Translations under genes and position numbers: made by a program
Assembly: GCA_030267965.1 (NCBI GenBank)
Contig: BRYA01000285.1
Location: forward strand, 7,077-48,025
Length of the DNA stretch: 40,949 nt
Reading direction: 5' to 3'
DNA from: Triparma columacea
Lineage: Eukaryota > Sar > Bolidophyceae > Parmales > Triparmaceae
In this document: in pieces, positions 1-40,949 of the stretch
Position numbering within the stretch: position 1 is the first letter of the stretch
How the letters are laid out: the number at the start of each line of letters is the position of its first letter
Notes under the pieces: generated by a model
The model's input: only the letters and a program-made list of their open reading frames with translations
Database searches by the model: none
Told to the model about the DNA's origin: nothing

Positions 1-968
1 TTCTGTGTAGCATATCAAGGGTCTCCCCCCCTACAACCCCCTGAAACGAACTTACCTCGGTCTCGTCCAGCGTCCTCTTGAGAGCTTTTAGATTTAGCGA
101 CTGCGAAGGGGACAACATTGTTGCAAAAGTGAGAATAAATTACAAAGTTTCAACGCGCCCTCCCGCGACTCTCCCGCTCTCCCCTAGAGTATTAAAATGT
201 ATTTTTCTTATCCGGCTCTAAACGCACAACTCACCTCGTCCGGCGTCCTCGTGAGACATTTCAAATGCTGCAGAGGAAACGATAAAGAGGGGAAAAGTGA
301 GCAAATGTGGCAAACTTCATCTTGTCCTCCCGCAAATCTCCCGCCCTCTCCTTAAGTATAAAAATGTTCTTTTCCTCCTCGAGCTCTCGACGCTCACTCA
401 CCTCGTCTGGCGTCCCCATGATCATTCTCAGATTCTGCGGGTGTGGAAATGTTGATGTTTTTTTAGCGTTTTGGAATCATTTCAATAGGCTTCCCAACGA
501 CCACTCTATTTTCACTCCTTCCCATCTCACCCCCTACACGATCTCACCTCGTCCGACGTCTCCATGTAGCCTATCAGTATCAGCAGTTGCCCCAAGGTTG
601 ACAGCATCGTCATTTGCAGACTTGACGACATCAGCTGCAGCCTCGGCAGCAATGTCACGGTGTTCCACCGCCTCGACGTCAACGACATCGTCAACAGCAT
701 GCCCGACAATAGCAGACTGATCAGCAGCTACATCAGCGGCTGCCTTAACGAGGACAGCAAGTTCAGTTACAGCACTAACAATATCAGCAGCTGTGCCATC
801 GTGCGCAGCGCCCTTGACAAAGGCAACAAGGTCGTTGGCTGCCGATACTGTAGTGGCAAGATCGGAAGTATGTTGAGCTCTTGTTGCCCTTAAGTTGGCC
901 TTCAATCCAGCTATCTCCTTGTCTCTCTGCTTCAGGAGGATGGTGAAATCCTTCTCGCTGTCCGCCAT
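1..968 (-). CDS. Unrecognised coiled-coil/Ala-rich protein with duplicated micro-exons (partial, 3' end outside window)
   Basis: The start is taken at the ATG at 966-968, giving an N-terminus MADSEKDFTILLKQRDKEI that looks like a short charged helix. An in-frame extension upstream (to 1073) is basic and reads as 5'UTR. Exon 1 (548-968) encodes an Ala/Val/Asp-rich stretch without a recognised domain. It is followed by exons at 402-434 (33 nt), 235-267 (33 nt) and 56-100 (45 nt), each ending in a GTGAG or GTAAG donor and preceded by a CAG acceptor, all phase 1. Each exon end encodes a variant of the same motif: HGDVGR, HGDARR, HEDAGR, QEDAGR. A further CAG at 3-5 suggests another exon starting at position 2. 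I do not recognise the family; exon structure is better supported than function. Confidence 0.6.
56..434 (-). repeat. 167-bp tandem exon-plus-intron duplication
   Basis: Exon starts at 434, 267 and 100 are each 167 bases apart. The two introns between them (268-401 and 101-234) are both 134 nt and share diverged blocks: a CCTCCCGC..CTCCCGC..CTC run followed by a TATAAAAATGT-like stretch. The unit therefore duplicated as exon plus intron, adding 11 codons per copy in frame because the intron phase is 1 on both sides. Confidence 0.75.
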
Positions 969-1542
969 ATCTGCCTGCAAAGCGTGAGGGGGGAAATTTG
1001 TTTTCACGACGAAGATGTTGGGTGAGCCGAGACGAATACTATTTGCGCATATGCGTCTCCGCTGCTGCCGCAATATTCTTCTAATTGCTCAGGAGTCGAC
1101 ATCCTCGAGGAAGTTGGGCTAGGCTGTTGTGTCCTCCTTCCTTCCTCCCCCCCCCCCGTATCCTCCCTCCCAACAATCCCTCCTCCGCCCTCGCCTTCTA
1201 TACAACCCTCACCTTATTTCGTCCTTATCCACTCCACTTCAGTGTCTCAAGTCCCTGTTGCAAAGAGTTCTCGAAATGCACCAGCCCTGCTTTAAAGCTC
1301 CCACACAATCACACAGGCGATACAAATACGTAAGGTGTGAAGTAATAAGTAAAGATTAGCAGCAGTGCGAAGAAGAATGTAATTATGACTCGCAAAGCCA
1401 AAAAATTATGCCCCTCCCCTCCCCTTCCCTTTTCTTCACCCTGTGAAGGTTGAGTGTTGAGGTAATTAAGGAATTAATGGAGCCGTTAAGTGATCGACAA
1501 TCGCCTTGAGAATTAATGTTCATTAAAATGTCCGCTCGTCTT
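969..1542. other. Intergenic spacer, no gene seen
   Basis: Lies between the start of the left gene and the 3' end of the phosphoribosyltransferase gene, both on the minus strand. It holds a C-rich run near 1147 and an AT-richer stretch at 1330-1520. The short plus-strand ORFs at 1085-1359 are low-complexity Pro/Leu/Ser translations without codon structure, so I do not call them genes. The promoter of the left gene should lie here. Confidence 0.5.
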
Positions 1543-2340
1543 CTAGTCCCTCCCTTCCGCCACTCCGCTGCACACCTTCGCTAGCTTCTCGTGTTCAACG
1601 ATTGAGTTCCCGTACGCTGCGGCATCCCAAGGGTAGCAGTTCCACTTGTCATCGACATCCTCCCCAGCTAGGTAAATGACATTGGGGGGGAGCACTCCCT
1701 TCTTCTCTTTCCTCTTATTGTGGACGACAGCGACGCAGACTGCAGCCGGTTCGTTACATTTGATAACCTCCTCGACTGCAAATTGGAGGGTGGCCCTAGA
1801 ATCGTCAACCTCGTCGACAATCAATACCTTCTCCCCCCTGACCTTTGATCCAACGTCGCTGTTTTCGTCAAACCACTGAATTTTCTTGACCTCTGGCCTG
1901 GCCGTGTTTGTGCTGTCATCATACAGTTCGAGGGAGATGGCAAGGATGGGTACCTTGAGCTCTGTTCTAAGCATTCTGGCGGGGATGAAGCCACCGCCTC
2001 CAATCGCAATAATAACAGATGGGTCAAACTCTTTGATCCTTGGAACAAGCGAGCATATCGTCTGCAGTTGGTGACGATGAATTGCTGCAGGTTAGAGCCG
2101 ATAATATGTAATAATAACAGCCCTATTGCCTTTCTCTCTATAATCTCTAATACCTAGTACCCTGCTATCACTCCAAATATCTATTATGACATATAAGGGT
2201 TGACTTCTCGAGCTCGACACTTCGTCCAAAGCATCCTTCCGCCTCACCTGGTGGATATCAGAGTAGCTAAAATAGCACTTCCCGTCAACGTCCAATGACT
2301 TCGACGCTTTGTATGCGGGATCCTGTTTTGCGAGGCTCAT
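1543..2340 (-). CDS. Purine (hypoxanthine/xanthine) phosphoribosyltransferase
   Basis: Two exons: 2248-2340 (31 codons from ATG) and 1543-2061, joined in phase 0 across a GTGAG...CTGCAG intron, giving 203 residues. The PRPP-binding motif of type I phosphoribosyltransferases is clear (EKVLIVDEVDDSRATL), as is the N-terminal loop IIAIGGGGFIPARMLRTEL and the late motif DKWNCYPWDAAAYG, which resembles yeast Xpt1-type and related microbial/fungal salvage enzymes. The family transfers phosphoribose from PRPP to a 6-oxopurine base, giving IMP, XMP or GMP in the cytosol. Length suits the family. Substrate preference (xanthine, hypoxanthine or guanine) cannot be read from sequence. It follows the next gene on the same strand with a 187-bp spacer. 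Confidence 0.85.
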
Positions 2341-2527
2341 GTTTGCACAACAACACTTGTGGTGTCAAAGGAGAGTTCCAGTCCAAAAAGTCCCAATTCG
2401 ACAGAAAGGATTTTTTTGATTTTGCCGTTGTTGAATTCGAAACAAAAATGACTTCAGCGGGAGACGACAAAAAAGGAGTTAAAACTCACTCGTTTGTATG
2501 TGTACAACAACTATATTTTTTAGTGCC

Positions 2528-5500
2528 TCACCATTGTCCCATCTGCTTCATCATCTTGTCTTGCTTCGATTCCCCTTTGTCTTTGGGATCTCTCCTCTTC
2601 CCTGCAGGTTGCATGGTGACCCTATCAAATAGATACCTACAAAACTTTGCACCTTCGGGGAGGTCCCCCATGAGTTTTCTCTTCTTGTACTCGTCTCTCT
2701 CGCAGCACAGTGCATAACAACTTCCCTTCAAATCTTCCAGCCTCAACCACGAAACTTCGCTCTCCTGGAAAAGTTCGTTATCCCTATCAACGGCATCTGA
2801 GCCGAACTTTGCCCAGTCAGTGAAACCCATATTTTTCATGTCGTTATATGTGTACATTGTGCAGACTGCGGCAAAGTTGTGGCCAAGGGTGTCAACGCAT
2901 AGGGCCTTCAGCTGGGCGTACATGAGTTTTTTGTGTCCTGACCTTGGATAGATCAAAGGGCCTCTTTCGGACTCAGATACGCTGAACGTTAGTGCCACCT
3001 TGTTCTTGTTGACGTCTGTGATGACCGCCTTTGCTGACTGATAAAACTTGATTGGTGGCACTGGGCCCTTAGCGGCAATGACGTCGAGGCATATCGGGCA
3101 CTTCACGTTGCAGGGGGCGTGGTGGGGGCAGAGCAGGGTGGGAACCCCCTTGGGGGGGGGGAAGGGTGGCACGAGCCTGCGATGAGCGAAGTGGTGCGTT
3201 AAGAAGCGAAGAATTGTTAAGATAAATTATGAGATATGGGTGCGTCTTGCATGGATTATGAACTGTCTTAGCTAACTACCTCCAAGACTTGCTTTGCTGC
3301 TCCCCTTCTTATCATTATCGCCAACGTCCTTGCCCATCGCTTCGCTCCGTCGGCCATCGCTTCGCTCCTCCCTCGCCTCCCTAGCCTCACCTGAAGTTCC
3401 CGTAGAATTCGACGCTGAGAGCCACCTTCTTGTTGTGCTTGTCGATGAACGTCTTCACCTGGCCCTTGCTGTGCCCCATGAGCATGTGCCTCTTGACTTG
3501 TTCAGGGTTGGGGTAAGTTTTGTTGCAGCCGTCAATGGGACAGACGTAAGGGGCGGCGTTGCCTTCGATCTTGTTGAAGGGGTGTCTCTTCCATGGAATG
3601 TCTTTAGGGAAGACTGAAAGCAGGTACTGGTCGGTCATTGGAGTCGCGACTCCAAGTCTTGTCCTCAGTTCGTGCTGCTTCTGGTGCTGCTTGCAGCTCT
3701 GTTGGCTCATGAAAACTTGTCCGCAACCGGGGTGCCCGCATATGAAGCCCTTGACGGTTCTTTGTGGTTGGGCTATGATGTCGTCGGGGACGGGCCTTGG
3801 AAGTTTCTTGAGGATGTGCCCCGACTTGAAGAGATTTTGCATGGTCATTGGCCTCAAGTCAGACTCGCTTCCCCTCCTTATGAGCTTCTTGGGGAAGTTG
3901 GTGTTCATTGCATCGGTTGTTTCGTCATAATCGAGAGAAAGAGTAAAATAATCCCTCAGGGTCATCTTCCTCATCTCGTCAGTAACGTTGAACTGAGAAG
4001 AGAGACTTTCCCCTCCTGAGGATACCTTTGATCTCCTGCTCGCAACCGAAGCTATTGATCCTCCGCCATGCTTGAATGAATCATTAGATGAGACGTTAGA
4101 CAGCATGCTCGCGGTCTCGATTGACATGTCGCTATCCAAATTATACTCGTCGCCGAACTGCGATGAGCGAAGCAAATCGTGAAAAGGGTTAGGACAACTT
4201 GAATGCAGGTACGAGTGCATCATATCATACAATTATTGTCGTCGTCGTCAATGCTGAGATCTCGTCGCTTCGCTCCTCAATCAGCCTCACCTGTGTGCTG
4301 GTGTCATCCCCACGCTGCTCGATCCTGAGCTGCTTCTCGGCGACAAGAACGTTCAGGGTTTTGGATTTTACAGAGGCGGCGTAGGTCTTGCGCTGTTCCT
4401 TCTCTGTCATTGGGTTGGAAATGAACGACCTATCCTCGAGCTTCACTCCCATGTTGATTGGAAGTCGGTGCTCCCTTGAGGTTGCTGGGGGCTCACTTGC
4501 CTTCATTTTCTCAATGACGTGCTTCTTGAACCTCTTGGCATTCTTCTCTTCGTCATCGTCGACTGTCTTGGCCGTCGCTTTGGTGCCACTGGCCCTGTCG
4601 TGGAACCCTAGCTTCCTCAGACCCTCCTCGAATAGCTTGGCCCTCTTGGGATTCGGCAGCATGGCTGACTCGATCTTCTCCCTTCTCGACTCAGAGATTG
4701 GCAGGCGCTTGTTTAGTTTACCCAGGCGGAGGTCCTTGCACAGCTTCCTCCAGTGACGCTCGAGGAAGACAATGAAGTTGAAGCAGAAATTCACAAACGC
4801 AACGTCATCCTCGATGAGCTTCAACTCCTCATCCCTCACTTTGTTGAAAATGTGAAGATAGAGGTCGACCGCTTTCGTCGTTAGACGGAGCTCGCCGTCG
4901 CTGATCAACGGGATTGGGTTGGTAATCTTGAACCCCTTCTCCAGCTCGGCCTGGCTCTGCTCCTTTTTGAGGAAGGTGTCGTTGGCGTAGCTAATCAGGT
5001 GGTGCTCGTGGTGGACCATTTTGACACTGCGAGGATGAGAGTTGGGGTTAGCTTAGCTCATTTCGCTGCGTTTTTAAGCCTTACAAGCCGTATTTTTTTC
5101 TCACCTTTCTGTGTAGCTTGGGGCGTGTTGGCTCTTGACCATATGGTGCAAGTCCTCGTACTGGTGGTGCTTGATGCTGTGGAAGTGCTGGTCGCGATTT
5201 GGGAGGGCCGAAGTGTGCTTTACGAGGTGGTCGTGATCCTGACGATCAACCAAAAGTGAAGTGTGCGGTAAGGTGGAATCGATAATTTCTTGGGTTCTCG
5301 CCCTCTGCCTGGCGTGGGTTTCCTCGTACATGGAGCCATTGGAGGACGTTGGAGAGTAGGGCCCGTCGTCATCTTTCTTATCTTCGTCGGAATGGGCGAA
5401 GGAGAACTTGGCAGAGCGGGAGAGGGAGGACTTTGACATTTTGAGGGGGGGGGGCTTGCCGTTGAGGATCTTCTTCATTGTGGGGGGGGGGGCTGTTGAT

Positions 5501-8500
5501 GATGCTGTTGGCTGCAAGGGATCGGCTCCAAAGAAGGTGTTCACGTTTGCAGATGCAGGTGCAGTTGCAGTTGCAGTTGCAGCAGTACCACCTACAACCG
5601 CCGATGGGTCCGCCTTCTTCACCCTCGTCATTTCCTTCTCGATCTGATACCTCGTCAAGTTGAGGACTTCGCCGAGCTCCATCCCTCCGCCTGCCCTCGC
5701 AGGCTTCTCCAGATCCGGCTTTTTCTCCTTCTTGAAGATGACATCCATCTGAGCCTTGGAGAGAACACCGTTGGCGTACTCTTCGTCAAGGTTGGGCTCC
5801 GGGATCATTTCGTGGGCAGACACGTAGTGGCCGCACTTGCAAACGTTAGGGGATGCGAGCTGTGGGTCGAAGCGGGAACAAAGGACCATGCCGTGCTTGA
5901 CGCACTGACCAAAAGAGATGCAGTCAGCGCAGATAAGTCTGCCGTGGATTGCGCAGGGCTTCTCGTGGCGAGAAGCGAAGCGAAGGAACCGGTAGTAATC
6001 GACCCACCCATCGTTGTGGTGGTCGAAACGTTTGACAAGGGCTCCAGACTCTGACTTGAGGAGCGGACAGCCAGCCGAGTCCCACATATCCTGAAGGGCG
6101 CTAGCAAAGTCCATCCTCGAAACCTGACCGCACGCATCGGGGTCGTACTTTCGGAAGAATTGCTCTCCAGGCTGTTCCTCGGAGGTTGAGGTAGCAATCG
6201 ATGCTCCTGGGTTCAGGGCCAGGGCTTCGAGCTGCGACGGCGACGGCGAGCGAAGCGAGCCGTGGGGGGGTTTAAATGAGTGGGTGGTGTTAAGGGGTGT
6301 CGTCGTCGCTGTGGATCGCGCAGTTGATATGATAAACACATGTGATAGTTTTTCATTATATTTGTAGCTCATTCTCACCTCTTCCTTCATTATGGCGTCC
6401 TCTTTTAGCTTGACAAAGTATTCGCTCTTCTCCGCCATGGTCATGCGTCTCAACTCGCTCGGATTGATTTGGTAAGACTTGGAGCCATAGAAGGTCCTAG
6501 GCAAGAGGGTGTCGAAGGCGTGCTTGGGGAGTGTTGGCGCGAGCCAATCCCAAAACATCTGGATGGACTTGCGTTCGTGGTAAACGACCATCTTAGCAAC
6601 AAACATGAGGGCAAACCGCTGTATCGTGAGCGCTGCCGCGTTCCATGTGATTCTTCGGTGGTTGACGTAGCTTATGGCAAGCCTCCGTCGCACCGCAGAC
6701 TGAACGACCGTTGCACAGGCATGCTCCCACATTGTCACGCGGTAGAGGTGGTCGAAGCGCCTGCGACCTGTGACGAGCGAAGCGAGTTTGACGAGCGAAG
6801 CGAGTGTGACGAGCGAAGCGAGGAGCGTAAGGGGTAAGAATTTGAGCTCTCCTCGTCGCACCCCTGCTCTGCTAATACTCTGCTTTTCTCACCTATCCTC
6901 CCCCTGTAACGCTTCTGGAGGATAAGGGAGGCCCAGATCTCCTTCTTGACCTGTGCTCGTCTTTGGCGCACCCTCAAACGGGTGACAAAACCCTTGGCGT
7001 AACGCTGAAGGGTGAGATGACCCCACTCCTCGTGCTCGTGCTCGTGCCTGACTTCGAGAGTCGACTTGACTGCAAACATGAGCGCTGATGCAACGGCCCG
7101 GAGACCTCCGCGCTGGAGCACGAGGGCGGCTTTCTTCCTTTTGACCTTCTTCCTGGCGAGCAGTCCCCTGGTAAGACGTATCACAAGATTCACCGCATTA
7201 ACTGTGTTCTTCTTGATCTCCTCGACCTGTGACGCGAGTGTGACGAGCGAAGCGAGGAGCGTAAGGGGTAAGAATTTGAGCTCTCCTCGTCGCACCCCTG
7301 CTCTGCTAATGCTCTGCTAATACTCTGCTTTTCTCACCTCCTCCTTCTGAATGTACCTCCGGGCGTTGCACTGAATTCTTATGGCGGCCCGGTGCCTTTT
7401 GAGAGCAAGGCGCTGTTTGAACTTTACTTCCCTAAGACATTGGCTCTTGTACATTCGGTAATTCTTCTGGATCCTTGTTGCAGCGGAATCCCCCTGTGTG
7501 GTAACCTGAACATTGTGTCGCCTGGCTTGAGCGTACTTTCTCAGCTTCTGCTTCCAATTCTTAGGCTTCAAGGGGGATGTGTAGATAGCGGGAGGGTCCA
7601 TCATCTCGGGTCCCATGCCGTGAGGGCGAAGGGGGTGTGTCAGTTGCTGCGATGAGCGAAGCGAAGCGACGAGCGAAGCGACGAGCGAAGCGACGAGCGA
7701 AGCGAGGAGCGTAAGGGGTAAGAATTTGAGCTCTCCTCGTCGCCCCCCTGCTCTGCTACTACTCTGCTTTTCTACATCGTGATTCGCATTTTATTTTGCC
7801 CATTCTCACCTCCTCGATGGTAATGATCTTCTCCTCATCCTTGGTCTTCTTCTCCATTCCAGGGTAGGGCAGGAGCATCTTCTTCGGGGGGTGGCCAAAC
7901 TTGGACACGTAGTGGGCCACACAGAGACCGTGCTCGTTTGGCATTGTAATTCGCTTCTTGCTGGCGTCCGAATCCTTGTGTACCATACAGCATTCCTCCA
8001 AGTGCCATCCGCACTGCCTACAAAGGGCCTTGGTTTCTGGGTTCCTGAACACTTTGTTGTTACAGCTAAGGCCGCGCTCCGCAATGATATGCCTGTTGGG
8101 CTTCCAATCGCAAATGGAGTTCTCGCTGAGGGCCTCGGTCGATGCATCGGTTCCGAAGCCACCAACCAGCTTGGCCTGGTTGGCTACATTCCGCGCTGCC
8201 CTGGCAACGCCAGGAATGCGGAACTTTGGGAGAGTAGGAGGGGGGCGTTTAACCTTCTGAACAAAACATTCGTTACAGAGAGCGAACTCGTTGGGCTGAG
8301 TTTGCGACGAGCGAAGCGAGGAGCGAAGCGAAGCGACGAGCGAAGCGAGGAGCGAAGCGAAGCGACGAGCGAAGCGAGGAGCGAAAGGGGTAAGAACTTG
8401 AGCTCAGCGAGGAGCAAAGGGGCAAGAATTTGAGCTCAGCGAGGAGCAAAGGACAAGAATTTGAGCTCTCCTCGTCGCCCCCCTTTTCTCACCTCCTTAA

Positions 8501-9982
8501 TTTTGACAAGGTGGTCACCATGACTCTTGTTGGGGTCCAAACAGAACTTGGCGTGGTAGTGGCAGAAAGATATCTGCTCCGGGACCTCGGCGCCGAACTC
8601 GTCCTTGTACGTCCTCCAGGGGTGTTGCAGCTTGGCGTTGTTACACATGAAATCCACGCCCTCGTCGTTCTCTCCCCTCCACTTACACCCCATGTGCTTC
8701 ATCTTTTTATTGCCAAGAATGGGATCCTCGGTGTCGTCCAAATTTGTCGATCCGTGCCAATTCATGTCCGAGCTGAAGTCTATCACAGTATGGGCGAGGT
8801 CCCACCTTCGCTCGGCGTCGAAGATCTTCCTAATGAGGATCTTCTTCCTCGTGTGCCCCTCGGCACCGACTGCAGTTTGCTCCCCAAGTCCTTGCTCCTG
8901 CGTGGAACGAAAGTTGGTTGGAAATATACATTTGGGCTGCTCTGCCTCTGCCTCTCTGCCTCTCTGCCTCTACATATAATACAGCTCATTCTCACCTTTG
9001 CCTCTTTTTCTAGTCTGGCCACCTTTTGTCGCATGGTCTCGTACGTCCAGGACCCTTCCTGTCGCATGACGTGCTTGGTTTTGTTAAAATCGTGGAAGTC
9101 CATCGTCGTGTCTCCCATCATTTCTGTGAAGGGTGGCACGGGGGGCGGGGGCGGGGGGCGGGACAGGGGGGTTTGGTTCAGCTTCCAGGTCGGCACACGA
9201 AGTCCCTACACTCGTCCGTAAAGCGCTCTCACCTACGAGGGCCTCGTCGTGGAGACCCTGATCCAGTAGCTCCTTGAGCTCCCTGCACCTCGCGACCTCG
9301 GCCTGCATCCCCTTGACGTCATTAAGCTCAAACATGGCCTCGTTGGCCTCCTTGTAAGCCTTGGTGAAGGGAACAAGAGCCAAGAGAGTCTTGGCCATTG
9401 AGGTCTCAACCATAGTGGAGGTGACCTGCAGAGGGGGAGGGGAGAGCAGGGTGGGTGAGACGACGAATCAAAAAGAGTGACGCCGAGCGGCGAGCGAAGC
9501 GAGCCGCGGGAAGGATGGGGTGGCGAGCGAAGCGAGCCGCAGGAAGGATGGGCTGGTGATCTTCACTCATCTACCCGTCGATGATACCTCCAATGTATTA
9601 TATATATTATATATATATCTCAGCAGCCAACCAAACATTTTCCTGTCAGCTTCTCCTATGTTTCCTTATAGATGATTCTCACCTCCTCATCCTCCGCCTC
9701 GGAGTCTGCGAGGAGTGAATGGAGTGCGAAGAGCGATGCAGGTTAGCACAAAGTGAGAGAGGGTTGAGATGCGCACTCGTGGATAATGGAGAGTAAAGAA
9801 AGGGAAAGGAAGGTCGTAATGGCTACTAATGGTGCTGCATGAGCCAACACTCCCTCATTCAGTTGGGGTAGCAGCAGCAGGAACTCACCAGTTACCCACT
9901 CGTAGCTTGAGGCGCTTGAGCCCGAGGATGAGCCATCTTCCTCTGCCGCCGTGGCAGCGGAACGACGGTCAACCTTGACCAT
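2528..9982 (-). CDS. Large IQ-motif / EF-hand / multi-zinc-finger protein (1,879 aa)
   Basis: I assembled 13 exons: 9889-9982, 9683-9705, 9233-9425, 8996-9123, 8493-8897, 7810-8295, 7338-7646, 6893-7226, 6379-6767, 5105-6231, 4291-5026, 3391-4157, 2528-3176. They sum to 5,640 nt and every junction keeps frame. Order of parts: acidic/Ser N-terminus (1-40); helical segment (40-146); Cys/His-rich region, probably zinc-binding (about 150-440, e.g. FCHYHAKFC, CNECF, CRQCGWHLEECC); six to eight IQ-like calmodulin-binding motifs (about 480-720, e.g. ATRIQKNYRMYK, ALTIQRFALMFVAK); an EF-hand pair (about 810-875, loops DPDACGQVSRMDF and DHHNDGWVDYYRF); a B-box-like Cys/His cluster (about 880-930); a coil-rich part; two C2H2 fingers (about 1547 and 1613); a C-terminal Cys-containing domain. 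It looks like a calcium-responsive scaffold. I do not know a named orthologue, and fusion of two genes cannot be excluded. Confidence 0.75.
3177..3390 (-). mobile_element. Introner-like intron with inverted GCGAAGC ends
   Basis: The intron starts GTGAGGCTAGGGAGGCGAGG, then has GGAGCGAAGCGATGG, and ends ACTTCGCTCATCGCAG. The 5' block GAGCGAAGCGA and the 3' block TTCGCTC are inverted relative to one another. The next intron of the same gene (4158-4290) has the same layout (GAGGAGCGAAGCGACGAG near the donor, GCTTCGCTCATCGCAG at the acceptor) with an unrelated middle. This resembles terminal inverted repeats of a small DNA-transposon-like element. Confidence 0.6.
6768..8492 (-). mobile_element. 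Introner-like family A in four consecutive introns
   Basis: Introns 6768-6892, 7227-7337, 7647-7809 and 8296-8492 of the IQ/EF-hand gene carry one related sequence. In gene orientation it reads roughly GTGAGAAAAG(CAGAG..), a GGGG(T/G)GCGACGAGGAGAGCTC core, AAATTCTTACCCCTT, GCTCCTCGCTTCGCTCGTC repeated one to several times, and a CAG acceptor. In the first three the CAG lies immediately after the repeats; in 8296-8492 about 10 bases of other sequence intervene. Copies differ mainly in the number of CGAGCGAAGC units and in an internal duplication in 8296-8492. Each copy runs almost from splice site to splice site, so the element supplies the intron. Confidence 0.85.
9485..9660 (-). repeat. ~165-bp element inside IQ/EF-hand intron 2, second copy at 12155-12325
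   Basis: The stretch with two GGCGAGCGAAGCGAGCCGC units, GGAAGGATGGG, TCATCTACCCGTCGATGATA, a TATATAT tract and CAGCCAACCAAACATTTTCC recurs almost unchanged within intron 2 of ELP6. Both host genes are on the minus strand and both copies have the same orientation, so the element sits in introns of two unrelated genes. Confidence 0.85.
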
Positions 9983-10254
9983 TACGGAGGCCTAGCTTGG
10001 GCTTGCCTTGGGACTAGGGTTCGAAAGGGTGCACAGCAACAGAAAGAGGGGAGGATGGACGGATTATAAGTCAGCGGGTGCGCAAGGAAGGGTTATTAGG
10101 GAGTAGGTGTAAGAGGGGAGGGGTGGGGGGGGGGGAGGGGAGGTAGGGGAGGTTGTTCTTTTAGCAGCTTTGTCCGAAAAAAGCTCAGACTCCAGACTTT
10201 GTCTGTCCCCACAAAAGCACAAAGTGAGGGAACAATGCATTCATTTTCTTTGGA
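9983..10254. promoter_or_regulatory. Divergent promoter region, IQ/EF-hand gene and eIF4E
   Basis: Only 272 bp separate two start codons on opposite strands, so both promoters must share this spacer. It holds a G-rich tract at about 10113-10155 and AAAGCACAAAGTGAGGGAAC just before the eIF4E start region. No TATA box is obvious. Confidence 0.45.
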
Positions 10255-10258
10255 ATGA
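10235..10258 (+). promoter_or_regulatory. Upstream ORF overlapping the eIF4E start codon
   Basis: An ATG at 10235-10237 opens a seven-codon reading frame (MHSFSLE) that ends in TGA at 10256-10258. This stop overlaps the eIF4E ATG at 10255-10257 as ATGA. If transcribed in the leader, it could tune eIF4E translation by reinitiation. The transcript start is not visible, so this is a sequence observation with an inferred role. Confidence 0.4.
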
Positions 10259-11207
10259 CTGCTGCAACTCCAGAGATCCCGAAGCAGAAGCTTCACAACG
10301 ATTGGACCCTCTTCTTCGATAACCCGAGGTGAGAGGGCTGGCAGGTTGTGGGGGCTGGGAGAGTGGTGGGGGGGGGAGTTTGAAGGGGATGGGTCAACGA
10401 GGGTCAGGAAATGAGTTTGTGGTTTTGGGGTGATTTGGGGGGTTTGAAGGGGTTAAAAGCTTGTGGTGGGTGAATGTGGCTATTCTTGAGGGACCGCGTG
10501 GTTCATTTTGGGTGTAAATGAGTGTGAAGGCTGTTTGAAGCTCCACAAGAGTTATCGTCGATTGTGGATGGTTGTTGTGTTTGTTTTTGGGGCACTTTCA
10601 ATGGCACATTCGTCGGAGAAAATTATGTTCGGTTGAGCCTTACTTGCGCTAACGCCCACCCTACCGCCCCCATTCTCCACCCCCCCTTCCTAGAGCCCAA
10701 AAGGAAGGGGAAACCTGGCTCCAGAACCTCAAGCCTTGCTCTACCTTCGATACTGTGGAAGACTTTTGGTCGCTATTCAACAACGTCCTCCCCGCCAGTA
10801 GACTAGGACCCGGATGCAACTACCATCTATTCAAAAAGGGCGTGATGCCCATGTGGGAGGACAAGAAGAATGAGCATGGGGGGAAGTGGATCATTACGAT
10901 CCCCAAGCAGGACCGCCAGAAGGGGAAGGTCGATGAGTGGTGGCTCTACACCGTCCTCGCGATGATCGGGGAGACTATGGACGAGTCTGGGCTCGAGGTC
11001 TGCGGGGCGGTGGTTAGCATCAGGAAGTCGCAGGACAGGATAGCGCTCTGGGTCAAGGGGGTCGAGGAGAAGGAATGCATCAAGGTAGGGACGAGGTGGA
11101 AGGTCGCGCTCGAGGTCAGCGATAGGACGACGCTCAAATTCCAAAGCCACAGGGACGCAGCCAAGAATAACTCCTCCTTCAAGAACCAAAACCTCTATGA
11201 ATGCTAA
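10255..11207 (+). CDS. EIF4E: Translation initiation factor eIF4E (mRNA cap-binding)
   Basis: Two exons, 10255-10328 and 10694-11207, joined in phase 2 across a 365-nt G-rich intron, give 195 residues. The family fold is recognisable: LHNDWTLFFDNP at the start, ETWLQNLKPCSTFDTVEDFW, MPMWEDKKNEHGGKWIITIP, DEWWLYTVLAMIGE and DRIALWVKG. The two cap-stacking tryptophans (in ETWLQ and MPMWED) are both present, which points to a class I, cap-binding member rather than 4EHP-type. It would bind the 5' cap and eIF4G in the cytosol. The C-terminus ends in NLYEC. It is transcribed toward ELP6. Confidence 0.9.
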
Positions 11208-11210
11208 GGG

Positions 11211-11262
11211 GGGCAGCGAGCGAAGCGGGGCGGCGAGCGAAGCGAGCCGTGGGGGGGGAGGT
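11211..11262 (+). repeat. GCGAAGC element between the eIF4E and ELP6 3' ends
   Basis: Two GCGAGCGAAGCG units followed by a long G run directly after the eIF4E stop. On the minus strand the block is preceded by GTGAGAAAG at the ELP6 end and followed by CCCTTAG, so it could be a terminal ELP6 intron or an eIF4E 3'UTR insertion. Confidence 0.5.
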
Positions 11263-11342
11263 GGTGGTGGTGGTGGGGGGGGGGGGGTATAAATGTAGCA
11301 GTAATCGTATCGTTTTCGAGCAAAGGAAAGTGTTCCTGTCTT

Positions 11343-12643
11343 TCATACTCCTCCAGCAGCTGTCTTTCTCACTCGCACCCCCTTCACACCAACTTCTCCA
11401 TCCTTCCAATTGATCATTATGTTGGTATCCTGAGGTGTCACGAAACCCCTCCCACCCCACCTCGCCTCGACGGTAAGCTTCCCGTGGACCTCGCGCGAGA
11501 AGCCGGAATCGAGGGCATTCAGGTTGAAAATGATGTCAGACTGCCGAGCAAGACTTTCGTGGAGCTTGGCTGTTGGGGAGAAATCGCCACCGGAGGAAGT
11601 AGGGTCCGACGACACGTTCTCTTCCTCCCGCAGCACACGGATGGAGGCGCCGTCTTCGTCAGTCGCAAGTCCGAACATTCCTCCAGACCCCAACCACTTG
11701 GAGTCTAGCTCTCCCGAAATTGCGCCGGCGACGTCGGTGAGTGCGTGGGGGGAAGGGAGGGAATTAAGGTGTGCATCCGCGCCGCACAGAGTCAGCGTCG
11801 ATGTGGAGGAAGAAAGGGAGAGGTTGTTGAGATGCTTAATGAAACCGACGGCTACTGGAGGTGTGACGAGGGAAAGGAGGGATGATGCGTCGTCGATTAC
11901 TATCAGGGAGGGAGTGCCGCAAGCTGTTATTCTACTACGGATTAGTTGGAACGTTCTTTCTAAAATTGAGGATGGGGAAGGTGGGGAGGGAGAGAGGAGG
12001 GATTCAGAGAGCTTTGCTATCACGTCTATATACACAGAGGATCTAGGAACGGGGGGTGGTGGGGGGGGCGGTGGGGGGAACGCGGTGAGCGAAGCGGTGA
12101 GCGAAGCGAACCGCTGAAGGGGTTTTGGGTGGGGGCTATTGTTGACTCTGCAAAGGCGGCGAGCGAAGCGAGCCGCGGGAAGGATGGGGTGGCGAGCGAA
12201 GCGAGCCGCAGGAAGGATGGGCTGGTTCATCTTCCCTCATCTACCCGTCGATGATACCTCCAATTTATTATATGTATTATATATATCTCAGCAGCCAACC
12301 AAACATTTTCCTGTCAGCTCATCGCAAACCGAGATATTTAGTGCCAACAAACCCCACACACCGCCCCACCACCCCACACACCGCCCCACCACCCCACACA
12401 CCGCCCCACCACTACCAACCCACCCACTACTCACCCGTCAATGAAGGACAAATTCCCAGCACCACCCCTCTTCCCAATTTCCTCCTCGACATCCCTCTGC
12501 GATCGGCCTGTGCAACCAACCCAAAACACCGTACTGCCAGGATTGGTAGCAACAAAGGCAACTGCTAGACGGTCCAAAAGAAAGGACCCTGAATGTGTCA
12601 AAATATCCCCAACAAGAACTATTCTACTGCTTTTTTCGTCGAC
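11343..12643 (-). CDS. ELP6: Elongator complex subunit 6 (first exon lost in assembly gap)
   Basis: Exon 2 (12435-12643) encodes SSRIVLVGDILTHSGSFLLD, the N-terminal RecA-like strand of ELP6. Exon 3 (11343-12042) carries LIVIDDASSLLSL and the late segment IIFNLNALDSGFSREVHGKL, typical of ELP6. They join in phase 2. Exon 1 should lie at the 25-N gap; the damaged copy at 19104-19154 shows a 17-codon exon (MQDLEVLLPWPRPCSGK) that fits phase 0. With it the protein is about 319 residues. ELP6 forms the ATP-binding Elp4-5-6 ring of Elongator, which modifies wobble uridines of tRNAs. An alternative last exon is possible: GTGAGAAAG in the final codons is donor-like. Intron 2 (12043-12434) carries two GCGAAGC elements and a minisatellite at 12352-12413. 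Confidence 0.75.
12352..12413 (-). repeat. Minisatellite in ELP6 intron 2
   Basis: About three copies of a 21-bp CACCCCACACACCGCCCCAC unit on the plus strand, entirely within the intron. The damaged ELP6 copy has a different short repeat (ACCACTACCAACCC) at the same place (18837-18870). Confidence 0.8.
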
Positions 12644-12668
12644 CTGGGTAAGGGGGTGTAGTAGTAGG

Positions 12669-12693
12669 NNNNNNNNNNNNNNNNNNNNNNNNN
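12669..12693. other. Assembly gap (25 N)
   Basis: The gap interrupts ELP6 upstream of exon 2. The flanking words (GGTAAGGGGGTGTAGTAGTAG on the left, GGTGTAGGGAGCAGGGAAAG on the right) recur at 19024-19047 and 19276 onward in the second copy of this block. There about 228 bases lie between them, including ELP6 exon 1. The gap size is therefore probably underestimated. Confidence 0.9.
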
Positions 12694-12791
12694 GGTGTAG
12701 GGAGCAGGGAAAGGGTTAGAAGGGGGGACCGCGCGCGCGACCACGAAAACAAAAGCCAAAAAAAAAGCAATACGCTAAGGAGCAAAAAAAT

Positions 12792-12992
12792 TAGCACCGG
12801 TTAGTTTCGATCTAACGACCTTTGGGTTATGGGCCTGAAGGGAGAAGAAAGAAGGTAAGCAAGGGTGGAAGGGCATGCATGGGGGGGTCATTAACTTACC
12901 CAACACGCTGCCTCTCTATATAGGATGATGGAGGTAAGTATGGGGGGAAGGGGAAAGGAAAGATGGGTCATTAACTTACGCGCCACGGTGCT
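12792..12992 (-). tRNA. Initiator tRNA-Met(CAT) split by two GT-AG introns
   Basis: Three exons: 12980-12992 (AGCACCGTGGCGC), 12900-12915 (AGAGGCAGCGTGTTGG) and 12792-12834. Joined they give 72 nt: acceptor stem AGCACCG/CGGTGCT with A1-T72 and A73; D stem GCGC/GCGT; anticodon stem TTGGG/CCCAA with loop CCCATAA (anticodon CAT); variable AGGTC; T stem GTTAG/CTAAC with loop ATCGAAA. A1-T72, three G-C pairs closing the anticodon stem, and A54/A60 are hallmarks of eukaryotic initiator tRNA. A run of seven T follows A73, as expected for RNA polymerase III termination. Intron 1 (12916-12979, 64 nt) lies after position 13, inside the A box. Intron 2 (12835-12899, 65 nt) lies between positions 30 and 31. 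Neither is at the canonical 37/38 site. Splicing is inferred from the perfect fold of the joined exons. Confidence 0.85.
12835..12979 (-). mobile_element. Two sibling introns within the initiator tRNA
   Basis: Both introns begin with GTAAGTTAATGACCC, carry CTTACC about 20 bases before the 3' end (branch-point-like), have pyrimidine-rich 3' parts and end in AG (TATATAG and CTTCAG). At 64 and 65 nt with matching layout they look like two insertions of one element. The span includes the 16-nt middle exon at 12900-12915. Confidence 0.75.
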
Positions 12993-13197
12993 GCTAGAGA
13001 AAGACCTCTATTTCGTAAAAAGTTGATTTTTTGCTAATATTTCTACAAAACCTTCTGCTTTTCAGGCGTGGAGGGGGGACAAAATTTTGGAGAAATATGA
13101 AATGGTTCATTCTGGATTAGCGTGAAATAATAAGCAATTTGATGTACATCGAATTCTGAATAATTGCTTATAGCCGCCGCATTACTGTATTGTTCGT
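12993..13197. other. Spacer between tRNA and ankyrin-MYND gene
   Basis: AT-richer sequence with no ORF structure. Homology between the two tRNA-containing blocks stops exactly at the tRNA 5' end: downstream of 12992 there is no match to the sequence after 19574. Confidence 0.6.
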
Positions 13198-14373
13198 TCA
13201 CTTCTTCTTACCCCTACCATTCTTGCCCTTCTTCCCCTTCTTGCCATTCTTCCCCGTCGCAACTGCTCCTTCCGCTACTCCCACATCCGCTACTCCCACA
13301 TCCGCTCCTCCCACATCCGCTCCTCCCCCCTTAATCCCCTTCCCTGTCTTGGATCTTTTCTTGACCATCGCCTCGCTCTCCCCCCTTTCGTTCAGCGGTC
13401 CCGTGCACTGCACCCTGTGCTCCCTCCAGTGCTTGACCTGGCACTCCCTCGAGCAGTAAGCGACGTTGCGGCAGGGACACATTAGCAGCTTGTCACGCTC
13501 CTTGGCAGTTAGAGCCTCGCAAACAAAGCAGCAGAAGGGACGGCCTTGAACGTAATGTTTCGTGATGTTGGTGATTGTAGGATCGCGTTTGGAAGGATGG
13601 TATGAATTGAACTCATCTCGAACTACGTCGGAATCGGGCTTTCCGAGATGAAGAAATGTTGTGAACATCTTTATTGCGACATCTCTACTAAGGCTAGGGT
13701 GTTCTCCTTTGCACGCCTGGAGGCAGAAATTAAACACAATATCCACGTCGTTGGTGGTTGGGATAGCACCGCGCGTGAGAAACAGCCTGCATAAGTCGTG
13801 TGCTCCTTCACTCATAGTAATAATAAGTGGTGAAAGAACATCTCCATAAGAGTTAACCACTGTCTTGTTCACATTTGCTCCATGATCGAGAAGTGCTATG
13901 GCCTGATCAATGTGTCCCTCAAGAACAGCAAAAAACAAAAGGTTGGTAAAGTAGTCCACCACCCCTTCGACTCGTAGGTCCATATTAGGGTCAAGTCCAT
14001 GTTCTAAGAGCAATCTCAAGATTGTTGAATTGTCACTATTCTTCATTGATATATTTGCGGCCCTGTACATGGCTTCGTTGTTGTTGAAGCCGGCCTCTAA
14101 GGTAAGCTTAACCATCTCAACATTATCGTGAAGAGAGGCCATTGCGAGGACTGAAGCTATCACCCATTTCTCATCAACATGCATTGTATAAACGCCTAAC
14201 AAAACCTCAGGACCATGTTCCTTGGCATACCCCTTGATGCGATCCCAGTCTTGCTCACCAGCCCAATCTAAGCATAACTGCTGACCGTCTGTCAAATCGT
14301 CCCAACTATATACTGTCACATTTGTGGTCTCTGATGAATTGTGTGACGATTGTACCTCTGATTGTGACTCCAT
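13198..14373 (-). CDS. Ankyrin-repeat MYND zinc-finger protein
   Basis: Single exon, 391 residues from ATG at 14371-14373. The N-terminal two thirds hold degenerate ankyrin repeats (for example ILRLLLEHGLDPNMDLR and QAIALLDHGANVNKT). A MYND finger follows at about 285-325 with the full ligand set: CCFVCEA, MCPCRNVAYCSRECQVKHW and HRVQC. The C-terminus has a Gly/Ala/Asp/Val repeat (GGADVGGADVGVADVG) and a lysine-rich tail suggesting nuclear or nucleolar targeting. MYND fingers bind proline-rich peptides, so a protein-interaction role is likely, but the partner cannot be named. The lack of introns contrasts with its neighbours. Confidence 0.85.
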   Translation of the reverse strand: MESQSEVQSSHNSSETTNVTVYSWDDLTDGQQLCLDWAGEQDWDRIKGYAKEHGPEVLLGVYTMHVDEKWVIASVLAMASLHDNVEMVKLTLEAGFNNNEAMYRAANISMKNSDNSTILRLLLEHGLDPNMDLRVEGVVDYFTNLLFFAVLEGHIDQAIALLDHGANVNKTVVNSYGDVLSPLIITMSEGAHDLCRLFLTRGAIPTTNDVDIVFNFCLQACKGEHPSLSRDVAIKMFTTFLHLGKPDSDVVRDEFNSYHPSKRDPTITNITKHYVQGRPFCCFVCEALTAKERDKLLMCPCRNVAYCSRECQVKHWREHRVQCTGPLNERGESEAMVKKRSKTGKGIKGGGADVGGADVGVADVGVAEGAVATGKNGKKGKKGKNGRGKKK

Positions 14374-14796
14374 TTTTGAGCGAACTTATCGCGAATATAA
14401 GTTTATAGCGGCAAATTACGATGTGAAAGTGATCAAGAAAGCCTTCAAGTTACTCCACTTAGTCAGAAGTGTCGTGTAGGTGCTAATATTGGAGTCTACC
14501 AAACTGCCACCACACCAACCCCAAAATCTGTCCTCTTCTCCTCCTGCCTCTGAGAAAGTTTCTTCTTTGGAAGCGATACGAGAAGAAAAAATATTAGGCG
14601 GGGGACAATTTCTCTACGGGGATTCATTTTTTGTTGTGACCAATTTCTTTATTCAAACGCATCGTGTTTTCATTTCAAATCCTCCCCCCCCCCCTCTCTT
14701 AATCTTGAACCGGAGTGAACGCCATCCCAGACAAGCCTCAAAGAATCAAATCTACTATCTCCCCCCGCCTCCCCGCCTCCCCCCTCCCCCCTCCGC
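14374..14796. other. Spacer between ankyrin-MYND start and GAF gene 3' end
   Basis: Both neighbours are on the minus strand, so this holds the promoter of the ankyrin-MYND gene and the 3'UTR of the GAF gene. It contains C-rich tracts near 14683-14698 and 14760-14800. The plus-strand ORF over it is proline-rich low complexity and not supported. Confidence 0.5.
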
Positions 14797-17700
14797 CTAT
14801 CCAATTACACTGTTCCTCCTCGTTCCCATCCTACTCCCCCCCCCCCCCATGCCACCACCAACATACGCCCCATTGACGCTCCCCTTCCTGCTCCCCACTG
14901 CATTCCCCACTCTACTATTCCTCCTTGACCCTTCCCTGCTATCTCCCCCCCCCCCCCTCCCCAGCCCTTGCGCCGCCACAATTGCGAGGTGCCTCTCCAG
15001 GGCTTCCAAATCCAGCGTTCCTCCTATCCCCGCAGTGACGCTGCCGCTCCTTCCCCTCATCTTCTTCTGCTCCTTCAATGCTTCCTTCTTTTCCATTTCA
15101 AGTATCTCAACGTTTACGCCCTTTCCGCTGAAAATGTCTTCCATCATTTTCTTGTTTTTCATGATGTTCTGCGTCTCCTCGTCCAGCTTTGCCTTGGGTC
15201 CTTCCCTAAACTTGAATCTCGCCGCAGCTTCATTCGCCGTGTACTCGTGTCTGCTCTCTTCCCTCCTCTTGGCCAAATAGGCCCTCCTCTCCTCGTCAAC
15301 CTCCCTGTGGATTTCACTGATGACTCTGTTCATTTCTTCAATCTTTGCCATGCTCGCCTCTTGCATGTGGGCGCTGTTCCCGTCCTTCCCGAAGTCCCTG
15401 ATTGCGGTCAGTCCGAGGGTCATCTTCTGCGCGTATTTTCCTATCTTGGTGACTTCCTCCTCGCTGAACCCATTCTCCCTGTTGCTGTTGACCATTTGCA
15501 TGACTCCTATGACTGCACCCATCCCGTCGAATATGGGTTGGCAAAGAATGTTCTTCGTTCGGAACCCTGTCAACTTGTCGACGGCCTTGTTAAACCTCTC
15601 GTCCTTGTAGGCATCGGGGATGAGCAGGCCCTCCCCGCTGCACGCAACTGACCCAGCAATTCCTGCTGTCTTTGGAAACCTGCGGGATGGGACGTGTTGT
15701 TAGGGACGTGTTAGGGACGTGTTAGGGACGTGTTAGAGATGTGTTACGGAAGCAAAAGAAAGAGTGGCACCAGACGTGTTACGGAAGCAAAAGAAAGAGT
15801 GGCACCAGACGTGGCACCAGACGTTTGTCCACGACCTATTTCCAAGATACAGCCCAAACTGAGCCCCCCAGCATGCGCTGGTATCGGCGAAAGAACTACC
15901 GCCATGCAATTCTAACTCGCTACGGTCAAACTTCATGCGACTCGCTTCGCTCGTCGCGCCCCCCTCACCTGATATGTTGCCCCTCCTCCTCGACGTGAAA
16001 GTAAAGCTCATCGGTCTCCTCGTCTAGAAAGAATAGTCCGCACCTTTCGCAGTCCAGCATGCTCTTGAATTTGGCCATCAAGTTCCTAAGGCTGCCGTTC
16101 ATGGCGGCCTCGAGGTTGTCGCCCTTTCCTATTCCGTCCTGGATCTGACTGGTGTATGCCTTCTGCCTCTTGTGCTTGTTCGCGGCATCCCTCTTGTCCT
16201 GGGCATCAAGCGTCTGGCCCTTACTGGTGATCTGCGGCCCATGTCCTTCCCTAAATTGGAACTGGGAGGGGAGGATGAGGGTGAGCTTGACAGCATTCTG
16301 CTTCCCTCTCCAACCACCGCCATGCAATTCTAACTCGCTACGGTCAATCTTCATGCGATTCGCTTCGCTCATCGCTTCGCCCATCGCTTCGCTCGTCGCA
16401 CCCTCACCTTACTGGTCGTCTCATTGACTCCCGCCCCCTCCCCCCAAAGTCCGTTGGCGATGAGCTCCTCCCTTGTTTTCTCCTCCACCTTGCTCATTTC
16501 TCCGGACATGAAGGTGATCAAGTTCTTGACTTCCGCTTTGGCGTTGACCATGCCAGACTTTATGGTCCTGCTCCCTGCCTTGGGGGTGTTCGTGACTGAC
16601 CTCCCTCCAGCTGGGAGGATTAAGGTGGGGCGGGGCGGGGCGGGGCGGGGCGGGGGTGGGTTTAGTATGAAGAATGGGCAAAAAAGGCCAAGCGCTGGGA
16701 GCTTCAGACTACGTATCGGCGAAAGAACCACCGCCATGCAATTCTAATTCGCTACGGTCAATCTCCATGCGACTCGCTTCGCTCGTCGAGCCCACCCAAA
16801 ACCCCTTCAGCGGTTCGCTTCGCTTACCGGGCGTCCTGCTCCCTGCTGGCGTCCTGTTCCCTGCTGGCGTCCTGTTCCCCGCTGGCGTCCTGCTCCCCCT
16901 CCTTGACGGGGTGGTCCCGCCGACTGGAGATGATATCCCGCTGTTGCCTTCGCTATCCACTCCACCTCCTCCTCCTCCTCCTGCTATTCCCTCCCGAAGG
17001 GCTCTATTTCTCTCGGCCATTTCCTTCTTCCTAATCTTTTCGTCCTCGATCGCTTGCTTTTGCAGATGCCTAAGGGCACTCAGGGCCTCCGCGACTCTCC
17101 CACAGCACTTCTTCAGAAGCCCTTCGTCGTCGTCCGTGAAGGTGATGTACTTCTTCTCCCTTTCCCCTGCAGCGCCGCTGGTGCTGGCTTTCTTCATCTG
17201 TTCAAACTTGTTCACCATCTGGCAAACGCCGAGGAGCGTGCCATCTGCTTCTGTTACGGGCATGCAGAGGATAGACCTCGTCTTGAAGCCGGTCTCCTTG
17301 TCAATCGCTGGATTGAATCTCTTGTCCTTGTAGGCATTAGGGATGTTGAGCATCTTCCCTTTCGTTGCGACGCATCCTGCAATGCCAGCCGTGGCGGGGA
17401 ATCTTGAAGGAGGGAGTTGGGAGGGGGGGGGGGGGGAGGGAGGGGGGGGGGGTTAGAGCACCCCAATAACGCACCCCAATAACGCACCCACTTCTTCCGC
17501 GACTCGCTTCGCTCGCCGCCCCCCCCGCCGCCCTCACCTTATCTCCTCGACTTTGGTGTCGAGTCCTCCTACAGGCTTGAAGTACAACTCATTGGTTTTT
17601 GCGTCGTGCAAGAATAGAGCGCATCTCTCGCTGTTGATGAGCTTCCTGAACTGTTGCACGACGGCCCTGGTGACCGAATCAAGTAGAAGGCTAATTTTGT

Positions 17701-18734
17701 CACCCGCGCTCTCGTCCAGCTGTCTCGTGTACTGCTTCTGCCTTTCTCGCACGGCATTCATCTTTTTGACGTCAAACTGCGAGGTTGTGCGTTGAATTCG
17801 CATCGTTAGAATGTGTTGTTTTGGTTGTAATGATCCCCTGACCCCGACCTCGCCCAACGTCGCCTAAACTACCCCAAACCGCTCACCTTCGAGTAGACGA
17901 TCTGCTTCCCCCCTCTCTTTTCCCCCATAGACTTTTCCTTGGGAACGAATTTCTCAACGTGGTACTCTAATGGAGGGTAGAGGGGAATGGAGGGTAGGGG
18001 GAATGGGGTTAATTAAATGAATTTGATGGGGATCGTCGCATGATTGGGATGGTCGCATGGTTGGGATCGTCGCATGATTGTGATCCTCTAACACAGCCCT
18101 CTCCACGGCTCGCTTCGCTCGCCGCTTCGCTCGCCGTACCTGCCAGCCTCTTGTTGGTGTTGGCTTGTTGTTCCTTGGTCATTCTTAGCTTCTTCCCTCC
18201 TCCTCCCCCGGCATTTGCAGTGTTGGGCCTCCCTCCATAGCTCATGGCCAACTCATCTGCACCCCCCTGATTCCTGCTTCGGCCGCTAGTGTTTGGCCTC
18301 CTAGCAGCAATCATCTGCAGGACCTTTGAGTTGAGGGCTGGATCTCGCCGCTTGCAGAAGGTGTAGTCAGAGCTGCTCATGCCAAAGACTGAGTGCGAGG
18401 CCTGCCCCTGAGCCCGCAATGGGGTCAACCCAGCAGAACTTCCAACTCCCCCACCTCTCACTTTCGTGATTGGGGACGCGGACGCGACCAAGTAGTGCGT
18501 AGTCCAAGAATTTATGAGAGGGATCGACTCCTGTACCCGGCGGGTGTTAGCTCAATGCAACGTTATTGGGTTAAAAAGAATTCCTCTTCTCACCTGCTGG
18601 TCGACGCGGGTTTGTGGCTTCTCAATCTTCTTCATGGACTTGAGCTTCACCTTGTTTGGACTCCGTGATGCTCGCGTCTGCTTCTGCAGAGAGGAAGGCG
18701 AATCAACCACCGGGACAGATTGCCAAGAAACCAT
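14797..18734 (-). CDS. Tandem GAF-domain protein (934 aa)
   Basis: Eight exons: 18594-18734, 18140-18530, 17887-17966, 17538-17776, 16828-17402, 16408-16610, 15969-16261 and 14797-15679, summing to 2,805 nt with all phases consistent. Two GAF domains are split by introns at the same place: FRKLINSERCALFLHD..RFPATAGIAGCVATKGKMLN..SILCMPV (about 230-390) and FKSMLDCERCGLFFLDE..RFPKTAGIAGSVACSGEGLL..NILCQPI (about 605-760). These resemble cyclic-nucleotide-binding GAF domains of phosphodiesterases and adenylyl cyclases. No catalytic domain follows. A repeat of about seven residues (RTPAGN) precedes the second unit, and the C-terminus is coiled coil and Gly/Arg/Ser-rich. It is likely a small-molecule-sensing regulatory protein; ligand unknown. 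Confidence 0.8.
15680..16827 (-). mobile_element. Introner-like family B in three consecutive GAF-gene introns
   Basis: The introns 15680-15968, 16262-16407 and 16611-16827 share a block of about 57 bp (plus strand 15901-15957, 16319-16399, 16733-16789) beginning GCCATGCAATTCTAACTCGC, running through TACGGTCAA, and ending in CTCGCTTCGCTCGTCG. Two copies are extended by TATCGGCGAAAGAAC. The remaining sequence of each intron is unrelated, including a G-rich GGGGC repeat near 16628-16660. Confidence 0.85.
15693..15825 (-). repeat. Tandem repeats in GAF-gene intron
   Basis: About four copies of GGGACGTGTTA are followed by two copies of a unit of about 36 bp containing ACGGAAGCAAAAGAAAGAGT and GGCACCAGACGTG. 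They lie entirely within the intron between the last two exons. Confidence 0.8.
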
Positions 18735-18879
18735 GACACCTCAGCTTTCCGTTTATGTTTCCGCCACATGGTCCGAACATACATGGCCCCATCAACAGCA
18801 AGAAGAATCCAAGCAAGAATTAATTTCTGTAGGACCCCACCACTACCAACCCACCACTACCAACCCACCCACTACTCAC

Positions 18880-19154
18880 CCGTCAATGAAGGACAAATTC
18901 CCGGCACCGTACTGCCAGGATTGGTAGCAACAAAGGCAACTGCTAGACGGTCCAAAAGAAAGGACCCTGAATGTGTCAAAATATCCCCAACAAGAACTAT
19001 TCTACTGCTTTTTTCGTCGACCTGGGTAAGGGGGTGTAGTAGTAGGGAGTGAGGTGTAAGTGAGGTGTCATGGGAGGAACGAGAAGATGAGGAAATCACA
19101 CACCTTTCCCGAACAAGGTCTCGGCCAAGGCAATAATACCTCCAAATCCTGCAT
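18880..19154 (-). pseudogene. ELP6: Truncated ELP6 copy (exon 1 and damaged exon 2)
   Basis: Exon 1 (19104-19154, MQDLEVLLPWPRPCSGK) and exon 2 (18880-19021) match the real gene at 12435-12643 over most of their length. Exon 2 has a net 67-nt deletion after the AACAATCCTGGCAGT-equivalent codons, which shifts frame and gives an early stop. No third exon follows: the sequence runs into the GAF gene start region. Its value is that it preserves exon 1, hidden by the N gap in the real gene. Confidence 0.8.
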
Positions 19155-19374
19155 TTCTGCTGTGATTTGTTTGGGCAGATGTTCGAGATGCTCAGAATGA
19201 GGCCAATAAAGAACGAATTTCTTCTCAAAAGTTGAGCTTTAGCTTGCTAGAATACTCAAATTCTTCTGTGCTTAAGGGTGTAGGGAGCAGGGAAAGGGTT
19301 AGAAGGGGGGACCGCGCGCGCGACCACGAAAACAAAAGCCAAAAAAAAAGCAATACGCTAAGGAGCAAAAAAAT

Positions 19375-19574
19375 TAGCACCGGTTAGTTTCGATCTAACG
19401 ACCTTTGGGTTATGGGCCCACTGTAGAGAAGAAAGAAGGGTAAGCAAGGGTGGAAGGGCATGCATGGGTGGGGCATTTAACTTACACACGCTGCCTCTCT
19501 ATATGGGGATGATGGAGGTAAGTATGGGGGGAAGGGGAAAGGAAAGATGGGTCATTAACTTACGCCACGGTGCT
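19375..19574 (-). tRNA. Second intron-split initiator tRNA-Met, D stem two bases short
   Basis: Exons 19564-19574 (AGCACCGTGGC), 19486-19498 (AGAGGCAGCGTGT) and 19375-19420, with introns of 65 nt each (19499-19563 and 19421-19485). The joined product is 70 nt. It lacks the second GC of the D stem, so this copy may be non-functional. Intron 2 sits three bases earlier than in the other copy (after GTGT, before TGGGCCC), yet the joined sequence across that site is identical. The T run after A73 is kept. Confidence 0.6.
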
Positions 19575-19618
19575 GAGATAGGAAATAAATGTTCGAAAAA
19601 GGCAGAAATGTTTTAGGG

Positions 19619-19883
19619 TCGCAACAGTGTGCTTCCTTTTCTGTCCCCCCCTCGGGGGTTAGTTAATGGTGTTCTCCGCGTCCAGTTCCCCTGCTAGTCC
19701 CCTCCTTGTCCCCACCTGTCCCTTTCCGCCCTTCCTGAAGAGCTTCCTCTGCTTGCTCGCCATGAAGGCGTTCATGAGAATCGGGGACTTTGCCTTTATA
19801 AAGCTTGCGCTCTTCGGGGGCGCCTGCTGTACGATGTTCGAGCTCGTGTTGGCCTTGAAAACTTCCTTGACTTCAACAGGCAA
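19619..19883 (-). pseudogene. Duplicated 3' end of the downstream coiled-coil gene
   Basis: 19619-19871 is a direct repeat of 22783-23031. The translated part keeps frame to the stop and ends like the real gene (KSASFIKAKSPILMNAF, ELDAENTIN). Nothing upstream of the match belongs to that gene, so this is a fragment, not an expressed gene. Confidence 0.8.
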
Positions 19884-19940
19884 GAAAGAAGGTCTTCCTC
19901 GGCTGGGATGGGAAGAAGGAAAGGAGCTAAAAAAATAGCT

Positions 19941-20002
19941 TTGAAATAGGTAAGAAGGACAACAATGACAATAATAACACTTTTCAAGGCATTCACCAGT
20001 TG
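19941..20002 (+). repeat. Repeat of the intron end preceding the RPE exon
   Basis: GGTAAG, GGACAACAATGACAAT, CTTTTCAAGGC and TTCACCAGTTG match 40093-40156, where they directly precede the last exon of ribulose-phosphate 3-epimerase. Here the match stops at the splice site and no exon follows. Confidence 0.65.
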
Positions 20003-20391
20003 TTATTTGTCCTATTGTTGCTTTTTATCTCCTATTCACGTCCAAGTTCAAGTTATTTCCACTCTTCAAATAAATCACGGTCGATTGTATTCATTTGATT
20101 TGGATTGTTCGTCTCAATAATACTAATTTCGGCCATATTTCCGATACTGTTAGTATCATATTGGGGTTCCTATCGGGCAGAGAACAGCCATTGACGCCAC
20201 AATGACGCATCCTTGAGGGGTCTCACCATCCCTCTCCCTGCTTACTCCATCACACCACACTAACCCTCCTGATCCCCGTCAATAATGTAGGAATTCGCAG
20301 ATAATCAGTATCAATTAGTTTAGGCTTTCAACTGTTACCGAAAAGACAGGTGAAAAGATCCTCTCAACCCCGAGACTCTCCCCTTCCCCAA
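20003..20391. other. Spacer upstream of the LRR gene
   Basis: AT-moderate sequence with no gene seen. It should contain the promoter of the LRR gene. No splice-consistent 5' exon for the LRR ORF was found here. Confidence 0.4.
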
Positions 20392-22643
20392 ATGCCAAAC
20401 ACAGCAGATTATGAGTTTGAGTTTGATGATGAGGATAACCCACTCTTAGCGAATTATTGAATGGAAGCGCCACGAAGAAGAAGAAGGGAAAGAAGTCGCC
20501 CAAGAAGAAGGTCAAGGACCCCAACGCCCCAAAGGCTCCAGTGTACTATGGAACAGACGAGATAGGGAGCTTCAGAGGCAATAGTGAACTCACAGAAGTG
20601 ACTTTTGTAGAAGGAGTGACGTCGATTGCCGATGAAACCTTCTGGGGATGCTCCTCCCTCACGGCCATCACCATCCCAGATGGAGTGACGAAGATTGGCA
20701 TTGGAGCCTTCCACAAATGCTCCTCCCTCACGGCCATCACAATCCCAGTTGGAGTGACAACGATTAGTAGAAGTACCTTTAACGGATGCTCCTCCCTCAC
20801 TGCCATCACCATCCCAGACGGAGTGACAACGATTGGCAGGTGCGCCTTCTACGCATGCTCCTCCCTCACGGCCATCACCATCCTAGATGGAGTGACAACG
20901 ATTGGCGAATACGCCTTCGACGGATGCTCCTCCCTCACGGCCATCACAATCCCGGACTCAGTGACGATGATTGGCCAACGCGCCTTCAAGGGATGCTCCT
21001 CCCTCGCGGCCATCACCATCCCGGACGGAGTGACAACAATTGACTATAGCGCCTTCAGTAGATGCTCCTCCCTCACGGCCATCACCATCCCGGACGGAGT
21101 GACGACGATTGGCGAACGCGCCTTCAGTAGATGCTCCTCCCTCACGGCCATCACCATCCCGGAGGGAGTGACAACGATTGGCGAACGCGCCTTCAGTAGA
21201 TGCTCCTCCCTCACTGCCATCACAATCCCGGACTCAGTGACAACGATTGGCAATCTCGCCTTCTACGAATGCTCCTCCCTCACGGCCATCACCATCCCGG
21301 ACGGAGTGACGACAATTTGCGAGGGCGCCTTCCAAGGATGCTCCTCCCTCACGGCCATTACCATCCCGGACGGACTAACGATGATTGGCGATAACGCTTT
21401 CTGGGGATGCTCCTCCCTCACGGCAATCATTATCCCGGACTTAGTGACGACAATTGGCAGTCATGCCTTTCAAGGATGCTCCTCCCTCGCAGCAATCACC
21501 ATCCCGGACTCAGTGACGATGATTGGCTATAGCGCCTTTAACAGATGCTCCTCCCTCACGGCCATCACAATCCCAGACGGAGTGACGATGATTGGCGAAT
21601 ATGCCTTCTTCTTATGCTCCTCCCTCACGGCCATCACAATCCCGGACGGAGTGACGACAATTAGCGAACACGCCTTCGAAGGTTGCTCCACCCTCGCAGC
21701 CATTGCCATCCCGGACTCAGTGACGATGATTGGCCCGGGTGCCTTCAGAGGATGCTCCTTCCTCACGGCCATCACCATCCCGGACGGAGTGACAACGATT
21801 GGCAAACACGCCTTCTACGAATGCTCCTCCCTCACGACCATCACAATCCCGGACTCAGTGACTACGATTGAGTATGGCGCCTTCGAAGGATGCTCCTCCC
21901 TCACGGCCATCACCATCCCGGACTCAGTGACGACGATTAACAGTCGAGCCTTCATTTATTGCTCCTCCCTCACGACCATCACAATCCCGGACGGAGTGAC
22001 GACAATTGGCTATGCCGCCTTCAGGTTTTGCTCCTCCCTCACGGCCATCACAATCCCAGATGGAGTGACGACAATTGGCGTTGGCGCCTTCGGTGGATGC
22101 TCCTCCCTCACGGCCATCACCATCCCGGACGGAGTGACAACGATTGACGAACAGACCTTCTGCGGATGCTCCTCTCTCACGGCCATCACCATCCCGGACT
22201 CAGTGACTACGATTGAGGATGGCGCCTTCAGAGGATGCTCCTCCCTCACGGCCATCACCATCCCGGACGGAGTAACGACGATTGGCGATGAAGCCTTCTA
22301 CGGATGCACCACCCTGACGAAACTCATTCTATCTCCTGCCGTTTCCATCGGTGAAGACTGCTTCTCGAACTGCACTGCCCTAATCGCTGCCGCTGCTTAT
22401 AAAAACATGCCAACCGTCTCTGACCTCCTCCATTACAGGTGGCGCCGCAACATCGCTGTGATGGAACGCGTCAACGCTCTCCTGTGCCTCAAGGGAACCT
22501 GGGATCACGTGGAGGATCCACCCAGGAGATCGGCTAGGAAGCGGAAACGAACGGACGGAGTTGAAGCACCAGCGCTAAGGGTAACTGAGGCACGTGAGAA
22601 GATACCGAAAGTATTGTGGAGAGTAATTCTGGAGTTTCTGTAA
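20392..22643 (+). CDS. BspA-type leucine-rich repeat protein (start uncertain, possible frameshift)
   Basis: The main frame runs from about 20439 to 22643 and begins with a lysine-rich segment (KKKKGKKSPKKKVKDPNAP). About 25 tandem 23-residue repeats of the form SLTAITIPDGVTTIGxxAFxxCS follow. It ends with a distinct C-terminal domain (DLLHYRWRRNIAVMERVNAL ... EKIPKVLWRVILEFL). This is the LRR_5/BspA class found in bacterial surface proteins and expanded in many protists. No signal peptide is seen. The main frame has no ATG near its start. An ATG at 20392-20394 opens an acidic 22-codon segment (MPNTADYEFEFDDEDNPLL) in another frame, ending in TGA at 20458, so a one-base frameshift near 20455 or a missed exon is likely. 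Function unknown. Confidence 0.7.
20640..22310 (+). repeat. 69-bp tandem array encoding the LRR repeats
   Basis: About 25 units of 69 bp, nearly identical at the DNA level around GGATGCTCCTCCCTCACGGC and ATCACCATCCCGGACGGAGT. The similarity at synonymous sites points to recent unit duplication or gene conversion. Apparent antisense ORFs over the array are a by-product. Confidence 0.9.
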
Positions 22644-22782
22644 ATCTTTGTTGTTGAATCGTTCAATTTTTCCACTGTTAAATGAATATAATTTTTCGAG
22701 AATTCAGCATCACACGTATAACAATACCTCTCCGCGAAATTTTAACCTTAATTATTGCCGAAAAAGAATAATATTTTTTAGT

Positions 22783-23031
22783 TCGCAACAGCGTGCTTCC
22801 TTTTCTGTCTCCCCTCGGGGGTTAGTTAATGGTGTTCTCCGCGTCCAGTTCCCCTGCTAGTCCCCTCCCCCCCACCTGTCCCTTTCCGCCCTTCCTGAAG
22901 AGCTTCCTCTGCTTGCTCGCCATGAATGCGTTCATGAGAATCGGGGACTTGGCCTTTATAAAGCTCGCGCTCTTCCCAGGCGCCTGCTGTACGATGTTCG
23001 AGCTCGTGTTGGCCTTGAAAACTTCCTTGAC
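22783..23031 (-). repeat. Parent copy of the 250-bp direct repeat flanking the LRR gene
   Basis: Covers the last part of the final exon and the 3' flank of the coiled-coil gene. Its direct repeat at 19619-19871 lies on the other side of the LRR gene. Confidence 0.85.
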
Positions 23032-26000
23032 ACCGCTGCTCCCCAGCCCCTTCCTCTTCTCCTTGAGCTTTGCGGCCATGGCCATTCGAGACGATGGCGT
23101 TCTCCCTGCCGAAGTTCTTCCTGCCGGCGTCTGCAGCCTCTGAGCCTTGCTCTCTTCTCTCTTCGGGGTTGCCTTGCTCTTTATGCTCGCCGGCGTCAAT
23201 GGCGCACTTATCCTGGCCTTCATCATCTTCCCCTGCGTTCCGCAAAGCAGCGACAAGACGGGGTTGCGTTAGCATTAAGTAGGGTCGTAAATTTCGCCTT
23301 CGTCCGCCCATCCTTACCTCAAGCTCCTTCACCCTGTCCTCCATCTTCTCTCCCCACACCCTTAACCCCCTGCACTCCTCCCTCCCCTCCTCGACCTCCT
23401 CAAGTGCCATCTTGTAGAGGTCCATGCTAACCCTGGCCCCCTGGTTCTCCAGGTGCTTGTTGAGTACCTTGATCTCCTCCCTGTACATTTTCTCCCTCCT
23501 CTTCCACTCCCTGATCTCACCCTCCCCCCTCACGATCCTCCCCTCCCCCTCCTCCTCCCCCACCCTTTTGAGTCTCTCCATCTCTTCCTCCGTCTGCCTC
23601 AGGTTCTCCCTAACGACGTCCAGTTCCCTCTCTAGCTGTTCGTTCTTAGCCTTGATTGTGACCTCGTGTACTGCCAGCGCAGTGTTCTCCAGGCACGCGT
23701 CCTTGAGCTGTCCCATGAGGTCGTGAGCCTCTGAGCGTGCCTGAGAGGAGGACGTGGAGTGGAGGTCCCCCAACAAGTCCAGCCTGAAAACGAGCCAAGG
23801 AAAGGTGTACGAGAGTGGATTAGATCAGGTACCTCTGCGCGACTTAACCACGACATTTTTCATCGCTCATCTGCTCTGCATACTCACCTCTCCTTGTACT
23901 TCTGGAAGTTGGTCTCCCCGGCCTTGAGCTGTGCGTCCTTTCTTGATATGGTTCTTTGGAGCTCTTCTATTTCGCCCTCCTTAACGTCCAGGATCTGAGT
24001 CCACTTTCTCTCGGACTTCTCGATCTCCTCCCCCTTCATTTTTATGAGTTCCTGAAGAAAAGCGGAGCGGGATGATGTGAAGTGGGTGAGGTGAGGAGCT
24101 ACCTGAGTACATTTTACCTCTTGTCCGTACTTACCTCCCATCCCTCCCTCTCTTCCTGCGTCAAGGAGGACTGCTTGAGATCTTCGAAGCGAAGCGAAGC
24201 GAAGCGAAGTGACTTGTTAATACCAGCTTATTCGTGTTGTCTCCCCTTCATCCCAATTCCCCCTTTCCTCACCTATCAATTCCTTCTCCTTCTCATCCAC
24301 CTCCCGTTCAAGTTCCTGAATGATTCTGTTCGCCTCCTCATCCCTCATCCTCTTAATTTCCCCCAGTTCATCCAGCTGTCCCTTCAACGCTTCCACCGTT
24401 GAACTTTCAATTAGGGCAGCAGAGGGGGGAAGGGCGAGGGTGGAGGTTTGGACGATGGCAAGCTGGTTCTGCGTAGAGTGGAGCTCCTCGGATGTGGAAC
24501 GTAAGGCGGATATTTGAAGCTTAGGGAAGGGGGGAGAGGAGAGGGGGGGGGAGAGCGTTAGAAATTCCTGTCTGTGTTCGTCGTTCCACCCCTGATTCAA
24601 CTAACCTTTTCCTGTTCCTTCAATTTTCTATTCTCCTTCATCAGTCCCTCCAACTGTCCGTTAACCTGCCCCATCCTTATCTCCGCCCTGCTTACGATTT
24701 CCTTCGGAACCGTTTTGCAGAGTTTGTCTCGAAGGACCCTACAGTCAGGGCAAGGCTGCTCTTTCGTTGCTAGGGCCTCGGCGACATCGTGGGGTTGAGG
24801 CGAGGTTCCAACCGCCTCCGTGGTTAGGGGAGGCTCGGGTAACATGCCTTTCCAACCTCCGAAGGATTGTATGAGAGTCTTCGTTCGAGGCGTTACGGCT
24901 TCTCTGGAGATCGGGATCGCGTCGACAGGAGCTGAGGCGGCGGGGGAGGAATCTAGAGGTGGTGGGGGGGAGTTTTCTTGCCCAATTCCGAGTGCGAGAG
25001 GTGATGACTTTGGAACGATGTCGCAAAGGTTGATCTCACGGAGGACGTCGTAAACCTCGACGCCGTGGACTTCGGCGGCTGCGCCGTCGCTAAGGGAGTC
25101 CGAGTCCTCGTAGACGAAAAAATCTTCTTCCTCCTCCTCTTCCTCCTCCTCCTTCTCCTCCTCCTTCTCTTCCTCTAACTCTACCTTCTCTCCCACCTCT
25201 CCTCCCTTCCCAACCTCCACTTCCTCCGTCCTCCCTCCTCCAGCCACAATCTCCGTGTACCTCTTCGTCGCCGCTTCTAGCAGTGCTGGGAATCTACTCT
25301 CCAGCGGTTGGGGGGGGGGGGTTGGTGTGTTAACGTTCTGTGTTTAGTTTTGTCTTTCTCTAAAGGGGTTACCCCCAAAAAATGCGTTGTGTTATGCTCA
25401 CCTCCTGTGGTACTTAGACTCAAGTACTTCAACGATACCCTCAAGTTCCGTCGGATCTTTGCAGTTAAGTATATGGTTGTAGTTAAGCATCCCCAGTGTT
25501 ACAGTTACACCACTGCGTTTGTTCTCTCCGTCGTTTGGTTTATCCTCGGCAGTAGCAGAGCCAGGGGTTCCGTATACGCTTCCTCCTTTATCCGTCCAGC
25601 TGCTGTACGCTGTTCCTGGCGTTCCTACTTCGTCGTGTGCTGTTCTCATTGTTCCTCCTGTCGTCGGCTGGTTTCTTCGTGAGTTTGACTTTAAACCGTT
25701 GCCTGAGGGTGTGTGGAATGAGAGGGGTGAGGAGTACGAGGACATTGTTGAATCCATCATAGCCCAGAGACGTGTCTGTGAACGTTCGGAGGATACTGAG
25801 GGAGATGTAGAGGGGGGGGGGTTATATGTAGAGGAAGGTTCAGAAACAGCGACGGGGGGGGATGGGGTGGGGGAGAGTTTTGGAGATGGGGAAGTGCTGG
25901 GAGCCGTAGTTTGTGGGGGAGGTTGATCGGGCGTTGGGGGGGCTTGTTGGTTGGTGGGCTCGGGAATAGGCTCAGCTGGGGCCACCACGGGTGGCTCGAC

Positions 26001-27022
26001 GTGGCTCGGTGAAATGGGGTCCGCCGTTGTAGGGACGAGGGAGGGGGATGAGGGTTTGTCGTGGCTGACTTTTTGTTGAGGTTGAGAAGAGGTTGGGGGG
26101 GCATGAGGTGAGTCCGACACCTGAACCTCATTCTCCTCGTTGCTCTCGAGGATAACTTTCTCCCTAATCCTAACCCTGGGTGTGTTTATTCTTCCCAGCA
26201 CCTACGATGAGCGGGGGAGGTCTTTGTCAGTACTTATCCACAGCGCACCTATAAATAGTCTCGCTGTTGTTTCACTCCTTCTCACCTTGATCATACCATC
26301 CCCGTCGCCGGGGCAGGAAGGTGAGAAAATCGAGTGTATCGCGCTCCCCTTGATCTCCTCCTCCGGTGTGAACTGCACGCTCGGCGACTTCCGCTTCCTT
26401 GTCGTGCCGAGGCCCGTTCCGGGAGTTTTGGGGTACGCGTTGGTTTCGGGTGTGGCGGGTGTGGCGGGTGTCGCGGGTGTGGGGGTGGCGGGGGGGGCTT
26501 TCTTTACGCGGAAGGAGGAGGGCATACGGAATAGGGGACTCTTGCGCATGCCAAAGGCTGAGGCTTGCATGTTGCCGAGACGGACCACCGGGGTTCCTAG
26601 CTTTGGAACCTTGGACAACTTTACGGCAGATCTTAGAGAAGGGGGGGGGTTAGGGGGGGTGATTAGGATGATGCTAACTGTTGTCCTCCCTTTACTTCTC
26701 CCTTTGTCCTCCCTTACCTTGACAGTTTCTTGATTTCGAAAGTTACAGATTTGCCCTCGTCGCTTCCCTCCCTGCACAGCGTGATAATGTCCGACGTCCT
26801 CATGCTCTTGCACCTGACGTCGCCGACTTTCTTTAGGACGGCTCCCTTGGGTACAACGGTTTCACCTGAGCCTGAACCTCGGGTTATGGTTGAGGATAAT
26901 TTTGCGCCTATACCGGAGTTTAATACCGGTAATAGTTGCATTGAGGGAATAGGTAGGGTCAGGGTGGCTAGGGTTACCATTTTAGGGGTGTGCGAAGGCG
27001 TTAGTGGAGCAGGAGAGCTCAT
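22822..27022 (-). CDS. Coiled-coil protein of unknown function (1,158 aa)
   Basis: Nine exons: 26718-27022, 26286-26631, 25402-26201, 24606-25296, 24273-24519, 24135-24181, 23888-24051, 23318-23783, 22822-23232. They total 3,477 nt with every phase matching. The N-terminal third is basic and Ser/Thr/Pro-rich with several TP sites (e.g. RKSPLFRMP, INTPRV), suggesting phosphorylation. A Pro-rich linker follows, then a helical segment (GMLNYNHILNCKDPTELEGI), an acidic run (EEEKEEEKEEEEEEEEED), a CPDC pair and a long coiled coil at about 690-1020. The basic C-terminus (RKLFRKGGKG) is the part duplicated at 19619. The layout suits a cytoskeletal, centrosomal or kinetochore component, but I do not recognise a named family. 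The intron at 24182-24272 ends in a (GCTTC)n tract. Confidence 0.75.
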
Positions 27023-27585
27023 GGTAGTGAGGCTCGACTCAAACTGTTGGTTTTAGGTCCTATTTTCTAGTTGAAATGTTAGGGTTGTGGTCTTGTATCG
27101 CTGTAGATGGTAAATGTATAAGTGAAGAGTGTGTGTGGGGTGTATGGGGTGTATTTATCGCGATTTGGTTGAGTAGTGTTTAAATTAAGGAGATTATTGT
27201 CCTCCAGGCAGATTTGAGCACCCAAGCCTTTCAGCACTGGACTCTCTCATTTTCTCCCAAGATCCTTCATTCGGCATTGCCCTGCTTGAAATCTATATTT
27301 GTTCCTTCATTCATTTTCTCCTACATACATTCACGCCTATTTATACGACATTTGTATCCATACACGTACATTTACGTCCATTCCCTACCCTTCAAATAGA
27401 TCTAAATTGTCTCAAAGTTGATTTATTGACTGACTTCCAACCCACAACGCAGAGTGGCAACTGGCCAGGCTATAACCAATTCAGCCACCAATTCAGCCAT
27501 TCCTACACACTACCCCTACACACTACCTCATCCTACACGACAACAACATCCCCTCTATCCCTCCTGCTCGCCCCCCACTCACTCA
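27023..27585. promoter_or_regulatory. Divergent promoter region, coiled-coil gene and ABHD17-like gene
   Basis: 563 bp between two divergent starts. It contains GTGTGTGGGGTGTATGGGGT near 27131 and a pyrimidine-rich, AT-moderate half toward the hydrolase. No gene is seen in it; the upstream in-frame extension of the hydrolase ORF is low complexity. Confidence 0.4.
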
Positions 27586-28804
27586 ATGGGAGATGCTATA
27601 TCATCACTACTATTTCAACCTCCTCCAGCAACATTCATACACCCCTCACGTCACATTTGGCTACAAACCTCAACTGGCTCAACAATACCTGCTTTCTATC
27701 TTGATCAAAAAGCAAACGTAACCATCCTATTCTCTCACGGTAACGCAGAGGACCTAGGTATGATATACGACTGGTTCGTTGACCTCAGCAAGGTCCTGCA
27801 GGTCAACGTCATGTGCTACGACTACACAGGATACGGGAAGAGCAGGGGGGGCACGGGATCGCCGAGCGAGGAGGTGAGAGGAGGGTTGGGGGTTGTGCTT
27901 GTGCGTATATGGTGCTTGTGCGTATATGTGTGTGTACCTATCCCTCTCCCTCTCCCTGTGCCGTGATTAGTAGGGTTAGGGTTAGGCTTCTTCCCCCGAA
28001 AGCGCCCAGCACCAAGACTACCACCCCCCCCCTCACCCTCCCTCTCCCCCAACCCCTCCCCCTCAGAACGTTTACGCCGACGTCGAAGCCGCCTACAATT
28101 ACCTAACCTCCACCCTAAACATCCACCCCTCCACAATAGTCCTCTACGGTCGTTCCCTCGGTTCAGGTCCCTCCTGTTACATCGCCGAGAAGTCCGCCCT
28201 CTCCAACTCCCCCGTCGGCGGCTTAATCCTCCAGTCCCCATTACTGAGCGCCTACAGAGTCGCCTTCAACTTCAGGTTCACGTTACCTGGTGATAAGTTC
28301 TCCAACATCGACCGTACCGTAAACGTGCGTAGCCCGGTGTTCGTTGTACACGGGACGCAGGATGAGGTTGTGCCGTTCTGGCATGGTCAGGAGTTGTTTG
28401 AGAGCGTGGGTGTGGAGTGGAGGGCTAAACCATTCTGGGTACTTGGGGCGGGACATAATAATATAGAGGTGAGGAGGGGGGGGGGTGGTGGGGGGGGAGT
28501 GGAGGAGGCGAAAGGAAAGGCTGCGTTGAAGGGAAATAAGACAAGCCGAACTACGCGCACGTATAAACAACACACACCTACCACCACACTTCTTCCTTCC
28601 CTTCCATGAGTTCTCACCCCCTCCCCCCACGTCCATCCCAAAACTACCCTTTCGCAGTCAGTACTACGGCAGACGGGGGCGTTCGTGGACCACATTAAGG
28701 AGTTCCTAAACATCCACATCAAGGCGAGGACGGAATGGAAGGGGGAGAAGGAGGTCTTGAAGGTTAAGGACGCCGTTGAGAGAGCCATGCAGAAGCAGGT
28801 GTGA
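27586..28804 (+). CDS. ABHD17-like alpha/beta serine hydrolase
   Basis: Three exons, 27586-27873, 28067-28468 and 28658-28804, all phase 0, give 278 residues. The fold motifs are clear: oxyanion-hole region FSHGNAEDLGM, then CYDYTGYGKSRGG, nucleophile serine in YGRSLGSG (GxSxG), aspartate in GTQDEVVP and histidine in GAGHNNIE. This is the ABHD17/ABHD13 group, which includes protein depalmitoylases. The N-terminus MGDAISSLL has glycine at position 2 and could be myristoylated, which would place it at membranes. The Cys-rich N-terminus of animal ABHD17 is absent. Its 3' end converges on the WW-receptor gene with a 108-bp gap. Confidence 0.85.
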
Positions 28805-28912
28805 GGTTTCTTCTCTTTGGGGGGAAGGCGAAGGGGGGGAGGCAGAAAAAATGTGTGTTGATGTTTTTAATTATTTCAAAATGATCGACGACTCAGGTTT
28901 TTTTACACGCCT

Positions 28913-31900
28913 CTATTTGCAATCGTCCCTATTCCATACCGTCCGCCCCGTTTCCACCTCCCAGAAGTACTCCCTCCCCTTTTGATCAATGGCTCTATTC
29001 CACCCCTTCGGTGGCGGGTTCGGTGCCGGTGGCGGTGGCGGTGGAGGGTTGGCCTTTGGCTTCTTCTCCAGAACCGGCACGTCGTTCGCGCCTCTAGTGT
29101 TGCTCCGAGTCCTCTCCAGACCGTTCTTCCTAACGCTAGACGAAGACTCCTCATCCCGAAGGGGATTGAAGGCGCCCCCAGGGGGGGGAGGGGGTGAACG
29201 AGCGGCGCGGTCCGTCCAGGTTGCACGTCGGGTCTTCTTGTTCTCGTAGAACTTCTTGCCGTTAGGATCAAGACGCTCGACCCAGTCATCACCCTCTGAA
29301 CCTGCGTCTGAATCCTCTTCGTAGTTCTCCTGTCGGCCGGTCAACCTGCTGCTGTTCCTCATCAGGGGAAGCTCCTGCGTTGACTGCCTTGAGAACTTTC
29401 CGCTCGTCCTCCTCCCGCTCGTTCCTCCCCCCGGCTGTATCCCCACCTCCCTAAACGACGATCCTCCCCTATCCGTAGACGTTATGCTCTCCATGTCGAA
29501 GCTCCACATGCTCCTCTCCCCATCATCCTCCCACCTGTTGAGCTGCTTGAGCTTGTCACGCTCGTAGCATTTGTAGACGCAGACACCGAGGATTATTACG
29601 AGGGCGGCGATCCCGAACATGAACAACTCGAGGTGATTCGTTGCCAGCTTCGAAAGCCAAGTGAGGAACCCGTCAACCTGCGATGAGCGAGAGATGAGCG
29701 AGCGATGAGCGAGCGAGCGGACCGAGGGGGTCAGCTGTAAAAAGGAGGGAAGCGACGACAGCGAGCCCACGAAGCGATACTGACAGCAAGCAAGGCAAGG
29801 AAGCGACGACAGCGAGCCCAGAAAGAGATGGCAACAAGCCCGCCACGCAACTCTTCCCGCGACTCGCTTCCCTCCTCGCCCCTCCTCGCCGCGCTCCTCG
29901 CCAACCCGCCTGCCTCACCTGCTCGATCACGTTGGCCTCGTCCACCGTAGGGCTCGGCGTGGGGGAGTACGTCGAGGGGGAGGGGGCCCCGGTTGGGGGG
30001 GCAGTGGGGGACGGCGTGCGCACCCCCTCGAGGGCGCAGACTGTGGGATACTGGTTGTAGACCCCGCAGCCGTCGAACCGGATGACAGAGTTCATTTCGG
30101 TGGCCTGGTGGTTGGACTTGCAGGCGTCGCACATTAGGTGGTACTCGATGGACGTCTCGGTGGTGTTGGTGGTGCAGACGGTGAAGGACTGGCACCCGTC
30201 GGACATGGTGGCGGGGGCGCTTGAACCCCAAGGCACGGAAGCCCATGCGTCGCCCGAGGGGCCACTCAAGTAGGTGCAGGTGACATCTTTGCCGTAGTTT
30301 ACGCCCCCTACGTTGCACGTGCTGAAATCCCCGTCTGCTCCTGGTCCCACCTCGGTGTAGCACGTCCCGATGAAGCGAGATCCATCCTCGAAACCGAACT
30401 CCCCTGGCTGTAATCCGGCTTTACACTTCGTGCAGGCAATGACAAACTCGGATCCTTGGTTCGCGAGCCCACCCTCCTGCATCCGTACTAGCTCGTACTC
30501 GTCGCACGTGTTCAAAAAGGGGCTACTATCTCCTCCTCGTACAGTGCCACCATCTTGACCGAGATAATTGCATTCGATGAGCAGGTTCTCGGCGGAGCTA
30601 CCACCGCTCGGGCAGGTGCTGAATTCCTGCGGGTCGTAGCAGTAGCTTATCGCCTCACCGTGGCTGCACAGGGCCTCGCTGCCTGGTGGCAGACCCGCGT
30701 CAGGGAGTCCGTCAGCCCCCGTCCCGTCGTCGCCGTCGAGGCGAGATTTCGTGTACTGAAGCATGCCAGGGGCGCACTGCGTGCAAAGCACAAAGTAGGA
30801 GTTTTCAACGGTCTCGTAGGTTGCGCCACAGACAGCGTAATCCACGCAAGAGTCGGAGAAGGTGCTAGCGTCGCCTCCTCCGACGTCCTCCCATTTGCCG
30901 CGGTAGAAGTAATGACAGGAGTCTTCCTTCAGGGGGTCGGAAGGGCAGGAAGAGAAGGAAGAAGATTCAACGCACTTTTGGGGGTAGTGGGACGGGGAGG
31001 AACAGTTTTCACGAACTTGGGTGGCGCTGTTGTAGCCGACTGCGACTTTCCCCTCCTGGCATTCCAAGCATGAAATCCAATATTCGTCATGGAATTGATC
31101 CGATGAATGCTCGCAGAGGGAGTAGCTGGTGCAGAGAGAGCTGAAGGGGGAGGCTGCTTCTTCGTTGATTGATTTCCATTCTCCTTCGTAAAGGTATTTG
31201 CATTTGTTGTCAACAACATCCCCATCGATAGGATGTTTCGGGCAGGTGTTAAAGTCCCCGGCCAAATCGTAGCAAGATCCTGCCTCTTCCACGCTGTAAG
31301 TGTGGGGGGGGCAATCCACGCATCCAAGGGAGCCTTCCATGCTGTATTTGCCCCGACTGCAACCGCTGCACGACGTGGCGCCCTCGTTAAGGCTGTACTT
31401 GCCCGCGGAACACTGCGAGCAGGAATCGCTGGGGATCAAAGAGTATTTGCCCGCCTGACAGAGGGTGCAAGAGGTGCTGCCAGGGGCGGCAGAATTTCCA
31501 GGGTCGCAAGTTGAGCACGCCGACGCACCGTCGCTATCCGTGTATGTGCCTCCGGGGCAGTCCGAACAACCACTTGGAGACGTGAGGCGGTACTTGCCGG
31601 CCACGCAATCGGTGCACGACGAGGCTTCCTCGGAGCTCCATTTTCCAGTTCCACAGGGGGTGCAAGCCGCTGCCCCCTCGGCGCTGTACGTACCCGCAAC
31701 ACACGCCTCACAAGAACTCGCAACCCCAAGCGAGTAACGACCACTTACGCAGGAAGAACAGGACGACGCCCCGGCAGCAGAATTTTCTCCAGGTGGGCAG
31801 GGCGTGCAAAGCGCCGAGGAAGCAGCGGAATATTTTCCAGCTGAGCACTCCTCGCAAGGTGTGGTAGTATCGAGGGCGTAATTTCCTGCCTGGCATTCTG

Positions 31901-32417
31901 TGCAGCTTGAGGCGGAGGGAGCCGAATACGATCCAGCGGTGCAAAGTGAGCAAACGGTGCTCCCCTCGTTACTGTAAGTCCCAGCAGGACAGGCAGCGCA
32001 TTCATCAAACTGCGCCATGGTACCAGCAGGGCACGTGCTACAACTCTGTCTGTCGTCTGAGGAAACCTTACCAGAGCTGCAAGGACTGCAATTCATCTGG
32101 CCATAATTTGGTTGATAAGATCCTGCTGGACACTTCGTGCAGTCTGTCAGGGAGTCGAAGTGCCCTCGATTGCATGCATTACACTTGCACCGATTCTCCC
32201 AAGCCCAACCACAGAAACTGTTTCTTGTTCCGAAGGAGTCCGATACAGTCCAATGAGCCCAATCGGTGTAAATTCGGTAGCCTGACATGCAATTGATATT
32301 GCTACAGTCCGTAGTACAGCCGGTGTACTTGTACACGTTATTCAGATATGATTGTGCGACCGTCTCCGGGACAAAGAAGCTAACCCAGAGAAGAAGAAGA
32401 AGAGGCGCTGTTCTCAT
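28913..32417 (-). CDS. Receptor-like membrane protein: Cys-rich ectodomain, one TM, two WW domains
   Basis: Two exons, 29919-32417 and 28913-29677, joined in phase 0, give 1,087 residues. A signal peptide is evident (MRTAPLLLLLWVSFFVPETV). The ectodomain holds a run of ephrin-receptor/TNFR-type Cys repeats to about residue 380 (pattern CxxCxAGxYSxxxxxxC), then further Cys-rich segments with FSTCP-type starts. A Thr/Ser/Pro stalk precedes one transmembrane helix at about 850-870 (LELFMFGIAALVIILGVCVY). The cytosolic tail has two WW domains at about 965 (DDWVERLDPNGKKFYENKK) and 1055 (GWNRAIDQKGREYFWEVETG) separated by Pro-rich sequence. It is likely a cell-surface receptor or adhesion protein that recruits PPxY-type partners; ligand unknown. 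Confidence 0.85.
29678..29918 (-). mobile_element. Introner-like intron in the WW-receptor gene
   Basis: The intron begins GTGAGGCAGGCGGG, holds GAAGCGAGTCGCGGGAAGAG and TTGCGTGGCGGGCTTGTTGC (a diverged form of family B), a duplicated block with GGGCTCGCTGTCGTCGCTTC, and ends CTCGCTCATCGCAG like introns of the IQ/EF-hand gene. It is the only intron in this gene. Confidence 0.6.
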
Positions 32418-33343
32418 GACTCACTATTAACCTCAGGGAGGGTAGGGGGAGGAGTCACACACAGCTTGGGGTCTGGGAGCTATATGGACGCTTGGTGGGA
32501 CTTATTACGCGTTTTGATTTGATTCGTAGACTGAAAAAGAAACCTTGAAAGGATCAAGATGTTTGCCCATCCTCCTGGAACTGATTTTCTTGAGAAAGAA
32601 CAAATATAAATTAAACAACAGATTGAAATCGGAAGAATTGAGGTGAACTGACGGAGAACATTCCACGGCGGCACAATGTTGTTGGAAAAGCCGTCAAAAG
32701 CGCCGGTTTCAAGGAATAATTTTTGACGATGATAATAGCGTATTTATACTCTCTCATTCTATATTAAGCTTATAGTATCATATATAAATCTAAAAAAGTG
32801 CTTTATATATTATATAATTACATTTGTGCGATGTGAACAATAAAATTTGAATTTGCATTTGAACGGAATATTTTTACGCTTGTAAGTTTTAAAATTGTCG
32901 AAACGTAAATTATAAAGCTCTACAGTAAACAAATAATTTAATAATCTTCTAAAATATTTAATTTACATTTTCATATTCTGTCAAATTCCATGATTAATTG
33001 TATATTTCAATAAATGTATTATGTTATACAATTATATATCTTTTGGTGATATTTACATGGCGTCTTCAAATTCTATTTTTCCGTTTTACGCTTTACGTTT
33101 TTTTAGCAGGTGCTTCGGGGCGTGTTTGGGGTGGGGAGGACAGGGCAATCAAGTGTGAAAAATGTGAGGAGGAGGAGGACATGTTGAATTGTGAGGGGAG
33201 GAAGAGGAAGCGGAATTCACAAAGTTGGGAATTCAAGGAATGGTTTTGCTACCTCCTTCTTGTTGAAGCACGCATATGACTTGACTACTTTTGCACGACT
33301 TGCATTATCTTACTCGAAGACATATCTTTTACTTTTTCAACGT
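32418..33343. other. Spacer with AT-rich island
   Basis: No gene seen. 32761-33060 is about 80 percent A+T by my count, far from the rest of the window, with many TATATAAT-like words. The ORF at 32998-33279 has no supporting features. The 32418-32700 part should hold the promoter of the WW-receptor gene. Confidence 0.6.
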
Positions 33344-34981
33344 TTAGTGAGCTAGTCTTTCAAAGGTAATTTTAATGATGACGCCCCCTGTTGCCTCCCT
33401 GGGTCGGAAGACGGAACCCCTGGCTGCCCGTTTCGTTTTCGTCTTCAACCCCATGGTTTTTTTGCCAACCTTGGTAATGTCCCTGTGTTCTAGTTGCAGG
33501 TACATTGATCCATCCTTGCCTTTCCTTTTATTTTCCGCGTCTCCAAGCAGGACGCTGCTGGTCTCCTTCCTTCCCCTTTCGTCTCCACCCCCTTCCCCCC
33601 CCTCCCCCCGCTTCCCCCTCTCCTCCTCCTCCTCCTCCTCCCCGTTCTCTGATATGCTGCCCAGATCAGGGCAGGCGCTGATGACGCTGTCGCCTCCCCC
33701 GCCACTTCTTTGCGATGCTATACTGTCGCTGGTTACCCTCGCGGCCTCTTCGTCCAACAAGTATAGCAGGGGGAGAGTGTGGCCTCCCATGTGTTCGTCC
33801 GAGGAGAAGACGTCGAGGTGGAGTTCCTCAACTCCGTCCCAGCACAGCATCATTGTCTCTTCCCATTCTGGGTCGCAAGTGTTGTGTGCTACCTTACTCT
33901 GTACCTTTTGGTTGCCAAGCTGAAGCTTGGCGTAAGGGTTTGTTTCTCCATCCGATCCGTGGAAACCCATCCTGAGGAGGTTCTCCCCCCTAACGAGGGT
34001 GACATTAATGTAACCTATGAACTCGATCATTCCAATGTTAGAGGCCGGTCCGTTCTTGCTCTTGTTCCCCAATTCGGGGGGGGGTGGAGGGAGCGGCATG
34101 GGGTTTTGTGTGGGAGGCTTCCTCGTCCTCTGCATAAATCCCCTTTCCTCGTACTTCTTCCTAATGTATTTCTCCCTGTAAAACCTGTTCTCCTGGTGGT
34201 GGGGCTTCAAGAATTCGTCGGGCACGTGGAATTCGTACTTTTCGTTCCCCCTGGTGTTGCCGATCATGTCCATGACGTCCAGCTGCTCGTGGTTCCAATC
34301 GTCGAGCTTCGTGCTGAGCATCATACTGATGTGCACGCCGAGGGACCTATGAACTCCTGCGCACTGGGTGCACAAGAAGACTCCCAAGTTTGTGCTGCCC
34401 CAGGTTGGCTTATGGGCACTACAGTCTGCGCATATTTTGTTTTGTGGTCTTCCGAGAAGTTCCTTCAGCCTGGTCTTGACCGGGACGTCCCACGCCTTAT
34501 TTTTTTTCTCCCCCCCCCCCTCGCCCATCTCTCCTCCTGCCCCTCCTCCCCCCGTCCCTCCTCCTCCTTTGATCCAGGCGGTATCGTGTTTGAGTTTGAA
34601 GCCGGTCTTATCACCCTCTCCAGCAGCAGCTACAGCTGCCTCCGCCCTTGCAGCCCCTACCTCGGCCTCCCTGTTCATGTAAGTAAAAAAAGACTTCACG
34701 CTGGACTCCCTTTCCATCCCAGTTTTCTTGTTGGACGATGCCATGCCGAGCAGGCCCTTAAAGGACCCGACCCTACCCCCCCCTCCCCCCCCTCCACCTC
34801 TCCCAACCTTCCCAGCCCCGGCCTTCTCCTGCGAATTTAGCTGCTGATAACCCACCCGAAGATGCTGGTTCTCCACAAATAGTTGCTTCAAAGCCTGCAT
34901 ACCCTCCTGCTCCTGAAGGACCATGAGCAGCAGCTCCTTCTTCGACTCGACCGAGCCCCCGCCGACGCCAATGTTCGACAT
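33344..34981 (-). CDS. ArfGAP and C2 domain protein
   Basis: Single exon, 545 residues from the ATG at 34979-34981. An in-frame upstream ATG at 35090-35092 would add 37 basic residues but leaves no room for a leader. A Gly-rich, partly helical N-terminus precedes the ArfGAP zinc finger at about 175-210: CADC, 16 residues, CTQC, with the catalytic-arginine region GVHRSLGVHIS. A C2 domain follows at about 320-410 (INVTLVRGENLL, NPYAKLQLGNQKV, DPEWEETMMLCW), interrupted near its end by an acidic/Gly insert. This resembles plant AGD11-13/ZAC proteins, which stimulate GTP hydrolysis on Arf GTPases and bind acidic lipids. It shares a 109-bp divergent promoter with the BBOF1-like gene. Confidence 0.9.
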   Translation of the reverse strand: MSNIGVGGGSVESKKELLLMVLQEQEGMQALKQLFVENQHLRVGYQQLNSQEKAGAGKVGRGGGGGGGGRVGSFKGLLGMASSNKKTGMERESSVKSFFTYMNREAEVGAARAEAAVAAAGEGDKTGFKLKHDTAWIKGGGGTGGGGAGGEMGEGGGEKKNKAWDVPVKTRLKELLGRPQNKICADCSAHKPTWGSTNLGVFLCTQCAGVHRSLGVHISMMLSTKLDDWNHEQLDVMDMIGNTRGNEKYEFHVPDEFLKPHHQENRFYREKYIRKKYEERGFMQRTRKPPTQNPMPLPPPPPELGNKSKNGPASNIGMIEFIGYINVTLVRGENLLRMGFHGSDGETNPYAKLQLGNQKVQSKVAHNTCDPEWEETMMLCWDGVEELHLDVFSSDEHMGGHTLPLLYLLDEEAARVTSDSIASQRSGGGGDSVISACPDLGSISENGEEEEEEERGKRGEGGEGGGDERGRKETSSVLLGDAENKRKGKDGSMYLQLEHRDITKVGKKTMGLKTKTKRAARGSVFRPREATGGVIIKITFERLAH

Positions 34982-35090
34982 GTTGATCAAATATAGATTA
35001 GCAGTTATTGTCACTGGGTTCTTCCTCTTCCCTGACCGCTCCCCTTTCTTGCTCCGACCTGCTCTCAGTTTTCTGTTAAGTTGGAAAATC
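34982..35090. promoter_or_regulatory. Very short divergent promoter
   Basis: 109 bp between the ArfGAP-C2 start and the BBOF1-like start. The alternative ArfGAP start overlaps the BBOF1-like ATG in the palindrome CATG at 35090-35093. Confidence 0.4.
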
Positions 35091-36702
35091 ATGGCTGACC
35101 AAGATGGCTCTTTAGGGGTTCAGATTCTGCCACCCGGCGCAGTGGAGCTGACTAAGCATCTGGAACAGGGCAAAATTGACGACTTGCAGCAGCGTGTTCT
35201 GGTTTTATGCAGGGAGAAGGACTTCCTCCGAAAGCGGCTGGACAAGGCAGAGAAGGACACGCACGAGTTCGTGAATTACTTCCAGAAGGAGATCGAGAAG
35301 AAGGACCTCAAGGTCAAGGAGCTTACGGAGCAGCAGCAACGGACAGACCTCACTGCAAAGCAGAGCATAAGGGCCATCAATGACGAGACCTCAGAGAAGA
35401 TAAGGAAGATAAAGGAGGAAGCCGACAGCGTCAGGATCGACCTCACGAATAGCCTTCAGTCCGCGCAAGAGGAGATCCACAAGCTGAACCACTTTCGCGA
35501 GATAAAGGACTCTGTGGATTCCCATGTCCAGCAGCTCGACGAGACCATCCAATTCCTACGGAAGAAGGCCACGGAGGACCTCAACAACCAGGAAAGGAAG
35601 TTCCTCGGGGAGAAGAGCAAAATGCAGAAGCAGATGATGGAGCGCATCGAGGCCATTAAGAAGGAGGCGAGAATTGAGGCCCAGGCCGGGTTAGGTGCGA
35701 ATTAGATCGGCAAAAGGTGCTACCAAAAACGCAGGCACAAACACTAACCCCCCCCCCCCCCCCCCCTCCCCACCCACCCACACACGCAGACTCGGAAACG
35801 AAAAAGATTGTCACTGACAATAGGAGAATGGGAGAGGAGGTAAGAATGGAAGGAAGCACAGCACGATAGATGTTCTCTCTCAACATGAGTCTAAAAACTG
35901 ACCCCTCCTCCTCCCCTTGCCCCCACAGCTTCGCTTCCAGCTGCAGATGATGAGCGAGTTGCAGGCCGAGAAGGCCAAGTCCGACGACCTCGTCAAGCAG
36001 CTGCGGAGGGACCTCTCCATCCTCCAGGAGAAGGAGAAGGAATATGCGAGGCAGGGCCAGCAGAGGGCGAACGAGAATCACGCGCTCTCCAACAAGGTCA
36101 TGGCCCTCGAGGAGGCCCTCCTCTCAGGGACGAAAAAGTTCAACGAAGATAGGAACAAGATCAAGTCTTCCGTTGCAAAGGAGCTCGAGGAGGTAACCAT
36201 GGACGCCAACGGTCTGCGGCACTTAATCACACTAAAAAATAAGGAGCTTAGCCACATCAAGAAGCTTGCCCAGACCATCCTAGACCAGAGGGGCGAGGTG
36301 GAGCAGTTCTTCCTCGAGTCCATCGAACAGGTCAAGGAAAAGATTGTGTCCGAGAGGGAGCAAAAGTACAGGAAGTCCCTTGTAGAGTACAACAAGAAGA
36401 TGAGGGAGGCCACCGCCATGGGAGGGGAGAACGGGGGTGGCAAGTTCCCCAGCATTAGGGGTCGGAACCTCTCCTTCCTTGAGCCGGCGGCTCCTTCATC
36501 CCTCCCCATCAACCCAGGGAACAAGGTCGACATCACTGAGCTGAGCTGGGAGGACAGGGAGAGGGTCCTCAGGATACTTTTCGCCAAGATAAATAACGTG
36601 CAGGGACGTGTCGAGACGCTGCCTCAGCACGCTCTGGAGGAGGTCAGGGGCGGGAGCAACCCGGAACCTCCTCCACCTGGAAGTCGCTCTGGTTACCGGT
36701 GA
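35091..36702 (+). CDS. BBOF1-like coiled-coil basal-body/ciliary protein
   Basis: Three exons, 35091-35694, 35790-35839 and 35929-36702, phases 1 and 0, give 475 residues. The protein is almost all coiled coil from about 20 to 340 (e.g. EIEKKDLKVKELTEQQQRTD). It ends with a short conserved element, VDITELSWEDRERVLRILFA, which resembles the C-terminal motif of basal body-orientation factor 1 (CCDC176). BBOF1-type proteins act at basal bodies or axonemes of motile cilia, so the gene suggests the organism has a flagellate stage. Coiled coils make orthology by eye uncertain; another axonemal coiled-coil family is possible. The 50-nt middle exon is supported by flanking GTGCGA/CGCAG and GAG-GTAAG sites and by frame. 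Confidence 0.65.
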
Positions 36703-36777
36703 GAATCGGGGAAGAAATTGTAAATTACGAATGTTTTTATATAATACGACGATAATAAGATAACGTACTATCAAGTC

Positions 36778-38008
36778 CTAGCTGTTGTTGAAGTTGATGC
36801 TGTAACCCCCGGTCTTGGGATCCTGCACGGCGGCGAAGTTGTCCAGGGAGAGTCCAAAGTTGCTCAAGAGGCTGTTCCCCAAGTCCTTCAACTTCCCCAT
36901 GGTCTCCGTCTTGAGCTTTTCCATCTTCTCGTCGCACATTTTCTTCAGCCGCCTCTCGTCCGCTCTGAGGGCATTCAGGGTCTTGAGATCCGCTTTATTT
37001 GCGTTCCCCCCCTTTGCTTCAATAAGCCCGATGGCGGTTCGCACGTCCTCCAGGGCCCCGTCAACATCTGTCCCCCCCTCGCCTCCTGCCCCCTCCCCGT
37101 TGTCCCCCCAGCCGGCGAAGCCCCCGCCCCCCTCCACTGGGCACTTCTCCCTGGCCTTGCTCCTCCGAGCGTAAGCCTTGACGTACTTGCAGTCGTAGGC
37201 CACGGCGATGCTGCAGTGCGTCCTGCACTCCTCGAAGCGGCACAGATTCATCAAGCACGCCGCGGCATTGTTGTGGTACGTCGATAGCAGGTAGCGGAGC
37301 GGGGGGTAGTTGATTGGATCAGGCGAGGGGAGGTCAGGGGTTGGGGAGGGAGGAGGGGAGGGTCTGGCCTCCTGTAGGTGGGGAGAGAGGGTAGGGGGAG
37401 GGAAGGAAGTGGGAAAAGGGAGGGGGAGGAGTGTCAGCCACATCGCTAGGCACCCCCCACTCTGATCCACCAACCTGCACTCTCACTCTCACCTCGCCTC
37501 TCTCCTCCCTGGCCTTCTTCCTCTCCTCTCGCCTTTCTTTCTCCTCCTTGACCCTCCGCTCCACAGCCTTCTTCTTCGCCTCGTACTCCTTATGCTCTTG
37601 CAAAAGGTTCAGGAGATCCTCCCCGAAGGAGAAGGATGGGGGTGAAGAGAGGGAGGTAGAGGAGGAGTTTTCTTGCCCATCCTCTCCCCCTCCTTCTCCC
37701 TCTCCCTCCCCATCTCCCTCCCCATCTCCCTTACCCTCCTCCTCGCAACTCTTCTCACCCTCACTGATTGCCTCCATGTAAAGCTCCAACGCCCCGCTGT
37801 AGTCCCCAGCCTTGAACAATTCATTCCCCTCTGCCTTGAGTTTAGCGTGCAGTGGACGAGTATCTGGAGCCTCAGGCGAATGAGACGCTTCCGGCGATGG
37901 AGAAGGAGGAGCAGGAGCCCCAGCCTTGGTCTGCGCACCACCAATCTCGTGAACGACGTCCCCATCACTTGAGCTCACATCAAAGCCATCGGAAGCGAAC
38001 GCCGACAT
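36778..38008 (-). CDS. TTC1: Tetratricopeptide repeat protein 1 (TTC1)
   Basis: Two exons, 37493-38008 and 36778-37371, joined in phase 0, give 369 residues. The N-terminus is acidic/Pro-rich, then a first TPR (LKAEGNELFKAGDYSGALEL) is separated from the later TPRs (YLLSTYHNNAAACLMNLCRF, YVKAYARRSKAREK) by an acidic and Lys/Arg/Glu-rich insert. The C-terminus LGNSLLSNFGLSLDNFAAVQ and SINFNNS is the TTC1 signature. TTC1 is a co-chaperone-like adaptor reported to bind Hsp90 and small G proteins. The inserts make it longer than the animal protein (about 290). It converges on the BBOF1-like gene with a 75-bp gap. Confidence 0.85.
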
Positions 38009-38351
38009 TGGATTTAATCGCCTGTTGCTTATCTTTTTGCGCTAAATATGGGATTTAGTGGAAGTTATATGATCTTGAATAGTACTATTGTATTCTTCCG
38101 TCCCCAAGCCTCGAAAACCAGCCTTCAAGAATAAAGAACTTTCCCGATTTTTTGCGATTCCTCCTCTAAACTTATTAACCCCAATTTTGAGATCAATACC
38201 GACCACATTTTAACGTTAACGCCTTACATTCGACTGTAAAAGCTTTAAAGCCTACCCGCTACAACAATAAAACCCTAAAAAGCGCTCAAACAAGAAAAGA
38301 ACCCCTGAGAACAAGAATCGTCCTCTCCCCTTTTTAGACCCCTTAACACCA
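38009..38351. promoter_or_regulatory. Divergent promoter region, TTC1 and villin-headpiece gene
   Basis: 343 bp, AT-moderate, with no ORF structure. Both starts face away from it, so both promoters must be inside. Confidence 0.4.
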
Positions 38352-38988
38352 ATGGCATCCTCCCTGGCTACCGTTAAGAGCCTATCTTCAATTGTAGTAG
38401 AGTCAATGTTGAAGAACCCTCGTCCTGAGATGCTGGTATCCCTTTTAAGTCCCGATTGCCCTTGCAATCCCTTTCTCTCCTCTGCTGTCAAGGACCAGAT
38501 CAAGTCAAAGCTGAGCGAGCGCTTTCCCATGATGAAGGAGAAGTACGAGGAGGCCACCCTGCGGCAGGCCCTGGGGGAGGCCTTCTATGACCGGCTTAAT
38601 TCCCTGTTCCTTGCCACTCAAGAAGAGAAGTATTTGTTCCGGGCTTCAACTCGATCTGGAAGCGTAGTGGAGCCCCGCCTGACGGGTTGGGAGGGCATCG
38701 TGGTATACGACGACACCAGGCTTCCCTACAGCGCTCTGAAGCAGGGCGCCGCCTATCCCGAAGGCGTGGATGTGAAGAATCGTGAGGTAAGGAGCGAGAG
38801 ATGACGTGGGTATGGGGGAGAGCAGGTAGAAGGTGCCTTAAGTTTATCTTCTAACCCAACTTGACTCGTTGCAGAAGTATCTCAGCGAGGCTGAGTTCGA
38901 AAAGGTTCTTGGTTTCACGAAGGAGGAGTGGAGCAAGCTGGACCGCTACAAAAAAATCGAACACAAGAAGAGGACGAAATTATTTTGA
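38352..38988 (+). CDS. Villin headpiece domain protein
   Basis: Exon 1 (38352-38786) and exon 2 (38875-38988) join in phase 0 across an 88-nt intron, giving 182 residues. The last 65 residues form a villin headpiece: YSALKQGAAYPEGVDVKNRE then KYLSEAEFEKVLGFTKEEW and KLDRYKKIEHKKRTKLF, with the phenylalanine core and the basic C-terminal helix that binds F-actin. The N-terminal part is helical with no recognised fold and no gelsolin repeats, so this is a small stand-alone headpiece protein. An actin-binding role is likely. Confidence 0.85.
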
Positions 38989-39084
38989 CCGAATCTGCAC
39001 CCCACGCACACATCCACATATTAAGTTCTATTTATTCATATGCACAAAAGATTTGCAAGCTTCTTTTTTCAAAGCTCTCCTCTC

Positions 39085-39466
39085 TCAACCGTGCAGCCGC
39101 CTCTTTTGCGCCACAGTCTCATTGACTGCGCCTCTGAGTTTTCTTGATTCTTCCAGGATTCTTATGTGGGCATCCTCGTGAGAGAGAGGGACCCACATTT
39201 CCTCGTCAACCTCTCCGTCAATTACGCCAAGGTCCCCTCCCCATCCGATCTCTTCCCTCATCTTGATGCTCTCTTCCTTGAGCTCAACGAGCTTCCTTGC
39301 AATCCCAGTAGGGACAAAGTCGTCGTCGTCCTCCTCCTCCTCCTCCTTCTCCCCTCCAACCTCCACTCGCCTCCCCTCCCTAACATACTTTAACACCTCG
39401 GCGAACATGCCCACCCCCGTCTGCTCCTTCGTCCTCCCCTCCCTGACGTCTTCCAAATATTCCAAG
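39085..39466 (-). pseudogene. 3' fragment of an unrecognised gene, truncated at the LRR junction
   Basis: Reads on the minus strand as a helical, acidic C-terminus (DVLEYLEDVREGRTKEQTGV, VPTGIARKLVELKEESIKM, ILEESRKLRGAV) ending at a stop at 39085. Upstream of about 39466 the frame runs straight into the antisense of an LRR repeat, so the 5' part is missing. Family not recognised. Confidence 0.55.
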
Positions 39467-39898
39467 ACGTCGATTGGCACTTGTGCCTTCTCCGAATGCT
39501 CATCCCTCACGGCCATCACCATCCCAGATGGAGTGACGTCAATTGGCAATTACGCCTTCCAGGATTGCTCCTCCCTGACGAAACTCAGTTTATCTCCTGC
39601 CGTCTCTATCGGTTCATACTGCTTCTTGAACTGCACTGCCCTAATCGCTGCCGCTGCTGATAAAAACATGCCGACTGTCTGGGACCTCCTCCATTACAGG
39701 TGGCACCGCAACGTTGCTGTGAGGGAACGCGTCAACGCTCTTCTATGCCTCAAGGGAAGCTGGGATCACGTGGAGAACCACCCCAGTGGACAGGATAGTC
39801 TGAAGAGGAAACGAACGGACGAAGCGAAGCTTAGGTTAACCGAAACACGCGAGAAGATACCGAAAGTTTTGTGGAGAGTTATTCTGGAGTTTCTGTAA
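39467..39898 (+). pseudogene. 3' remnant of a BspA-type LRR gene
   Basis: Encodes just under two 23-residue repeats (the first truncated: TSIGTCAFSECS) and the complete C-terminal domain of the LRR protein at 20392-22643 (LLHYRWHRNVAVRERVNALL, EKIPKVLWRVILEFL). Upstream in the same frame is antisense of another gene, so no proper start exists. The C-terminal domain is open to its stop, so divergence is recent or selection continues. Confidence 0.8.
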
Positions 39899-40159
39899 TA
39901 ATCGGGTCGTAATAATAGATAGATGAAAACTCTTTGTTGTTGTATAGTCAGACAGGAGTAAAACAATCGGATCATTATACTAGGTGAAAATATAGAACTC
40001 TTTTGTTCAATCAATCGTTCAATTGTTTTATCTAATCTCATCTGAGTGGACTGGAGAGGCTGAGACCAAATCTGGGCAAAAGAAAATCTTACCGAAATAA
40101 AGGTAAGGCGGGACAACAATGACAATGATAACCCTTTTCAAGGCTTTCACCAGTTGCAG

Positions 40160-40420
40160 TCGTTCATGCCTAACATGATGCCTAAGGTGGTAAGTCTTCG
40201 TGATTCCTACCCTAAATTAGATATCCAGGTAGACGGTGGTCTGTCACCCAAGACTATAGACGTAGCTGCTAAGGCAGGGGCTAATATTATCGTGGCGGGG
40301 TGCGCGGTTTTCAAGGTTAAGGATAAGGCTAGAGAAGTTATTGAGGGACTTAGGGGGAGCGTTGAGAAGTACGGGAACGGGATAGGGGAGGAGGGGGAGG
40401 AGGAGAAGGAGAAGGCGTAG
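40160..40420 (+). pseudogene. RPE: Last exon of ribulose-phosphate 3-epimerase, without upstream exons
   Basis: After a TTGCAG acceptor the frame reads SFMPNMMPKVVSLRDSYPKL, DIQVDGGLSPKTIDVAAKAG and ANIIVAGCAVFKVKD, the C-terminal half of RPE including the catalytic aspartate in VDGG and the phosphate-binding GAN.IVAG.A segment. The rest of the enzyme, which interconverts ribulose- and xylulose-5-phosphate, is not in the window: the sequence upstream is the LRR remnant. An Asp/Glu/Lys-rich tail follows before the stop. It is either a duplicated fragment or the end of a gene whose 5' part was displaced. Confidence 0.7.
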
Positions 40421-40575
40421 AGGGGGGGGGCGGTAGCGGGAAACGATGAAGGGGAAGGGGAAACGACGTTAATAGAGAAAAGGAAAGAGGGGGAGGGGGG
40501 GTTAAGGACGAAACGTTACACTCGACGTTACACTTGAACCAAATAAGTACACTCTCATACCTTATACTACAACTT

Positions 40576-40949
40576 TTAGAAAGGGCTAATCCCGCTTGAG
40601 TTCCCTCTCTTAATTCTAGTCCCCCCAAAGTAACTCGTCGGGTCCTTCGCTCTATGCGCAAGAAACTGTTGGTGCCCCTTCCCCGGGCTCATGGCCCCCA
40701 GTCTCCACCTCATCCTCTCCGCCGCCGTGCCGTTTCCGTCCCACAGGTAAAAGCCCGTGTCCCCGGCCCTGGTTCTTAGGAACTCGTCCTGTATCCCTGC
40801 CATTTGCTGCCTGGCTCGTCTCTTTGATGGTGTGCACCTGAGCGTCCCCCCCAATGAGTATGAAAGAGAGAGCGTCCAGTCTCTTGCTTGCCTTCTTATC
40901 GATTCCCAGTACCTTCCTAGCCTTCGGGCTTGCCCTAATATCTCCCCCA
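40576..40949 (-). CDS. 3' part of an unrecognised gene (partial)
   Basis: The frame open to the window edge ends with IQDEFLRTRAGDTGFYLWDG, MRWRLGAMSPGKGHQQFLAH and DPTSYFGGTRIKRGNSSG before a TAA at 40576. Coding character is good from 40815 down. Between 40815 and 40949 a second frame (SPKARKVLGIDKKASKRLDA, LSFILIGGDAQ) also looks coding, so a splice junction or frame change near 40835 is possible (CAG then GTGCAC at 40834-40842). Function not recognised. Confidence 0.45.
   Translation of the reverse strand, partial: GEILGQARRLGRYWESIRRQARDWTLSLSYSLGGTLRCTPSKRRARQQMAGIQDEFLRTRAGDTGFYLWDGNGTAAERMRWRLGAMSPGKGHQQFLAHRAKDPTSYFGGTRIKRGNSSGISPF

Follow-up and report, generated by a model that had tools for sequence, protein, structure and literature searches.

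The window, by which we mean the whole stretch of 40,949 nucleotides analysed here, contains two copies of a gene for initiator tRNA-Met, A and B, each of which is split by two GT-AG introns (Table 1). Copy A lies on the minus strand from 12992 to 12792, and the sequence-only reading of this DNA had given its two introns with exact coordinates and letters. As that reading also proposed, removal of both introns leaves a complete 72-nt initiator tRNA-Met with A1-T72, TTGGG/CCCAA and the loop CCCATAA, together with the T loop ATCGAAA and a T7 run downstream. The position between 30 and 31 that it assigned to intron 2 is correct in standard numbering and corresponds to a position after nucleotide 29 by straight count along the product. 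As RNA, the spliced molecule has the hallmarks of a eukaryotic initiator tRNA-Met, namely A1-U72, the anticodon CAU, G-C pairs at the foot of the anticodon stem and the T loop AUCGAAA. ARAGORN calls spliced copy A a tRNA-Met(cat) and finds nothing in its genomic sequence, and none of 40 dinucleotide shuffles of copy A reached the score of the real gene. On unspliced sequence, neither Rfam (at the gathering threshold) nor ARAGORN reported a tRNA anywhere in the window.

The sequence-only reading did not report that the window holds another split copy, nor that the pattern extends across the genome, as described below. A search of the genome (37.85 Mb, 789 contigs) with the spliced initiator tRNA returned two loci, both split and both in the window, and an additional short match that is exon 2 of copy A itself; no intact initiator gene was found elsewhere in the assembly. 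In intron 2 of copy B, donor and acceptor are both shifted by 3 nt relative to copy A, and the joined exons are identical (GTGT/TGGG in B and GTGTTGG/G in A, the slash marking the junction). Such a slide with an unchanged product is the pattern that selection on the spliced product would leave. The two copies are identical over 105 nt from the last exon on (12694-12798 and 19277-19381). Upstream of copy B, the 5' flank (19597-19871) resembles 22761-23031. Copy B also has no upstream promoter word (6 mismatches), and it looks like a recombinant that lost its tRNA promoter. Because this word and two D-stem bases are missing, copy B is probably a decayed or decaying copy. Against decay, ARAGORN (in circular mode) still calls spliced copy B a tRNA-Met, and use of a weaker donor lying 4 nt further downstream would yield a foldable D arm. 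The earlier suggestion of a pseudogene invaded by introns thus suits copy B, which looks decayed, and not copy A.

The window also holds protein-coding features. A protein joined from two exons finds its best match among named organisms in Triparma strigata, with 47% identity over its whole length, and also matches another member of the Parmales, scaly parma (73% over 15%); closer matches reach 98% over 54% and 94% over 47%. From these matches the source is likely an alga of the Parmales. At 20439-22643 (plus strand), an open frame of 734 residues carries BspA-type leucine-rich repeats (Pfam LRR_5, 1032 bits), with a repeat unit of 69 nt.

Table 1. Parts of the two initiator tRNA-Met copies in the window, and the further tRNA genes of the assembly split by GT-AG introns
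Feature	Position	Strand	Remarks
Copy A, upstream promoter-like element TAGCAAAAAATCAACTTTTTACG	13014..13036	-	0 mismatches to TAGCAAAAAATC
Copy A, exon 1 (nt 1-13)	12980..12992	-	13 nt
Copy A, intron 1	12916..12979	-	64 nt, GTAAGT...CTTACC...TAG
Copy A, exon 2 (nt 14-29)	12900..12915	-	16 nt
Copy A, intron 2	12835..12899	-	65 nt, GTAAGT...CTTACC...CAG
Copy A, exon 3 and discriminator A (12792)	12792..12834	-	43 nt
Copy A, T7 run	12784..12790	-	probable Pol III terminator
Copy B, whole	19375..19574	-	two introns as in copy A
Copy B, exon 1	19574-19564	-	11 nt, two D-stem bases fewer
Copy B, intron 1	19563-19499	-	
Copy B, exon 2	19498-19486	-	
Copy B, intron 2	19485-19421	-	slid 3 nt relative to copy A
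Copy B, exon 3 with discriminator	19420-19375	-	
Arg-CCT, Gln-TTG, Lys-TTT, Trp-CCA			split by GT-AG intron
Thr-CGT			2 GT-AG introns
Arg-TCT			2 GT-AG introns
Leu-CAA			GT-AG intron within acceptor stem, after nt 5
Leu-AAG			4 GT-AG introns, 6-nt exon between two of them
Leu-TAG			GT-AG intron in T loop
Thr-AGT			3 GT-AG introns
Ala-CGC			3 GT-AG introns
Arg-TCG			2 GT-AG introns
Phe-GAA			2 GT-AG introns and a canonical 37/38 intron

GT-AG introns in tRNA genes across the assembly

Thirteen further tRNA genes of this genome are split by GT-AG introns, which with copy A makes 26 introns in 14 genes. The introns measure 57-75 nt, number one to four per gene and are scattered over the cloverleaf, lying after nt 5 to 64. 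In total, 29 tRNA loci were met: the 14 split genes, 11 without introns (Lys-CTT twice, Ile-TAT, Thr-TGT, Arg-CCG four times, Ser-TGA, Leu-TAA and Leu-CAG), two with a canonical intron only (Pro-AGG and Val-TAC), copy B and a tentative elongator (eMet) locus. Many isotypes are absent from these 29 loci. The eMet locus (C485), with one GT-AG and one long canonical intron, was read by eye, gave no solution in the solver and is excluded from the intron counts. The four Arg-CCG copies are intact and have the same sequence (L005-L008, at C54:55009, C501:39898, C670:17051 and C670:17301); they have neither upstream word nor T run and are perhaps a mobile or dead tRNA-derived repeat.

The split genes were found through T arms with terminators and through a shared upstream word, followed by splicing in silico. 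A T-arm pattern with terminator and GC matched 16 places against 2 in the control. Looser T-arm patterns matched no more often than their controls (two of them judged from the first 100 places listed), one other showed a small excess (41 against 34), and all of these served as leads only; a poorly chosen pattern for what follows the terminator added one new place, where ARAGORN saw no tRNA. A T-stem score of at least 4.5 was reached by 18 of 98 candidates with T arm and terminator. Seven of these are intact, two have just a canonical intron, eight have GT-AG introns and one is the tentative eMet; the set included loci from the tRNA family search, which favours intact genes. That family search of the 38-Mb genome gave at least 14 matches, a lower bound since 63 of 675 candidates were scored. 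The upstream word, searched as CAAAAAATCN{1,3}VTTTT, occurs at 22 places in the genome, compared with 2 for the reversed pattern. Transfer RNA loci account for 12 of the 22; nine of them carry GT-AG introns, two are intact and one has a canonical intron. One further place is U3-like, and nine received no assignment. Neither this sample nor the T-arm sample was selected by intron content.

Several controls bear on the intron calls. After splicing, ARAGORN called all 14 split genes with the predicted isotype, the Trp product in this test still containing a likely 11-nt canonical intron; unspliced, it called none, and with its own intron option it called four, two of them with the predicted anticodon (Lys and Trp). 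When all 256 dinucleotide pairs were tried as intron ends on the loci with at most three introns, which omits Leu-AAG with its four, GT-AG solved 13 of 13 and the runner-up two. Since these loci had originally been solved with GT-AG, the weight of this test rests on the failure of the other pairs. When introns were slid at fixed length, GT-AG was among the best-scoring positions in 26 of 26, with 1 to 11 positions per intron falling within tolerance by structure alone. None of 560 shuffles over the 14 genes, which kept the first 5 and last 8 nt and dinucleotide-shuffled the remainder, reached the real score, and none reached 20. A scan of the window for GTRAG-CTNAC introns was uninformative (16 hits, compared with 19 when the sequence was reversed and 17 on average over ten shuffles), and a scan of viral contigs gave three matches, two of them near-identical, which were judged by eye to be unrelated.

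The Trp and Phe genes deserve separate mention. A single locus was found for each, in both cases split, and no intact copy of either was found in the assembly. Initiator, Trp and Phe tRNAs have no synonymous stand-in, and therefore translation, within what the assembly contains, would need intron removal. The searches for intact copies covered these three tRNAs, in an assembly that may be incomplete.

Two of the introns are related across isotypes. The bodies of the Lys-TTT intron (L053, C69, after nt 24) and of the second Phe intron (L149, C760, after nt 26) align with a score of 46, compared with a maximum of 33 over all 325 pairs in 20 shuffled sets, which suggests that an intron has moved or been copied between tRNA genes. 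This is the one body pair common to different isotypes among the 26; the first intron is also common to Arg-TCT and Arg-TCG. A multi-copy introner origin is not supported for the initiator introns, as their 15-nt start occurs at three places in the genome, all of them in copies A and B.

Splicing signals and transcription signals

The tRNA introns carry basic signals of spliceosomal introns. The donor is GTRAG in 25 of 26 and the end AG in 26 of 26 (GT-AG having been required in the search). A YTNAY word lies 10-32 nt from the 3' end in all 26, compared with a shuffled mean of 16.1 and maximum of 22, and 19 of the 26 contain CTTAC, a word that shuffled introns show 2.0 times on average and at most 6 times. 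From the branch word to the AG, the pyrimidine fraction is 0.81. For a rough comparison with mRNA introns, we used 25 candidates from a coding-score scan of 236 kb, a noisy set that includes false positives: none of its 25 introns has CTTAC, 10 have some YTNAY word and 4 have CTAAC, which is present in 3 of the 26 tRNA introns. Within the window, two introns that join protein-gene exons start with GTGAG, end with GCAG and have a TAAC word before the end. The tRNA introns therefore seem to share the basic spliceosomal signals, yet to form a shorter and more uniform class with its own branch word. Two cases would be awkward for a spliceosome, the 6-nt exon of Leu-AAG and the Leu-CAA intron after nt 5.

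Among the mRNA introns of the window, those at 3177-3390 and 4158-4290 (minus strand) have GAGCGAAGCGA-like starts and TTCGCTCATCGCAG ends. They match a repeated window word, GACGAGCGAAGCGAG, which recurs near 6790, 7224, 7655, 8327, 9487, 12156 and 15881, and possibly belong to an introner-like family of protein-gene introns that differs from those of the tRNA genes.

How these genes are transcribed is suggested by their flanks. The word TAGCAAAAAATC, with at most two mismatches, stands upstream of 15 of the 18 genes examined, compared with 0.9% of shuffled upstream sequences, and mostly ends 17-40 nt before nucleotide 1; intact tRNA genes are preceded by it as well, and the three genes without it are Leu-AAG, Pro-AGG and copy B. 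Thirteen of the 14 split genes keep it, and in all 14 a run of seven to nine T starts 1-15 nt past the discriminator. Together, these two features suggest that Pol III transcribes the genes from a promoter element lying outside and upstream of them, an arrangement in which a split A box would be tolerable. It counts against spliceosomal removal that the cap and the polymerase tail, the usual aids to splicing, are missing from Pol III transcripts. The upstream word also precedes a U3-like snoRNA gene (L138, C124, ~10852), which scores 29.4 bits where the Rfam cut-off is 80, and a stretch ended by a T run (L140, C145, ~18387) with no Rfam match up to E 0.1, a candidate for a novel Pol III RNA.

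Machineries that could remove the introns

The sequence-only reading had offered either spliceosomal processing of this precursor or some unusual mode of transcription and processing, and our tests favour the former. The assembly holds the split genes, their introns with recurrent motifs and the cloverleaves that splicing restores, and no intact initiator, Trp or Phe copy was found in it. On this evidence, we consider it highly probable that the introns of the initiator tRNA gene and of the 13 further tRNA genes are removed by the spliceosome.

One alternative is that these are ectopic tRNA-endonuclease introns, as in Cyanidioschyzon merolae and cryptophyte nucleomorphs, with GT-AG ends that are incidental. 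Two papers (PMC3978253, PMC4090602) describe ectopic and multiple introns of endonuclease type in algal tRNA genes, as well as many Guillardia tRNA introns that form no defined bulge-helix-bulge (BHB), and the canonical introns of the present genome imply that the endonuclease should be present. Yet at the GT-AG cuts a 4-bp BHB central helix was found in 0 of 26 introns, and at least three central pairs in two, one of which (Leu-AAG after nt 54) also has a 2-bp outer helix. In contrast, the canonical introns of Pro, Val, Phe and Trp (the last being likely) have 4, 3, 3 and 3 central pairs, the first three with an outer helix, and when offered five cut positions they did best at the unshifted one. 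None of the 26 GT-AG introns lies at the canonical position 37/38. The missing BHB at the cuts argues against endonuclease introns, less strongly if the true cuts lie elsewhere: with shifts of up to 2 nt, 14 of 26 reach three of four pairs and two reach four, one of these with an outer helix. Moreover, the uniform GTRAGT, CTTACC and AG are not needed by endonuclease introns, and we regard this explanation as very improbable.

Alternatively, the split genes could be intron-invaded pseudogenes whose intact, expressed counterparts exist and are missing from the assembly. The division of the genome into 789 contigs, the isotypes missing from the 29 loci, and the state of copy B, without two D-stem bases and the promoter word, all lend themselves to such a view. 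It sits poorly with spliced cloverleaves that are intact in 14 of 14, with the retention of the upstream word and T runs, and with the negative search of the assembly for intact initiator, Trp and Phe copies, and it is in our opinion most unlikely. A different proposal is that a third, dedicated machinery recognises a hairpin between the donor (GTAAG) and CTTAC. These two words are exact complements, and in 22 of 26 introns nucleotides 1-5 of the donor are able to pair with the branch-like word. In the fold predicted for the copy A precursor, intron 1 forms a donor-CTTAC helix, and the candidate mRNA introns have no CTTAC. However, the seven GTGAGT donors are not accompanied by CTCAC, so that there is no covariation in support of a hairpin; the complementarity follows from the donor consensus combined with a YTNAC branch, and the word sits at the place expected of a branch site. 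A dedicated hairpin-recognising machinery is thus very unlikely, and removal by the spliceosome is the reading that we adopt.

Known parallels and the predicted route of tRNA maturation

Related arrangements are known from other systems. Nuclear tRNA genes of C. merolae and nucleomorph tRNA genes of Guillardia theta similarly have multiple introns at non-canonical positions (PMC3978253, PMC4090602). The C. merolae introns are assigned there to the BHB class that the tRNA endonuclease removes, and the Guillardia insertions are 3-24 nt, whereas the introns here measure 57-75 nt and carry a donor, a branch-like word and an acceptor. The canonical 37/38 introns occur in the same genome and, in Phe, alongside GT-AG introns, yet differ in position, in having no GT-AG signals and in their BHB helix of 3-4 pairs. 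Introners, as portrayed in a survey (PMC9860276), are likewise a case of mass spliceosomal intron gain in single-celled eukaryotes, and the shared Lys and Phe body recalls them; they differ in being near-identical copies, while the initiator intron starts are confined to copies A and B. The main text of that survey does not contain the word tRNA, and the paper on Parmales genomes (PMC10328945) does not contain the word intron. The literature searched, which lay mostly outside subscription papers and included PMC12730881, PMC11782384, PMC3978253, PMC4090602, PMC4033280, PMC2784804 and PMC13149111, yielded no account of tRNA genes with introns of spliceosomal type; the reviews describe endonuclease introns and permuted and split tRNA genes.

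The U6 snRNA genes of fission yeast and other fungi carry mRNA-type introns. They resemble the present genes in having a spliceosomal-type intron in a Pol III transcript (Pol III being predicted here), and differ in that U6 is itself part of the spliceosome, whereas here many tRNA genes are affected.

Our model predicts that Pol III starts from the upstream element, tolerates the split internal A box by virtue of this upstream start, and stops at the T run. The major spliceosome would then recognise the GTRAGT donors, the CTTACC branch word and the pyrimidine-rich stretch before the AG, and would remove one to four introns of ~65 nt from each tRNA precursor. The ordinary 37/38 introns, in the Phe gene and probably the Trp gene too, would be left to the tRNA endonuclease. 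Since both initiator copies that were found and 13 other tRNA genes are split, the cell would probably have to make these tRNAs with its mRNA-splicing machine.

More broadly, we think it likely that the spliceosome is an essential tRNA-maturing machine in this Parmales-like alga. A uniform class of introns (GTRAGT, CTTACC, ~65 nt) would have spread through a large part of the tRNA set, with as many as four in one gene. Initiation and the decoding of Trp and Phe codons would then require the spliceosome to act on Pol III transcripts, and on the Phe precursor it would work beside the tRNA endonuclease. Splicing of tRNA and splicing of mRNA are taught as separate systems. If our reading is true, it accounts for the few tRNA genes that tRNA finders see in this genome, the spliceosome can act on Pol III transcripts at scale, and essential tRNAs with spliceosomal-type introns join tRNA and mRNA splicing.
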